Source: Akkermansiaceae bacterium (GTDB taxonomy: Bacteria > Verrucomicrobiota > Verrucomicrobiia > Verrucomicrobiales > Akkermansiaceae). From it: a DNA stretch of 64,000 nucleotides. Below the pieces are notes generated by a model. It saw only the letters and a program-made list of their open reading frames with translations, had not been told where the DNA came from and made no database searches. Both the position numbers and the translations under genes were made by a program. Numbering within the stretch: position 1 is the first letter of the stretch; each line of letters begins with the position of its first letter. Below are positions 1 to 64,000 of this stretch, piece after piece. Location: assembly GCA_025354565.1 (NCBI GenBank), contig JANXMQ010000233.1, positions 22,722 to 86,721 of the forward strand, given 5' to 3'.

Positions 1-123
1 AAAGAGCGGCCCCACTGCGGGGCAATGAGTGTAGGCGGGTTCGTAACTCTTTGGTTTTCTGATGATAATCTGAGATCGGCAATGGCGGGACGGGGGAGTG
101 TGGAGACTGCTCTTCACTTCTGG

Positions 124-433
124 GAGCTTGCTCGGGTTGGCCGGGAAGCATCTCGGGAGGCTTACAATGGGTGCTAGGGTTAGCCGGAAAGAGTTTCGGG
201 GGGCTTACAATGTGTGCTCGGATCGTCCGGGATGGTGCTCGGGTTGGCCGGAAGGCATCTCGGGTGGCTTACAATGGGCGCTCGGGTTTACCGGGAGGAA
301 TCTCGGGGGGCTTCCAATGGGTGCTCGGATTGGCCGGGAAGATGCTCGGGGGCTTGCAATGGATGCTAGGATTTTCCGGGAAGCGGCTGGGAGGCTTACA
401 ATGCCGTCTCCGAGAACCCGGAAAGATGCGGGA
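124..433. repeat. Degenerate tandem repeat array upstream of 453..1154; unit approx CTTACAATGGGTGCTCGGGTTGGCCGGGAAGCATCTCGGGAGG
   Basis: CTTACAATG-like anchors read at 161, 204, 268, 311, 353 and 395 (spacings 43, 64, 43, 42, 42). GGG/CCGGGA blocks recur every 10-11 bp; one unit is extended by about 21 bp. Confidence 0.9.
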
Positions 434-452
434 GCCACCCGGATAAATTTGC

Positions 453-1154
453 TTGGCATCCGCTAGAGTAACAGCTTGGATCATCGGCACCCTGACACAG
501 GTGCAAGACAATACGACGACGATGTTTGAAACCACGAACGAAGTACTGGACGAACATGAAACCTTGTTGCAAAACATCCCCGCCTTCGTGGATGCAGTTA
601 CCCGGGCAAAGACGGGGACGGCGGCAATCCGTGAGAAGACTGGCGAGCAAGTCCCCACGGGGGACGCTGCGGAAAAAGCGGCGGTTAAGCAGGAACTCGA
701 AGTCGCGATGCTGCATGTGGCCGATCAACTCTCCGCCTTGTCGGCGAAAACTCAGGATCACTTGCTAGGCGCGAAGGTGGAGATCAGTAAATCCGCTGCG
801 GACCGACTGGGGGACAGCGAGATAGTGGTTTTTGCAAAAGGTGTGGCAGGGGCGGCGGCTGACAATGCGGTGGTATTGGACGCGGATTACAAGATCACGA
901 CGGCGGATCTAACGGCGTTGAACGATGCGATCACAAAATTCGAAGGCATGAAAACCAGTCCGCGCGATGCGAATGTGAAGCGCCGTGTAGCCACGATGAG
1001 CTTGGCGGAAGCGATCACTTTCGAGCGGGGGATTTACCGGAACGAGTTGGATAAGATGATGACGCGCTTCAAAACAACGGAGCCGGAGTTTTACAAGGCC
1101 TACTTCGCCGCACGGGTGATCGTGGACCGCGCCGCGACTCATGCGAAGCCGTAG
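453..1154 (+). CDS. Uncharacterised helix-rich protein (233 aa, TTG start), downstream of repeat array
   Basis: Complete ORF with coding-like composition, MASARVTAWIIGTLTQVQDN...EFYKAYFAARVIVDRAATHAKP; no recognisable domain. Confidence 0.75.
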   Translation: MASARVTAWIIGTLTQVQDNTTTMFETTNEVLDEHETLLQNIPAFVDAVTRAKTGTAAIREKTGEQVPTGDAAEKAAVKQELEVAMLHVADQLSALSAKTQDHLLGAKVEISKSAADRLGDSEIVVFAKGVAGAAADNAVVLDADYKITTADLTALNDAITKFEGMKTSPRDANVKRRVATMSLAEAITFERGIYRNELDKMMTRFKTTEPEFYKAYFAARVIVDRAATHAKP

Positions 1155-1199
1155 GTTGCGGTCACGCCGCCGGTGCCGTGATCGCTAATTTCGCGGATT

Positions 1200-3596
1200 T
1201 CACTCGACCTCCCGCGTCCGCCAGCCTGGCAGCAGGAAGAGGGAAATTGCCATACTTAGGATGATGCCGATGACGGAGACGATGCCCAAACTCACCAAGG
1301 CATCGCTGGATGAAAACACCAACGAGCCGAAGCCGATGACATTGGACACGCCGCAGAAAAGTAGGGCCTTGCCGGTGCCTTGCCAGAGTTCCTGATAGTC
1401 GCCATGGGTGCGGCGGAGGCTGAGGGTGACGTGGATGGCGTAGTCGATCCCGGTGCCTAACAGTAGCGGGGTGGCCATGAGATTGACGAAGTTCCATGTC
1501 AGCCCGGTCAGACTCATGATGGCCAGCAGCAGCAGCGTGCAGATAACCATGGCAAACAAGGCCAAGGCGACATCGCTGAGGCGGCGGAAAATGACGAGCA
1601 TCATTCCGACGAGCAGGATGAACATGGGGACTAACATGCGGGTCATGTCTTTGCTGACGAGGCTCGCGATGGCGGGTTTGAACAAGGCCCAACCGCTCAG
1701 CCAGATGCCATCGCCGGTGATGGCGCGGAGGGTCTCGTAGTCTTTCCCAGCGGGGTCGATGCCGGGGGCGGGCTCGATGTTTCCTAGCAGGTAGCCGCCG
1801 CCGTTTTCCTTGCGGGATAGAAACAACCGCATCACCTCGCGGGCGGATTCGGATTTCGGGAAAGCAAGACCGCTGTCGGCGGCTTGCCTGACCATGGCAT
1901 CCAGCACGGACTTGCCGAGGGCCAGCCCTTCCGGCGTGAAGCCAGCGACATCAGCCTCATGAAGCAAGCGCTCGCGGTCCTTGGCGAGCGTGGCTAACAG
2001 CGGGCGGTTGGTGGCTTGGTGGGCGGTATCCGGCCACCAACCTGCGGCGAGCTTGCCCTGGGTGATGATGCCGGATGTTTCCATGTTAGAAACCCGCCGG
2101 TGAGCCTCGGAGATGCGCTTGAGCATTTCCGCATCGCTGTCCGCCTCCACCACGAGGCCGAGGGATGTGCCGCTCCAGTTAGGGAAATCCTGTTGGATGC
2201 GCTCGAAGGAATCCATCGCATTGCTGTGGCGCGGGCGCATGATCTTCGAGTCGAACTCGGCACCGGGCATGCCATGGATGAGCAGAACGGCGATGGCTGC
2301 CAGGGTCAGCGCGCCGGTGATGAGCCAGGCCAATTTGTGACGTGGGAGAAATTTTCCGGTCCCGGTGGCAGGTGCGCGAGCCACGCCGAACTTCGCGACG
2401 AAGGGCAGATAGATCACCAGCATCAGCACGCCCGCCGCCGCCAGGCCGATCGCGACGATGGTGCCCAACTGCGCCATGCCGGGCAGTCCACCGAGGTTGA
2501 GCGCCATGAACACCACGGTCGTCGTGATCGCCCCGCACAGCACGGGCGGGCCGGAGGATTTCCGCAACTCGTGCTTGTCGTGGCCGGCGAGTTTCGCTTC
2601 CTGACAAATCACCAACCCGTAATCGACGGCCAGGCCGATGAGGATTTCGATGGAACTCAGGGCCATGATACTCAGCTCGCCATACAGCCAACCGGCGATG
2701 CCCATGGCCACCGCGAAGACGAGAATGAGCACTCCCACCAGCCCTAACAGCAGGCTAAACCGCCGCTGCATCCACCAGAAGAGAATCCCGATCAGGCAAA
2801 GTGTTAGAGCGATGGAGCCGCTCAAATCATATTCCATGGCCATGCCGATTTCCGAGGAAAACGCGGGTTCGCCAGTCAGTCTGACGGACATGCCCTTGCC
2901 ATCGCCGGTCTGCCAAGTGGCGATGGAGGCGCGGATTTTTTGCAACCACGCATCGGCGGCGCGGTAGCCTTTGACCTCGCCCGGTGCCTCCGCGAAGAGG
3001 AGGTGCGAACGACCGTCGGGACTCTCAAAGGCTTCGCCGCCTTGCTCGGAGGAAGTGAGCTGAGTGACAGCGGGATGGTCGAGAAAACCGAATGGATCGT
3101 GGGCCAGCATCACCATCGACAGGCCCTCCATCGCCGTGCCGATTTTTTCTAACGACGCCTTCACGGTGGCCTCGGAATTTGCCGGTGCGAGACGCGCCGC
3201 AAGCGCGTGGGTGGCGGCGGGATCGCCATTCAGCCAGAGATAGGCGAGCAGCTCGGCGATGCCTTCCGGTTCGTCATTCCAGCGCGGTTTCCAGCGTGCG
3301 CGTTTCACCACGCCATCGGCCTCCAGGTGTTTTGCCAGCGACTCTGCGGCGGCTGGCATGGCCCCCTCGTTCGCTTCACCGCCTTCGATGAGCATAATGA
3401 GTTCGTTATCGCGGGAAAATGCCTGATGGAACGCCTTCAGCCCCTTCACCTCCGGCAGGTCCGCAGGCATCATCGAGAGGATGTCTGTGTCGAAGCGCAG
3501 CCGCAGTAAGCCGCAGGCCGCCGCCAGAATGGAGACGCCAAGGATCAAAGGAACGGCCCAACGGCGCAACATGCGGGGAATCAATCGGTAATCCAC
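1200..3596 (-). CDS. MMPL/RND-family transporter (predicted exporter)
   Basis: 798-aa ORF, two sets of multiple TM segments, typical MMPL motifs (GLAVDYGLVI, GTGIDYAIHV). Confidence 0.85.
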   Translation of the reverse strand: MDYRLIPRMLRRWAVPLILGVSILAAACGLLRLRFDTDILSMMPADLPEVKGLKAFHQAFSRDNELIMLIEGGEANEGAMPAAAESLAKHLEADGVVKRARWKPRWNDEPEGIAELLAYLWLNGDPAATHALAARLAPANSEATVKASLEKIGTAMEGLSMVMLAHDPFGFLDHPAVTQLTSSEQGGEAFESPDGRSHLLFAEAPGEVKGYRAADAWLQKIRASIATWQTGDGKGMSVRLTGEPAFSSEIGMAMEYDLSGSIALTLCLIGILFWWMQRRFSLLLGLVGVLILVFAVAMGIAGWLYGELSIMALSSIEILIGLAVDYGLVICQEAKLAGHDKHELRKSSGPPVLCGAITTTVVFMALNLGGLPGMAQLGTIVAIGLAAAGVLMLVIYLPFVAKFGVARAPATGTGKFLPRHKLAWLITGALTLAAIAVLLIHGMPGAEFDSKIMRPRHSNAMDSFERIQQDFPNWSGTSLGLVVEADSDAEMLKRISEAHRRVSNMETSGIITQGKLAAGWWPDTAHQATNRPLLATLAKDRERLLHEADVAGFTPEGLALGKSVLDAMVRQAADSGLAFPKSESAREVMRLFLSRKENGGGYLLGNIEPAPGIDPAGKDYETLRAITGDGIWLSGWALFKPAIASLVSKDMTRMLVPMFILLVGMMLVIFRRLSDVALALFAMVICTLLLLAIMSLTGLTWNFVNLMATPLLLGTGIDYAIHVTLSLRRTHGDYQELWQGTGKALLFCGVSNVIGFGSLVFSSSDALVSLGIVSVIGIILSMAISLFLLPGWRTREVE

Positions 3597-3919
3597 GGCG
3601 GGGGCAAGCCGCTAAGCGGATTTTGAGATGCGGAAGAAGAAATTCGGCCTAGATGGGTGCGCTACATGCCTATCACATTTCCCTGTAGATTGGCCCTCAC
3701 TGAGATGTCATCAGCGAATGATGATTCGGAAAATATGCTACGTTGCCACAAGAGGTAAGGCATTAATTCTCATTTGTGACCGCTGTCGGTGCTGGATCGA
3801 TCTGAAAGTCACTGAGGATTAACGGATGAGTTGCTCTTGCAATTTTCGGCTACAGATCGCCCAACACTTTCTCAAGAGTATTGCCCCGCTCTCACTCCGG
3901 TGCCAATCTCCCGCCGTTC

Positions 3920-5962
3920 ATGGCTCGTCAATACACCCTTCATCGCCCGCAAGCGGCATCGGCATCTGGCATCGACTACGTGGCGGCGCTGAATGCGGAG
4001 CAATACGAGGCGGTTTCCTCACCGCCGGGGAAGGCGCTGGTCATTGCGGGTGCGGGTTCCGGGAAGACCCGGACGCTGACGTATCGCGTGGCTTGGCTGC
4101 TGGACCATGGGATCGAATCGAAGCAAATCCTGCTGCTTACCTTTACTAACAAGGCTGCCCGCGAAATGACCGGGCGGGTGCGCGAATTGGTCCCGCACGA
4201 CACCTCGGACCTGTGGGCCGGGACCTTCCACTCCATTGGCAGCCGCATTCTGCGCCGACATGCGGAGGATCTCGGATTCACCCGTTCGTTTTCCATCCTA
4301 GATCGCGATGATCAGAAATCCCTGCTCTCTGCGGTCATCGCCAACTGCGACATCGACACCAAGGAACGCCGTTTTCCCAAGGCCGACGTACTGGCCTCGA
4401 TGTTCAGCCTAATCGAAAACACCGGCGCGACCTTGGCCGATGTCATCGGCGCGAGATACGATCACTTTTACGATTGGTTGGATAAAATCGAACTCGTCCG
4501 CACGGGATACATCGCCAAGAAATTGGCAACCAACTCGATGGATTTCGATGACCTGCTGTGCATGGTCGTGAAATTGTTCGAGGAGCGGCCCGATGTGCTG
4601 GAACTCTATCAGCAAAAATTCCGCCACATCCTAGTGGACGAGTATCAGGACACGAACTCCGTGCAAGGCCGCATGATCGACCTGTTAGCCGGTGAGTCCA
4701 ATAGCCTGATGGCCGTGGGGGATGACGCGCAATCCATCTACTCCTGGCGCGGTGCGGACATGGATCACATCCTCAGTTTTCCCAAGCGCTACAAGGGTTC
4801 CAAGGTATTCACCATTGAGACCAACTACCGCAGTGTCCCGGAAATCCTCGATCTATCCAATGCCGCGATTCGGGCGAATTCCGGGCGCTTCGAGAAAGAC
4901 CTGCAAGCTTCGCGCACGGGCCTCGGCGTGAAACCTGCGTTGGTGGCATTGGACGATCCACGCAGCCAGGCGGCCTTCGTTGCGCAGCGGATGTTGGAAC
5001 TGCGGGAAGAGGGGATTCCGTTGGGGGAAATGGCGGTGCTCTATCGGGCGCATTTCCAGAGTTTGGAAATCCAGATGGAGTTGACCGTGCGCGGAATCCC
5101 CTTCGCCATCACCAGCGGACTGCGGTTTTTCGAACAGGCGCACATCAAGGACATCGCCGCCTTCATGCGTTTCGTGGTGAACCGGCGGGACGAGGTGAGC
5201 TTCTTGCGGATGGTGAATCTGCTGCCCGGCTGTGGCCCGATCGCGGCGCAGAAACTCTGGAACGAGTGGTTGAAAAGTGGTTGGGCGAACCAGGAGGAAC
5301 TGCCGCCGAAGTGGTCGGATTTATTACTGAAATTCAAGGTGCCGAAGAAGGCGGTGAAACACTGGGAACAGTTATGTTATACTTTGGACGAACTCACGCC
5401 AGGTGCAAAATTCGCGAGCCCGTCAGATATGATTTTCAGTATTCTGGAAGGCGTTTATGATGAGTATTTGAAAGCGAGTTTTGAAAATTTTGAGAACCGC
5501 CGTGGCGACATCGAGCAGCTCTCGCAATACGGTGGCAGCTTTGATGACATTTTGGAATTTCTCGCCCAGCTCTCGCTCATGAGTTCGGTGGATGGTGAGC
5601 CGACTGGCGACAAGCGCGAGGCCGACGATGAAAAAGTCACTCTCTCCTCGATCCATCAGGCAAAGGGTCTTGAATGGCAGGTCGTCTTCCTCATTTGGCT
5701 AGTGGACGGCCAATTCCCTAACGGCCGCATCCTTGAAGCGGATGATCAGCCGATGTTGGAAGAAGAACGCCGGCTATTCTATGTCGCCATCACTCGGGCC
5801 AAGGACGATCTTTATTTAACTTATCCGATGATGAACCCGAAGTCTTACAGCGGCGACATCATCTGCCGACCGTCGAGATTTCTCGAAGATTTTCCGGCGG
5901 AAATGGTTGAGGAATGGAAGGTGGGGAATTCAGATCCGTGGGGTGAGGATGAACCGTTTTGA
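3920..5962 (+). CDS. ATP-dependent DNA helicase, UvrD/PcrA/Rep family
   Basis: LNAEQYEAV, AGAGSGKTRTLTYRV, VDEYQDTN, VGDDAQSIYSWRGAD, SSIHQAKGLEW, RRLFYVAITRA motifs; start chosen at MARQYTLHRP. Confidence 0.93.
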   Translation: MARQYTLHRPQAASASGIDYVAALNAEQYEAVSSPPGKALVIAGAGSGKTRTLTYRVAWLLDHGIESKQILLLTFTNKAAREMTGRVRELVPHDTSDLWAGTFHSIGSRILRRHAEDLGFTRSFSILDRDDQKSLLSAVIANCDIDTKERRFPKADVLASMFSLIENTGATLADVIGARYDHFYDWLDKIELVRTGYIAKKLATNSMDFDDLLCMVVKLFEERPDVLELYQQKFRHILVDEYQDTNSVQGRMIDLLAGESNSLMAVGDDAQSIYSWRGADMDHILSFPKRYKGSKVFTIETNYRSVPEILDLSNAAIRANSGRFEKDLQASRTGLGVKPALVALDDPRSQAAFVAQRMLELREEGIPLGEMAVLYRAHFQSLEIQMELTVRGIPFAITSGLRFFEQAHIKDIAAFMRFVVNRRDEVSFLRMVNLLPGCGPIAAQKLWNEWLKSGWANQEELPPKWSDLLLKFKVPKKAVKHWEQLCYTLDELTPGAKFASPSDMIFSILEGVYDEYLKASFENFENRRGDIEQLSQYGGSFDDILEFLAQLSLMSSVDGEPTGDKREADDEKVTLSSIHQAKGLEWQVVFLIWLVDGQFPNGRILEADDQPMLEEERRLFYVAITRAKDDLYLTYPMMNPKSYSGDIICRPSRFLEDFPAEMVEEWKVGNSDPWGEDEPF

Positions 5963-5986
5963 AACTGCCATTTTCCCTCCCACTGC

Positions 5987-7066
5987 TCATTTCGCTTCGG
6001 ATAGAAGCGCATCGGCGGTGAACTCGGCGAAGGAGCCGGGTGCGCCCGTGTAGTGGATTTTCCGCTCGCCATCGAAGACGTAAACCAAGGGCCAGATGGC
6101 GACGCGGTATTCCTTGGCGAGTTTGTTTTCCGGGTCGGAGAAATTCGTCCACGGCACCGTTCCATCGGCTTGGAGCATGCGGAGCTTTTCGGTGGTGTCA
6201 TTGTTGACGCCCATGATGGCGAGGGGCTTGCCTTTGAATTTGGTTTCCAGCGCGGTGGTGATTTCCACCACACGCTTGGCATCCGGGACGTTGCTGTTCC
6301 AGAAGAGAAGGATGATGACTTTACCTTTGTTAGAATCTAACGAGAGCGGGCGGTTTGCCGAATCCACGCCGACGAGATCCGGAGCGATGCGGCCCTTGGT
6401 GAGGTAACGGATGATGTAAAGTTCGTCCTCTGCGAGCTTGGCGACCGTGGTGCCTTCGAGTTCGACATCGGAACTTTGGATGATAGCCTTGCGGAGGCTG
6501 GTGAGGCGCCTGCGCATGATCTCGCCCTCATCGCCGAGAGTCTTGAGTTGCATGGCAGCGGCGAGCGCGGCGACGCCCTGGGTCTTGGGATCGGGGTGGG
6601 TGGCTTGGATTTTTTCTAGCAAGGCGAGTGAGCGCGGGTCCGGGCTGGCGGCGAGGGCGGCGCAAACCGGGATCAGCTTGGGACTGCTCATGTGGTGGGC
6701 TTCGATGGCCTTGCGGATGGCGTCGTTTTCCTGAGCGAAAATGGGTGTGGTGCCGCCGTTGGGATTGGAGGCGAGGAGGCCCGGCGTGGTGCGCAGGAAC
6801 CAAGCGGCGGGTTCCAGCGTCCATTCCTGATCGAGCGCTTGGCCGATGGTGGCCCAAATTTCCCGGGCATAGGGCGTGGCATCGGGACGGTTGCTCCAGG
6901 CTTTGGCGCGGGCATCCGGGATGACGGCGGCGTCCAGCTCCGTGGTCCATTTTTCCATCGCGGATTGATAGGCTTTCTCGATGCGTTGGGCATCGGCGGG
7001 AGCGGCTCCAGCAGGGGAAAACAGCAGCGGGAAAATCAAGAGTGTTAGATAACGCAAGCGGTGCAT
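5987..7066 (-). CDS. Secreted thioredoxin-like/TlpA-family redoxin-domain protein
   Basis: Signal peptide (MHRLRYLTLLIFPLLFSPAGAA) and C-terminal redoxin-like fold (GKVIILLFWNSNVPDAKRVV...VAIWPLVYVFDGERKIHY); the usual CxxC is not present. Confidence 0.75.
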   Translation of the reverse strand: MHRLRYLTLLIFPLLFSPAGAAPADAQRIEKAYQSAMEKWTTELDAAVIPDARAKAWSNRPDATPYAREIWATIGQALDQEWTLEPAAWFLRTTPGLLASNPNGGTTPIFAQENDAIRKAIEAHHMSSPKLIPVCAALAASPDPRSLALLEKIQATHPDPKTQGVAALAAAMQLKTLGDEGEIMRRRLTSLRKAIIQSSDVELEGTTVAKLAEDELYIIRYLTKGRIAPDLVGVDSANRPLSLDSNKGKVIILLFWNSNVPDAKRVVEITTALETKFKGKPLAIMGVNNDTTEKLRMLQADGTVPWTNFSDPENKLAKEYRVAIWPLVYVFDGERKIHYTGAPGSFAEFTADALLSEAK

Positions 7067-7077
7067 GGCGGGAAATT

Positions 7078-8244
7078 TTAGGCGACGAAGGCGGCGGCAG
7101 TATCGCGTGCTTGGCGGTCCGCCGCAACCACGGACTCGAGGGTGGACGAGGGTTGGAGCGGGTGGGCGTCCATCGCGGCGGCGACGCATTGCCAGATGCC
7201 GGGGAAGGAAATTTTCCCAGCACGGAAGGCATCAACGGCGACTTCGTTAGCTGCATTGTAAACGGCGGGCAGCGTGCCACCGGCGAGTCCAGCGCGGCGG
7301 GCGAGGTCGAGGGCGGGGAAATCGGCACGCCGCGGGGCCTCGAATTCCAATTTCGCGAGTGCGGGGAAGTCCAGCGGGCGCAGGCCACCTTTCACCCGGC
7401 GCGGCCAGGTGAGGGCATATTGGATCGGAAAACACATGTCCGTCCGGCTGAGTTGGGCGAGCACCGAGCCATCGCTGAACTCGACCATCGAGTGGATGAT
7501 GCTCTGCGGGTGGACGACGACATCGATGCGTTCCATGCCGATGCCGAATAGCCAGCGGGCTTCGATCATTTCAAGGCCCTTGTTGAACAGCGTCGCGGAG
7601 TCGATGGTGATTTTCGGCCCCATCTCCCAAGTCGGATGCTTGAGCGCTTGGGCGAGGGTGACGTGGGGGATTTGGTCGGCTGGCAAGGTGCGAAACGGGC
7701 CACCGGATGCCGTTAGAATCAGTCGGGTCACTTCATCCACACCGCCGCAGTGACCATCGAGGCATTGGAAAATCGCGTTGTGCTCGCTATCGACGGGTAG
7801 GAGTTTCACCCCGCGTCTGCGAGCGGCGGTCGTGATGATTTCCCCGGCCATGACGAGGATTTCCTTGGAGGCGATGGCGAGATCCTTGCCGGCCTCGATG
7901 GCGGCCAGCGCGGGATGGAGGCCAGCGGTGCCGACGATGGCGATGAGCACGATGTCCGCCGCAGCTAGAGTGGCGAGTTCTAGCAGGCCCTCTGCGCCGA
8001 GGTGGATTTTCACTCCGGTGGGCAGCAGGGCGCGGAGTTTCGCTTCCTTGGTGGCGTCGTAAAGCGCGACATGGCGGACGCCCGTCGCGCGGGCTTGGGC
8101 GGCGAGTTTGTCGATATTACCGCAGGCGGCGAGGGCGATGATTTCGATCTCATCCGGCAGTTCGCTGGCGACCTTAAGGGTGGAACAGCCGATGGAGCCG
8201 GTGGAGCCTAACAAGACGACGCGTTTGCGGAGCGGGGCATTCAT
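7078..8244 (-). CDS. dxr: 1-deoxy-D-xylulose 5-phosphate reductoisomerase
   Basis: VVLLGSTGSIGCSTL N-terminus, PVDSEHNAIFQCL, TASGGPFR, KITIDSATLFNKGLEMIEARWLF. Confidence 0.97.
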   Translation of the reverse strand: MNAPLRKRVVLLGSTGSIGCSTLKVASELPDEIEIIALAACGNIDKLAAQARATGVRHVALYDATKEAKLRALLPTGVKIHLGAEGLLELATLAAADIVLIAIVGTAGLHPALAAIEAGKDLAIASKEILVMAGEIITTAARRRGVKLLPVDSEHNAIFQCLDGHCGGVDEVTRLILTASGGPFRTLPADQIPHVTLAQALKHPTWEMGPKITIDSATLFNKGLEMIEARWLFGIGMERIDVVVHPQSIIHSMVEFSDGSVLAQLSRTDMCFPIQYALTWPRRVKGGLRPLDFPALAKLEFEAPRRADFPALDLARRAGLAGGTLPAVYNAANEVAVDAFRAGKISFPGIWQCVAAAMDAHPLQPSSTLESVVAADRQARDTAAAFVA

Positions 8245-8245
8245 G

Positions 8246-9160
8246 TTAGGGCAGGATGACCCATTTCAGATAGAAATAAAGGGCGGGAGCGGTGAAGCAA
8301 ATGCTGTCGATGAGGTCCAGTGAGCCACCGATGCCTGGGAGCATTTTCCCCGAGTCCTTAGCGTTGATAGCGCGCTTGAGGACGCTTTCCGCGAGGTCGC
8401 CGATGACGGCTAGAATAGCTAACAGAAAACCAAGAAAAATCACGTGCCCCCACTCCTTGAAAAATCCGAGTTGCTGGGGAAACAACGCATACACCCCGCA
8501 GGCCGCGAGCTGCGAGAAGAGCAGCGCCCCGCCGAAGCCTTCCCACGTTTTCCCCGGACTCACATGTGGGATCATCTTGTGGCGACCGATCATTGAGCCG
8601 ACGATGTAGGCTCCCATGTCCGTAAATTTCGTCACCGCCAGCAGCCATAGCAGCAGACATTTTCCCGAACTACCAACCAAGGGCAGCACCTCCGTCCCCG
8701 GTGCGATGAAGGTGACCCGCGCCGCGAAATTGAACAGAAACGCGATGTAAACAAAGCCTAGCAGATTCGCCGCCACCGCTAACAGGCCCTCGATACCACG
8801 GATCGGAAAACGGAGTTGCAGGCTGAACGGCACCGCTACCGCGACGAAGATCGCAAGCGCATCCGCGTCCAGCGGCACAACTCTCCCGCCGTGCAAGAAA
8901 TGCCAGTAAAGTCCGCCACAGTAAACGGCGGCTAACAAGATGCCGAAGCGCGGAAAGCATTTGATAGCCGCCGCTCGCAGCATTTTGAAATACTCGTAGG
9001 TCGCGATCATCGCCAGCAGCCCGATCAGGCCAAGCACTGCCCAAGCGCGCCCGCCGACGAAAATCGACGACACCAAAACCCACAAAGATAGCGTACTGGC
9101 GCTGCGTCGCGCGAAGACCAGCACTTTTGATTGCATCGGAGGCGTTGGGTTATCGGCCAT
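8246..9160 (-). CDS. cdsA: Phosphatidate cytidylyltransferase
   Basis: Multi-TM protein with FTDMGAYIVGSMIGRHKMIPHVSPGKTWEGFGGAL and GDLAESVLKRAINAKDSGKMLPGIGGSLDLIDS. Confidence 0.95.
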   Translation of the reverse strand: MADNPTPPMQSKVLVFARRSASTLSLWVLVSSIFVGGRAWAVLGLIGLLAMIATYEYFKMLRAAAIKCFPRFGILLAAVYCGGLYWHFLHGGRVVPLDADALAIFVAVAVPFSLQLRFPIRGIEGLLAVAANLLGFVYIAFLFNFAARVTFIAPGTEVLPLVGSSGKCLLLWLLAVTKFTDMGAYIVGSMIGRHKMIPHVSPGKTWEGFGGALLFSQLAACGVYALFPQQLGFFKEWGHVIFLGFLLAILAVIGDLAESVLKRAINAKDSGKMLPGIGGSLDLIDSICFTAPALYFYLKWVILP

Positions 9161-9297
9161 TTCCTGCGGAATCCAAGACCGGTCTTGCACCCGTGGCAAC
9201 TCATTCCAACCAAAGCCGCGCAACCTTTTTCACCAAGCACGGTTTGATTTCCGGACTTGGCTCTAAAACAGCCACCAAACTCCAATCGAAAATCACC

Positions 9298-9786
9298 ATG
9301 AAAACCGCAAATCTACTTACGCTGGTAGCCCTGATCGGCACCTGTTCATTCGCCTCTGCCGCAGATAAGCCAAAACGTCCCGACGGTCCGGGAACGGGCC
9401 ACGAGGTGCCACCAGAAGTTCTGAAGAAATTTGACACCAACGGCGACGGCAAGCTCGACGAAACCGAGCGCAAGGCAATGTACGTAGCCATTAAGGCCGA
9501 AATGCTCAAGAAATTCGACACCAATGGTGATGGCAAGCTTGACGAAGCCGAGCGCCAGGCGATGCAGACCGAAATTGAAGCCAGACACAAGGCCCTCCTC
9601 GATAAATATGATGCCAACAAAAACGGCAAACTCGACCCCGAAGAAATTCAGGCTGCTCGGGCGGCAGGTGAGAAAATTCCACCAATGTTCGGCCATGGAC
9701 CGTGGGGACCAGGAGGCCATGGCAAACCAGAAGGCCAAGGTAAACCGGACGGCAAAGTCCCGGGCGGTCCTCCTCCCGCTAACTGA
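9298..9786 (+). CDS. Secreted EF-hand calcium-binding protein
   Basis: Signal peptide plus repeated DTNGDGKLDE / DANKNGKLDPEE loops. Confidence 0.9.
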   Translation: MKTANLLTLVALIGTCSFASAADKPKRPDGPGTGHEVPPEVLKKFDTNGDGKLDETERKAMYVAIKAEMLKKFDTNGDGKLDEAERQAMQTEIEARHKALLDKYDANKNGKLDPEEIQAARAAGEKIPPMFGHGPWGPGGHGKPEGQGKPDGKVPGGPPPAN

Positions 9787-9852
9787 GTTTAGTTAGATCT
9801 CGCTCTTGCAACCCTCAATGACCGTAAGCTGGTTTTTCCGGCTTGCGGTTTA

Positions 9853-11580
9853 TTACTTCTCGGGCAGCCATTCCCGCCAGCCGCCATATCCAGTGATTTC
9901 TTCAGCACCAACGGTCGCTCTCGGCTCGGCGATGAAGCCGGGGACTTCCTTGCCGCTTTCTAGCAAGACTTTGCCAATGCCTAACGGACCGGGAATTTCT
10001 GCCACGAAATCGCCAAACGCCGCACGCTCCAATTCCCAGACTTCCACGGTGATTGCCGCGCCATTCGCATCGTCCCGGATCAAGGCCGGGCGGGGTGGGA
10101 GCGAGCCATTGGCCGGCATCGCATACATTCGATAAACGGGAGCTGTCCGGGTTTTTTCACGCAACACCGCGCCGCGCTCCACGAGTTGCCAGTGCAAGGC
10201 GAGTCCCTCCAGATGCGCACCGCAGACGAGTAACGGAATCCTCTGTGACGCCTGTCTGTGACTGTTGATCGGCTCGCCGCAATATCTCCCGGCCAGTTCT
10301 ATCAATGCCACATCCCATCCGGCAGGAGCCGCCAGTGTCACGCCCCAGGGCGCGCGCCCGGACCTCGCCCGTCCGGCTGGCATCGCAACGGCGGATAGAT
10401 CCAGCAGGTTCATGAAATTGGTATAACGTCCAAGTACTGCATTCGTGACAAATGGATCCGCTAGATTTTCCGCGACAGTGTAGAGCCTCGGCGTAGTCGG
10501 CAGCAGCAGCACATCGATGTTTCCCCAAATGCCTTCCGCCTCCCGCGCGAATTCCCGCAGCTTGTATTGCGCCTTAAATGACGATGTCGCGTCCCAACCT
10601 TTCGATCCTTCCAAAATCTTGCGGGTCACTGGAAACACGGCATCGGGATTTTTTTCCACGAAGTCGCCAACCGCCGCCCAACGCTCGGCCACCCATGGTC
10701 CTTCGTAGAGGAGTTTCGCCGCTTCCGTGAATGGTGTTAGGTCGATCATCACCGGCCTGCCACCAAGCGCTTTCATCTGCTCCACCGCTGCCGCATAGAG
10801 TCCGGGTGTATCGGGGTCGTCAGCAAAATCAAGTGACTTCGGGACGCCGAAACGGAAACAGCTTCCGATCTCGCCAATGGGCGTCACATTGCGTGAGAAA
10901 ATATCTGTCGCATCGTAAATTCCGACCACCTGTGAGATCAGCAGGGCGTCCGCGGCACTGTTAGTGAACACGGAAATACAATCCAATGACCGACACGCGG
11001 GCACCAGGCCCCGGTTGCTCAACAACCCACGGGTCGGTTTCCAGCCAATCAATTCCTGGAACGCCGCTGGCACTCTACCAGAACCCGCCGTATCGCTACC
11101 TAACGAAAATACACATAACTCGGCGGCGACGGCCGATGCGCTGCCGGAACTCGAACCACCCGGTAGAAACTCAGCGGCGATGGCATTTCGCGGCACGCCA
11201 TAGGGTGAGCGGGTGCCGACGAGGCCGGTGGCGAATTGGTCGAGATTTCCCTTCGCAATTGGAATCGCCCCTGCCGCACGCAATAACCGGACAACCTCCG
11301 CATCCATTTCCGCGATAAATGAATACTCCGGGCAAGCCGCCGTCGTCGGCCAATTTTGCACGTCGATGTTATCCTTCACCACGAACGGGATTCCCCAAAG
11401 TGGCAGGTCGCGCGGCATTGCTTCCACGGCGGCTGCTAGAGTTAGAAGTTCAGGTTTCTCGGGCAGATGAATGAACATCGCGGGATCATTCCAATCGATG
11501 ATTTTTTGGTAAAGTTCATCGACGAGTTTGGACGGAGTGAAGCCGTCGGCGTAGCGGGATTTGAGGTCGTGGATTTTCAT
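9853..11580 (-). CDS. atzF: Allophanate hydrolase (amidase-signature enzyme)
   Basis: Amidase signature (GGSSSGSASAVAAELCVFSLGSDTAGSGRVPA) and C-terminal allophanate hydrolase region; adjacent to urea carboxylase. Confidence 0.92.
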   Translation of the reverse strand: MKIHDLKSRYADGFTPSKLVDELYQKIIDWNDPAMFIHLPEKPELLTLAAAVEAMPRDLPLWGIPFVVKDNIDVQNWPTTAACPEYSFIAEMDAEVVRLLRAAGAIPIAKGNLDQFATGLVGTRSPYGVPRNAIAAEFLPGGSSSGSASAVAAELCVFSLGSDTAGSGRVPAAFQELIGWKPTRGLLSNRGLVPACRSLDCISVFTNSAADALLISQVVGIYDATDIFSRNVTPIGEIGSCFRFGVPKSLDFADDPDTPGLYAAAVEQMKALGGRPVMIDLTPFTEAAKLLYEGPWVAERWAAVGDFVEKNPDAVFPVTRKILEGSKGWDATSSFKAQYKLREFAREAEGIWGNIDVLLLPTTPRLYTVAENLADPFVTNAVLGRYTNFMNLLDLSAVAMPAGRARSGRAPWGVTLAAPAGWDVALIELAGRYCGEPINSHRQASQRIPLLVCGAHLEGLALHWQLVERGAVLREKTRTAPVYRMYAMPANGSLPPRPALIRDDANGAAITVEVWELERAAFGDFVAEIPGPLGIGKVLLESGKEVPGFIAEPRATVGAEEITGYGGWREWLPEK

Positions 11581-11668
11581 GGGGACTACACAATTGGAGC
11601 GCGGAATTCATTCCTCGCGAAATTCTGGTGAAATAATTCACGCTCCCCAGTTTTTGGTTTAGCCAGCA

Positions 11669-14600
11669 TCAGGATTGTGATTTCACAATGACCAACGTTT
11701 GACCCGCCCTGACACTCGCGCCTTCGGCCACAAGTATTTCGACAATTTCGATCTCGTCATCCGCATCGACTGAGACTTCCATTTTCATCGCTTCCAGAAT
11801 CAGCGCCGTGGCTCCCTGTGCGATCCTCATGCCAGCCGTCACTTCGATTTTCCAAACACTGCCGGTCACCGGGCTGTCCAGCGTCGTGCAACCGTCGGGG
11901 ATCACAATTTCATCCACCTCGGCCATGACTTCCGGCGGTGCATCCATCGACAAATCGGCTTCCTCCCAGCGTTTTCTTTCAGCCTCAAAGGCGGCGCGTT
12001 GCCGGGTTTGGAAGGCGTCGATCCCGGTGGCGTTTTCCGATAGAAATTTCTGATAGTCGGCGTAACGGAAGATTTGCTCCTCGATCTCCAGCTTGTGTCG
12101 TCCACGCGGGACTTCCTCACGCAAACGGAGCAATTCCTCCGCGCTCACCGGATAGAATCGAAGCTGGTCAAAGAACCGCAGCAGCCATGGATTCTGGAAA
12201 TCCTCGGTCTTCCGCCAACGGTTCCAAACGGGAATCGTCCGTCCGGTGAACTGATAGCCGCCTGGGCCTTCCATGCCGTAAATGCAGAGATATGCCCCGC
12301 CGATTCCGACCGCGTTTTCCGGTGTCCAGGTTCGTGCTGGATTGTATTTGGTCGTGACCATCCGGTGCCGCGGATCGAGAGGAGTCGCTACCGGCGCGCC
12401 TAAATAGACATCGCCCAAGCCCATCACCAGATACGAGGCGGCGAAGAATATCTGATAGACCTCGGCGATGGAACTCAGCCCGTTAATGCGCCGGATGAAT
12501 TCCAGATTGCTAGGGCACCACGGCGCGTCAGGCCGCACGCTCTGCATATAGCGGCGGATGGCTTCCTGCGTGCTCGGGTCGTCCCAACTCAGCGGCAGGT
12601 GAACGACGCGGGTGGGCACTTCGATCTGATCTAACGGCGGCAGCGAAGTGATTCCCGCGCGAATTTTTCCCCACAAATCGCCGCGCCCGATCACACCAGG
12701 ATCAAAGTGAACTTGCAGCGAGCGAATGCCGGGTGTCAGGTCGATGATGCCGGGAATCCCATGTTCCTTCAACCACTCGTGAACAACATGAACCTTGAAC
12801 CGCAACTTCAAATCGAGATGGTGCGGGCCGAATTCGATGAGGAAATAGCGGTCGCCCGCGCGACGGACGACTATGGCATCATCGCCCACACCGAACGAGT
12901 CGATGAAGCAGGTACCGCGTTCAGTTTTTAGTGGATCGGAGAGCACTGGAAGTTCGCCTGCTAGAAATTGTGAGATTTCGATCTGGCGGTCGCGTGCCCA
13001 GGCTTCATCCACTGGCACAAACTCAATGTGATCGCCTGGCCGTAGTTGACCGAGTTTCCATAACTCCGCATCCACGACCACGACCGGACAAACGAAGCCG
13101 CCGAGACTTGGGCCGTCGGGCCCGAGAATGACGGGCATGTCTCCGGTGAAATCCACCGCGCCGATGGCATAGGCGTTGTCGTGCAAATTGGACGGATGCA
13201 GTCCCGCCTCGCCGCCGTCGGTGCGCGCCCATTTCGGCTTCGGGCCTATCAGACGGACGCCGGTTCTGGCGGAGTTGTAATGAACCTCCCATTTTGTGGC
13301 GAAGAAGGTGTCGATGTCTTCATCCAAGAAAAAGTCGGGAGAGCCGTGAGGGCCGTAGAGGACAGCGATTTTCCATTCGTGACTCATGGGCAGGGAACAC
13401 TCCTTCCTGCTACTTGAGCTGACGGGTCCTCTTCCCATCCCTAGCACATCTCCGGGCAGTAAGGCTCTGCCAAAGGGGCCGCCGAATCTTCCAAGCGTGA
13501 ACGTCGAGCAACTGCCCATATACTCGGGGGATTCGATCCCACCTGACACCGCCAGATAGGCACGTGATCCGCTGCCTTCGAATCTGCCGATCTTCAACAA
13601 ATCACCTGCCGTAATTTCAATGCGGCTATTCATTGCTACCGGCTCACCATTCTTCATCACCAGCGCACTGGCACCCACGATGGCGATGGTTGTTGCATGG
13701 TTAAATCGCAGCGTCGGCCCGGTCATGGTGATTTCCAATCCCGGCGCTCCTTCCGGATTCGCTACCATGCGGTTGGCGAGGCGAAGTGATAGGGAATCGA
13801 ACGGCCCGCACGGCGGCACGCCAACTTCCCAGTAACCAATACGCCCCGGCCAATCCTGCACCGTCGTCATCGTTCCAGCGGTCATCACGTCGATGGTGTT
13901 AGGTGTGTAGCAAAACTCCGCCATATCCCGCATCGCCACGCCGCCCATGAGATACGGCTCCCAGCGGGTGATGTCGCGCAGGTAACGGAGATTTGTTTCG
14001 ATTCCTGAAATCTTGGTTTCTTCCAGTGCCTTCTCGATCTTCGCAACTGCGGCAGCGCGGTCATCCGCCAGCACCATCACTTTGGCTAACAGCGGATCAT
14101 AAAACGGACTGACCTCGGTGCCCGGCGCGATCCAGCCATCGCAGCGCGTCCACTCGGGGAAACATGCTTCGGTTAGCAAGCCGCAGCTCGGGCGGAAATT
14201 GTGATTCGGATCTTCCGCATAGACGCGGGCTTGGATGGCGCAGCCTTTGGGTTCCGGTGCGCTGGCTGGCATTTCCCAATTTTCTTCAAGCGCGAGCCGG
14301 ACCATCCATTCCACGATGTCGATGCCGGTGACGAGTTCCGTAATACCGTGCTCGACTTGCAGACGCGTGTTCACTTCGAGGAAAAAGAAGTCATCTCGAT
14401 CTGCATCGTAGATAAACTCCACGGTGCCGGCGGAGCGGTAACTAACACTTTCTCCGAGTTTCACCGCAGCCTCATGCAGAGCGGCACGGGTTTTGTCTGA
14501 TAGACCGGGTGCCGGGGTTTCCTCGAAGACTTTCTGATTGCGGCGCTGGACCGAGCAATCGCGTTCGCCAAGAGCCAGCACCCGGCCTTTGCCATCGCCA

Positions 14601-15232
14601 AAGATCTGCACTTCCACATGTCGGCCACGTTGGATGAAGCGCTCGATGAACACACTGCCGGAGCCGAAACTCCGCTCGCTCAACCTCACCACGCTTTCAT
14701 ACTCACGTTGCAATTCCGCCTCATCGCGGCAAACTTTCATCCCGATGCCGCCGCCGCCCGCCGTGCTCTTCAGCATGACGGGATAGCCGATTTCCTTCGC
14801 TGCGATGACCGCCGCGTCGGCATTCTCCAACAGTCCGGTACCAGGAACTAATGGCACGCCCGCTTCTCCGGCGAGGCGGCGGGCTTCGTGTTTCAGGCCG
14901 AAGGCGATGATTTGTTCCGGCGTCGGTCCCATCCATCTAACACCAGCAGTTTCGCACATGCGGGCGAAGTCGGTGTTTTCACTGAGCAAGCCATAACCGG
15001 GAAATACCGCCATCGCTCTGGATACACGAGCGATGGCTAACAATTTATCCTTGAGCAGATAACTTTCAGAAACCGGACCGGGTCCGAGACGATGGGCTTC
15101 ATCCGCTAGATCGACGTGCGGTGCGCCGGAGTCGGGATCGGAATAGACGGCGATGCTTTTGTAGCCGAGTTTTTTGAAAGTGCGGATGGCGCGGGCGGCG
15201 ATCTCGCCTCGGTTTGCGATGAGGATTTTCAT
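11669..15232 (-). CDS. Biotin-dependent urea/guanidine carboxylase
   Basis: Biotin carboxylase N-terminus (MKILIANRGEIAARAIRTFKKLGYKSIAVYSD), central carboxyltransferase domains, C-terminal biotinyl motif (LILEAMKMEVSV). Confidence 0.95.
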   Translation of the reverse strand: MKILIANRGEIAARAIRTFKKLGYKSIAVYSDPDSGAPHVDLADEAHRLGPGPVSESYLLKDKLLAIARVSRAMAVFPGYGLLSENTDFARMCETAGVRWMGPTPEQIIAFGLKHEARRLAGEAGVPLVPGTGLLENADAAVIAAKEIGYPVMLKSTAGGGGIGMKVCRDEAELQREYESVVRLSERSFGSGSVFIERFIQRGRHVEVQIFGDGKGRVLALGERDCSVQRRNQKVFEETPAPGLSDKTRAALHEAAVKLGESVSYRSAGTVEFIYDADRDDFFFLEVNTRLQVEHGITELVTGIDIVEWMVRLALEENWEMPASAPEPKGCAIQARVYAEDPNHNFRPSCGLLTEACFPEWTRCDGWIAPGTEVSPFYDPLLAKVMVLADDRAAAVAKIEKALEETKISGIETNLRYLRDITRWEPYLMGGVAMRDMAEFCYTPNTIDVMTAGTMTTVQDWPGRIGYWEVGVPPCGPFDSLSLRLANRMVANPEGAPGLEITMTGPTLRFNHATTIAIVGASALVMKNGEPVAMNSRIEITAGDLLKIGRFEGSGSRAYLAVSGGIESPEYMGSCSTFTLGRFGGPFGRALLPGDVLGMGRGPVSSSSRKECSLPMSHEWKIAVLYGPHGSPDFFLDEDIDTFFATKWEVHYNSARTGVRLIGPKPKWARTDGGEAGLHPSNLHDNAYAIGAVDFTGDMPVILGPDGPSLGGFVCPVVVVDAELWKLGQLRPGDHIEFVPVDEAWARDRQIEISQFLAGELPVLSDPLKTERGTCFIDSFGVGDDAIVVRRAGDRYFLIEFGPHHLDLKLRFKVHVVHEWLKEHGIPGIIDLTPGIRSLQVHFDPGVIGRGDLWGKIRAGITSLPPLDQIEVPTRVVHLPLSWDDPSTQEAIRRYMQSVRPDAPWCPSNLEFIRRINGLSSIAEVYQIFFAASYLVMGLGDVYLGAPVATPLDPRHRMVTTKYNPARTWTPENAVGIGGAYLCIYGMEGPGGYQFTGRTIPVWNRWRKTEDFQNPWLLRFFDQLRFYPVSAEELLRLREEVPRGRHKLEIEEQIFRYADYQKFLSENATGIDAFQTRQRAAFEAERKRWEEADLSMDAPPEVMAEVDEIVIPDGCTTLDSPVTGSVWKIEVTAGMRIAQGATALILEAMKMEVSVDADDEIEIVEILVAEGASVRAGQTLVIVKSQS

Positions 15233-15271
15233 TATGATAATGGACCGCGAATTAAATTTCGCAGTTTGTTG

Positions 15272-15901
15272 CTAGAAAATTAAAACCTCCACGGGCGTTG
15301 GATTCCAACCGTTGCAAGGATTGTTGAGTTGGGGACAGTTTGAGATGAGACAGACGACATCCATTTCAGCCCGCATTTCCACATATCTTCCGGGTGCGGA
15401 AATGCCATCGGCGAAGGTGAGTCCGCCGTCAGGGGAGACAGGGACGTTCATGAAAAAATTGATGTTAGGGCCGATGTCGCGTTTCGTCAGTTCGATGTCC
15501 CATTCCTGCGCGCCACGAATGAAAATATCGCGGCAGGCGTGCATGCATTCCTTGTCGTGGGCATAGCGCATGGTGTTGGATTCACGGGAGCAGGCTCCGC
15601 CGAGCGTATCGTGACGACCGCAGGTGTCGGCGGTGATGGTGAGAAGGGGGTTGCCTTCGGTGCTCATGAGCTTGGTGCCAGTCGTTAGATAAAGCGCTGA
15701 TTGTTCCTGGATGGTGCGGTCCGCGCTGTAGCGTTCGGTTGGATCGGCGGCGCTGAAGAATAGCGTGTCAGCCGCTTGGTTTCCTTCGAGGTCGAGGATG
15801 CGCAGGGTCTGGCCTTGTTTGATTTCATGAATCCACCAATCACCCGCGGGAATGACCTCGCGGAAGGCGGCGGACTCGGGTTGGAGCGTGCTAGCGGTCA
15901 T
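15272..15901 (-). CDS. DUF1989 urea carboxylase-associated protein 2 / possible carboxyguanidine deiminase subunit
   Basis: DUF1989-type sequence ([39 protein letters not shown]) and position. Confidence 0.88.
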
Positions 15902-15906
15902 GTCAG

Positions 15907-16623
15907 TTAGAATCGGAGCGAGTGATAGGCTTCATTGTTCTCCCAAGCGCGGAAATTTTCCGGGCGAATGACAAATGATGGGTCATCCGGGGTAGGAAGC
16001 TCGCCGGTTAATACTTCCAGTTTCACGGGCTGTTGGCGATAGACCGGATCCGGGTCGAGCGGGTGCTGGCAGGTGTTGAGCACGACGAGTGTATCGATTT
16101 CAAAACGAAGTTCTATCGAATCTCCCTGTTTTGAATTTTCGGAAACAAAGGAAAGTTTCCCCGTTTCATCCGCGACGACCTTGCTGAAAAAATTGAGGTT
16201 CGGGACGAAGTCTTTTTTGCCGAGTCCCCACTTGGCGAGTTCGATCAGAAAGCAATCTCGACCGTTGCGGTGCCAATCGTTGCGTGCATTCTGATAGTCG
16301 GATTTCCCATATTTCGCAAGGACTCGGGCGGCATCGGAATGACCACAGACCGTATCGTGCCAACCGACGCTGTCCGCCGTGATGGAGGCTAACAAGCGGC
16401 CCATGTCCGAGTGCAGGCAGTAGGGTGCGCGCAGGAAAAAGATATGTTGCCCTTTGAGCGTGTCAGGCATGTTGTAGCGTTCCTGACGTTCGAGCGCGTT
16501 GTATAGCAGCATGCTGACATTCGCTCCGCCGTTAATGTCGGTTAGGCGGAGGCGCTTGCCACGGGAGATGATGGCGGACCACATGCCGGCACCGTAGAGG
16601 GTTTTGGAGAGAATGGGAGTCAT
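15907..16623 (-). CDS. DUF1989 urea carboxylase-associated protein 1 / possible carboxyguanidine deiminase subunit
   Basis: DUF1989-type sequence ([23 protein letters not shown]); adjacent paralogue. Confidence 0.88.
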
Positions 16624-16642
16624 GGCGGAACAAAGCTGAGTT

Positions 16643-17119
16643 TCAGTCGCGGGTATCCTCCTCATCCGCTTCGGTCTGGATCTGAGGCATGAGGGTGCGG
16701 GTGAGATTGAGTCTGCCAGCCATCACCCCTCTGACTGCTAACAGACGGTTAGCAATCTGTCGGAGCCGTTTGGCCGGGCCTTGGACGAGGATGACTTCCA
16801 TGGTGCAGGTGTTTTGTAAAAGGACATGCAGCGAGCTGATCACTTCGCGGATATGTTCGTGCTGGATGTCCGAGATCTGTTGCTTGATGCCCGATCGTTT
16901 GTGATCGTAAAACAGAGTGATGGTTCCGGCCATCAAGGTGTTGCCTTTGAGACTGTAGTAATCGGCGATGTGCTGGGTGAGCACCTCAGCGACGGCTTGA
17001 GAACGGTTGACAAAACCGCGTTCGGTCATGAGTTGCTCGAACTGCCTGTGCAAGGCATCCGGTATCGAAATCGTCATACGGTGCGCGGTGGTTTCTGACT
17101 TGGTGCGGGTGGTTGCCAT
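16643..17119 (-). CDS. NikR-like ribbon-helix-helix transcriptional regulator
   Basis: [34 protein letters not shown] (RHH) followed by ACT-like NikR C-terminal domain ([16 protein letters not shown]...VRGVMAGRL). Confidence 0.9.
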
Positions 17120-17171
17120 GGGTTTGATATAGCGGCGGGAATCCCATAAGTATAAGCATTTCTAGAAAAAA

Positions 17172-17199
17172 GTATGATTTAAAATACTATTCCTCATAC
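17172..17199. promoter_or_regulatory. NikR-type operator GTATGA-N16-TCATAC
   Basis: Read directly: gtatga (17172-17177), tttaaaatactattcc (16 nt), tcatac (17194-17199). A candidate -10 TATACT on the minus strand lies at 17149-17154, ahead of the regulator start at 17119. Confidence 0.85.
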
Positions 17200-17207
17200 T
17201 ACAAATT

Positions 17208-18107
17208 TCACTCGACGCTGTCGTTCACATCGGTCATCCGGCCAATCGGTAATTTGTCGAATGATGGTTTCGCATGTGAGTCTTCCGGGTGAATAATGGT
17301 TTCGAGATGGCTTTTGGTGGCGAGGAATTCCGGGCTCCGAATCTGCTCGTGATCGCGCGGGCGGGGAACGGGGACCTCGACGATTTCGCGAATGCGGCCA
17401 GGCCGGGGATCAAGCACGAGGATGCGATCGGATAGAAAAATCGCCTCATCGAGATCGTGGGTGATGAAAAAGATGGTGATGTCGACGTTTTTCCAAATCT
17501 GGAGCAGGTAAGCCTGCATCTGCTGGCGGGTCTGCGGATCAAGCGCACCGAACGGTTCGTCCATCAGCAGAATGCGCGGCTCGTTGGCAAGGGCACGGGC
17601 GATGGCGGCACGCTGCTTCATGCCGCCGCTCAGTTGGTGCGGATAGGACTCCTCGAACTTGTCCAAGCCGACGAGCGCGAGCCACTGGCGGGCTTCGGAC
17701 TGATTGGTGAAATCGCTTTTCCCCGCCATGCGCGGGCCATACATGACGTTCTGTTTTACGGTAAGCCACGGAAACAGGGTGTAGCTTTGGAAAACCATGC
17801 CCCGGTCGCGACCGGGACCGATGACCGGATTTCCATCGACGAGAACTTGCCCCGCGCTGGGAGTTTCCAAGCCAGCTAGAATCCGGATGAGGGTGGATTT
17901 TCCGCAACCGGACTGACCGAGCACGCACATGAACTCACGACGGTGGACAGTTAGATTGATATCCTGCAGGGCGACGACTTCACCGGCTTTCGAGTGGAAG
18001 CGTTTGTAGAGACCTGATATTTCCAATAGTTTCGGGCGAGCTTTGAGCTTGTCGAAACGAGCCTTCACCCCAGGCGACTGGTCTTTGTAGGAGAGGCTCG
18101 CAATCAT
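17208..18107 (-). CDS. ABC transporter ATP-binding protein (nitrate/sulfonate/taurine type)
   Basis: Walker [26 protein letters not shown], Walker [13 protein letters not shown]. Confidence 0.95.
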
Positions 18108-19477
18108 GGAGAATCGAGGGTAGTGGCTGCTGCCGGGGGACTCGATGGGCCGAGGATCCTGCTTCTGGCAGAGAAAAACCGACCGAAGAATCCTTGCTTT
18201 GGCTGGTCAACCCAAGGGAAGAAGTAGCGGGCTAGGTAAGCGAGAATCTGGTCCATGAAAAATCCGGATAGACCGATGAGGAGGATGGCCGGATAGACAA
18301 TGTCGAACTGGAAGCGGCGGCCGTGAGTATCGATGATTTCCGCGAGGCCGCTTTTGAAGCCGAGAAGTTCCGCGATGACAAGCCAAGTCCAGGCGGTGCC
18401 GAAAAGCAGGCGCAGATCCTTGTAAAGGTTCGGCAGGATGCCGGGGAGGACGACGGTGGTGATGAGCTGCCGTTGGTTGGCGCCGAGAGTCTGTGCGGCT
18501 TCTAGCAGCGACCCGTCCAGGCCGCGGGTGGTTTTGGAAATAGTGAGAATCGCGGAGGGCAGGGTGCCGAGAAAAACGAGCATGATTTTCGGACCCAGAT
18601 CGAGGCCGAAGATCGCCATGAGCACCACTCCGAAAGCCGGGGCAGGCATGTAACTGAAGAAATTGACGAAGGGTTCGACGAGTTTTGAAACCAGATCGAA
18701 AGTGCCTGCCAGGACGCCGATGGGAATAGCGACGAGGATGGCCAGGAGAAATCCGAGAACGATGGTGCGCCATGATTCACCGTAGCGCTGGAGCAGAGAT
18801 TTGCGCTCGGCGTTTGCATCGCCTTCCTCGGGTTTTCCGGCGGTGATGCCTTTCCAAAATGAGACTGCGACGACATCGGGTGGAACCAAATAGACCGGGC
18901 GGGAAACCTCTTCGATGGACTCCGGTAGGAGTTTGAGGAGCGTTTCCTTAGGATATTCGGTGCCTGCTTTGGCGAGCATTTCGGCGTTCGATTTGATGAT
19001 CGCCAGATTCTCCGTAGAGAGCGGCTGTTTCTTGGCTTTCAGCTCGCCGGCCGCGACTTGAAGCCATGTTTTGCGGATTGCCTCATCATCAATCTCCTGC
19101 TCGCGGGTGAGCCAACTGTTAGCGATAGCCAGCGGATGGATCTGACGGAGGATCTTCTTGTTTTGTCGTGCGGAACCGGCGGTTGGCTGGCCACTTTCCC
19201 GGGCAGCCATGATTTCCCTGTTGTCTTGGGCGATAGTCGTTGTGAAATCTTTCCAGATGTTAGGTGTGAGGCGGTCGCCTACGGAATAGACGCTCTGGAG
19301 ACGGGGGCTTTCCGCAGAGAGGGAGATCTGTCGTGCGACCTTCCACCACGGGCCATAGGAGGCGATGGCCCAGATGACTAGCGGAAGAACGAATGACAGC
19401 GCCATCATCAGCGATGAGCGCGTGTGGTCCAAGTCCTTCCTCACCATGAACCATCGACCTGCGGTTGGGGATTTCAT
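18104..19477 (-). CDS. ABC transporter permease (NrtB/SsuC/TauC type) with large N-terminal insertion
   Basis: C-terminal BPD-transp-1 domain with [32 protein letters not shown]; overlaps the ATPase gene by 4 bp. Confidence 0.9.
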
Positions 19478-19508
19478 GGCAAGAGGAAGGCCTGTGGCAG
19501 GATCCGAT

Positions 19509-20486
19509 CTATTTAGCCAGTGCTTCCTTGGTGAGCGTGGGATCGAAGTAGGAACCAACGTCTGCTGGTTTCGCGTAAACTTTGTATTTCACGTTGAAGT
19601 CATCCACCACTTTCGAAGAGCCATAGATTGAGCCGAGGCCATCGGCTTTTGCCCATACCTTGATCGCCTCGGCGGGGGTTAGGATTTTGGTGCCAGCGAA
19701 GAGCGGTTCGTATTCCGCAGGTTTCACGCCGACGCGCTCGGAGAGGATGGCAAGGGCTGCATCCATGTTGTCCTCTTTCGCGAGGTATGCGGCGATGCGG
19801 TACCAGACTTTCACCACCTTGATCCAGTCCGCGCGATGGGCTTTCACGCTGTCGCGGTCACAGAACAGTCCGTCATAGATCAGGCCGGGAGCATCCTTTG
19901 AAGAGAATACGGTTTTTGAACCGGGTACCAACTTGAGGGCTTGGCCGGAGTTGGGTTGCCATGCTGCGATGGCTTCTACTTGACCGGAAGAAAATACCTG
20001 CGGTGTGCTGTTCGTTGGAGTGTTTTTGATGGTGATGTCAGTTTCCGCCATGCCGTTAAGTTCGAGGCCTTTAAGGAGCAGCAGGTGTTCGACAAAGCCT
20101 TCCTCCAACGCGATGGTCTTGCCCTTGAGATCCTTGAGTGTTTTAAAATCACCCTTCGCGACAATCATATCATTGCCATTGGAATAATCATTAAGAAGCA
20201 CACAGACGGATGGTTTGCCGGTGGCACCTGTAACGAGTGCGTCGCCATTGGTCACGCACACGGCATCGAGCTTGCCGGCGGCGTAAGCCTCCATGGATTT
20301 CACATAATCCATCCAGACGAATTCAACATCGACACCGGCTTCCTTGAACCAGCCTTTTTTGATACCAATTTCCCATGCGACCCAGCCGGGCCAGTCTGAG
20401 TAGCCGATTTTAAGCGGTTCCGCCTTGCCGAGAAGGGATGACAAAAGCAGCAGGGATGCGAGCAGAATGGTCGTGCGTTTTTTCAT
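19509..20486 (-). CDS. ABC transporter substrate-binding protein (NMT1/THI5/TauA-like)
   Basis: Signal peptide; [37 protein letters not shown]; first gene of the cluster. Confidence 0.9.
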
Positions 20487-20669
20487 GGTGGTCGGTGTAA
20501 CTCGCTCCGAAAATCAAAATCGGAACACAAATAATTAGCACTCACCGTGCCAACGGAATCCATAGTTCTGCCATGCTCATACGATTGAAGTGTCCGCGTC
20601 ATAAGGATTATGGCCACCTCGATGATTTTCCAGTTCCTAGATAGGGGGGAATTGGTTAAGGCTGCTGCC

Positions 20670-21221
20670 ATGAACGAATCAGTAACCCCACCGAAGAACA
20701 TCGTTCTTATCGGATTCATGGGTAGTGGGAAATCAACCGTCGGGCGCGAGCTGCATCAACGGCTCGGCTACCCATTGGTGGACATGGATCAGGTAATCGA
20801 ACAACGGGCACGGAAATCGGTCGCCGCCATCTTCGCAGATGAAGGCGAGGAAGCCTTTCGAAATGCAGAGACGCGCCTGCTTGAAGAACTCAATGACCCC
20901 ACGGGGCCGCGCCGCATCATCTCGACCGGCGGCGGGGTAATCGGACGTGCGGAAAACCGGAAGCTCCTGCGGCAGTTGGGTTACGTTGTTTGGCTGAATG
21001 CGCCGATGGCGGTGATCCTCGAAAGGACTTCGAAAAATCGCGACCGGCCGCTGCTTCACACTGCGGATCCGGCAGCGAAGATCGAGGCGCTGATAGATGT
21101 TAGAAAACCGTGCTATGAGGAAACCGCCCATCTGAAAGTGGAGACGCTGGGGCTGGACTGCGGTGAGTTGGCAACTGGGATATTGGAAAGCGCACGCTAC
21201 TTTTTCACCGGGCATCTCTAA
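20670..21221 (+). CDS. aroK: Shikimate kinase
   Basis: NIVLIGFMGSGKSTVGRELHQRLGYPLVDMDQVIE, STGGGVI, DRPLL. Confidence 0.93.
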   Translation: MNESVTPPKNIVLIGFMGSGKSTVGRELHQRLGYPLVDMDQVIEQRARKSVAAIFADEGEEAFRNAETRLLEELNDPTGPRRIISTGGGVIGRAENRKLLRQLGYVVWLNAPMAVILERTSKNRDRPLLHTADPAAKIEALIDVRKPCYEETAHLKVETLGLDCGELATGILESARYFFTGHL

Positions 21222-21222
21222 C

Positions 21223-22251
21223 ATGATTCGGGATGAAATTAAAGCATGGGCGACGGCGCTGGGCTTCGATGACTGCCGGATCGCGAAGGCGGAGGAGGCT
21301 GCTCATGCGGATCTTTTCAGGGAATGGATTGCGGAGGGCAAGCACGGCGAAATGGCTTGGCTGGAGAGAACTCCGGAGCGTCGCTGTGATCCGCGCCAGG
21401 TGTTGCCGGGCTGTGCAACGATCATCTGCCTGGCGCTGAACTACTACCCGGGGCGTAGTCCGTTTCCCGCAGGACATCCGGGTGGCTACCGGATCGCACG
21501 GTATGCGTGGAACGAGGACTACCATGATCTCATCGAAAAGCGGCTGCGTGCATTTGACGCGAAATTACAAACACTCGGCGGCACCCAGCGGTTCTATGTG
21601 GATACCGGTCCGGTGTTGGAGCGCGACTTCGCCAGCGATGCTGGTCTCGGCTGGAATGGGAAATCCACCGTCCAGATCCATCGTCAGTTAGGGACGTGGT
21701 TTTTCCTGGCGGAACTGCTGACGACGCTCGATCTGACGCCTGATGTTCCCTTCGGCGACCATTGTGGGAAATGCACTGCTTGCATCACGGCCTGTCCGAC
21801 GCAGGCGATCACCGCGCCGCGTCGGCTGGATGCGCGGCGTTGTATTTCCTATCTAACCATCGAGCACAAGGGCGCGATACCCGAGGAGTTTCGCATTGCG
21901 ATGGGCGACCGGATCTATGGCTGCGATGATTGCCTCGACGCTTGTCCATGGAATCGCTTTGCGGTGGAGTCGCGGGAACTCTCTTTCAGTGCGCGTGAGG
22001 CGGTTTTCGAAAACCGGTTGCGGGATTTTCTAACGCTCGACGACGACGGCTTCCGCACGCTGTTCGCCAAATCCCCGATCAAGCGCATCAAGCGGTCGCG
22101 CTTTCTCCGCAATGTCTGCATCGCGTTGGGCAACACCGGAACCATCGACGACCTGCCCGCTCTGCAACGCGCCGCCGCAGATCCCGACCCGTTGATCGCC
22201 GAACACGCTTCATGGGCGGTCCAGCGGATTCAGGAACGGTTAGTTTGTTGA
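21223..22251 (+). CDS. queG: Epoxyqueuosine reductase
   Basis: Two 4Fe-4S motifs (CGKCTACITACPTQAI; CDDCLDACPWN) and QueG N-terminal architecture. Confidence 0.95.
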   Translation: MIRDEIKAWATALGFDDCRIAKAEEAAHADLFREWIAEGKHGEMAWLERTPERRCDPRQVLPGCATIICLALNYYPGRSPFPAGHPGGYRIARYAWNEDYHDLIEKRLRAFDAKLQTLGGTQRFYVDTGPVLERDFASDAGLGWNGKSTVQIHRQLGTWFFLAELLTTLDLTPDVPFGDHCGKCTACITACPTQAITAPRRLDARRCISYLTIEHKGAIPEEFRIAMGDRIYGCDDCLDACPWNRFAVESRELSFSAREAVFENRLRDFLTLDDDGFRTLFAKSPIKRIKRSRFLRNVCIALGNTGTIDDLPALQRAAADPDPLIAEHASWAVQRIQERLVC

Positions 22252-22257
22252 GCGCTT

Positions 22258-23661
22258 TTACAAGACGATCTTTTTAAACTTCGGCACCAGCAGGTGCATC
22301 AGCAGCCAAGCGGCGATATAGGCGGTGCCGCAAATCACGAACAGGATTCCGTAGCCCACCTCAACCTTGCCCAACTCGGTGAAATGCTTGAGCAGGAGTC
22401 CTGCCGCGCGGGCGATGAGAATGCCGCCGACCGCACCCGCCATGCCGCCGATGCCGGTGACCGACGCGACTGCTTTTTTCGGGAACATGTCAGAAACCGT
22501 GGTGAAGATGTTACACGACCATGCCGCGTGGCCGGCGCAGGCGATGGCGATGGTTGTCACGGCCAGCCAAGTGTTGATCGCGCCGAGTTTGGAAGCGAGC
22601 AGTACGCTCAACGGGAATAGGGCAAAGATGAACATCGCCAGCTTGCGGGCCTTGTTCGCATCCATGCCGCCGTCGATGAATTTCTTTGGCAGCCAGCCGC
22701 CGAAAATCGAACCGAACGTGGAGACGGTGTAGATGATGGCGATGGCCAGTTCCCAGACGATGACGCCTGGGACGTCAGAAGTTTTTCCCGAATAGGTCGG
22801 ATTGGCGGCCATGTAGAGCTTCACCTTTCTGGCGTTTTCTCCTTCGAGGAAAGCAGGCAGCCAGAACAGGAAGAACCACCAGATCGGATCAGTCATGAAT
22901 TTTCCGACAAAAAACGCCCATGTCTGACGGAATGTTAGAAGTTTGAACCATGAGACTTTCTCCTTTGCGATGTCCGCGCGCTCGGCGTCCTGCTCGTCAA
23001 TGTCGCTGTGAATGTAGTCGTATTCCGCCTGTTTGAGTTCGCCGTTGGCCAGTTTCGCGGCCGGCGTGGAATACATCGAATACCAAAATACGAGCCAAAG
23101 CAGTCCGACAGCACCGGTGAGAATGAAAGCCCATTCCCAGCCCCAGGATTTGGCGATGTAGGGTACGGTGAGCGGGGCGATGATCGCACCGAGATTGGCA
23201 CCGGAGTTATAGAGCCCTGTGGCAAAAGCGCGTTCTTTCTTGGGAAACCATTCGGCAATGGTTTTATTTGCCGCTGGGAAATTGCCTGCTTCGGCGATTC
23301 CCAGAGCCGCCCGCCAGAAGCCGAAACTCCACGTGTGATGGCCAAAGGCATGACCGATGGCGGCCAGACTCCAACCAACGAGCGAGTAGGCGTAGCCGGA
23401 TTTCGTCCCCACCTTGTCGATGATCCGACCGGCCAGCAACATGCCCGCCGCATAGGCAATTTGGAAACAGATCACCACCGTCGAGTAATTCAATTCCTGA
23501 TCCGCCTTGACCGCGCCGAACACTCCGTTTTCCGAAAGCACCGGCTTGAGGAGCCCGAGGACGTTGCGGTCGAGATAGTTAATGGTCGTTGCGGCGAAGA
23601 CTAATCCACAAATGGTCCACCGATGGCGGCCGATGGTTTCGTTTACGGAGGAGAAGGACAT
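22258..23661 (-). CDS. MFS transporter, hexuronate (ExuT)/ACS-family-like
   Basis: 12-TM MFS; WTICGLVFAATTINYLDRNVLGLL, FPAANKTIAEWFPKKERAFATGLYNSGANLGA. Confidence 0.9.
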   Translation of the reverse strand: MSFSSVNETIGRHRWTICGLVFAATTINYLDRNVLGLLKPVLSENGVFGAVKADQELNYSTVVICFQIAYAAGMLLAGRIIDKVGTKSGYAYSLVGWSLAAIGHAFGHHTWSFGFWRAALGIAEAGNFPAANKTIAEWFPKKERAFATGLYNSGANLGAIIAPLTVPYIAKSWGWEWAFILTGAVGLLWLVFWYSMYSTPAAKLANGELKQAEYDYIHSDIDEQDAERADIAKEKVSWFKLLTFRQTWAFFVGKFMTDPIWWFFLFWLPAFLEGENARKVKLYMAANPTYSGKTSDVPGVIVWELAIAIIYTVSTFGSIFGGWLPKKFIDGGMDANKARKLAMFIFALFPLSVLLASKLGAINTWLAVTTIAIACAGHAAWSCNIFTTVSDMFPKKAVASVTGIGGMAGAVGGILIARAAGLLLKHFTELGKVEVGYGILFVICGTAYIAAWLLMHLLVPKFKKIVL

Positions 23662-23698
23662 GATGGGGAAATCAATTGGGTTTGCTTGCCGCCAAGGG

Positions 23699-23741
23699 TG
23701 TTCGTGTAAAATCCTACTGACAAGGAACAAAACTCTACTCA
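23699..23741. repeat. Imperfect direct repeat copy 1
   Basis: tgttcgtgtaaaatcctactgacaaggaacaaaactc, matching 23912-23950. Confidence 0.6.
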
Positions 23742-23911
23742 TTCGGGGAAGTCACCCGTTTGAAATATTCGCGTTCGGAGCCGTTTACGGTGCACCCATA
23801 GCGTTGATCACAGGGAAAACGGCGTGATGACAGCCGACAAAAGCATCTGCGCTCCGATTCCCAGAGAGACGATGCCGAGGGGAAAAAAATTTCTCTAAAC
23901 GATGACGAAGT

Positions 23912-23950
23912 TGTTCGCGTGAAATTCCACTGACAAGAAACAAATTCGCT
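23912..23950. repeat. Imperfect direct repeat copy 2, abutting the ruvA stop codon
   Basis: tgttcgcgtgaaattccactgacaagaaacaaattcgc, matching copy 1. Confidence 0.6.
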
Positions 23951-24546
23951 CAACCCTGCAAGGCCCGCAAGGCCCCGCGGACCAGCGCCTCCGTGGGTGC
24001 CGTCGGGTCTGTGTCGAGCACTTTCCTAACAGCCTTGCGCGCGTCCACTTGCTTGTAGCCCAGCGCGATCAGCGCCAGCTCCGCATCCGCCGCACCCGCG
24101 CTCACCTGGCCGGCCGCCGCGTCCTGCCAGGTTTCCGTCACGCCGACTTTGTCCTTGAGTTCCAGCACGATCCGCTCGGCGGTCTTTTTCCCCACGCCCT
24201 TCAATTTCGATAAGCCCGCCACATCGCCCGCCACCACCGCCTGCTTGAAGCGCGTGACATCCATCCCGCTCAGCACCGAGACCGCCATCGTCGGCCCCAC
24301 GCCGCTCACCCGGTCGATGAGCAACAGGAACACGTCCCGCTCCTCCTCGCTCGCGAAGCCGAATAATTTCTGCCCGAGTTGGCTGAAATGCAGATGCGTC
24401 CGCAAATCCACCTCCAGCCCCTCCGCCGCGTGCAGACGGTCGAAGGTCGAGAGCGGGATGAAAACCTCATAACCCACCCCATGCACATCCACCACCAGAC
24501 GGTTCGGATACGCCTCGATCACCTTGCCCCGCAGTCTCGCTATCAT
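23950..24546 (-). CDS. ruvA: Holliday junction branch migration protein RuvA
   Basis: MIARLRGKVIEAYPNRLVVDVHGVGYEV, RVSGVGPTMAVSVLSG, LKGVGKKTAERIVLELKDK. Confidence 0.97.
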   Translation of the reverse strand: MIARLRGKVIEAYPNRLVVDVHGVGYEVFIPLSTFDRLHAAEGLEVDLRTHLHFSQLGQKLFGFASEEERDVFLLLIDRVSGVGPTMAVSVLSGMDVTRFKQAVVAGDVAGLSKLKGVGKKTAERIVLELKDKVGVTETWQDAAAGQVSAGAADAELALIALGYKQVDARKAVRKVLDTDPTAPTEALVRGALRALQG

Positions 24547-24813
24547 GAAAACCAGCTTGCCCGTGCCGCCTCTCCCGTCAATGCCCGTCTCCCGCAGACT
24601 GCGGATTTTCAGTCTTCCTTCTCGACGAGGCTGGAGTGGCGACGATTTCCGACGAAGCGAAAGCGGAAGCCCTGGCGGCCGTCGCGTTCGCGGAAAATGG
24701 CGCGGTTCCCACGGTCTCTGACATCAGCACCGACATTTATTGGGAATCCGACCACGCGACGGAAAGCTCGGAGACCGGACGGCATTTTTTCGACGAGTGA
24801 TGTGAGGCATGAG

Positions 24814-24888
24814 GAGCAGGGACCTTGTTGTCCCTTCTTCCTCTTTTCGTCCCGATGAATAAAGATGCGACAATAAGGTCGCGGCTCC
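24814..24888. repeat. Pair of inverted REP-like hairpin motifs
   Basis: gagcagggaccttgttgtcccttctt (24814-24839) and, on the opposite strand, ggagccgcgaccttattgtcgcatcttt (24861-24888). Confidence 0.6.
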
Positions 24889-24912
24889 TTGCGGCCGCAG
24901 CTACGTTCACGA

Positions 24913-25683
24913 ATGAAGCCGCTGTTTGAAGAACTGGATTTCCGTCCGACGCCGATTGGCGATCTGATCCTGCGCCGGAGGCGGATGGCGATGTTGGATG
25001 ATCTAATCGTTTATGAAGTGCTGTTAGGAAATGGCTATCTGATGTCCAGCTTGTTTCATGAAGTGGAGGAAGCGCTGGCGGATCTGGGCTTGGCGGCGGT
25101 GGTGGGGGATAAGCTCGACGTGGTCGTCGGCGGGCTGGGGCTTGGTTATACGGCGGTCGCGGCGCTGAGGGATATGCGGGTGGCGGAGCTGCTGGTGGTG
25201 GATGTGATGCAGCCGGTGATCGAGTGGCATGAAAAAGGGCTGGTGCCGTTAGGTAATGTTCTAACGGGCGATGCGCGCTGCCGATTGATCCATGGGGACT
25301 TCTTCGCGCTGGCCGCCGCGCCGGAGATTGGGTTTGACGCGGAATCGTCGGGACGGAAATTTCATGCGGTGTTACTGGACATCGATCACTCGCCGCGAAA
25401 TCTGTTGGATGAGCGGAATGGAATGTTTTATAGCGCGGACGGGTTGCAAAAACTGGCGGAGCAACTATTGTCGGGCGGGGTGTTCGCCCTGTGGTCGGAC
25501 GATCCGCCGGATGAGGATTTCATGGCGCGGCTGCGGGAGGTCTTCGCGGAGACGCGGGCGGAGGTGGTAAAATTCCCGAATCCACTGCTGGGCAAGGACT
25601 CGGCAAGCACGGTGTATGTGGCGCGGAACACTAAACTCGCACCCAACGGCCCGCCGTCGGTTGCGCCCCTTCACGTTTTCTAG
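24913..25683 (+). CDS. Spermidine synthase-like (polyamine-type) methyltransferase-fold protein
   Basis: VVVGGLGLGYTAVAAL, LLVVDVMQPVIEWH, VLLDIDHSPRNLLDERNGMFYSADGLQKL. Confidence 0.8.
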   Translation: MKPLFEELDFRPTPIGDLILRRRRMAMLDDLIVYEVLLGNGYLMSSLFHEVEEALADLGLAAVVGDKLDVVVGGLGLGYTAVAALRDMRVAELLVVDVMQPVIEWHEKGLVPLGNVLTGDARCRLIHGDFFALAAAPEIGFDAESSGRKFHAVLLDIDHSPRNLLDERNGMFYSADGLQKLAEQLLSGGVFALWSDDPPDEDFMARLREVFAETRAEVVKFPNPLLGKDSASTVYVARNTKLAPNGPPSVAPLHVF

Positions 25684-25685
25684 AA

Positions 25686-26498
25686 TCAAATTTCCGCCAC
25701 AGGCTTCCGCATGTTTTTAGCACGGGCCCGGAGATTCAGCATCTCCACCGATAGCGAGAAGACCATGGAGAAATAGATGTAGCCCTTCGAAATTTGGAAG
25801 TGCACCCCTTCCGCCATCAGCGCGGTGCCGATCATGATCAGGAACGACAGCGCCAGCATTTTCACCGAGGGATGACGCGAGATGAAATCACCGATCGCTC
25901 CCGAGGCCAGCATCATCACGCCAATGGAAATCACCACCGCCACCATCATCAGCGAGACGCGGCTGGGATCATTCACCATGCCGACGGCGGTGATCACTGA
26001 GTCTAACGAGAAAATGATGTCAATCATCGCGATCTGGAGCAGCAGGCCGACGAAGCTGTTAGCTTCTCGCGAGGTGGCTTGGTCCGCGCCGCGGCCTTCC
26101 AGATTGTGGTGGATTTCCTTGGTGGATTTCTTCACCAGGAAAAATCCGCCACCTAGCAGAATCAGATCCTTGAGGGAAATGCCAAGCACCCCCGCGTGAT
26201 CCGCCGCGCTTGGCATCATGTCCCACAACGAGGGGTGGATCGGCAATTGAAAGAGCGCGTCCTGCATGCTCATGATCCAGGTGATAGAAAGTAACAGAAT
26301 CATCCGCGCCACCATCGCCAGGCCCAATCCCATCAGCCGTCCCTGCTTGCGTTTCGCCGGCGGCAGGCGGTCCACGAGGATGGAAATGAAGACGATGTTG
26401 TCGATGCCGAGCACGATTTCCAGCACCGTCAGGGTGAACAACGCGCCCCAGGCTTGGGGATCGGCGAGCCAGTTGAATTCAAGAATGGAAGCAATCAT
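25686..26498 (-). CDS. TerC-family integral membrane protein
   Basis: WGALFTLTVLEIVLGIDNIVFISILVDRLP, DIIFSLDSVITAVGM. Confidence 0.93.
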   Translation of the reverse strand: MIASILEFNWLADPQAWGALFTLTVLEIVLGIDNIVFISILVDRLPPAKRKQGRLMGLGLAMVARMILLLSITWIMSMQDALFQLPIHPSLWDMMPSAADHAGVLGISLKDLILLGGGFFLVKKSTKEIHHNLEGRGADQATSREANSFVGLLLQIAMIDIIFSLDSVITAVGMVNDPSRVSLMMVAVVISIGVMMLASGAIGDFISRHPSVKMLALSFLIMIGTALMAEGVHFQISKGYIYFSMVFSLSVEMLNLRARAKNMRKPVAEI

Positions 26499-26914
26499 GG
26501 GCGGGAAGCAAATTCGAGCGCACGTTGTTTCATCTGGTTTGCCATCAAATTCAAGGCATTTGCCCGCGTCGGCGCGAGATGTTCTTTCAAGCCGGTACGG
26601 TCGATGAAGCTCAGGTCTGCGGTTAGAATGTCATCCGGGGCTTCGCCATCCAGCACTTTCACGAACAGCGCGATCATGCCCTTGGTGATGAGCGAATCCG
26701 AATCCGCGAAATAGCGGACCACGCCATTTTCCACCGCCGCATCCAGCCAGACTTGCGATTGGCAGCCCTTGATCAGATGCGCCGGGGCCTTCGCCGCCGG
26801 GTCCATCGGTGCCAGCTTTTTTCCGAGGCTGATCACGTATTCATAACGCTCCGTCCAGTCTTGGAAAAATCCGAGTTCCTCGATCAGAAGGTCTTGTTTC
26901 TCTGCGATGCTCAT
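26495..26914 (-). CDS. sufE: SufE-family Fe-S cluster assembly protein
   Basis: HLIKGCQSQVWL motif and SufE length; overlaps the terC start. Confidence 0.93.
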   Translation of the reverse strand: MSIAEKQDLLIEELGFFQDWTERYEYVISLGKKLAPMDPAAKAPAHLIKGCQSQVWLDAAVENGVVRYFADSDSLITKGMIALFVKVLDGEAPDDILTADLSFIDRTGLKEHLAPTRANALNLMANQMKQRALEFASRP

Positions 26915-26959
26915 ATCCGGCGGCAGTGGAGCGCGGGAAACGCCCCGCCGCAAGCCGGA

Positions 26960-27976
26960 TCAAGTCGCCGGGGCGAGTCTTTGCAGGAGGAGGGCGGAAA
27001 TGAAGGCGAGGGGAGGGATGATCAGGCTGGCCACCGCCAATGACTTTGCTCCTTCACGAGAGTCGTGCATGTACGTCATCGCCACCGGCAGCAGCACCAT
27101 CCAATCCACTAACGGAATCCCCGCGAGCAGGCCTGATACGAGTTTAGGCACCGGATTCCGCCAAAATCTCAGGCAGAAACCTGTCCACGTTAGATAAGCT
27201 AAAGCGCCCCAGATGCTTGTAAGTCGATCGAGAAAAAAGATCCTGTTTCCCATTGCCAGCGATACCGCCGTGATCAACAAAAGTCCCCGCGACATCACCG
27301 CGACTCGCATTGGTGGGTTCGCCATTGATTCATATCGCGCACTCAGCGAAAGCCCCATGATGTAGGCAAATAGCCCGCAAGCGACCGGGCCTATCATCAG
27401 GACCGTGTCGATCGAATCCACCTTAGGCAAGAGCGCTAGATAGCCCATTATCGGTAGCAAAGCCCGGCACATTCCCATCGGCAATACCGCCCACGCACTC
27501 CGCTTGTGCCACACCGTGTAAACAATGATCCAAAAAACAATTCCTCCGGCCACCAGACAGCTCCGCAAATTCACGGCTCCTGCTAGGGCGACTCCCGCTC
27601 CCATCAAGCAGACTGCGAGACTGGCATAAATGCGTGGCGGGAATAATCCACTTGGTAGCGCCCGCTCCGAACGATGCTCCTCATCCCACCCTCGATCCAT
27701 CCAATCATTGAAGAAATTCCCCCCGATGTAGAGCAGTACTCCAGCAACTGCTAGAAATCCCCCGCTGATCCAAGATTCGCTTGGCGTCCTCTCGTTCGCA
27801 TAGAACGTCATAATGGATCCTAACGCCACTCCCACCCAAACATTACTCACCACGCTCGGCACGTTCGCCACTCTCGCCGTGGCGAGTAACGCGTAGATTT
27901 TCCCAGAGCGATTCATCGGCGGCCAGCATGACTTGAAATCTCCGGACGGCCAAAAGAAAATCCGCCGTTTTCCCAT
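26960..27976 (-). CDS. UbiA-family prenyltransferase-like membrane protein
   Basis: NFFNDWMDRGWDEEHRSERALPSG (NDxxDxxxD-type motif) and multiple TM helices; start uncertain. Confidence 0.8.
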   Translation of the reverse strand: MGKRRIFFWPSGDFKSCWPPMNRSGKIYALLATARVANVPSVVSNVWVGVALGSIMTFYANERTPSESWISGGFLAVAGVLLYIGGNFFNDWMDRGWDEEHRSERALPSGLFPPRIYASLAVCLMGAGVALAGAVNLRSCLVAGGIVFWIIVYTVWHKRSAWAVLPMGMCRALLPIMGYLALLPKVDSIDTVLMIGPVACGLFAYIMGLSLSARYESMANPPMRVAVMSRGLLLITAVSLAMGNRIFFLDRLTSIWGALAYLTWTGFCLRFWRNPVPKLVSGLLAGIPLVDWMVLLPVAMTYMHDSREGAKSLAVASLIIPPLAFISALLLQRLAPAT

Positions 27977-28015
27977 GATAGCCTCCGCTTGATCCGCCAG
28001 TAAACTCCCGTTCCC

Positions 28016-29980
28016 ATGCGCCTTCCATCCGCTATCATCGCGTTCGCCCTCACCGCAAGTGCTTACGCTCAAAACCCACCGTCGAAAATTCCGCCCACCG
28101 GCATCGCCATACCCGAGGCCGACCGCGCAGAACTCACCACCGGAGCCGCCGCCCTCGCCGCTGAGATCCAAGCCCTTGCCAGCAATCTGGCCAAGGAACC
28201 CCGCCTCCTGGCCCTCCTTCCCGACGTGGAAATTTTCCACAAAGCCGTCGCTTGGTCACTAGCCGATAACACCCTTTACTCGCCGCAGGAAATCAAGACG
28301 GCCAAGCACCTCCTCGCCGAGGGTCATGATCGCGCCAAACAGCTCGCGGAGCACCATGCGCCATGGCTTAAGGCGACTGGTCTCATTGTCCGTGGCTATC
28401 GCTCGAAGCTCGATAACTCCATCCAACCTTACGGCCTTGACGTCCCGGCCGATCTCGATCTTACCAAGCCCGCGCCACTGATGGTCTGGCTTCTCGGGCG
28501 TGGGGAAAAACGGACCGAACTTGCGTTCCTCGCCGAGCGTGAGGCCGGTCCGCCGCAACTCACACCGAAGAACACCATTTTCCTGATCCCCTATGGCCGC
28601 TTTTGCAACGCTACCAAATTCGCTGGGGAAGCCGATGTCATGGAAGCCCTCGCCGCCACCCGCGCCCTCTATCCCATCGACGCATGTCGCATCGCCGTCG
28701 CCGGTTTCTCGATGGGCGGCGGCAGCGTCTGGCACCTCGCCACCCATTACCCGGGCCTCTGGTGTGCCGCCTCGCCCGGAGCTGGCTTCGCGGAAACTCC
28801 CATTTTCACCAAGGCGGACGCTCCCGGCAAAGCGCCCCGCCCCGCATGGGAACAAACCCTCTGGCTGCAATACGAGGCCACCGGCATTTGTGCCAATCTA
28901 TTCAATGTGCCCACCCTTGCCTATGCCGGGGAAATCGACGCGCAAAAGGAAGCCTCGGATCTGATGGAGGCGGCGATGGCCAAACAAGGACTCGCGCTCG
29001 AACGTTTCATCGGTCCGGCCACCGCCCACAAATACGAACCCGAGGCCAAAACCAAACTCACCACCCGGCTCGAAACCCTCATCGCCACCGGTCGGCCTGC
29101 CATGCCTCAGGAAATCCGCTTTTCCACCTATACCCTGCGCTACGCCGAGTCCGCCTGGATCCGCATCGAGGGGATGGAAAAACATTGGGAACGCGCCGAT
29201 GTCCACGCCAAGTTCAACGACGACAAAACCCTCACCGTCGGAACGAAAAACGTCACCGCCCTCCACTTCGATTTCTTGGCCCTCTTGCAGCTCAAGCCCG
29301 CGCGTTCGCTTCCCACTCATCTCACCCTCGATGGCCAGCCCCTCGTGGTCCCTGGCTATGATAAACCCGTCCTCTTGCTAGAAAAAACCGCCGGGAAATG
29401 GGCCGTCGGAAACCACCCCGCAGCCATGGCCAAACGTCCCGGCCTCACCGGTCCCGTCGATGACGCCTTCGTGGATGCCTTCGTTTTTGTCCGCCCCACC
29501 GGCCAGCCACTCAATCCAGCGCTTGGTCATTGGGTGAACAGCGAACTCTCCTCCGCCCGCCAGCTCTGGCATGACGTTTTCCGTGGCGACCTCCCCATCA
29601 TCGACGATACAGCCATCTCTGCCGCTGACATCGCTAACAAAAACCTCATCCTTTGGGGAGATCCATCCTCCAACCGCGTAATCGCCAAAATCCTCCCCAA
29701 GCTCCCGCTCCAATGGGATGGCAAAAATCTAACTTTCCGTGGCCAGACCTACTCCGCCGCCGACCACACGCCCATCCTCATTTTTCCCAACCCGCTCAAC
29801 CCGCGCCACTACATTGTCATCAACAGCGGCCTCGATTTCCGCGCCGACGGCTACGGCAACAACGCCCTCCAAACACCCAAACTCCCTGACTGGGCCATCA
29901 TTGACCTAACCGTCCCGCCCGACGCTCGCTGGCCCGGTAAAATCGCGGCCGCCGGCTTCTTCGATGAGGCTTGGAAATAG
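28016..29980 (+). CDS. Secreted alpha/beta-hydrolase (peptidase/esterase-like)
   Basis: Signal peptide, nucleophile elbow GFSMGG, PAPLMVWLLGRG. Confidence 0.75.
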   Translation: MRLPSAIIAFALTASAYAQNPPSKIPPTGIAIPEADRAELTTGAAALAAEIQALASNLAKEPRLLALLPDVEIFHKAVAWSLADNTLYSPQEIKTAKHLLAEGHDRAKQLAEHHAPWLKATGLIVRGYRSKLDNSIQPYGLDVPADLDLTKPAPLMVWLLGRGEKRTELAFLAEREAGPPQLTPKNTIFLIPYGRFCNATKFAGEADVMEALAATRALYPIDACRIAVAGFSMGGGSVWHLATHYPGLWCAASPGAGFAETPIFTKADAPGKAPRPAWEQTLWLQYEATGICANLFNVPTLAYAGEIDAQKEASDLMEAAMAKQGLALERFIGPATAHKYEPEAKTKLTTRLETLIATGRPAMPQEIRFSTYTLRYAESAWIRIEGMEKHWERADVHAKFNDDKTLTVGTKNVTALHFDFLALLQLKPARSLPTHLTLDGQPLVVPGYDKPVLLLEKTAGKWAVGNHPAAMAKRPGLTGPVDDAFVDAFVFVRPTGQPLNPALGHWVNSELSSARQLWHDVFRGDLPIIDDTAISAADIANKNLILWGDPSSNRVIAKILPKLPLQWDGKNLTFRGQTYSAADHTPILIFPNPLNPRHYIVINSGLDFRADGYGNNALQTPKLPDWAIIDLTVPPDARWPGKIAAAGFFDEAWK

Positions 29981-30072
29981 ATGCCTTTTCCCAAAACGCA
30001 GCCGCGGACTCCGGCCACTCTTCATCGCTCAAGAACCGACTGAAGTTGCTGACTACTCTGCTCAGCCGTCAC

Positions 30073-30819
30073 TCACCTTGGTCCTGGCTTCAGCCCGCCG
30101 CCCCACCAGATTTGCTCGAAGTCGTTGGGTGGCTTTTCTGCCTGGCGGATCAAGCCGTCGGCGGTCATGGCGAACCAGGGTTGAATTTCGCCACCAAGGG
30201 ATTCGATCACTTGTCCGGTCCAGATATTGCAGACTCGAGGGACGAAATAATGGTGGCGAGATTCTAGCAGGACGCCGCCGCCCCAGCTAGATGTGCCCGC
30301 GATGATCGGGCGGCCGTCGGCACCGTGGGTGCTGCAATCGTTGAGGAAAGCGGCGAGATCTTTGCCTCGGTCGCGGGCGACGAGTTTCCGCCAGATCCGC
30401 TGGTTGGGGCAGACTTCGGCTACGTTCCAATTCGCCGGGATCAACTCCATCACTGAGGGCGAGGGGGTGAAAAGGGCGCAGAAAAATTTCCAGGGCGAGT
30501 GCAGGCCCTTTTCCACGTAGGCCGTCCGGTTGCCCCAACTGAGGGTGACGTATTTCGGCTGGCCAAAGCCTGCGGGCGGGATGAAGCCAGACGCGAGCAA
30601 CCAGTCGTAGGGGAAAACCATGCCAGTGTGGAAGTCGTCGGCGATCAACCAGACCAGTACATCGGGATCCGGTTGTCCCTTGGCGACGCTGGCAAGGGGT
30701 GTTCTAACATGTTCTCGATAAGTCACGGTCGGCGTATCCGGCAGGCGGATGCCGCATGAGGATAGCGCCGCTGCGAGTCCCAGCGCCGCGAGTTTTCCGC
30801 TAAACCGGGGATGCTCCAT
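30073..30819 (-). CDS. Uncharacterised lipoprotein, DUF2459-like
   Basis: Lipobox-like LAAALSSCG; VLIADDFHTGMVFP..., YVTLSWGNRTAY. Confidence 0.6.
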   Translation of the reverse strand: MEHPRFSGKLAALGLAAALSSCGIRLPDTPTVTYREHVRTPLASVAKGQPDPDVLVWLIADDFHTGMVFPYDWLLASGFIPPAGFGQPKYVTLSWGNRTAYVEKGLHSPWKFFCALFTPSPSVMELIPANWNVAEVCPNQRIWRKLVARDRGKDLAAFLNDCSTHGADGRPIIAGTSSWGGGVLLESRHHYFVPRVCNIWTGQVIESLGGEIQPWFAMTADGLIRQAEKPPNDFEQIWWGGGLKPGPR

Positions 30820-31139
30820 CAGTGCGGCAGGAACGAGCAGATGTATTCGCAGATACCGTCGGGCACCTTGATGGTGAAACCGCTGTTGCCCGCGACCTCA
30901 AAGGCCGTTCCCGCCTCGATCACGAGCAGGTCGGTATCTCCATCAAGGACGACCTCGCAGCTCCCGGCGATGATTTCCATGCGTTCCGGGGCGGCGGTGC
31001 CGAAGTGGAACTTGCCGGGATAGATCAGCCCGAGCGTCTTCTTGGTGCCGTCTGCAAAATGGACGGTGTGGGAGACGACGCGGCCGTCGAAATAAACATT
31101 GGCCTTGGAATCAACGGTGACGTTAGAGAATGAAGACAT
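30819..31139 (-). CDS. ppnP: Pyrimidine/purine nucleoside phosphorylase (DUF1255)
   Basis: About 106-aa cupin: KANVYFDGRVVSHTV...GTKKTLGLIYPGKFHFGTAAPERMEI. Confidence 0.93.
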   Translation of the reverse strand: MSSFSNVTVDSKANVYFDGRVVSHTVHFADGTKKTLGLIYPGKFHFGTAAPERMEIIAGSCEVVLDGDTDLLVIEAGTAFEVAGNSGFTIKVPDGICEYICSFLPH

Positions 31140-31170
31140 TGAATTTCAGTTAGTAGTTAGATGTTAAAAG

Positions 31171-31638
31171 TTATTCGGTTGGTAGGCCGCTTTCCTTCCA
31201 CGCATCCCAACCGCCGGAGAGGACCGAACTGGAATAACCGAAATCGGCCAGATGGGTCGCGACCGTCCGGGCATCCGGGCAGAGTAGGTTCGTGCAATAC
31301 ACGACGATGGTTTTTCCTGCTGCGTGTGCGGCTTTGATTTCCCCCTCGCGGGCGGCGATCTGGGTGTCGCAATGCGGCTTGGGCAAACTGATGGCCCCGG
31401 CGATGTGGCCGAGACCGTAGAAAAATCCGGGCCGTGCATCAAAGAGTAATACCTTGCCGGATTGTTGCAGAGCGAACAGATCGGTTAGGGAAAGCGACGT
31501 GACCTTGCCCCGGCCATTCATTAGCACCGGTTTTTTGACTGCGACCGCAGTGGCGTGATTTTCAGGCGCGGGTTGGGCGCATGAGGCGATCACGAGCGTG
31601 CTTGCGATGGCGAAGAGGCAGGACCGGCGGCGGGTCAT
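31171..31638 (-). CDS. Rhodanese-like domain lipoprotein
   Basis: Lipobox (STLVIASCAQ); IVVYCTNLLCPDARTVATHLADFGYSSSVLSGGWDAWKESG. Confidence 0.85.
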   Translation of the reverse strand: MTRRRSCLFAIASTLVIASCAQPAPENHATAVAVKKPVLMNGRGKVTSLSLTDLFALQQSGKVLLFDARPGFFYGLGHIAGAISLPKPHCDTQIAAREGEIKAAHAAGKTIVVYCTNLLCPDARTVATHLADFGYSSSVLSGGWDAWKESGLPTE

Positions 31639-32483
31639 TTGGCGATCTTGAGAAGCTCCACGTCGAAGACCAGAGTGCCAGCGGGGGTTCCTGGAGGCGG
31701 GCTGTCACCATAGGCGAGCTTGCCGGGAATCCAGAGCCGGCGTTTTTCCCCGACGACCATGAGTTGCACACCCTCGGTCCAGCCGGGGATGACTCGGTTG
31801 AGCGGGAAGGTCGCTGGCTGGTCGTGTAGAACCGAGCTGTCGAAGAGTTTGCCGTCGGTGGTCCAGCCGGAGTAATTGACGGTGACTTGGTCGGTTGGTT
31901 TCGGGTGCTCGCTGCCGGTGCCCTTGGTGATCACGCGTGAGGCGATGCCGGAGGCGGTTTTCTCGGCACTTTCAGGCGCGGCGGCCACGTCTTCCGGCAC
32001 GGCGGGTGGCTTGGGAGCGGCTTTGATACCGAGCAACTCGACATCGAAGACCAGCAAGCCACCGGGCCGCCCACCACCGGGATTTTCACCGTAAGCGAGG
32101 TTTGCAGGAATCCAGAAGCGGCGCTTTTCACCTTCCACCATGAGTTGCAGACCCTCGGTCCAGCCTTTGATGACGCCATTGAGCGGGAAACTGGTGGGTT
32201 GGCCGCGTTGGACTGAGCTGTCGAAGAGTTTGCCATCGGTCGTCCAGCCGGAGTAATGCACTGTCACGGTATCGGCGGCTGCGGGTTTGTGTTCGCCTTT
32301 GCCGGCTTGGAGGACTTTGGAGGCGAGGCCGGATGGGGTTTTAGCCGCGTCGGCAGGTGCGGCTTTGACGTCGGGTGGAGTTTCGGGCATGGCGGGTTCG
32401 GCGTGGACAGTGGTGGAAATGGCCAGCGCCAGTCCAAGTGCGGACGGGATGATGGCGTGCAGGGATTTCGTGATGAAATTCAT
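31635..32483 (-). CDS. Two-domain FKBP-type peptidyl-prolyl cis-trans isomerase
   Basis: Two FKBP domains (VTVHYSGWTTDGKLFDSS / VTVNYSGWTTDGKLFDSS). Confidence 0.95.
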   Translation of the reverse strand: MNFITKSLHAIIPSALGLALAISTTVHAEPAMPETPPDVKAAPADAAKTPSGLASKVLQAGKGEHKPAAADTVTVHYSGWTTDGKLFDSSVQRGQPTSFPLNGVIKGWTEGLQLMVEGEKRRFWIPANLAYGENPGGGRPGGLLVFDVELLGIKAAPKPPAVPEDVAAAPESAEKTASGIASRVITKGTGSEHPKPTDQVTVNYSGWTTDGKLFDSSVLHDQPATFPLNRVIPGWTEGVQLMVVGEKRRLWIPGKLAYGDSPPPGTPAGTLVFDVELLKIAK

Positions 32484-32539
32484 CCGCGAAAACTCGACGG
32501 ATCGGGCGAGCGTGTCAATCCCGGGAATCGGGAGAAATT

Positions 32540-32932
32540 TCACGGGCGCTTGATGCGGACTTCCATCGCGGTCGGCTCATGGCAATACGGGCAGAGAAAG
32601 GAGCCTTTGAACAACGCCGCCAGGGCCACGTGCAGACGATGGCTGCCGAGAAGCGTCTGGGCACGGTGGTGTTTCGAGCAGCCGTTGCTGGCGAGCACGG
32701 GGGTCAGGCACAGCGGGCAGCGCGTGCGGGAAGCGATCGACCATTGCAACAGCACCACCAGCAACGTAAGCACCCCGATGCCGATGGCAATGAATGTCAG
32801 AGCCCGGTCACCAGTGATGAAGGAGTAGCCCAAAACTCCCGCGCTAAGCGGAGCTAACAAATATTTCAGGCAAAGCAAAAACGCCGCGAACTTGAAGCGG
32901 ATGATACAGGATCTGGATTGAAATCGATGCAT
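32540..32932 (-). CDS. Hypothetical membrane protein with zinc-ribbon-like CxxC pairs
   Basis: Two TM helices, RCPLC and CPYC. Confidence 0.55.
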   Translation of the reverse strand: MHRFQSRSCIIRFKFAAFLLCLKYLLAPLSAGVLGYSFITGDRALTFIAIGIGVLTLLVVLLQWSIASRTRCPLCLTPVLASNGCSKHHRAQTLLGSHRLHVALAALFKGSFLCPYCHEPTAMEVRIKRP

Positions 32933-33083
32933 TGTCCCGCACCAGCGTCCGTTAGATCGTTGAAATAGCAAGTTATTTAATTCAATGCTGGATGGTTCAA
33001 ACGACCGATTTGCGATGGATAGATTGTTAGCAGATGCCAAGTTGCTGATTTCCAATAACTCGTCTTAGGCTAACAGTTTTCTG

Positions 33084-33449
33084 TTATTCCAAGCCACGGT
33101 CCGCAACCTCATCCTCATCCCAGCCGAGATAGTGGCCGAGTTCATGGAGGAAGGTCGTGCCCACTTCGTCGCGATAGTCGTGCTCCTCTTCGCCGACCCA
33201 CTCCCACAGGTTGGTTAGAAAAAGCCGGATGCGCGGGAGTTCCCCGGTCGCGTCTTCGTCCATGGCGGACGGGCCTTCAAACAGCCCGAGTTCGTCGCCA
33301 TCGAGTTCATCGTCAGCAGTTCCTTGGCCCGGTTTTTCCTCGAAGGCAACCGCGACTTTCGCCGCCGCATCCTGAATGTCTTTGGGCAGGATTTTTACCA
33401 GCGATTTCAGTTCCTCGTCCGCCCACTGGCTCAGTGTTTCAAAATTCAT
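33084..33449 (-). CDS. Metallopeptidase family protein (zincin-like)
   Basis: TTFLHELGHYLGWDEDEVADRGLE C-terminus. Confidence 0.85.
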   Translation of the reverse strand: MNFETLSQWADEELKSLVKILPKDIQDAAAKVAVAFEEKPGQGTADDELDGDELGLFEGPSAMDEDATGELPRIRLFLTNLWEWVGEEEHDYRDEVGTTFLHELGHYLGWDEDEVADRGLE

Positions 33450-33456
33450 GGTGATT

Positions 33457-36400
33457 CTAGCGGGCAGGTGGGGTGAGTTCGGCGGCGGTGATTTGCGGCT
33501 TGCCGACTTCTGTCCGCAAGGCGTTGACCTGGGCCGGGGTGACGGGTGGGGCCTTGTTGCCGAAGGAACTGCGGACGTAGCTGAGGACGGCGGCAATTTG
33601 CTCATCCGTCTGATAGGCGAGGGCGGCCATGCCACCGGCGATCTCGTATTTCTGGCCCTTGACCTTGATCGGTCCTTGGAGGCCGCGGAGCTGGATGCGG
33701 ATGAGGTTTTCCGCCGGGCCGGCGACCCACTCGGACCCGGCGAGGGGTGGGGCGGCGGCGGTGCCCTCGGCTTGTTGACCGTGGCAGGCGGCGCAGAGGA
33801 TAAATTGCTCGCGACCGGATTTCAGGAAGGCGGGGTCGATGCCAGCGGCGGGTTTGGCGGGAATTGGAAGAGTGGCGGGATCGAGCACGGTGGGAGTGGC
33901 CACAGGCGTCGGGGGCTCGCCGCCCTGATTCAGGCTGCCGAGCCATGCGATGATGTCGCGGAGTTCACCGGGCTTGAGCAGGGTGCCCATCGGCGGCATC
34001 GGCGAGGCGGGCGGGGTGACGCTGGCGATGTCGCTGCGGCGGACGCGAAGGGCTTTCCCGGTGGCATCGAGGTCGAGGTGATCGGGCGTTTCGGCGATGA
34101 GATTGCCGCTGATGCTGGCACCATTTTTGAAGTCGATGAGGACGCTGCCGAAGCCGGGGGCGATGACGGCGCTGGGGTTGATGAGGGACTCGAGGAAATA
34201 GCGGCGGTCCGGGTGGCGGGTGGCAACGCCGAGTAGGTTGGGAGCGGTTTCTCCACCGGCGGCGTGGCCGGCCTCGGCACGGTGGCAGCGCATGCATTCG
34301 CTGGCCGGGTGGGAGGCGAACAGGGCGGCTCCGGCAGCGGGATCGCCTCCTTGGAGGGCGGCGTTCCACTTGGCGAGCGGGTCCTTGTTTTCCGCTAGGG
34401 ATTTCCCAAGTGCATCGTAGGCGGCTTTGACGGCGGGGCTGCTGCGTTGGCCGGCGGCGGCGGTGAGTTCGATGGCGGTGGGGGAGATGCCATTGGCGGC
34501 GCGGAGGGCGTCGAGGTTTTTGACGATGATGGTATCCACGGCTTGGCTCGGCAGGGTGGCGAGGATGGCCCAGGTTTTCTGGGCGCGGGGAATGTTCGGG
34601 GAATTTACCGCAGCTTCGAGGGCAGGCAGGGCGGTGGCGGGCGAGAGCTTGGCGATGGCGGCGAGGGCTGTTAGGACCACCTCGTCGGAGGGGTCCGTGG
34701 CGATTTCCGCTAGAAAGGGGCCGAGGTCATCCGGCTTGTCGTTGATGAAAAGGTCCAAGGCAGTTGCGCGGGCGGTGGCGGGCAGGCTGGAGTTTTTCAC
34801 TAGAGCGCGGAGGGTGGCGGCGTCGAGTCCGGGGACTTGGAGTTGGTAATGGCCGACCCATTCTAAGGCGATGGTGGCGGGGTAGCCGCCTTGTTTGATC
34901 AGTTCAGGGATGGCGGCGAGGAGGGCGGGGCGGATGGTGGCGGGATCGCGTTTGGGCAGTGGCCGCCAGTGGCCAGTGAGTTGGTCGGCGGGGAAGGGTT
35001 CCGTCCACTCGGTGAGCAGGCGGAAGGCTTCGTGGCGGACTGCTTCCGGCATCTGTGGATCGGCCGCGACTTTGAGGACGCGGTCGGCATTTTCCACCGT
35101 GCCGAGGCGGAAGGCGTTGTGAATCAGCCGTCGTAGCATGAAGGGCGTCCATACACGCTGACTGAGGTTATCCAACAGCGAGGCCACCTGCGGGCGGAGG
35201 GCGAGCATGTCGGTATCACAAACTGCGCGGATGGCTTCGTCAGAAACTTTGGGATCTGGGTCGTTGATGTAGGGGGCGATTTCCTGGCTTTTCAGGCGGC
35301 GGAGGGCGATAGTGGCAGCGAGGCGCACGGCAGGTGAATTGTCGGTGACGAGGGCGGAGAGGATATTGGGGGTGGCGAGGGCCATGTGCTCCAGGGCGTA
35401 AATTCCGGCGTGGCGGAGATACACGTCGCGGTTGTTATTTTCCCGCAATAGGTCGCAGATGGTGCCGTATTCGGCGATCATCTTGCGCTTGCCGGCGACG
35501 ATGGCGGCGAAGAAGCGGACGCGCGGCGACTCGTCGGCGAGCAGCGGGCCGAGCGGGATGGAATTGGCTGCGTTTTTTGAATCGGCAAGGACGCGGAGGG
35601 ACTGGGCCCGGATTTCCGGATCCTTATCCTTGAGGAGCGCGCAGAGTTTGGTTTCTGCGGCGCTGCGGATTCTAGGCTGGGGTAGTTCATCAAATTGCGC
35701 ATACGGCAAGGGCGATGCACCACAGCGGGCGAGGATGCCGAGACCCCAAATGGCGTGGATGCGGACCATGAAATTCGAGGAGTCGGCTGCTTCGGTGAAT
35801 TGCTTGACGGCTTCCGGCTTGCGGGTGAGGGCGATTTGCGCGCGCAAGCGGATCCGCGCGTCCGCGTGCTTTAGCAAGTTGACTAGCTCAGCGGAACTGC
35901 GTTGATCGAAGCCCTCCTGCATGATTTTCGCGGCGCTCGCGGCCTCGGCGGCTTGCCAGGTTTTTTCTCCGGCGCTGAGGGATACGAGGCGACCGTCCTC
36001 ATGGCTGGACCAGCCGCCCATGAAGTCGGTGATGAAAACTTTGCCATCCCACGAGTATTCCACGTCAGTCGCGGCGATGCCCCAGGCGAACTGCCGTGAG
36101 TCGGTCATCTCCATCCCGGCCCCCTTGGGCTTCATGGCGAAGGACCAGATGCCCGAGTTCGCACTCGCACCGCGGTAGTCGCAGACGAGGAAATGCCCGG
36201 CCTCGCTCTCCAGGAAACCGACACCGGGATGATACGTCAGGCCGGAGGGGCCGGAGGTGAGATGGGCGCACGGAGGCAGCATGAAAGAGGGCTGCACGGG
36301 GTTTTCCAACCACCACATTTTCTCATCCATCCATCGGCTTGGTGGGGAATCCTTGAGGCCGATCTCTCGGTGGAACGTCATCATCGCCTGATGTTCCATC

Positions 36401-37779
36401 TGCCAGCCAGAGTCACCGCCCTCGACGAGGTAAACGACGCGAGCGGCATCCCCTTGGTCGGCATTGTTATCCACGGTGAAGGCGTTGCCGAGGGCGTCGA
36501 AGGAAATTTCCTTGGGGTTGCGCAGGCCGGTGTGGAAAATTTCAAAATTCCTCCCGTTCGGCTCGAAACGGAACGCGAAGCCCTCGTCAGGATACTGATA
36601 GGGGACGCCTTCCTTCGTGACCAGACTCACGCCGCGGTCGCCCGAGGTGCCGTAAATCCGTCCGTCGGGACCGAGTGTGAAGCCGTTCAAATCATGTCCC
36701 GACAAGGAAATGCGCACACCGAAGCCTTCTTCCACCACCTTGCGCTCGTCGGCGGTGCCGTCGCCTTTGGTATCGCGCAGCATGTAAATCTTCGGGATGC
36801 AGGCGAAATACAGGGCTCCGCCGTAATAAAAAACCCCGGCAGCCGTGCCGTCCAAGACGTTGTTGAAGCCATCCGCGAAGACCTTGACCGAGTCGTAAGT
36901 GCCGTCGCCCTTGGTATCTGATAGGCGGCGGATGACTTCGGACTTCTTCGTCATGTGCTCGAGTGAAACCTTGCTTTTCCACTTCTCATGCAGCGCCAGG
37001 CGGTCGCTCGTTTTCATGGCGGCGAGGTCGTCGAGATACCAGAAGAGGTTATTGCGATCGTCCTCGATGCCCTCGCGGAAGCGGTGGGTTTCCGAAATGA
37101 GGATACGCCCTTGATCGTCGAAGGTGAGGGCCGTGGGCGACATGATGTGCTGGTCCTTGTAGGTGGCCTCGACTTTAAGAATGCAGTTGCTGGGGATCTT
37201 CACTCCGGCGGCGGCGGGAGTGGCGACCAGGCCCTCGATGAATGACTTGCCCGCCCGCGTGGTGCCGGGAAATTTTAGGTTCGGCTCGTCCGTGAATAAG
37301 ATGTGATCCACCCCGATAATCCCCCACGCCCCGGCTTCGTCATCCACGAGGCGGATCTTCGCTTTACGGCCCTTGTAGGGAGCGACATTCCACACCGCAG
37401 GCGCGCAAAGGAGACTGCGTTTCCCCACCGCTTCCATCACGACCTTGCCATCAATGAGCAATTGTGCCGCCGTCTTTCCGGGGTAGTCGCCACCCGCGAT
37501 GAGGAACGCGATGCATGGCTCCTCGATGGTAAATTCCGGCGAAGTCAGCGTGCCCTTGGACGCGTCGCCGCCATGGGACGATGCGGCGAGACTGTTACCC
37601 GCATACCCCGTGAAGGAGCTGGTCATCGCATCCGTCTTCCCCGTCACCGGAGCCATCCCGAAGGCGCTGCCCTCCACTTGCCAGTCGTCGAAGCCATCGC
37701 CCTCGAAGGTTTGAAACACCCGGGTGGCGGCGGGCAGAGTAGCGGTGAGGGCGAGCGAGGCGACGAGAATGCGGAACAT
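33457..37779 (-). CDS. PVC-type membrane-bound dehydrogenase / HEAT-repeat / cytochrome c protein
   Basis: Signal peptide, beta-propeller region, HEAT repeats, two haem motifs (CMRCH, CAACH). Confidence 0.9.
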   Translation of the reverse strand: MFRILVASLALTATLPAATRVFQTFEGDGFDDWQVEGSAFGMAPVTGKTDAMTSSFTGYAGNSLAASSHGGDASKGTLTSPEFTIEEPCIAFLIAGGDYPGKTAAQLLIDGKVVMEAVGKRSLLCAPAVWNVAPYKGRKAKIRLVDDEAGAWGIIGVDHILFTDEPNLKFPGTTRAGKSFIEGLVATPAAAGVKIPSNCILKVEATYKDQHIMSPTALTFDDQGRILISETHRFREGIEDDRNNLFWYLDDLAAMKTSDRLALHEKWKSKVSLEHMTKKSEVIRRLSDTKGDGTYDSVKVFADGFNNVLDGTAAGVFYYGGALYFACIPKIYMLRDTKGDGTADERKVVEEGFGVRISLSGHDLNGFTLGPDGRIYGTSGDRGVSLVTKEGVPYQYPDEGFAFRFEPNGRNFEIFHTGLRNPKEISFDALGNAFTVDNNADQGDAARVVYLVEGGDSGWQMEHQAMMTFHREIGLKDSPPSRWMDEKMWWLENPVQPSFMLPPCAHLTSGPSGLTYHPGVGFLESEAGHFLVCDYRGASANSGIWSFAMKPKGAGMEMTDSRQFAWGIAATDVEYSWDGKVFITDFMGGWSSHEDGRLVSLSAGEKTWQAAEAASAAKIMQEGFDQRSSAELVNLLKHADARIRLRAQIALTRKPEAVKQFTEAADSSNFMVRIHAIWGLGILARCGASPLPYAQFDELPQPRIRSAAETKLCALLKDKDPEIRAQSLRVLADSKNAANSIPLGPLLADESPRVRFFAAIVAGKRKMIAEYGTICDLLRENNNRDVYLRHAGIYALEHMALATPNILSALVTDNSPAVRLAATIALRRLKSQEIAPYINDPDPKVSDEAIRAVCDTDMLALRPQVASLLDNLSQRVWTPFMLRRLIHNAFRLGTVENADRVLKVAADPQMPEAVRHEAFRLLTEWTEPFPADQLTGHWRPLPKRDPATIRPALLAAIPELIKQGGYPATIALEWVGHYQLQVPGLDAATLRALVKNSSLPATARATALDLFINDKPDDLGPFLAEIATDPSDEVVLTALAAIAKLSPATALPALEAAVNSPNIPRAQKTWAILATLPSQAVDTIIVKNLDALRAANGISPTAIELTAAAGQRSSPAVKAAYDALGKSLAENKDPLAKWNAALQGGDPAAGAALFASHPASECMRCHRAEAGHAAGGETAPNLLGVATRHPDRRYFLESLINPSAVIAPGFGSVLIDFKNGASISGNLIAETPDHLDLDATGKALRVRRSDIASVTPPASPMPPMGTLLKPGELRDIIAWLGSLNQGGEPPTPVATPTVLDPATLPIPAKPAAGIDPAFLKSGREQFILCAACHGQQAEGTAAAPPLAGSEWVAGPAENLIRIQLRGLQGPIKVKGQKYEIAGGMAALAYQTDEQIAAVLSYVRSSFGNKAPPVTPAQVNALRTEVGKPQITAAELTPPAR

Positions 37780-37914
37780 GGCGTAAAAAAGGTTTAACCG
37801 GCGGAAACGGCAGACTATTGACGGGAATATCTCCAATGCCAACCGCAAACGAAGCCAATGCAGCAGTGAAACGGTGCTTGCGGTGCCCTACAAAACCGGC
37901 AGATTCCTCCCGCC

Positions 37915-38772
37915 ATGCGCCGGGAAGGAAAACTCGAGAATGAAAGTGCAGAGCTGCGCCGTCGTCAAAGTGGCAGCCATCTGCGTCACGTGCTGATGAT
38001 GGTGGGCGTCGTCTTCATCGTGATCTTGGTGGTGTCCTTTCTGCTGCTAAGAGACGAGCTCAAGCCCTTGCTAAGGCAGACCGGTCTTGCACCCGCCCAC
38101 AAAGTCCAAGCCGCCCCTTCGATCGAGGATGAAAAGATCGTGCCTTTTGTGAAGATCGTGCTCGCCGATACCGCCGTTACTTGGACTGCGCTGTTTCAAG
38201 CCATGGGAAAAACCTACGTGAAGCCCAAGCTCGTGACCTTCTCTAGCGCGGTGCGTTCCGGCTGCGGCCTCGGGGATGCCCAGACAGGTCCATTTTATTG
38301 CCCGGCGGATGAGACGATCTACGTGGACCTCGCCTACTGCCGTGAGATGCGAGAGCGCTACCGCTCGACGGCGGAATTCACGGAGGCCTACGTCATCGCG
38401 CATGAAGTCGGCCATCATGTGCAGAAATTGCTAGGTCTCTCGGATCGGGTCGAAGCCTCGCGGGGCCGCGTCACCGATACCCAGCAGAACGAACTCACCC
38501 TGGATCGCGAACTTCAGGCAGATTTCCTCGCCGGCATGTGGGCACGGAAGGCCCAGGGGAAATTCAGCTTCATCACCCAGGCGGACGTCGAGGATACCTT
38601 GCACGCCGCGAGTGCCATGGGCGATATCACCTTGCAACAACCCGCTAAGGGACAAGTCATGCCGGACCCATTCACCCACGGCTCCGCTCGCCAGCGGGTG
38701 AAATGGTTCCGCAAGGGCTTCGATTCCGACGACATCCGAGACGGCGACACCTTCCGCGACAGCGACCTCTAA
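37915..38772 (+). CDS. Neutral zinc metallopeptidase, YpfJ family
   Basis: N-terminal TM, CGLGDAQTGPFYCPADETIYVDLAYC, VIAHEVGHHVQKLLG, ELQADFLAGMWA. Confidence 0.93.
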   Translation: MRREGKLENESAELRRRQSGSHLRHVLMMVGVVFIVILVVSFLLLRDELKPLLRQTGLAPAHKVQAAPSIEDEKIVPFVKIVLADTAVTWTALFQAMGKTYVKPKLVTFSSAVRSGCGLGDAQTGPFYCPADETIYVDLAYCREMRERYRSTAEFTEAYVIAHEVGHHVQKLLGLSDRVEASRGRVTDTQQNELTLDRELQADFLAGMWARKAQGKFSFITQADVEDTLHAASAMGDITLQQPAKGQVMPDPFTHGSARQRVKWFRKGFDSDDIRDGDTFRDSDL

Positions 38773-38816
38773 GAGTCACCGCAGGTCGCGGGAAAACTCG
38801 CCATCCGTCCGGTCAC

Positions 38817-39200
38817 TCAGGGCTTGGTGGCCTGTTCCAGTTTCTTGATAAAGTCCGCCAGCGCCGCTTTGCCTTTAGCGAGGTCGGTTTTGCTGCTGCG
38901 GAGCGCGGAGATGGCCTTGTCCAGCGTCTTGTCGAGGGCCGTCCAGGTCGCTGCATTTTTCGGTTTGAGCTTGGACTCTTGCGCATCCCAATCCGTCTCC
39001 AAGTCGGTCAGCTTGGCGATCATTTCCGGCTTCTTGTCCGCCTCCAGAGCGCTGAGCGTCTCCTTGGCCAGTGTCTTAAAATTCGCCGTTTCCTGAGAAC
39101 TATAGACCGGAGCCGGGTTGGCCGCAGAGGCCGTGGCCGTGAGGCCAAAGCCAAGAACGGCGGTGAGGCAGAGCAGCGAGTGAGTGAGGAATGATTTCAT
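38817..39200 (-). CDS. Hypothetical secreted helical protein
   Basis: MKSFLTHSLLCLTAVLGFGLTATASA signal peptide; the longer ORF to 39509 is read-through of the repeat array. Confidence 0.65.
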   Translation of the reverse strand: MKSFLTHSLLCLTAVLGFGLTATASAANPAPVYSSQETANFKTLAKETLSALEADKKPEMIAKLTDLETDWDAQESKLKPKNAATWTALDKTLDKAISALRSSKTDLAKGKAALADFIKKLEQATKP

Positions 39201-39360
39201 GGTTTTGTGGTTCTGTGGGCTGGTGTGATGGTGGTTTTTTCGATCTTGTGGATCAAGAGGAAAATGTCCTAAAGCCGCATACGATCCGAGAGCCTCTCTC
39301 CCTTTCATGCCACGGTCATGCCTGTTCTTGACCCCTCCACCTTGGCGGCCAAAGTACTCA

Positions 39361-39560
39361 CCAAGGTCTTCCAATATCTTACCGGGAAACTTGAAGCAGC
39401 TCAAGGGACACTTAAATACGCCCAAGGGAAACTTTGATATGATCAAGGGACATTTAAATATGCCCAAGGGAAAGTTTGATATGCCCAAGGGAAATTTAAA
39501 TACGCTCAAGGGAAACTTATATAACCTGCCGGGATTCCCGGTAAAGTGTTACAATTTCCC
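39361..39560. repeat. 21-bp tandem repeat array upstream of 39625..40329; unit approx CCCAAGGGAAACTTTGATATG / CTCAAGGGACATTTAAATATG
   Basis: (AA/CC)GGGA anchors at 39382, 39403, 39424, 39445, 39466, 39487, 39508 and 39529, all exactly 21 bp apart. Confidence 0.95.
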
Positions 39561-39587
39561 TAGAGAATATTTGGCCAACTTTGTTGC

Positions 39588-39615
39588 TTGACAGATGGCC
39601 GATTTTTACTATCTT
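39588..39615 (+). promoter_or_regulatory. Candidate sigma70-type promoter (TTGACA-N16-TATCTT)
   Basis: ttgaca 39588-39593, tatctt 39610-39615, 10 nt ahead of ATG 39625. Confidence 0.55.
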
Positions 39616-39624
39616 GCCAGAACT

Positions 39625-40329
39625 ATGGCTAGTACAGATATAACTTTTGCAGATCGTTTAGGACGGGCAGACACTTTATCTTCTGCGATTACACTGGCGT
39701 CGCCCGCTTTTGATCCGGCGGATGCCTCACTCGGAGTTGCGAATTTCGCGGCATTTGTGAGCGGACTCCAGACGGTGAATGATGACACGAATGCGGCAAA
39801 TGACATTTACTCGACGGCGGTGATCACCCGCATGGCGCTGGTGAAGGACGTCAAGGCACGGGCTTTGCGGGCGATGCGTTACGTTCAGAGCAACCCGGCT
39901 TGGTCCTCCAACGCGGGGAGTTTGAAGTTGCCCTACAATAAGCTCGTGGATAACCGCCCGAAACGCCCTAAATTGCCGGTCGGCGGGACGCCGGGCGAGG
40001 TGAAGAAGGCGATCAAGACGGGGGAGCAGAGTTTTTCGGACATGGCATCGCTGTTTGCCAAGTTTGTGGGCGGCTTGAGCCGGGTGGCGGGCTATGTGCC
40101 GCCCGCGCCGGAGCTGTTGCTGGCGGAGTTGCAGACCCTAAGCAGCAGTTTCACGACGATGAATCAGTCGATGGCGGGCTTAGCCGAAACGGCAGCGACG
40201 CAGGTGCGCACGCGGCAAGCGGGCTTCGCAGATTTGAAGACGAAGGCGGCAGCGATCAAGAAGGGCGTCGCCGCGCAATACGGCCTGAACAGCCCAGTTT
40301 ACACCAGCATCCGAGGGCTGGCGTTTTAG
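39625..40329 (+). CDS. Uncharacterised helix-rich protein (MASTDITFADRLGR...), downstream of repeat array
   Basis: Complete ORF with coding-like composition. The ORF tool starts at 39595; ATG 39625 fits the promoter and the similar N-terminus of the 453..1154 product. Confidence 0.8.
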   Translation: MASTDITFADRLGRADTLSSAITLASPAFDPADASLGVANFAAFVSGLQTVNDDTNAANDIYSTAVITRMALVKDVKARALRAMRYVQSNPAWSSNAGSLKLPYNKLVDNRPKRPKLPVGGTPGEVKKAIKTGEQSFSDMASLFAKFVGGLSRVAGYVPPAPELLLAELQTLSSSFTTMNQSMAGLAETAATQVRTRQAGFADLKTKAAAIKKGVAAQYGLNSPVYTSIRGLAF

Positions 40330-41376
40330 TCGGGGGGGGAGTGGTTTGGTGGGGTTTAGGGCGGGGATGGGGACGGGTTTTAGGTGGTCGGCGCGTTTGA
40401 AGAAGAGGTCGAGATCGCCGCCGGAGTCGGCGAGGAGGCGTTGGAAGCGGGGCATCTCGTCGGCATAGAGGCTGAGGGAGACGAGGTGGCCGTTGTTGAG
40501 GTTTTCATGCAGCCAGGCTTCGAGGCCGTGGCCGCCCCAGCGGCGGTGAAGCTGGCGGAAGTGGTCGCGAAGGGTGGCGAGGATGGCGGCTTTTTTTTGC
40601 CGCATGAGGGCGGGGGATTGGCCGGAGGCGTAGAGGGCGGCGAGCTGGGTGCGGGTGCGCTCGATTTCATGGTAGAACTCGCGGCGGCGGCGGAGACGGC
40701 CTTGGTATTGCCGCAGATCGGTAAGGCGACCGGCGGCGAGGAGCCAGCGTTGCACGCCTTCTTCGGCGACGGTGTTGGCGAGGGATTCGTTGAAGAGGGT
40801 GTCGCCCCAGTGGAAGAGTTTGTGGTGGGTGAGTTCGTGGAAGAGGGTCTCGGCGAGGTCGATGTCGGGGTAGTCGAGGAAGGTGTTGAGGATGGGGTCG
40901 TGGAACCAGCCGAGGGTGGAGTAGGCATCGACGCCGCCGACGAAGACGTCGTAGTGCTGGGCGCGGAGTTGCTGGGCGAGGGCGACGGTGGCTTGCTCGC
41001 GGAAGTAGCCACGGTAGTCCATGGAGCCGATGAGGGGGTAGTGCCAGGTTTTGGGTTTCAGGGAGAACTCGGGGGCGGCGTAGAGGACCCAGACGACGTG
41101 GTCACGCCCGAGATCGGTGTATTTCCCGTAGCTGGCGGTGCCGGGGAGGGAGAGGTGAGCGGTGGCAAAGCGGCGGATTTGCTGGACGGTGGTGAGTTGG
41201 CGACGGACGGCTGGCGAGGTGGCGGGATCGGCAAGGACGGCGGGGATGGGGCGGCTCTTGGAGAGGATTTCCCATTGGCCGCCGATGGCTTGGCCGTAGA
41301 ATTGGGCGGTCTGGCAGGAAATGAGCAGCCCACAGGCGGCGCTGAGTGCGGGGAAGAGGATGGGGAGGCGAGGCAT
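40180..41376 (-). CDS. Putative aminopeptidase (zincin; DUF2265-type) lipoprotein
   Basis: Lipobox-like LLISCQT; AETLFHELTHHKLF, LFNESLANTVAEEG. The last 150 nt overlap the convergent gene. Confidence 0.8.
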   Translation of the reverse strand: MPRLPILFPALSAACGLLISCQTAQFYGQAIGGQWEILSKSRPIPAVLADPATSPAVRRQLTTVQQIRRFATAHLSLPGTASYGKYTDLGRDHVVWVLYAAPEFSLKPKTWHYPLIGSMDYRGYFREQATVALAQQLRAQHYDVFVGGVDAYSTLGWFHDPILNTFLDYPDIDLAETLFHELTHHKLFHWGDTLFNESLANTVAEEGVQRWLLAAGRLTDLRQYQGRLRRRREFYHEIERTRTQLAALYASGQSPALMRQKKAAILATLRDHFRQLHRRWGGHGLEAWLHENLNNGHLVSLSLYADEMPRFQRLLADSGGDLDLFFKRADHLKPVPIPALNPTKPLPPRLKRQPSDAGVNWAVQAVLRGDALLDRCRLRLQICEARLPRAHLRRCRFG

Positions 41377-41493
41377 GGCGGGGGTGAAATCTCCGGCGAG
41401 AGGCTCGACGGGATGGGGGATTTCCACAAGCGGTGAGTGAGACGGGTATTTCCGCTTTCCTCGCTGGTGGGATTTCCCTAAACCTCGCCGGAC

Positions 41494-42420
41494 ATGAGCG
41501 AAGTCGTGCTATTATTCTCCGGACAAGGGGCCCAGAAAGTGGGCATGGGTAGGGATTGGATGGAAAACTCGGCCACCGCCCGGCAGATGGCGATGCGGGC
41601 GGATGAGGTGCTGGGATTTTCCCTCTCGGAGATCATGGGCGAAGGGCCGGAGGAGGAGCTGACGAAGACCTCGCGGTGCCAGCCGACACTGTATTTGCAC
41701 GGGCTGATGGGGCTGGCGCTGCTGCGCGAGCGGGTGGGGGATTTGGTGGCGGTGGCGACGGCGGGTTTGTCGCTGGGGGAGTTCACGGCGCATGCGGCGG
41801 CGGGGAGTTTTTCGTTTGAAGACGGCTTGCGCCTCGTCGCGCGGCGGGGGGCTTTCATGGAGGCTGCGTGCCAGGCGACCGAGGGGGCGATGGCAGCAAT
41901 GATCGGCGGCGAGGAGGCTCAGGTCCGCGCGCTGGCGCTCGAAGCGGACGTGGATGTGGCGAATTTCAACGCGCCTGGGCAGATCGTTTTGTCAGGAACC
42001 GTGGCGGGGATCGACACGGTGATGGCCCGCGCGAAGGAGTTCGGCATCCGCAAGGCGGTCAAGCTGAACGTCGCGGGAGCTTATCATTCGCGGCTGATGC
42101 AGGGCGCACAGGATCAGCTTGCGGCCGAACTCGCCGGGGTGGACATCCAGGTGCCGGGGATGCCGGTGATTTGTAATTTCGCCGCCTCAGTCGTCGCGGA
42201 TCCCGCTGATATCCGCAGCATGTTGGAGCGACAGGTGACCGGCTCCGTGCGATGGACGGAATCCATCCAGGCGCTGATCGCGATGGGGCATCGCACCTTT
42301 CTGGAACTCGGTCCCGGCAAGGTTCTGGCCGGGTTGGTGGGCAAGATTGATAAGGAGGTATGCGTCCATTCCGTGGAGGATTTTGCCTCGCTGGAAGCAG
42401 CGGTGGAAGCACTTTCCTGA
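41494..42420 (+). CDS. fabD: Malonyl CoA-acyl carrier protein transacylase
   Basis: LLFSGQGAQKVGMGRDW, GLSLGEFTA, FNAPGQIVLSG. Confidence 0.96.
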   Translation: MSEVVLLFSGQGAQKVGMGRDWMENSATARQMAMRADEVLGFSLSEIMGEGPEEELTKTSRCQPTLYLHGLMGLALLRERVGDLVAVATAGLSLGEFTAHAAAGSFSFEDGLRLVARRGAFMEAACQATEGAMAAMIGGEEAQVRALALEADVDVANFNAPGQIVLSGTVAGIDTVMARAKEFGIRKAVKLNVAGAYHSRLMQGAQDQLAAELAGVDIQVPGMPVICNFAASVVADPADIRSMLERQVTGSVRWTESIQALIAMGHRTFLELGPGKVLAGLVGKIDKEVCVHSVEDFASLEAAVEALS

Positions 42421-42516
42421 GGCTGTATGCGGGCGGGGAAAAATTTCGGAAATGCTTGAAAAAGTGATTGCGCTGCTTCGGGGAGGTCCATAGCTTCCCG
42501 CACCCGAGCGGGACAT

Positions 42517-42593
42517 GGAGCGGTAGCTCAGTTGGTTAGAGCGCCAGCCTGTCACGTTGGAGGTCGCGGGTTCGAGTCCCGTCCGCTCCGCCA
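42517..42593 (+). tRNA. tRNA-Asp (GTC), encoded CCA
   Basis: ggagcggtagctcagttggttagagcgccagcctgtcacgttggaggtcgcgggttcgagtcccgtccgctccgcca folds as a cloverleaf with anticodon gtc. Confidence 0.97.
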
Positions 42594-42612
42594 TCCCTGT
42601 TTCGGTAAAATC

Positions 42613-42645
42613 AACCCCGCCTGCAAAGGCGGGGTTTTTCTTTTA
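42613..42645 (+). terminator. Rho-independent terminator after tRNA-Asp
   Basis: aaccccgcc-tgcaaa-ggcggggtttttctttt. Confidence 0.9.
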
Positions 42646-42775
42646 GCCGAGATTTCTGAACTTAACCCGAGTAGGGGAAGACCCCATATTTACAATGGCG
42701 CGTTCTGGGTTTTCCAAATCGGCACGTTGTTGATCAGCGGTGCAAACTATCGCCGCTTCGGCGATTCAGGAAGAC

Positions 42776-43108
42776 TCACTTCTTTTTGTTCGCGGGCTTT
42801 GGCTTCGCGGGTTTGGGCGCGGGCGCTTTGGCAGCAATCGCCATGATCTCCTTGTCGTCAAGTTTGCCGTCATGGTTGGTATCGAGGGGCTTGAGTAGCG
42901 GATCATTGGGGTTGCTCGCAAAGTCACTCTTCATGGTATCACCTTCGGCGACGTTGATGATGTGGTTATGGTCCGTATCATACTTCGCGTAAACTTCCGG
43001 ATGGGGAAGCGGGGCATTCGGCTTCGCTGGTTCCTTGGCGAGGGAGACGGGAGACGCCGCGAAAGTGATCAGTGCGGCGGCAGGTAACATCCATTTCGTG
43101 TGTTGCAT
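42776..43108 (-). CDS. Secreted EF-hand protein with Lys/Pro/Ala-rich C-terminus
   Basis: Signal peptide; DTDHNHIINVAE and DTNHDGKLDDKE loops. Confidence 0.85.
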   Translation of the reverse strand: MQHTKWMLPAAALITFAASPVSLAKEPAKPNAPLPHPEVYAKYDTDHNHIINVAEGDTMKSDFASNPNDPLLKPLDTNHDGKLDDKEIMAIAAKAPAPKPAKPKPANKKK

Positions 43109-43507
43109 ATCAGTATTAGGGTTATTTGCCCCATGACCGGGGTCTGCTCGACAATTTGCAGGATACCATGCCGAATACAAGAATGTTATCCAATCATTGA
43201 GGCGATTTTCAATGAGAACCCATGTTAAAAATGTAACTTACTTATTCTTCTCCAGCCATTCCTTGCGCGCTTCGATGTCGATAGCGGGTACGGTGGCTGT
43301 TTCTACGGCGAATCCGAAAGCGGTCAGGGTGAGCGCTGGGTGGTTTGGAGAATCAGATTTTGCATTTTTTGTTTCTGGAAAACCGCTGATCGGATGCCAA
43401 GCACGATTTAGCGTGGGGAAAAAGCATGAACACAAAAAAGCCTAGCGGAGGAAATCCGGTTTCGCCAAAATGGAGCTTGGAGCACGCGGAATCGAAGGTA
43501 TTGATAG

Positions 43508-44512
43508 ATGCAAACCATGATCCCAAGCCCCGCACACAAACATCTGTTCTATACGGAAATGGCGAAGCTGCTGGATGCGGGTTTCGACATCCGCAAGGCG
43601 GCGGCAGTGCTTCAGGACACGCGCCTGCCTAGGCCGCAAGCGGTGATGTTGAAGGATTTGAATAGCGGGTTGGACGCCGGGCAAACGATCGCGGCTGCGT
43701 TTGGCAAGGATCTTAAGGCCATTACGGATCTCGAGCGCGGCATGATCGATGCGGGCGAGCGTGGCGGGAAACTGGCCCCCGCATTTCAACACCTAGCGGA
43801 CTATTTCGGCATGTTGGCCGCCACCCGCCGGGAAGCGGTGAAGAGCATGATCTATCCACTCATCGTGCTGCACCTCGGGGTTTTCATCGCCACCGTGCCA
43901 GCCGCCATGATGAAGGGGGATCAGAGCGCCGGAAATATCCTGCTCGGCCTGGTGGTGATGTTGTTAGGGTTTTACGTGGGAGCCTGCGTTATCTTCATGG
44001 TGGTTCGATCCGGGTTCAGGATGGCACCTGAAAATGCTGGCATCGACCGCTTGCTCAATCTCATTCCGTGGGTCGGTAAGGCCCGCCGCAACATAGCGAT
44101 GGCGAGATTTTGTAAAGTCTATCATGCCTGCGTGTTGGCCGGTATTTCAATGACCGAAACCGTGCGTCTGGCCACGGAGGCAGCACAGAGCGGGGTCATC
44201 CGGGAGGCGGGGCGGCGCTTGGTGGAGGTGGCGAAAACCGGGCACGCGCTCGGTCCGCAATTCATCGTATGTGACGCGTTTCCCAAGACCTTCGCACGAT
44301 CTTATTCGATTGGTGAGGAAGCGGGTACGCTGGACAAGGATCTCGCCCGCTGGTCGCGGATATTTCAAGAAGACGCCATCGCTGCGGCCAAATCGCTGGC
44401 AGTCATGGTGCCCAAGGTTCTGTATTTTTTTATCCTCGGCTTCGTCGCGTGGCAAGTCGTGGGATTCTTCAACGACTTCTATACGGGGATGTTCAAGCAG
44501 CTCGACGAGTGA
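43508..44512 (+). CDS. Type II secretion system F-family inner membrane protein
   Basis: GspF-like repeats (LLDAGFDIRKA, GERGGKLAPAFQHLADYF, GISMTETVRLA) with TM helices. Confidence 0.87.
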   Translation: MQTMIPSPAHKHLFYTEMAKLLDAGFDIRKAAAVLQDTRLPRPQAVMLKDLNSGLDAGQTIAAAFGKDLKAITDLERGMIDAGERGGKLAPAFQHLADYFGMLAATRREAVKSMIYPLIVLHLGVFIATVPAAMMKGDQSAGNILLGLVVMLLGFYVGACVIFMVVRSGFRMAPENAGIDRLLNLIPWVGKARRNIAMARFCKVYHACVLAGISMTETVRLATEAAQSGVIREAGRRLVEVAKTGHALGPQFIVCDAFPKTFARSYSIGEEAGTLDKDLARWSRIFQEDAIAAAKSLAVMVPKVLYFFILGFVAWQVVGFFNDFYTGMFKQLDE

Positions 44513-44684
44513 AGTTACTTCTTATTGATGGATGTGGAACCACCGTGCCATGACGTGATACCGACTATGGGGTCCTCGTGATTTTCAAAATCCCACAGTG
44601 AGCAGAATCGTGGCGAGCCAATGGAATTCTATGATGTTTGTCAGGAGCAAGTGAGAGACGGTTGTGCTTCCTGATTCAAACAAA

Positions 44685-44715
44685 ATGCCCGGGCTTCTGT
44701 TTGAAGCCCGGGCAT
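44685..44715 (-). terminator. Strong hairpin terminator for the RRM gene
   Basis: atgcccgggcttc-tgttt-gaagcccgggcat; T-rich on the minus-strand 3' side. Confidence 0.8.
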
Positions 44716-44745
44716 CCGGTAAAATTTTGTTAGAGAACAGTGTGG

Positions 44746-45183
<438 letters not shown>

Positions 45184-45579
45184 TTGATTCAATTCTAAAT
45201 GACGCCATGATGATTCTTGCACTTTCTCGGATCATGGCGTCACGGATCAAAGCAAGCGCGACCGCGCAAACTTTCGCCGCTAAATCGACTCATCAATAGG
45301 CTGATGCAAAACGACTTGGCAACCTTCATTTTTTTTATTATCGCTCCGCCGGATGTCGCGGGGATCTTCGCATACTTCCAGTCCGCCAATGGATCAGGAT
45401 TTCTGTTTGACTTTGGGCAATGAGCTTGTCAGTTAAGAACGCCTCCAAGCCAGCCTTGTGGCGATCTTGGCAGGGCGACGGAAACCCAGAATATGCGCCG
45501 CAATCGCCCGGAATGGCAGGGCGGCATGGGGGGGCGTCGTTTGTAAATCCACCCGAATTTCATTTTCACGTTTCCGCTC

Positions 45580-48500
45580 ATGTCCCTTCGTCTCTGTTAC
45601 TTCCGTGCTGCCAATTCGTGGGTGATTTCCCTGATTTTGTTAGGCATGGCCGCACGGTCAAGAGCCCAAGTGGACCCGGAGATCAATAAGGAACTGTGGA
45701 AACAAAAATACGGCGTGCTCACCGCGCAACTGAACGAACAGACGCCCTATGTCGGCTGGCTGGTCCAGGATGCGGATGGTGACGGAGTGAAAAATCGGGA
45801 CGAATTCATCGCAGGGACCAATCCTTTCAAGAAACAGCCCGGTCAAGCCCATTTCTATCCGCCCGCGATCACCGCAGACAGCTCGACGCTCTCACTGACA
45901 TTTCCCACCCAACCCGGAAAACTCTATGGTTTGGAAAGCAACCCAACGCTGATGGACGTCTGGTCGGGCGTAGCCATGCCCGGAATCACTGGAGACGGGA
46001 CTGGGAAAACGCTGACCGTGCCAAAAAGCGCCGGTCACTTTTTTCATCTAACCGTATCGGATCAGGACACACAGGCGGATCATGTCAGCGATTGGGCGAA
46101 GATTATGTTAGGGCTGTCAACTGCCTCGCCGGTCGGGTCGCAAACCAGTTTCGACCATACCTCGCTCGCCGCCAACCTTCAGGCGCAGAACCGGGTCGCC
46201 CTCAGCGCGATCGACACTGCCATGACGGCACCTGCCACCAGCACGAGCCCGGCCACCGACCTCGCATTGATTCGCATCACCCGCTCGGGCTACATGCTGC
46301 TGGGTCCAATCACCGTGCCACTATCAAAAAGCGGAACCGCAGTGGAGGGGATCGACTACGCACCACTGCCGGCGTCAATTACCTTTCCGGCAGGTGTGAA
46401 CTCGCTAGATATTATTCTCACCCCGCTGTTCAGCTCCGGGAGGACGAGCACGGCCACGGTGGTTCTAGCCCCAGCGACTGCGGATTCTCCAAGCGCGGCG
46501 GGGAACTATACATTAACCGGACCGGCCAGTGCCGGCGTGACGCTCTACCCTGCGGCAAATCCCGCCGGCACGGGCCTGACAGCGAATTATTATCCAGGCT
46601 CCAGTTCCACCTATACCAGCCTGCTCAATTTCGATGGCGTGGCGGCGAGTTATGGTTATACCAAAACCAACTCCACGTCTGGTACGGCTGTCATCACCTA
46701 CTCCCTAACACCCGCCACGCCATACGTTGTGGGCAGATCGGTCAACCTCCAGTTCACCTCTGGAAATCTGAATATCACCGCATTTAACTCTCTCAGGACT
46801 TATACCGTCATCGCACCCGTCACCGCGAATTCCTTCACGGTGGCGCTCACCGGCACCGGTATGCCAAGCAGCAATTCCGGAAGTGCCATCATCAGCGGCT
46901 TCCGGCCACCCGTCACCCTAACCGCGCCGACGGTGGATTTTTACTGGTATTATGGAACTCCTAACGGAAATACCTATGTCAATGCCGACAACTTCTCGGT
47001 CACATGGGATGGTTGGCTCTCACCGGGCAGCCAAGGAAACTATACCTTCCGCCTCGATGCGGATGACAAGGCGCGGGTTCTCATCGATACCGGCAGCGGT
47101 TACCAACAGGTTCTCGAAAATGGCTGGGACACGCCCGCGACCGGGGGCTACAAGCTAAGCAACCCGATCACCCTGGCCGCTGCTGGTAGCCGTTACCCGG
47201 TGCGCGTGGAATTCGTGGAAACCACCGGTTCCGCCAAATGCAAATTCCAATGGCAGCTCAATGCCGGAAGTTTCGCTAATATCCCCGTTGCCAACATTTA
47301 TACTGACAATGCGGGAGCCACCACCGGATGGAACGCTAATTACTATAGCAACCCGACATTCACCCCGCCCGCCGCCCACACGCAAACGGATTCAGATGTC
47401 AGCAGCGGCAACGGCGGCGACTGGGGCACCGGCTCGCCAGATCCGGCGATCTTTCATAATAATTTCACAGCCAGATGGAGCGGCCAGATCCTGCCCCAAT
47501 ACTCGCAGAAATATTACTTCGTCGCACGGGCAGATGACGGGGTAAAACTATGGGTCAACCGTCAGTTGATCGTGGATCGCTGGACTAACAGTGGTGCCGT
47601 CGATACCATCGGCTCCATCGATCTCCAAGCCAATGTGCTATATGACATAACAATGGAATACTATGAAGGGACTGGCTCGGCGGAGGCGCATCTCTCATGG
47701 TACAGTGATGACCAGGCGAAACAGATCATCCCCACGGAGCGGTTATTTCCGACTATCACCGGCGCGACCCCGCTGACCGGCAACCCGCCTGCCGGAAATC
47801 CGGCGATCACCAGTCCCACCAGCGCGGTGACGGTATTGGGTTCAAGTCCGCCCTTCAGCATGACACTCACCGGCAGCAATGGTGGCACCTTCACCGCCAG
47901 CGGCTTGCCATCATGGCTGACACTCGTTAACGGGGTTCTAACCGGCACCCCCCCGGCGGCTGGGATCTATCAGTTCACCGTCACCACGACCAATGCCACG
48001 GGCAGCGCCAGCGTAGTTGTCACGCTCCAAGTTCTGGCCGCTGCGAACCAACTCACCCGTGATGTGTGGACCACTTCAGTGACAGGGGCGGCGCTTGCCG
48101 ATGTGCCATGGACCTCGCCACCCACGTCCAGCGACATAGTCACTGCCGCAGAGGACTCCACTCCCCAGGTAAGCAACACCGGCGAACGGCTGCGCGGCTA
48201 CTTCATTGCCCCGGTCACGGGAAACTATTATTTCTGGATCGCTGCGAGCAGCCCTGCGGAGTTATGGATTTCCAACAACTCCGAACCCGTCAACAAAGTA
48301 CGTCGCGCGTTCGTCACGGGGCCATCCGGAACCAATGCCCGCACCTGGTTTGCCCAACCGAACCAGCAGTCCCAGTGGCTGTCGCTCATCGGCGGCGTGG
48401 AATATTATTTCGAGGCGCTGCATAACACCGGTGCAAATGGAGCCGGCAACCATCTATCGGTCGCCTGGTTTCTCGATGCCACAGGGACCACTCCCAATCC

Positions 48501-51500
48501 GATCACTAACGGCTGTCCGCCCGCCATGGCAGATGTCGGCGGAATACTGCCGAGTCCAGTGCTATCGCCATGGGACAATCCGCCGACCACCACGGTTCCC
48601 GGCACGCTTTACACCACCAATCTCCAAGGTGCCGCCGGGCTTTCTAACATCACTGCCGCCGGTGGCGCGTTTCTCCGGGTAAATGGCAGCGCCGCCGTGC
48701 TTCAACTTAACTACTCCGGCCTGACATCGGGCGTAGTTTCACGCGGCATTTATAACAGCACGGGCCAGCTCGTATTCAATCTTGATGCCCAAGACAAGAA
48801 CTACCCAGCCCTAAAAACCTCCGACGGCGGCTATTCGTGGAACATGCAGCCCGCCGATCTAACAGACATTAGCAACGGCGGAATCTATCTGAAAATCGCA
48901 ACGACCAACAACCCGACCGGCGAAATAACAGGCACCTTCGGAAAAATCGCCGGTTCGCAGACCGCGCCCGAAACGCCAGCCTATCCGGCTTGGGCCGACC
49001 TCCACGCCAGCAGCGACGCCGCGAACTCGCGTTTCCTCACCCAGGCCACCTTCGGCCCCGGCCCGACTGATATGGCCGATGTCAAAGCCTCCGGCTACCG
49101 GACCTGGATCGATAACCAGTTCACGACTACCACCGTGACCCACCACATCCCCTACATCCTCGCGAACCTCAGCAACGACCCGCAGGTCCTTTATGGCAGT
49201 AACTTGTTCTTCAATTCATGGTGGAAAAACGCCGTCACCGCGCCGGACCAACTGCGCCAGCGCGCCGCCTTCGCCCTTAGCGAAATCCTCGTCATTTCAG
49301 ATACGGGTCCGCTGAACAACAATGGACGGGTACTCGCGGATTACAATGATACTCTGCTAGATACTTGTTTCGGAAATTTCCGCGACATCCTCAAACAAGT
49401 CACCCTCAGTCCGGCGATGGGCGTCTATCTAGACATGCGCGGCAACACCGCAGGCAATATCCAGTCCGGACTCCATCCTAACGAAAACTACGCCCGTGAA
49501 ATCATGCAGTTGTTTTCCGCCGGACTCTATCGAAAGTGGCCGGATGGCAGCCTCGTGCTCGATTCCACCGCTAGCCCGGTGCCGACATACGACCAGAGCG
49601 TTATCACCGGCATGGCCCGTGTCCTAACCGGTTGGAACTGGGGCCAGGCGCTGGTCGGTGGCCGCCTGCCGACCAATTTCAACCCGTCCTCGAACTACCT
49701 CGACCCCATGCTCTTGGTGCCGTTGAAACACGAACCCGGCAGCAAGATCCTGCTAGACAATGTGGTGCTGCCAGCCGCCACCATCGTCAACCAAAGTGAT
49801 GCCTCCACCGATCCCTCGTCCACGCTCGCCGTCCAATCCACCGACCCCGTTCTGGGCGCGGGAAATTTGGTCACCACCACCATCACTAACCGTTATGACT
49901 TGGCCAGCCTCAAGGATCTGGAAGCGGCGATCGATAGCATCGTTAGCAACTCCGCGACCGGGCCTAACATCTGCCGCCAACTCATCCAGCGGCTCGTCAC
50001 CAGCAACCCGACACCAGCCTACGTCGCACGCGTGGTGCGGGCCTTCAATGGCGAACAAAACGTGGATGGGATCGCGACCGGCGTGCGTGGCGAAATGAAG
50101 GATATCCTCCGCGCTATTCTGCTAGATTACGAGGCCCGCGATCCGACGGCGGCGGCGGATGTCAAATTCGGCAAACAACGCGAGCCACTGCTCCGTATCA
50201 CCGGACCGGCCCGCGCGTTTCCGGTGGCCGGTTTTCCTAACAGTACCTACCGCCAGCTTGGTCTGCAACCGATGCTGGTAAAAACCCCGACACCCCACCG
50301 CCTGGGCAACGGTGAAAACGTGCTCCTGAATACCTACACGGACTCGGGGGCCGTGAGCGCAAAGGTGCCGACGAGCCAAGCGTATTCGACGAAAAACACG
50401 ACCCCCGCTTACAGTTTGGACGGCCCGACGGGAATCGCGACGATCACCGCGCCGGGCTATCAGGCGGGAGATACGGTGGCCCTGCAATTCACCTCCGGCA
50501 CTCTTGGCTCGACGTCGCCCTTCAATGCGGTCCAGAACTACAGCGTAATCTCAGCCACGCCGACGGCCTTTACGGTTGGCATCGGCGCGAATTTCGTCGG
50601 CACTCTGACCGGCAACACCTACACACCTAACAATTTCACCGTTGACATCAATTCTCTAACTTCTCCAGCCTATAACAACATCGGCAACACCGTGACCATC
50701 ACCGCGTCCGGCTATATCGCAGGGCATCAGTTGTATTTGAAATTTTCCTCCGGCGGTTTGGCGGGTGCGGGTTTCGACGGGGTTTACCCGATCACCAGCG
50801 CCAGTGGGACCAGCTTCACAGTTGGCCTAGGATCGAGCCCGTCTAACACCTCGGGAAATGTCCTAATCCCTCGCCTCAGCGGCGGCTATACCGTGACCGC
50901 CAGCGGCAACGTCTCCTCCATCTCGCTCCAAACCTCGACCAACCACAACCTGAACATCGGCGACCAGGTGCAGATCGACTTCCTCATAACCAACTCGGGA
51001 ACACCCGCCCAGAGCGGCGTTTACACCGTGGCCAGCATCGGCGGATCCAATCTTTTCAGCGTCACCACACCCACGCAGATCACCTCGGGTTCCCAAGGCA
51101 GCAGCGGCATGGTGGCCTATCCATTGGTCGTTTCCCCATGGACTCGCGACGGCACCGTGACTGTGAATCTATCAACTTGGAACATCGGCTACAGCCAGAA
51201 CGAACTCAACCAGACACCGCTGGACTCCACCAATGTTTTCAATTTCTTCTATCCCGACTATCATTATCCGGGACCGATCGCGCAGGCGGGCATGACGACT
51301 CCTGAGTTTCAACTCACCAATGATTCTAACACCATGAATCTAACTAACGCGATCGCTGGCAACATTCTCAGCGGCGGCAACCTTAACGGCTACACCAGTT
51401 ATAAAAGCGGTGGCGGCGCGGTCACTCTGGATCTCGGTCCCTACATGACTCCCGGCTTGACATCTAACACCGGCGTGCCCGGGCTAGTGGACACGCTGGG

Positions 51501-51675
51501 GATTTTACTAACTGGTGGAAATCTCAGCAGCTCGGCGCGCACCACCATCATCAACTACGTGGCCAACACCACGAATTTCCCCTACACCACACCGACCTCC
51601 ACCCAGATGCGCGACCGGGTCCGCGCCATTGTTCACCTGATAGTCACTTCCGCCGAGTATGCAATCCAGAAATAA
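45580..51675 (+). CDS. Giant secreted multidomain DUF1800 protein (Calx-beta-like, PA14-like, CHRD-like and DUF1800 regions)
   Basis: DUF1800 motifs (RFLTQATFGPGPTDMADV, RQRAAFALSEILV, NENYAREIMQLFSAGLY), PA14-like NYTFRLDADDKARVLID, 2031 aa. Confidence 0.9.
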   Translation: MSLRLCYFRAANSWVISLILLGMAARSRAQVDPEINKELWKQKYGVLTAQLNEQTPYVGWLVQDADGDGVKNRDEFIAGTNPFKKQPGQAHFYPPAITADSSTLSLTFPTQPGKLYGLESNPTLMDVWSGVAMPGITGDGTGKTLTVPKSAGHFFHLTVSDQDTQADHVSDWAKIMLGLSTASPVGSQTSFDHTSLAANLQAQNRVALSAIDTAMTAPATSTSPATDLALIRITRSGYMLLGPITVPLSKSGTAVEGIDYAPLPASITFPAGVNSLDIILTPLFSSGRTSTATVVLAPATADSPSAAGNYTLTGPASAGVTLYPAANPAGTGLTANYYPGSSSTYTSLLNFDGVAASYGYTKTNSTSGTAVITYSLTPATPYVVGRSVNLQFTSGNLNITAFNSLRTYTVIAPVTANSFTVALTGTGMPSSNSGSAIISGFRPPVTLTAPTVDFYWYYGTPNGNTYVNADNFSVTWDGWLSPGSQGNYTFRLDADDKARVLIDTGSGYQQVLENGWDTPATGGYKLSNPITLAAAGSRYPVRVEFVETTGSAKCKFQWQLNAGSFANIPVANIYTDNAGATTGWNANYYSNPTFTPPAAHTQTDSDVSSGNGGDWGTGSPDPAIFHNNFTARWSGQILPQYSQKYYFVARADDGVKLWVNRQLIVDRWTNSGAVDTIGSIDLQANVLYDITMEYYEGTGSAEAHLSWYSDDQAKQIIPTERLFPTITGATPLTGNPPAGNPAITSPTSAVTVLGSSPPFSMTLTGSNGGTFTASGLPSWLTLVNGVLTGTPPAAGIYQFTVTTTNATGSASVVVTLQVLAAANQLTRDVWTTSVTGAALADVPWTSPPTSSDIVTAAEDSTPQVSNTGERLRGYFIAPVTGNYYFWIAASSPAELWISNNSEPVNKVRRAFVTGPSGTNARTWFAQPNQQSQWLSLIGGVEYYFEALHNTGANGAGNHLSVAWFLDATGTTPNPITNGCPPAMADVGGILPSPVLSPWDNPPTTTVPGTLYTTNLQGAAGLSNITAAGGAFLRVNGSAAVLQLNYSGLTSGVVSRGIYNSTGQLVFNLDAQDKNYPALKTSDGGYSWNMQPADLTDISNGGIYLKIATTNNPTGEITGTFGKIAGSQTAPETPAYPAWADLHASSDAANSRFLTQATFGPGPTDMADVKASGYRTWIDNQFTTTTVTHHIPYILANLSNDPQVLYGSNLFFNSWWKNAVTAPDQLRQRAAFALSEILVISDTGPLNNNGRVLADYNDTLLDTCFGNFRDILKQVTLSPAMGVYLDMRGNTAGNIQSGLHPNENYAREIMQLFSAGLYRKWPDGSLVLDSTASPVPTYDQSVITGMARVLTGWNWGQALVGGRLPTNFNPSSNYLDPMLLVPLKHEPGSKILLDNVVLPAATIVNQSDASTDPSSTLAVQSTDPVLGAGNLVTTTITNRYDLASLKDLEAAIDSIVSNSATGPNICRQLIQRLVTSNPTPAYVARVVRAFNGEQNVDGIATGVRGEMKDILRAILLDYEARDPTAAADVKFGKQREPLLRITGPARAFPVAGFPNSTYRQLGLQPMLVKTPTPHRLGNGENVLLNTYTDSGAVSAKVPTSQAYSTKNTTPAYSLDGPTGIATITAPGYQAGDTVALQFTSGTLGSTSPFNAVQNYSVISATPTAFTVGIGANFVGTLTGNTYTPNNFTVDINSLTSPAYNNIGNTVTITASGYIAGHQLYLKFSSGGLAGAGFDGVYPITSASGTSFTVGLGSSPSNTSGNVLIPRLSGGYTVTASGNVSSISLQTSTNHNLNIGDQVQIDFLITNSGTPAQSGVYTVASIGGSNLFSVTTPTQITSGSQGSSGMVAYPLVVSPWTRDGTVTVNLSTWNIGYSQNELNQTPLDSTNVFNFFYPDYHYPGPIAQAGMTTPEFQLTNDSNTMNLTNAIAGNILSGGNLNGYTSYKSGGGAVTLDLGPYMTPGLTSNTGVPGLVDTLGILLTGGNLSSSARTTIINYVANTTNFPYTTPTSTQMRDRVRAIVHLIVTSAEYAIQK

Positions 51676-51700
51676 TACCAACTCGCTCCCGGCATTCCAC

Positions 51701-53239
51701 ATGCCCTACATTTCGCGGCGTGGTTTCCTGCAGCGGTCGATTCCCGCCATACTAGGGGCGACCGTGCTTTCTAACACGATTCGTGAGCTGCGAATTCTCA
51801 ACACAGCGATGGCCCAAGGACCGACGCTCACGGACTACAAGGCGCTGATCTGTGTGTTCCTCAACGGCGGCAATGATTCTAACAATATGATTATCCCGAC
51901 CATTTCCGCCGAGTGGGACAACTACGCAGCCATCCGCACGGCGGCTCTCGCCATCCCTAACAGCGATGGCGGCCCTGCGACCGCACTTGCCCTGAACTCC
52001 CGCAACGGCCAGAGCGGATTTCCTGCGAACGACAGTCACACTTACGGTTTCCACCCCGCGATGCCAGAGTTGAGAAATCTCTTCAACCAAGGATATGTGG
52101 CCCCGGTTTTTAATGTGGGCACCCTCAGTTTCCCCCTCACCAAGGCCCAATACACCGCCGGGAAAGTGCCGCGCCCACCGCAGCTTTTTTCCCATAGCGA
52201 CCAGCAAACCCAATGGCAGACCTCCCTACCAGACCAGCCCTACACCAGCGGCTGGGGCGGGCGCATGGCGGACTTGCTCAACAACCCGCTCGACGTGAAC
52301 ACCGGTGGCCTAGTCTCGATGGCAGTCACTCTGGCAGGGTCTAACATCTTTGAGGTCGGCAACGTCAACACCGCGCCCCAATATGCGATCTCCACCGGCG
52401 GCGCTGTCACCCTCAGCAGCGTTTCCGGGGCCCGCCAGACTGCGCTCCAGGCGTTTCTCAACACGGATAAAACCTCGCCGGATCTTCAAACCAAAGCCTA
52501 CGCGCAAGTCCTCGACCATTCCATCGCCGAGGCGACTATCCTGAGCACCGCGCTCAGCGGCCAAGGCAACCCCACCTGGTTCAGCCGGTTCCCCACGAAC
52601 ATCACCACTCCTAATGGCGGCTCGACTTTCAATTCCAGTCTGATGAGCCAGATGAAAATGGTCGCGCGCCTGATCGAACTCGGCAGCAAGCCAGTTCTAT
52701 CAGGCGGACTCGGCATGAGACGCCAGATTTTTTTCATCCAAGTGGGCGGTTACGACACCCACACCAGCCAGACTAACAATGCCGGTGCGACCACCACCGA
52801 CAACGCGAAAGTGATCCTCGGGGGGCAGGCGAATCTCTTTGCGGAGTTGAGCCAATCCTTGAACGCGCTCCAGCTCGCCATGTCGGACATCGGCACGCTG
52901 CGGAGCGCTCCCACCAGTCTGTTGAATGCGGTCACTTCCTTCACCGTGAGTGATTTTTCCCGGACCTTCCCTTGCAACGGCTCCGGCAGCGACCACGGCT
53001 GGGGCGGCCATCACCTCGTCGTCGGCGGCGCTGTGAAGGGCGGTGCGACATACGGAAAATTTCCCACTCTCGCCGTCAACGGCCCCGACGACACCAGCAC
53101 CGGACGCTGGATTCCCACCACCGCCGTCGATCAATATGCGGCGTCTCTCGCAACCTGGTTTGGTGTGGACGCCAACCATCTGGACACGGTTTTCCCCAAC
53201 TTAGGACGCTTCTCATCAGGCAATCCTGGTTTCATCTAA
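51701..53239 (+). CDS. DUF1501 protein with twin-arginine-type signal
   Basis: SRRGFLQRSIPAILGATVL; LICVFLNGGNDSNNMIIP; GWGGHHLVVGGAVKGG. Confidence 0.93.
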   Translation: MPYISRRGFLQRSIPAILGATVLSNTIRELRILNTAMAQGPTLTDYKALICVFLNGGNDSNNMIIPTISAEWDNYAAIRTAALAIPNSDGGPATALALNSRNGQSGFPANDSHTYGFHPAMPELRNLFNQGYVAPVFNVGTLSFPLTKAQYTAGKVPRPPQLFSHSDQQTQWQTSLPDQPYTSGWGGRMADLLNNPLDVNTGGLVSMAVTLAGSNIFEVGNVNTAPQYAISTGGAVTLSSVSGARQTALQAFLNTDKTSPDLQTKAYAQVLDHSIAEATILSTALSGQGNPTWFSRFPTNITTPNGGSTFNSSLMSQMKMVARLIELGSKPVLSGGLGMRRQIFFIQVGGYDTHTSQTNNAGATTTDNAKVILGGQANLFAELSQSLNALQLAMSDIGTLRSAPTSLLNAVTSFTVSDFSRTFPCNGSGSDHGWGGHHLVVGGAVKGGATYGKFPTLAVNGPDDTSTGRWIPTTAVDQYAASLATWFGVDANHLDTVFPNLGRFSSGNPGFI

Positions 53240-53247
53240 CATTCACC

Positions 53248-53841
53248 ATGAAGACCCGCGCCCTCGCCGCCATCCTCACCTCATTTCCGATTGCTGTAAT
53301 CCTCTGGATGAACTTGCGGCCCGCGATCCCGTCGGTGGAAATCCGGAAAACCCCGCCAACCACAACTGCTGTTAGTCCATCATCCATGCCTGATAGATCG
53401 GTGGCCAAGGAAGTTCCTCCAGCAGTCGGTGAAACCTTCCCACAGCCGTCACCACCGACCCTCTCCCAGCCTGACTTGGCCAAGCCACCGGTCCCTCCCA
53501 CAGTACAGGGCGCAGTGCCGCCCTTCCCCTCTAATGTCGATCCTGCCGCCATCGCTCGTGATCTCGATAAAATTACTTTGATGTTCCGCGATTATCGGAC
53601 CATCACCGGCGGTAATCCCGTCGGCACGAATGCGGAAATCATGAAATCCCTGATGGGCGGCAACCCTAAGGGAGCCATGCTTGGCCCGCCCGAAGGTCAG
53701 TCGCTTAACGAGAACGGCGAGCTGATAGACCACTGGGGGACTCCTTATTTTTTCCACCAACTGTCGAGAGATCTGATGGAAATCCACTCCGCCGGCCCTG
53801 ACAGGATCATGTGGACCGCTGACGATGTGATAGGGAAATAG
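53248..53841 (+). CDS. Hypothetical anchored protein with pseudopilin-like C-terminus
   Basis: N-terminal TM, Pro-rich linker, IDHWGTPYFFHQLSRDLMEIHSAGPDRIMWTADDVI (GspG-like ending). Confidence 0.7.
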   Translation: MKTRALAAILTSFPIAVILWMNLRPAIPSVEIRKTPPTTTAVSPSSMPDRSVAKEVPPAVGETFPQPSPPTLSQPDLAKPPVPPTVQGAVPPFPSNVDPAAIARDLDKITLMFRDYRTITGGNPVGTNAEIMKSLMGGNPKGAMLGPPEGQSLNENGELIDHWGTPYFFHQLSRDLMEIHSAGPDRIMWTADDVIGK

Positions 53842-54595
53842 TCCCGCCAGACCTGTGTCGTAACCAACACCCGCCGACCACGGTTACTAACAATAAACCT
53901 GCCGTCGTGGGCTCGGGCACCGTGTAGGTGACGACCAGTTGCGGAGCCGGGATTAAACCGCCGGGCTGCTCCCGCGAGGCAAAGCGCCGGGCACTGCCGA
54001 GAGTGCCTTCGCTTTGATTGACTAGCATGAAACCGAAGTTGGCCTCAGGTGTGTCCAGCCACGTTTGCGCATCACCTATCAGTTCCGTGGTTGACCCCCA
54101 GGCGTAGCTTCCAACATTGCCCACCGAAGTTGTGGCGCTTGGGGAGTTCGCGTAATCGGTGCCGATCAATCCTCCCGGCGTTCCCCAAGCGGTGCCGTTA
54201 AAGTGGCGCTCGTTCCATGTCGCATCACCCGCGCTCGCGACCGATCCGGTGTTAGAGTTTCCACTGCCCTCGCCCCAGTCCGCAAACATCCGATAGAGGC
54301 TGAAATCCGATGGCACCGGGCCGCCATGCTGGCCCGGATCCGGCTGGCGGGTGCAGTAGAGATTCACCTGCACCTGCGTGATCACCGCCCCGACTGGAAT
54401 CGAACTGAGGCTGAACCGGAACAAGGCCCGTGAGCGGGAAAATTGCTGGTTCGTCCCTGCCACCAAAGTCGTCGCCCCGAGATTTGCGTCCGGCTTGTTT
54501 TCATAAAGCGAGGTATCGGCAACGGAACCCAGTGAAACCGTCACCGCCGACGCTTTCACTACCAACATCAGGAAAACCAGTAGCCGCAATTTCAC
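53807..54595 (-). CDS. DNRLRE-domain protein with PEP-CTERM-like C-terminus (GTG start proposed)
   Basis: ADTSLYENKPDANLGATTLVAGTN...VPEPTTAGLLLVTVVGGCWLRHR. Confidence 0.8.
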   Translation of the reverse strand: MKLRLLVFLMLVVKASAVTVSLGSVADTSLYENKPDANLGATTLVAGTNQQFSRSRALFRFSLSSIPVGAVITQVQVNLYCTRQPDPGQHGGPVPSDFSLYRMFADWGEGSGNSNTGSVASAGDATWNERHFNGTAWGTPGGLIGTDYANSPSATTSVGNVGSYAWGSTTELIGDAQTWLDTPEANFGFMLVNQSEGTLGSARRFASREQPGGLIPAPQLVVTYTVPEPTTAGLLLVTVVGGCWLRHRSGGTISLSHRQRST

Positions 54596-54633
54596 TCCGG
54601 CAATTTGCCGCACCCGCCACCGAAAACAAGCCG

Positions 54634-55563
54634 CTAATCCTTCGCGGATTTTGGGTCCAATGCGTCGCGCAGTCCGTCGCCGAGGAAATTGAGAGCAAAC
54701 AAGGTGGTGGCGAAGAACAGCGCTGGGAAAAACAGCAACAGCCAACTGATTTCCATTCGGTCCGCGCCGTCCTTGATGAGGATGCCCCACGAGCTGTTAG
54801 GCGGCTTCACGCCGAGGCCGAGAAATGACAATACACTTTCCAGCAGCATGATTCCCGGCACCGCCAGGGTTGTATAGATAATGATCGGCCCGATGACGTT
54901 GGGCAGGATGTGGCGGAACAAAATGCGCCCACGGCCAAGGCCTAACGAAATCGCGGCCTCGACGAATTCCTGCTTTTTCACCGCCATCACCTGTGCCCGC
55001 ACGATGCGGGCAATCGTCAGCCAACCAATCGCGCCGATGGCGATGAACAGCGGGATGAGTGTGGTAATCGGGGCCACGCGGTTCTCCGCGAAGCCGGTGG
55101 TGTCGATCACCCATTTGGTGAATTGCGAGGTGCGTTTATCCACGACAAGCGCGAACAAAATGACCAGCACTAGAAATGGCAGCGCGAACAGGATATCAAC
55201 GAAACGCATCATCAGATCGTCAATTTTCCCACCCGCATACCCGGCTACCGCGCCGTAAAACACGCCGATCACCACCGCGACCGCCGTGGCGACGATGCCA
55301 ACTAACAGCGAGACCTGCCCGCCATAAAGTACCCGCGCGAAGAGATCGCGTCCGAGTTGATCGGTGCCGAACCAATGTTCCGCAGAGGGCGCGGCGGTGG
55401 CATTTGAGAGGTCGATCAGCGTCGGGCTTTGCACAAAGGGCAGCAGCGGGCCTAAGAAACACAGTAGCAGGATGATGGTGAATACGAAGAGGCTGACAAG
55501 CGCGGCACGATTGTGCGCAAGCCGGTGCCAAGCGTCTTGCCAGAGTGAGGTGCCTTTTTCCAT
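54634..55563 (-). CDS. Peptide ABC transporter permease, OppC/DppC type
   Basis: HWFGTDQLGRDLFARVLYGGQVSLLVG; VEAAISLGLGRGRILFRHILPNVIGPI. Confidence 0.93.
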   Translation of the reverse strand: MEKGTSLWQDAWHRLAHNRAALVSLFVFTIILLLCFLGPLLPFVQSPTLIDLSNATAAPSAEHWFGTDQLGRDLFARVLYGGQVSLLVGIVATAVAVVIGVFYGAVAGYAGGKIDDLMMRFVDILFALPFLVLVILFALVVDKRTSQFTKWVIDTTGFAENRVAPITTLIPLFIAIGAIGWLTIARIVRAQVMAVKKQEFVEAAISLGLGRGRILFRHILPNVIGPIIIYTTLAVPGIMLLESVLSFLGLGVKPPNSSWGILIKDGADRMEISWLLLFFPALFFATTLFALNFLGDGLRDALDPKSAKD

Positions 55564-55811
55564 CGTGAAGTTGGTTGGTATTGAGAGTCCGGTTTTAGGG
55601 GGATTTCTTGCGCTGCATCGTCATTCGGGAGGCCGCTCCTGGCTTCTTTTATCAGTTCGCGGCTCGATGTTAAGCTCGAATCGCGGAGCCGGGTGAGTTT
55701 CAATCAGACGACTTTTTCATTGAGGTGAACCCACAGGGCCGCTGATTTGCAGTGGCGCGGTTGGGAATTCCCGGTTATGGCAGACAGCCTCTGCTGCAAT
55801 TCCATTACAAC

Positions 55812-56570
55812 ATGCCTCCCGATTTAACGCTTATCAAGGCCGGCACCGGCGTCCTGACCAAGGCCAACGACGGCTCGCTTGACCGCGCCGCGCTCGTGCA
55901 TTTGGTTTCCGCAATCTCCGGATTGATGCATGCCGGGCACCGTTGCTTGTTTGTATCCTCGGGTGCCGTGGGTTCTGGAGTGTCGGCGTTGGGGCTAACC
56001 GAATACCCACAGGAAACCGCCACCCGCCAAGCCTGTGCGGCGATCGGGCAGGCGCGCCTCATGCAAACCTACAGCAGCCTCTTTTCGAATTTCGACATCA
56101 CCATTGCCCAAGTCCTCCTCACTGCCGCCGACCTCGGAACGCCGGAACGCGCCGGCTATGTGAGCGATACCTTCAGACGCTTGCTGATGGCTCCGAACGT
56201 TCTGCCGATCATCAATGAAAATGACTCGGTCGCCGTCGAAGAGTTGAAATTCGGCGATAACGACATGCTTTCCGTGCGCGTCGCGAAACTGGCCGGTGCG
56301 AGCCGCGTGATTCTTCTAACAAGCGTCGATGGCTTGCTCGACCCGGCGACCAACGAGCTCATCCCCGAGGTCCATGACATCGACGATGTCTTCCGGCATG
56401 TTCGCCAGGACAAGGGGCGCTTTTCGATGGGTGGCATGGCTTCGAAACTCGCTGCCGTGAAATTCGCCGTCGAGGCTGGGATCGAAACCCACATTGCCCA
56501 TGGTCGCCACCCGGAGCGCCTCGCGGGGATCGTTACAGGGAACGGGATTTCCACCCGGTTTCACGCCTGA
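55812..56570 (+). CDS. proB: Glutamate 5-kinase (kinase domain only, no PUA)
   Basis: FVSSGAVGSGVSALGL, PIINENDSVAVEELKFGDNDMLSVRVAKL, MGGMASKLAAVKFAVEAG. Confidence 0.93.
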   Translation: MPPDLTLIKAGTGVLTKANDGSLDRAALVHLVSAISGLMHAGHRCLFVSSGAVGSGVSALGLTEYPQETATRQACAAIGQARLMQTYSSLFSNFDITIAQVLLTAADLGTPERAGYVSDTFRRLLMAPNVLPIINENDSVAVEELKFGDNDMLSVRVAKLAGASRVILLTSVDGLLDPATNELIPEVHDIDDVFRHVRQDKGRFSMGGMASKLAAVKFAVEAGIETHIAHGRHPERLAGIVTGNGISTRFHA

Positions 56571-56608
56571 ACTCGAATCTGGCGGATTCTCAGACGAGTC
56601 CGCAGTCG

Positions 56609-57520
56609 TCACGCCGCGCTGTCGTCGTTGGTCTTCTCTAGCAGGTTTTTTGCGGCGACGAGTTTTTCCATCTGCGCCGCTGAGACGGTTGGATATTCGA
56701 GTTTCAGCTCGCTGACGGCAGCGACGATGATGTCGGCGACGAGGGCGCGGGCGAGGTGTTTGTGATCGGCGGGGATGACATGCCAAGGGGCATTTTTGGT
56801 GCTGGTGGCGCTGATGGCGTCCTCGTAGGCGTGCTGATAGTCTTTCCAGCGTTCGCGTTCAGGGAGATCGGTATCGGAAAATTTCCAATATTTTGCAGGA
56901 TTGGTCAACCGTTCGAGGAAGCGCTTCTTCTGTTCGTTTTTCGAGAGATGGAGGAAAAACTTGAGGATCAGGGTGCCGTTGCGGGCCAAGTGTTTTTCGA
57001 AGTTGTTAATGTCCTGGTAGCGTTTCTCCCAGAACTTTTCATCAGGCTTGCCGAACTGGGGTTCATTGATGAGTTCCGGGTGGACTTTCACGACGAGGAC
57101 ATCCTCATAGTAGGAGCGATTGAAAATGCCGATGCGTCCGCGTTCGGGCAGGGACTTCATATAGCGCCAGAGGAAGTTGTGATCTAACTCCTCCGGGGAG
57201 GGGCGCTTGAAACTGAATACCTGACAGCCCTGCGGATTCACTCCGGACATGACATGGCGGATGGTGCCGTCCTTTCCCGCGGCATCCATGGCTTGGAAAA
57301 TGAGCAGGACGGAATGGCTGTCACTTGCATATAACAACTCTTGCATGGCATCCAGTTCCACGCGGTTTTTGGTGAGAATCTCATCCGCCTTATCCTTGAT
57401 GTAATTCTTATCGAACTCTTGGCCGGCAGCGGTTTCCAAGCCGTTGGTGGGGTGCTGTTTCAAATTCACCTTGGAGTCGGGTTTGATGATGAACTGGTCG
57501 ATAATTTTTTGGGGGATCAT
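56609..57520 (-). CDS. ppk2: Polyphosphate kinase 2 family protein
   Basis: FQAMDAAGKDGTIRHVMSGVNPQGCQVFSFKRPSPEELDHNFLWR, FNRSYYEDVLVVKVHPE. Confidence 0.94.
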   Translation of the reverse strand: MIPQKIIDQFIIKPDSKVNLKQHPTNGLETAAGQEFDKNYIKDKADEILTKNRVELDAMQELLYASDSHSVLLIFQAMDAAGKDGTIRHVMSGVNPQGCQVFSFKRPSPEELDHNFLWRYMKSLPERGRIGIFNRSYYEDVLVVKVHPELINEPQFGKPDEKFWEKRYQDINNFEKHLARNGTLILKFFLHLSKNEQKKRFLERLTNPAKYWKFSDTDLPERERWKDYQHAYEDAISATSTKNAPWHVIPADHKHLARALVADIIVAAVSELKLEYPTVSAAQMEKLVAAKNLLEKTNDDSAA

Positions 57521-58677
57521 GGGCAGAGGGATAGGGGATTAGAGAGAGGAGGGTTCAAATGAAGGGACGCGGCTAGCAGGCGGATGGTTTCTTGGGAGTG
57601 GGCGGCCGAGACGCTGATGCGCAGGCGGGCGGTGCCACGCGGGACGGTGGGGTAACGGATGGCGGGGACGAGGAAACCGGCCTGCTCCATTGCGGCGGCG
57701 GCGGCGAGGGCGGCTTCGTTAGAACCGAGGATGACCGGGATGATGGGCGATCTCTCGTTAGAAATAATGGCGATATTTTCCTGAAGTTTCACGCGCAGCG
57801 CATGGCCTGCTGGTGAGCGGATCAGGGCGAGTGAGGCGCGGGCGGCGTGAGCCAGCGCGGGTGGGGGAGCGGTGGAGTAAATGAAGGAACGGGCGCGGTT
57901 GGTGAGGAGGTCGATCCACTCGCGGGAGGCGGCGAGATACCCACCGGAGAGGCCGGCGGCCTTGCTGAGGGTACCCATTTGGAAGGCGATGCGGTGCTGG
58001 AGGTTTTCTTGCTCGGCAAGGCCCATGCCGGACCCACCGAGCACGCCGAAGCCGTGCGCCTCGTCGAGCAGCAGGAGTGCCTCGTGAGTTTCGGTTAGAC
58101 AGACGATTTCGCGCAGCGGACAGTGATCGCCATCCATGCTGAAGACGGATTCAGTGGCGACGAGGATGCGGGCAGCGGGATTTTTCGCACGGGTGGAAAT
58201 GAGCAGTCGCGCAAGTTTTTCCAGATCGTTGTGGGGGAAAACCCGGAGGGTCGCACCGGAAAGGCGCGCGGCATCGACGAGGCAGGCGTGGGATAGCTTG
58301 TCGAGGAAGACGAAATCCGCCTTGCCGACGACAGCGGGGATCACGCCGAGGGCGGTGGCGAAGCCGGAGGAAAAGCTGAGAGTGGCCTCGGTTCCTTTGG
58401 CGGCGGCGAGGTCCGATTCCAGCAGGACGTGCGGCGGCAGTGTGCCGCAAACGAGGCGGGAAGCGGTGGAGCCTGCGCCAAATTTTTTGACTCCCGCGAT
58501 GAGAGCCGCTTCGATTTCAGGGTGCCGGGCGAGGCCGAGGTAGTCGTTGGATGCGAAGTTCCAAAGTGTGCGCCCTTCGCGGATGACCTGCACACCGGCG
58601 GGCGAGGCGAGCGGACGTTGGTGCCGCAAGAGCCCCTCGGCCGCGAGTTGACGGAGTGACTCGGCGGGGCTTGGCAT
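57517..58677 (-). CDS. bioF: 8-amino-7-oxononanoate synthase (BioF-like)
   Basis: NFASNDYLGLARHPEI, LLLDEAHGFGVLGGSGMG, GTLSKAAGLSGGYLA. Confidence 0.92.
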   Translation of the reverse strand: MPSPAESLRQLAAEGLLRHQRPLASPAGVQVIREGRTLWNFASNDYLGLARHPEIEAALIAGVKKFGAGSTASRLVCGTLPPHVLLESDLAAAKGTEATLSFSSGFATALGVIPAVVGKADFVFLDKLSHACLVDAARLSGATLRVFPHNDLEKLARLLISTRAKNPAARILVATESVFSMDGDHCPLREIVCLTETHEALLLLDEAHGFGVLGGSGMGLAEQENLQHRIAFQMGTLSKAAGLSGGYLAASREWIDLLTNRARSFIYSTAPPPALAHAARASLALIRSPAGHALRVKLQENIAIISNERSPIIPVILGSNEAALAAAAAMEQAGFLVPAIRYPTVPRGTARLRISVSAAHSQETIRLLAASLHLNPPLSNPLSLCP

Positions 58678-58697
58678 CGGGTGGTGGACGATGCCGG

Positions 58698-59603
58698 TTA
58701 GAGATCCGAAGCAGGGCGTTTAAGCGCCCAAGCCAGTAGCTTGCTGGAGTCTGTCCAAACGTGGGGAGTGGTGGATTTCAGCACGACGACGATGACCGAG
58801 CGGCCATTGAACGAACCGCTGGCGACAAGGCAGCGACCGGCGGCATTGGTGGTGCCAGTTTTCAGGCCGTCGCAATACGGGCAGGTTTTCAGGAGGTGGT
58901 TGGTGTTTTCAATGAGCTTTGTATGGCCGTCATTGTAGTGAAACTCGAAGGACTTGGTGGCGGCGAACGAGCGGATGAGCGGGCTATGATAGGCGGCGCG
59001 GGCGGCGATGGCCATGTCGCGGGCGGTCGAATACTGGCCGGAGACGGGCAGGCCGTTCGGATTGATGAAATTGGAATTTCTCATGCCGAGGGAGGCGGCC
59101 TTCCGGTTCATCAGATTGGCGAAGCCCTCAATGCTGCCGCCGACATCGCGGGCAAGAGCGCGGGCGATGTCGTTGGCGCTTTTTACGATCAGCACTTTGA
59201 GCAGTTCGCGGCGGGGATAAACATCGCCGGGTTTGACATCGAGCCGGGTGGGTTCACAGGCCTCGTCGATTGGCTGGATCGTCACCGGCTTGTCAATGTC
59301 GCCGGCGTCCAGAACGCAGAGGGCGGTAATGATTTTCTGGGTGCTGGCGACGGCGCGCGGGGCGTCGGCGTTTTTCGCGAACAAGACGCGACCGCTGGCG
59401 ACATCCACGACGATGGCGCTCTCCGCAGCCACCGGTGGCGGCGCATTGGATGGGATGACGGTGCCCTTGGCCGCTGGGTCGCTGCTGGCAGGTTGAGGCT
59501 TGGGTTTCGATTTCGCGTGGGTGGAAGGATTCGCACCGCAGGCGGAGACGAGTGCTCCCGTTAAGGCGAGTGCGAGAAAGCGGGCGCGTAACAGCCGTGA
59601 CAT
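58698..59603 (-). CDS. D-alanyl-D-alanine carboxypeptidase (S11 family) lipoprotein
   Basis: ASTQKIITALCVLD (SxxK), KSANDIARALA (SxN), DGLKTGTTNAAG (KTG). Confidence 0.93.
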   Translation of the reverse strand: MSRLLRARFLALALTGALVSACGANPSTHAKSKPKPQPASSDPAAKGTVIPSNAPPPVAAESAIVVDVASGRVLFAKNADAPRAVASTQKIITALCVLDAGDIDKPVTIQPIDEACEPTRLDVKPGDVYPRRELLKVLIVKSANDIARALARDVGGSIEGFANLMNRKAASLGMRNSNFINPNGLPVSGQYSTARDMAIAARAAYHSPLIRSFAATKSFEFHYNDGHTKLIENTNHLLKTCPYCDGLKTGTTNAAGRCLVASGSFNGRSVIVVVLKSTTPHVWTDSSKLLAWALKRPASDL

Positions 59604-59671
59604 GCGGGGAATCATCGTCGAATCCGGCCCGGCATCAAGTCGCGAATGTCGCGACATGGTAAATGAGAGCA

Positions 59672-60028
59672 TTAGTGGGTCTTCGGTGGCAGCAAACTGC
59701 CGTCCATTTCCCCGCCTGCGGTTGGCAGGGTGGGTTCCTTGAAATCGACGGGACCGCCGAAAAACCAGAAACCGCGCTTGTGGGTATTTTCATAGGCCAA
59801 CGCCCGTTCCTGGCCACTAGGTAGCTTCTTGAGATCCTTCTCGCGGACTTCCACCACTTTCACACCTGCCGGGTGGATCAGGTCGGAAACCGTCGAAGTG
59901 GTGGCTTCAGTGGTGTTCCGCACAAAGTCCATCGAGTTCTGGCCGATTTTTCCAACGGTCGCGCAGGACACAAGTCCGAGGGACGCGGCCAAAGCGGGTA
60001 GGTGGATTGCCCGGAGCACGGTTTTCAT
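59672..60028 (-). CDS. Hypothetical lipoprotein
   Basis: MKTVLRAIHLPALAASLGLVSCATVG lipobox. Confidence 0.65.
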   Translation of the reverse strand: MKTVLRAIHLPALAASLGLVSCATVGKIGQNSMDFVRNTTEATTSTVSDLIHPAGVKVVEVREKDLKKLPSGQERALAYENTHKRGFWFFGGPVDFKEPTLPTAGGEMDGSLLPPKTH

Positions 60029-60297
60029 AAGCAATAGGAAAATCAATCTACCACCTGAAACTATGCTGTCTATCGTGGATTTAGTGACGGAAAAGTAACC
60101 CGATATCCTGTAACCTGCTAGTGTGGGTTGGGGCGCAGGTAGATTCGGGCGGCAAGTGGGGTGTCAAAGGCAACGCTTCTGCCCGCCCGAACAATTTCGC
60201 TCAAACGCCCCAGAAGCGGACTCACGCGTTTTGAAGCGGGGATGATAAGCCACTTGCGGTGGCGGGGAAATCGGCAAGAGTCTGCGGCGTGTCCCGC

Positions 60298-63200
60298 ATG
60301 GACGATCAGACTCACGACTGGCTGCGCCGGGCTGTGACGCAGCCGGATTTCACCGCGCGCCTGGCCCCTTTAGCCACTGGCGAGGGGGAGGTCGTGCTTG
60401 ATCACGCGGCGGATGCAGCCCATGCGTTTCTAGCAGCCATGGTGGTGCAGGCGGCGAAGGATCGGAAGAAAAACCGGCTGTGGTTGATTTCCGATATGCC
60501 ACGCCATCGCGAGCGGTTGGCGGCCGAGTTGGAACTCTGGGGCGTGACGGGGCTGGTGCTGCCGGAGGGACCGGTGGCGGCGGGCGATGGCACGATCGCT
60601 GATCCCGAGTCGGCGGCGGAGTGGTTTTCGGTATTGGAAATTCTCGCCCGCGCGGAAAGCTGCGTGGTGATCTGCGGCAGTGATGCCTTTGCCGGGAACG
60701 CGCCGTCGCCCGCCGCGTTGCGTGCCAGTCGGACGCCGCTGAAACCCGGCGTTGTGCTCGATCCCGGCGAACTCGCGCGAACTCTCACAGAGCACGGTTA
60801 CGAGCGCGTGCCAACCGTCGCCGGGCGTGGGCAATTTGCCGTGCGCGGCGGGATTCTGGACCTGTTTGCATGGCAGGCCGCGAAGCCGCTGCGGCTGGAG
60901 TTTTTCGATACGGAACTGGAGTCGGTTAGGGAATTTGATCTGGATTCGCAAGCCTCGACGCAGAAGCTGCCGGAGGCGGATATCCTGCTGGCAGAGCCGA
61001 CGACGGAGGGGACGGTGGCGGACTATCGGCGGGCAAGCGATTTGATCATATCCTTCGGCGCGGAAATCGCGGGGGCGGATGTTAGAATTCTGGAGGACGC
61101 GGCGGAGTATAATAGCGAGGAGGATTTCACGCTGGCCTGTTATGGCAGTCCGTTAGGAACCTTCGAGGCGGGGGATTTTGTATTGGAGGAAACGCGGCGG
61201 GAGAATTTTTTCCGGCAGCTCAACGAGTGGCAGCGCGGCGGGTGGGACATCGCGATAGTCTTTGGCAACAAGGGCGAGGAGGAGCGCTTCGCCGAACTCG
61301 CTGGCAAGGATCTGGAGCGGGATCTCGGGTTGATCGCGATCCGTGGCGAGTTGATGGCGGGCTTCACGGTGCCGGTTTCGAAACTGGCGGTGCTGTCGTC
61401 GTCGGAGTTGTTCGGCCGCTATCGCACGCCGGGTGGGCCACGGCGGTCGCTGTTGGAAAAGGCCCGTGCCGCTCGTGCCCGCGCGACGGTCGATGAGATG
61501 GAGGTGGGAGATTTGGTGGTGCATTATGAATATGGCATCGGTCGGTTCAAAGGCATCCAACAGGGCGATGAGGGCGAAGAGTTGGTGTTGCAGTATCGTG
61601 ACGGCGCGTTGTTAGGGGTGCCGCTGGAGCAGGCGCATCTCGTCGGGAAATACGTGGGCCTCGGGGGCAAAACGCCGGAACTCAACAAGCTCGGCGGCGC
61701 GGCGTGGAAGTCGGCACGCAAGGCGGCGGAGAAGTCGATCATGGACTACGCCGCGCAACTCCTGCGGGTGCAGGCCGAGCGGCAGGGCGAGGTCGGTTTC
61801 GCGCATCCACCGGACTCGCGCTGGATGTGGGAATTCGAGCGCTCGTTCCATTACACCGAGACGACCGACCAGCGCCGGGCGATCGATGAGACGAAGCTCG
61901 ACCTCGAATCCAGCCGCCCGATGGACCGGTTGATCTGCGGCGATGTCGGGTTCGGCAAAACGGAAGTCGCGATCCGAGGCGCGTTCAAAGCGATCACCAG
62001 CGGCAAACAAGTCGCCATTCTCGTCCCCACCACCGTTCTAGCAGAACAACATTGGCGGACCTTCCGCGAGCGCATGTCGGACTATCCGATCCGCATTGAT
62101 TTGCTCAACCGTTTCCGCTCGGCTTCGGAAGTTAGAGAAACCCTGGCTGGCCTAGCAGATGGCTCGGTGGATCTCGTCATCGGCACGCATCGCTTGGTTT
62201 CCGGGGATGTGAAATTCAAGGATCTCGGGCTGGTGGTGGTGGATGAGGAGCAACGCTTCGGGGTGGCGCATAAGGAGAAATTCAAACAACTCTTCCACCA
62301 GGTGGATGTTCTAACACTCTCCGCCACGCCGATTCCACGCACCCTTTATATGGCGCTGATGGGGGCACGGGACATGTCCACCATCGACACCCCACCGCCC
62401 AACCGGGTGCCGGTTTCCACCACCGTCTGCGCTTACGACGAGCGGGTGATCCGCGATGCGATCCGCCGTGAGATGAAGCGCGGCGGGCAGGTTTTTTTCC
62501 TGCACAACCGCGTGAAAACCATCGACATGATGGCCGCGAAAATCCGCGAGCTTGTCCCTGAGGCGCGCATCCTCATCGGTCATGGCCAGATGGATAAGGA
62601 CGATCTTGAAGTGGTCATGCACACCTTTGTCAAAGGCGATGCGGATGTCCTGTTAGCCACCACCATCATCGAGACCGGCATCGACATCCCGAACGCCAAC
62701 ACGATCCTCATCGACCGCGCCGATCGCTTCGGTCTGGCGGATCTCTATCAGCTCCGGGGGCGGGTGGGCCGGGCCGGTGAAAAAGCCTATGCCATCCTGC
62801 TGCTGCCGCGCGACATGATGACCATGGGCGACGCGCGGAAACGCATCAACGCGATCAAGGAATACACCGCGCTGGGATCCGGCTTCAAAATCGCGATGAA
62901 GGATCTCGAAATCCGGGGCGCGGGAAATTTGTTAGGCACCAAGCAATCCGGCCACATCTCACAGATCGGCTTCGAACTTTATTGCCAACTTTTGCGCCAA
63001 TCGGTGGACCGCATCAAAGGCCGCAAGGACGGCCCGCGTGGCGAGACGAGTTTCAAGGCGGACTTCATCGTTTTCAGCGAGGTCACTTACGCCCGCTCCG
63101 ACCCCAAGCTCGTGCTCCCCGCGTATTTGCCCGCCGCGTGGCTGGAGGAAACCAAGGTCCGCATCGCCGCCTACCGGGAAATTTCCGAGGCTGGCACGGA

Positions 63201-63465
63201 CAAGGCCCTCGTCGCCTTGGAAAAATCCTGGCGCGACCGCTTCGGGCGCATCCCGGATGCGGCGGCCAGACTCATCGAAATCACCCGCATCAAGGCGCTC
63301 GCGGCGGCGGAAAACATCCGCTCCGTCGAGATCAACGGCCAGCGCCTCATGCTCCACCGGAACGGAGATTACATCCTGCTCGATGGCCGTCGCTTCCCCC
63401 GCCTCAAGGCGGAAAGCCCGCAGGGGAAACTCGCCGAAACCATCGAGATGCTCCGCAACGTCTGA
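60298..63465 (+). CDS. mfd: Transcription-repair coupling factor
   Basis: CarD-like region (GDLVVHYEYGIGRFKGI), helicase motifs (CGDVGFGKTEVAIRGAFKA, DEEQRFGV, LSATPIPRTLYM), TRCF C-terminus. Confidence 0.97.
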   Translation: MDDQTHDWLRRAVTQPDFTARLAPLATGEGEVVLDHAADAAHAFLAAMVVQAAKDRKKNRLWLISDMPRHRERLAAELELWGVTGLVLPEGPVAAGDGTIADPESAAEWFSVLEILARAESCVVICGSDAFAGNAPSPAALRASRTPLKPGVVLDPGELARTLTEHGYERVPTVAGRGQFAVRGGILDLFAWQAAKPLRLEFFDTELESVREFDLDSQASTQKLPEADILLAEPTTEGTVADYRRASDLIISFGAEIAGADVRILEDAAEYNSEEDFTLACYGSPLGTFEAGDFVLEETRRENFFRQLNEWQRGGWDIAIVFGNKGEEERFAELAGKDLERDLGLIAIRGELMAGFTVPVSKLAVLSSSELFGRYRTPGGPRRSLLEKARAARARATVDEMEVGDLVVHYEYGIGRFKGIQQGDEGEELVLQYRDGALLGVPLEQAHLVGKYVGLGGKTPELNKLGGAAWKSARKAAEKSIMDYAAQLLRVQAERQGEVGFAHPPDSRWMWEFERSFHYTETTDQRRAIDETKLDLESSRPMDRLICGDVGFGKTEVAIRGAFKAITSGKQVAILVPTTVLAEQHWRTFRERMSDYPIRIDLLNRFRSASEVRETLAGLADGSVDLVIGTHRLVSGDVKFKDLGLVVVDEEQRFGVAHKEKFKQLFHQVDVLTLSATPIPRTLYMALMGARDMSTIDTPPPNRVPVSTTVCAYDERVIRDAIRREMKRGGQVFFLHNRVKTIDMMAAKIRELVPEARILIGHGQMDKDDLEVVMHTFVKGDADVLLATTIIETGIDIPNANTILIDRADRFGLADLYQLRGRVGRAGEKAYAILLLPRDMMTMGDARKRINAIKEYTALGSGFKIAMKDLEIRGAGNLLGTKQSGHISQIGFELYCQLLRQSVDRIKGRKDGPRGETSFKADFIVFSEVTYARSDPKLVLPAYLPAAWLEETKVRIAAYREISEAGTDKALVALEKSWRDRFGRIPDAAARLIEITRIKALAAAENIRSVEINGQRLMLHRNGDYILLDGRRFPRLKAESPQGKLAETIEMLRNV

Positions 63466-63515
63466 AGTATCGCCGCCCGCGTCCTCCCGGCGGGCACCTT
63501 GGTGGTTCCGGCTTG

Positions 63516-64000
63516 CTACTTGGCTGTGTCATATTCCATGTTCGGCTGCCGGGTATCTCTGAAGCCGAGGTCGGCGGCTTTCTTGAAGAGTTCGTTGGCC
63601 TTCGCCACATCCTTGGTCACGCCGATGCCATTCGCGTAGTTGTAGCCGAGCTTGTAGTAACCCATGCCCTTGCCGAGATTGCCTGCCTTGAGGAAGAGTT
63701 CGTTCGCCTTCACCAAATCCTTGGTCACGCCCTCGCCGCTCGCGTAGTTGAGGCCGAGAAAGAAGTAGCCAAAGCCATCGCCGAGATCACCTGCCTTCAG
63801 GAAAAGTTCGTCGGCCTTAGTCACATCCTGGGTGATGCCTTCGCCGGTCTGGTAGTTGAAGGCGAGATTGCAGTAGCCAGCGCCCTCGCCGTGACCGCCC
63901 GCCTTGAGGAAAAGTTCGTTGGCCTTCGCTATATCACGGGTCACGCCGACGCCATCCCTGTAGTTGAGGGCGAGATTGAAGTAGCCACGGCCATCGCCGA
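63516..64000 (-). CDS. SEL1-like/TPR repeat protein, partial (extends past window end)
   Basis: Tandem about 36-aa repeats (AKANELFLKAG..GxGxGYxxLGxNYxxGxGVTKDV); frame open to 64000. Confidence 0.9.
   Translation of the reverse strand, partial: GDGRGYFNLALNYRDGVGVTRDIAKANELFLKAGGHGEGAGYCNLAFNYQTGEGITQDVTKADELFLKAGDLGDGFGYFFLGLNYASGEGVTKDLVKANELFLKAGNLGKGMGYYKLGYNYANGIGVTKDVAKANELFKKAADLGFRDTRQPNMEYDTAK

Follow-up and report, generated by a model that had tools for sequence, protein, structure and literature searches.

The window (the whole 64,000-nucleotide stretch that was analysed) holds a cluster of genes, all on the minus strand, in which a palindrome separates a predicted importer from a regulator and a set of catabolic enzymes. 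In the direction of transcription, the importer genes encode an ABC substrate-binding protein (19509..20486; TIGR03427-like at 166.8 bits, under the cut-off of 333.9), a permease (18104..19558; PF00528) and an ATPase (17208..18107; PF00005), the last conserved in the cluster and predicted to serve guanidine/urea import. Beyond the palindrome lie a NikR-like RHH/NikR_C regulator without the nickel ligands His89 and Cys95 (16643..17119; PF08753, 87.8 bits against a cut-off of 22), two DUF1989 proteins assigned as carboxyguanidine deiminase subunits, UAAP1 (15907..16665; TIGR03425, 309 bits, cut-off 206) and UAAP2 (15272..15901; TIGR03424, 328 bits, cut-off 285), a guanidine carboxylase annotated as urea carboxylase (11669..15232; TIGR02712, 1764 bits) and an allophanate hydrolase (9853..11580; TIGR02713, 684 bits, cut-off 511). 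The order from ATPase through operator, NikR-like gene, two DUF1989 genes and carboxylase to allophanate hydrolase had been given correctly in the first-pass annotation.

The carboxylase can be typed by two residues. Asp at K. lactis position 1330 marks the guanidine type and Asp1584 is required (PMC11410670), whereas urea carboxylases carry Asn at the discriminating position (PMC12186494). In an alignment with 5i8i/3va7, the equivalents of both 1330 and 1584 are Asp in the window enzyme (GAVDFTGD; GLGDVYLG). Regulator-linked carboxylases that were readable at the key residue have Asp in 28/28 cases, the Asp/Asn regular expression having missed some enzymes that were left unread (e.g. L039, L040, L042, L048, L077). 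The lone Asn enzyme (L084) is an additional carboxylase with neither CgdAB nor a regulator. UAAP1 and UAAP2 correspond to the carboxyguanidine deiminase CgdAB and, like the allophanate hydrolase, adjoin the carboxylase. Since the guanidine-type Asp occurs together with CgdAB and allophanate hydrolase, the cluster is expected to degrade guanidine and, judged from its genes, is a guanidine operon. A nitrogen pathway through a biotin-dependent carboxylase for urea or guanidine and allophanate hydrolase had been proposed; the pathway stands, with guanidine and not urea as the substrate that the residue indicates.

The predicted operator GTATGA-N16-TCATAC occupies 17172..17199 (unstranded) with 0 mismatches, as two RHH-dimer half-sites whose centres are 21 bp apart; the sequence at 17170-17202 is AAGTATGATTTAAAATACTATTCCTCATACTAC. 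The arms of the palindrome reach one base further on each side (AGTATGA...TCATACT), and it sits between the stop of the ABC ATPase gene and the start of the NikR-like gene, 53 bp upstream of the latter. It is an inverted repeat of the 27-28 bp kind found in NikR-family operators and, as had been noticed at the outset, it is identical in half-sites and spacing to the nik operator of E. coli (PMC7055735). Published NikR motifs comprise GTATGAT-N13/14-ATCATAC and GTGTTAC-N13/14-GTAACAC, and everted forms as well (PMC545781). From the comparison with relatives described below, the window operator is an enterobacterial-looking variant of a broader clade-wide motif (GTATGAC/GTATTAC).

A candidate -10 element, TATACT, can be read on the minus strand at 17149..17154, 17 nt from the near half-site. 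It lies where the first-pass annotation had placed it, although the promoter scan scored no sigma-70 promoter there. With a 17-nt spacer, its -35 position coincides with the proximal half-site at 17172-17177, a geometry that would be expected for repression: a tetramer on the operator should obstruct the promoter from which the regulator, cgd, carboxylase and hydrolase genes would be transcribed.

The search for more sites found no further exact copy of GTATGA-N16-TCATAC in the 5.1 Mb genome. Within the window the operator is also the sole match at ≤2 mismatches, but the looser pattern is uninformative by itself because about 0.7 window matches are expected by chance; across the genome it gives 42 matches against 36 for a reversed-pattern control. 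The two 1-mismatch sites of the genome (L003, L004) both fall within ORFs and were rejected as further regulon members. The regulon thus seems confined to one locus in this genome and, with looser genomic matches at chance level, conservation in relatives becomes the deciding evidence.

The NikR-like regulator and its nickel ligands

The regulator combines an N-terminal RHH domain with a C-terminal NikR_C domain, the fold that defines the NikR family, and is the sole NikR_C-containing gene in its genome. It scores 118.6 with NF003381 (cut-off 105) and 69 with TIGR02793, under the cut-off of 175. Its AlphaFold (AF2) model has a pLDDT of 87, the top Foldseek matches are NikR structures, and the closest solved relative is PhNikR. 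The PF08753 score, the Foldseek matches and the exact palindrome together support the pairing of a NikR-type operator with a NikR-fold regulator proposed for this locus.

In NikR, nickel is held by His87, His89 and Cys95 together with His76 of the neighbouring subunit (PMC7055735). The window protein, aligned with solved NikRs, has His, His, Leu and Thr at positions 76, 87, 89 and 95, and so differs from the ligand set of nickel-responsive NikRs (the E. coli and P. horikoshii references were entered by hand, and their agreement with the solved chains was seen in the alignment). The difference extends to the whole cluster-linked clade: Cys95 is present in 0/116 members versus 37/37 canonical NikRs, in all 37 of which the HHHC set is intact. 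The canonical set comprises NikRs whose genomes have no carboxylase or whose genes are not linked to one, and excludes L070, a protein that has lost the ligands and is cluster-unlinked. One of the two scan patterns specifies position 95 as T/R, so the 0/80 for Cys95 in the scan set is not independent; the count in the family-based Pfam set is independent of that pattern. Metal-linked control, which had been suggested for this locus, is made unlikely by the changes of His89 to Leu and Cys95 to Thr and by the clade-wide disappearance of Cys95.

Cluster-linked regulators form a single clade, with support of 100/99 in one tree and an SH-aLRT of 100 in a wider tree (153 rows less three wrongly cut rows). 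In the wider tree Cys95 changed once, and His76, His87 and His89 changed at least 5, 8 and 7 times, respectively; such repeated changes would be expected of a metal site that is no longer needed. His87 is retained in 96/116 clade members and some subgroups keep three histidines, so that some HHHT/HHHY members could still bind a metal. Elsewhere the ligand sets include RHLV, RHLI, RQMN and HNNS, with operator and gene context unchanged. DNA-contact residues are kept: Arg3 is present in 116/116 members, and positions 5 and 7 are Ser or Thr. The members also share a new C-terminal tail whose Pro is invariant (116/116 versus 1/37 canonical NikRs). The alignments thus indicate that the clade lost the nickel-binding site and kept the DNA recognition site, and annotations of its members as 'nickel-responsive regulator' are probably wrong.

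Two further NikR-like proteins deserve mention. L070 (9785-10216) is very divergent, with N, R, T and S at the ligand positions, and lies outside guanidine clusters; its genus (f22 g70) has low-scoring NikR_C matches in several genomes. In a complete same-genus genome (G255), the NikR-like ORF at L037:9851-10174 breaks off inside NikR_C, possibly through a frameshift, although the cluster is intact in other respects.

Operator conservation and linkage to guanidine genes

Loss of the palindrome from orthologous loci had been named beforehand as grounds for refutation, and the palindrome proved to be conserved. Orthologous clusters carry two pseudo-palindromic 7-mers (GTATGAC/GTCATAC/GTATTAC/GTAATAC) with centres 21 bp apart, the E. 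coli geometry. The motif-defining set comprises 99 upstream regions taken from 35 clusters, and 49 of these have matches of ≥12/14 at this distance; mononucleotide shuffles give a mean of 1.1 and a maximum of 4, and other spacings 0-10 regions. An independent set of 80 loci came from a separate genome-contig scan with a 9-sequence subset, as the full 36-sequence alignment gave no conserved stretch. Here a site of ≥13/14 is present in 64/80 loci (shuffles 0-2) and a perfect site in 42/80 (shuffles 0); other spacings give 0-6 and 0, respectively, except for spacing 22, with 12 and 4. These loci belong to Verrucomicrobiota and to Gamma- and Betaproteobacteria (Methylovorus, Methylobacillus, Sinimarinibacterium, Thiogranum and others). 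Conserved sites precede a transporter/importer gene, the regulator gene or the deiminase gene cgdA, and the motif is found in 0/9 carboxylase clusters without a NikR-like regulator. The same motif lies immediately 5′ of nikR for several of the phylum's canonical NikRs (e.g. L016, L025), which makes it probable that the operator's DNA code was inherited from NikR ancestry.

An unbiased Pfam family search finds NikR_C in 135/388 genomes of the phylum. In the fetched neighbourhoods from the window's class, NikR_C genes lie in or beside the ABC/CgdAB/carboxylase/allophanate hydrolase cluster with one exception, L050:4495-4830 (G085), a truncated NikR-like remnant of the HHHY type in a genome without guanidine carboxylase and an apparent case of regulator decay after operon loss. 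The class tally is 28 genomes with carboxylase and regulator (two of them with a carboxylase that is split or truncated where a contig ends), 2 with carboxylase only (G211, G293) and 1 with the remnant only.

Guanidine sensing and the proposed repressor

Known guanidine riboswitches are distributed unevenly among the clusters with this regulator. At the Rfam gathering threshold, no guanidine riboswitch (Guanidine-I, II or III) was found in the window, and Rfam reveals none in the 16 verrucomicrobial clusters searched (window plus 15 loci). Proteobacterial loci have one in 11/18 cases, Guanidine-II directly 5′ of the carboxylase in 9/18 and Guanidine-I 5′ of a divergent cgd gene in 2/18, and in such clusters the NikR-type operator usually precedes the importer. 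Nine regulator-less carboxylase clusters were examined and lack a known riboswitch too, so other control exists. Among clusters of this kind, L078-L083 combine a guanidine carboxylase with two UAAP2-like genes and have no NikR-like regulator, operator or Rfam riboswitch.

We consider it most probable, at roughly 0.6, that the regulator is a nickel-blind, NikR-descended repressor of its own gene and the guanidine genes, with an operator laid over their promoter and most likely relieved by a molecule of the pathway. Such a repressor would control, besides its own gene, the downstream CgdAB, guanidine carboxylase and allophanate hydrolase and, in many relatives, the guanidine importer as well. 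It would occupy the two half-sites in the manner of NikR, with a C-terminal domain devoid of the square-planar nickel site. DNA binding would most likely be switched by a small molecule, guanidine being the first choice and carboxyguanidine or allophanate the next, and the presence of guanidine would release the repressor. Relief by guanidine or a pathway intermediate is probable, as it accounts most simply for the linkage to the pathway and for the seeming lack of another sensor in Verrucomicrobia.

A stronger form of this proposal is that the clade would be the first transcription factor known to sense guanidine, its nickel pocket turned into a guanidinium or carboxyguanidine pocket and its operator inherited. 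We hold this form tentatively and lean a little against it. A residue set that accounts for a guanidinium pocket was not found in the clade, where Glu102 is common and is replaced by Gln in the window protein. According to a 2025 review (PMC12186494), regulatory proteins that bind guanidine are not yet known, and in the open-licence literature we found no published link of NikR with guanidine, urea carboxylase or allophanate hydrolase. Almost always placed on guanidine genes, the clade is a candidate for the first switch of guanidine metabolism made of protein and not RNA. If so, it would fill in Verrucomicrobiota the role that riboswitches have elsewhere, and share that role with them in Proteobacteria. 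The candidate is widespread, has a defined operator and is testable in cultured Methylovorus, Methylobacillus and Pelagicoccus.

Alternative readings and related systems

The main rival to relief by guanidine, in our judgement unlikely, is a regulator that has no direct pathway effector or that answers nitrogen status (glutamine/2-oxoglutarate via its ACT-like domain), so that nitrogen limitation, and not guanidine, tunes the cluster. It stays in play because glutamine synthetase genes occur inside some clusters. The regulatory domain is ferredoxin-like and of the ACT-like kind, and such domains often bind amino acids. Moreover, guanidine sensing by riboswitches is already in place in proteobacterial clusters with the same operator, so the protein there may signal another condition, such as nitrogen status. 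Against this, Rfam reveals no other guanidine sensor in verrucomicrobial clusters, and a regulon of apparently one locus is unlike that of a nitrogen regulator. In addition, where the operator precedes the importer in Gammaproteobacteria, it takes the place that Guanidine-I has in Raoultella and relatives (PMC12186494).

Nickel economy, in which nickel-loaded NikR represses a nickel-independent nitrogen pathway as long as nickel enzymes suffice, is improbable. The E. coli-type operator would suit it, as would urease in 23/28 regulator-bearing genomes of the class and the NikR control of a nickel-independent hydrogenase predicted elsewhere (PMC545781), but 5 regulator-bearing genomes have no urease. 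A search of the window's genome for urease and nickel guanidinase, suggested at first pass, had this outcome: there are two urease alpha genes, G000:C102:35730-37439 (L090) and G000:C174:32983-34692 (L091), with no canonical NikR, and there is no PF00491 (ureohydrolase) protein, hence no known type of nickel guanidinase. Urease does not degrade guanidine. The two ureases act on urea and the carboxylase is of the guanidine type, so the genome offers no nickel enzyme for the same substrate, and the nickel-dependent alternative thought to stand behind the pathway falls away. The sole exact site precedes guanidine genes, not genes for nickel uptake or nickel enzymes. We rejected nickel economy on the loss of ligands, the guanidine-type enzyme and the absent guanidinase.

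Slightly less probable still is a rebuilt site that binds and reports another metal (Cu, Zn or Co). The retained His87 and the three-histidine subgroups would allow for it, but no one metal could be bound by sets as different as RHLV, RHLI, RQMN and HNNS, among which operator and context stay constant, and the window cluster has no recognisable metal-handling gene. That the palindrome is a chance match beside a NikR-like gene has a negligible probability: a simple calculation predicts about 0.3 occurrences of a given 12-base match in 5 Mb, but conservation of position and spacing across phyla refutes it.

The nickel-blind repressor favoured here resembles the NikRs of E. coli, P. horikoshii and H. 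pylori in its RHH and NikR_C fold, its 28-bp operator of two half-sites and, in Verrucomicrobiota, the location of the operator 5′ of the regulator gene. It differs from them in that the clade lacks Cys95 and usually His89 and His76, bears the C-terminal tail, and would target guanidine catabolism instead of nickel uptake. Guanidine-I/II riboswitch operons (Raoultella, Klebsiella, Pseudomonas) likewise join importer, CgdAB, guanidine carboxylase and allophanate hydrolase, but here a protein operator is present, with no known riboswitch in Verrucomicrobia and mixed control in Proteobacteria. A nickel regulator over a nickel-free route has parallels in the predicted NikR control of nickel-independent hydrogenase in Desulfovibrio and in Nur-controlled SOD switching; those regulators are nickel-responsive, whereas the clade has no nickel site. 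New here is a NikR fold and operator, minus the nickel site, on a new pathway, as if a metal sensor had been recruited with its metal ligand lost and its DNA code kept.

Some clusters and their surroundings hold further genes. Urease genes adjoin the guanidine cluster in several genomes (L044, L045, L053, L038, L057, L066). Glutamine synthetase-like genes lie in the clusters of some relatives (L047:14634-16004, L143:6379-7905); an operator copy (14616) marks the start of the one in L047. Rieske-type oxygenase genes occur in others (L036:8341-9549, L104:3086-4669), possibly for methylguanidine or similar compounds.
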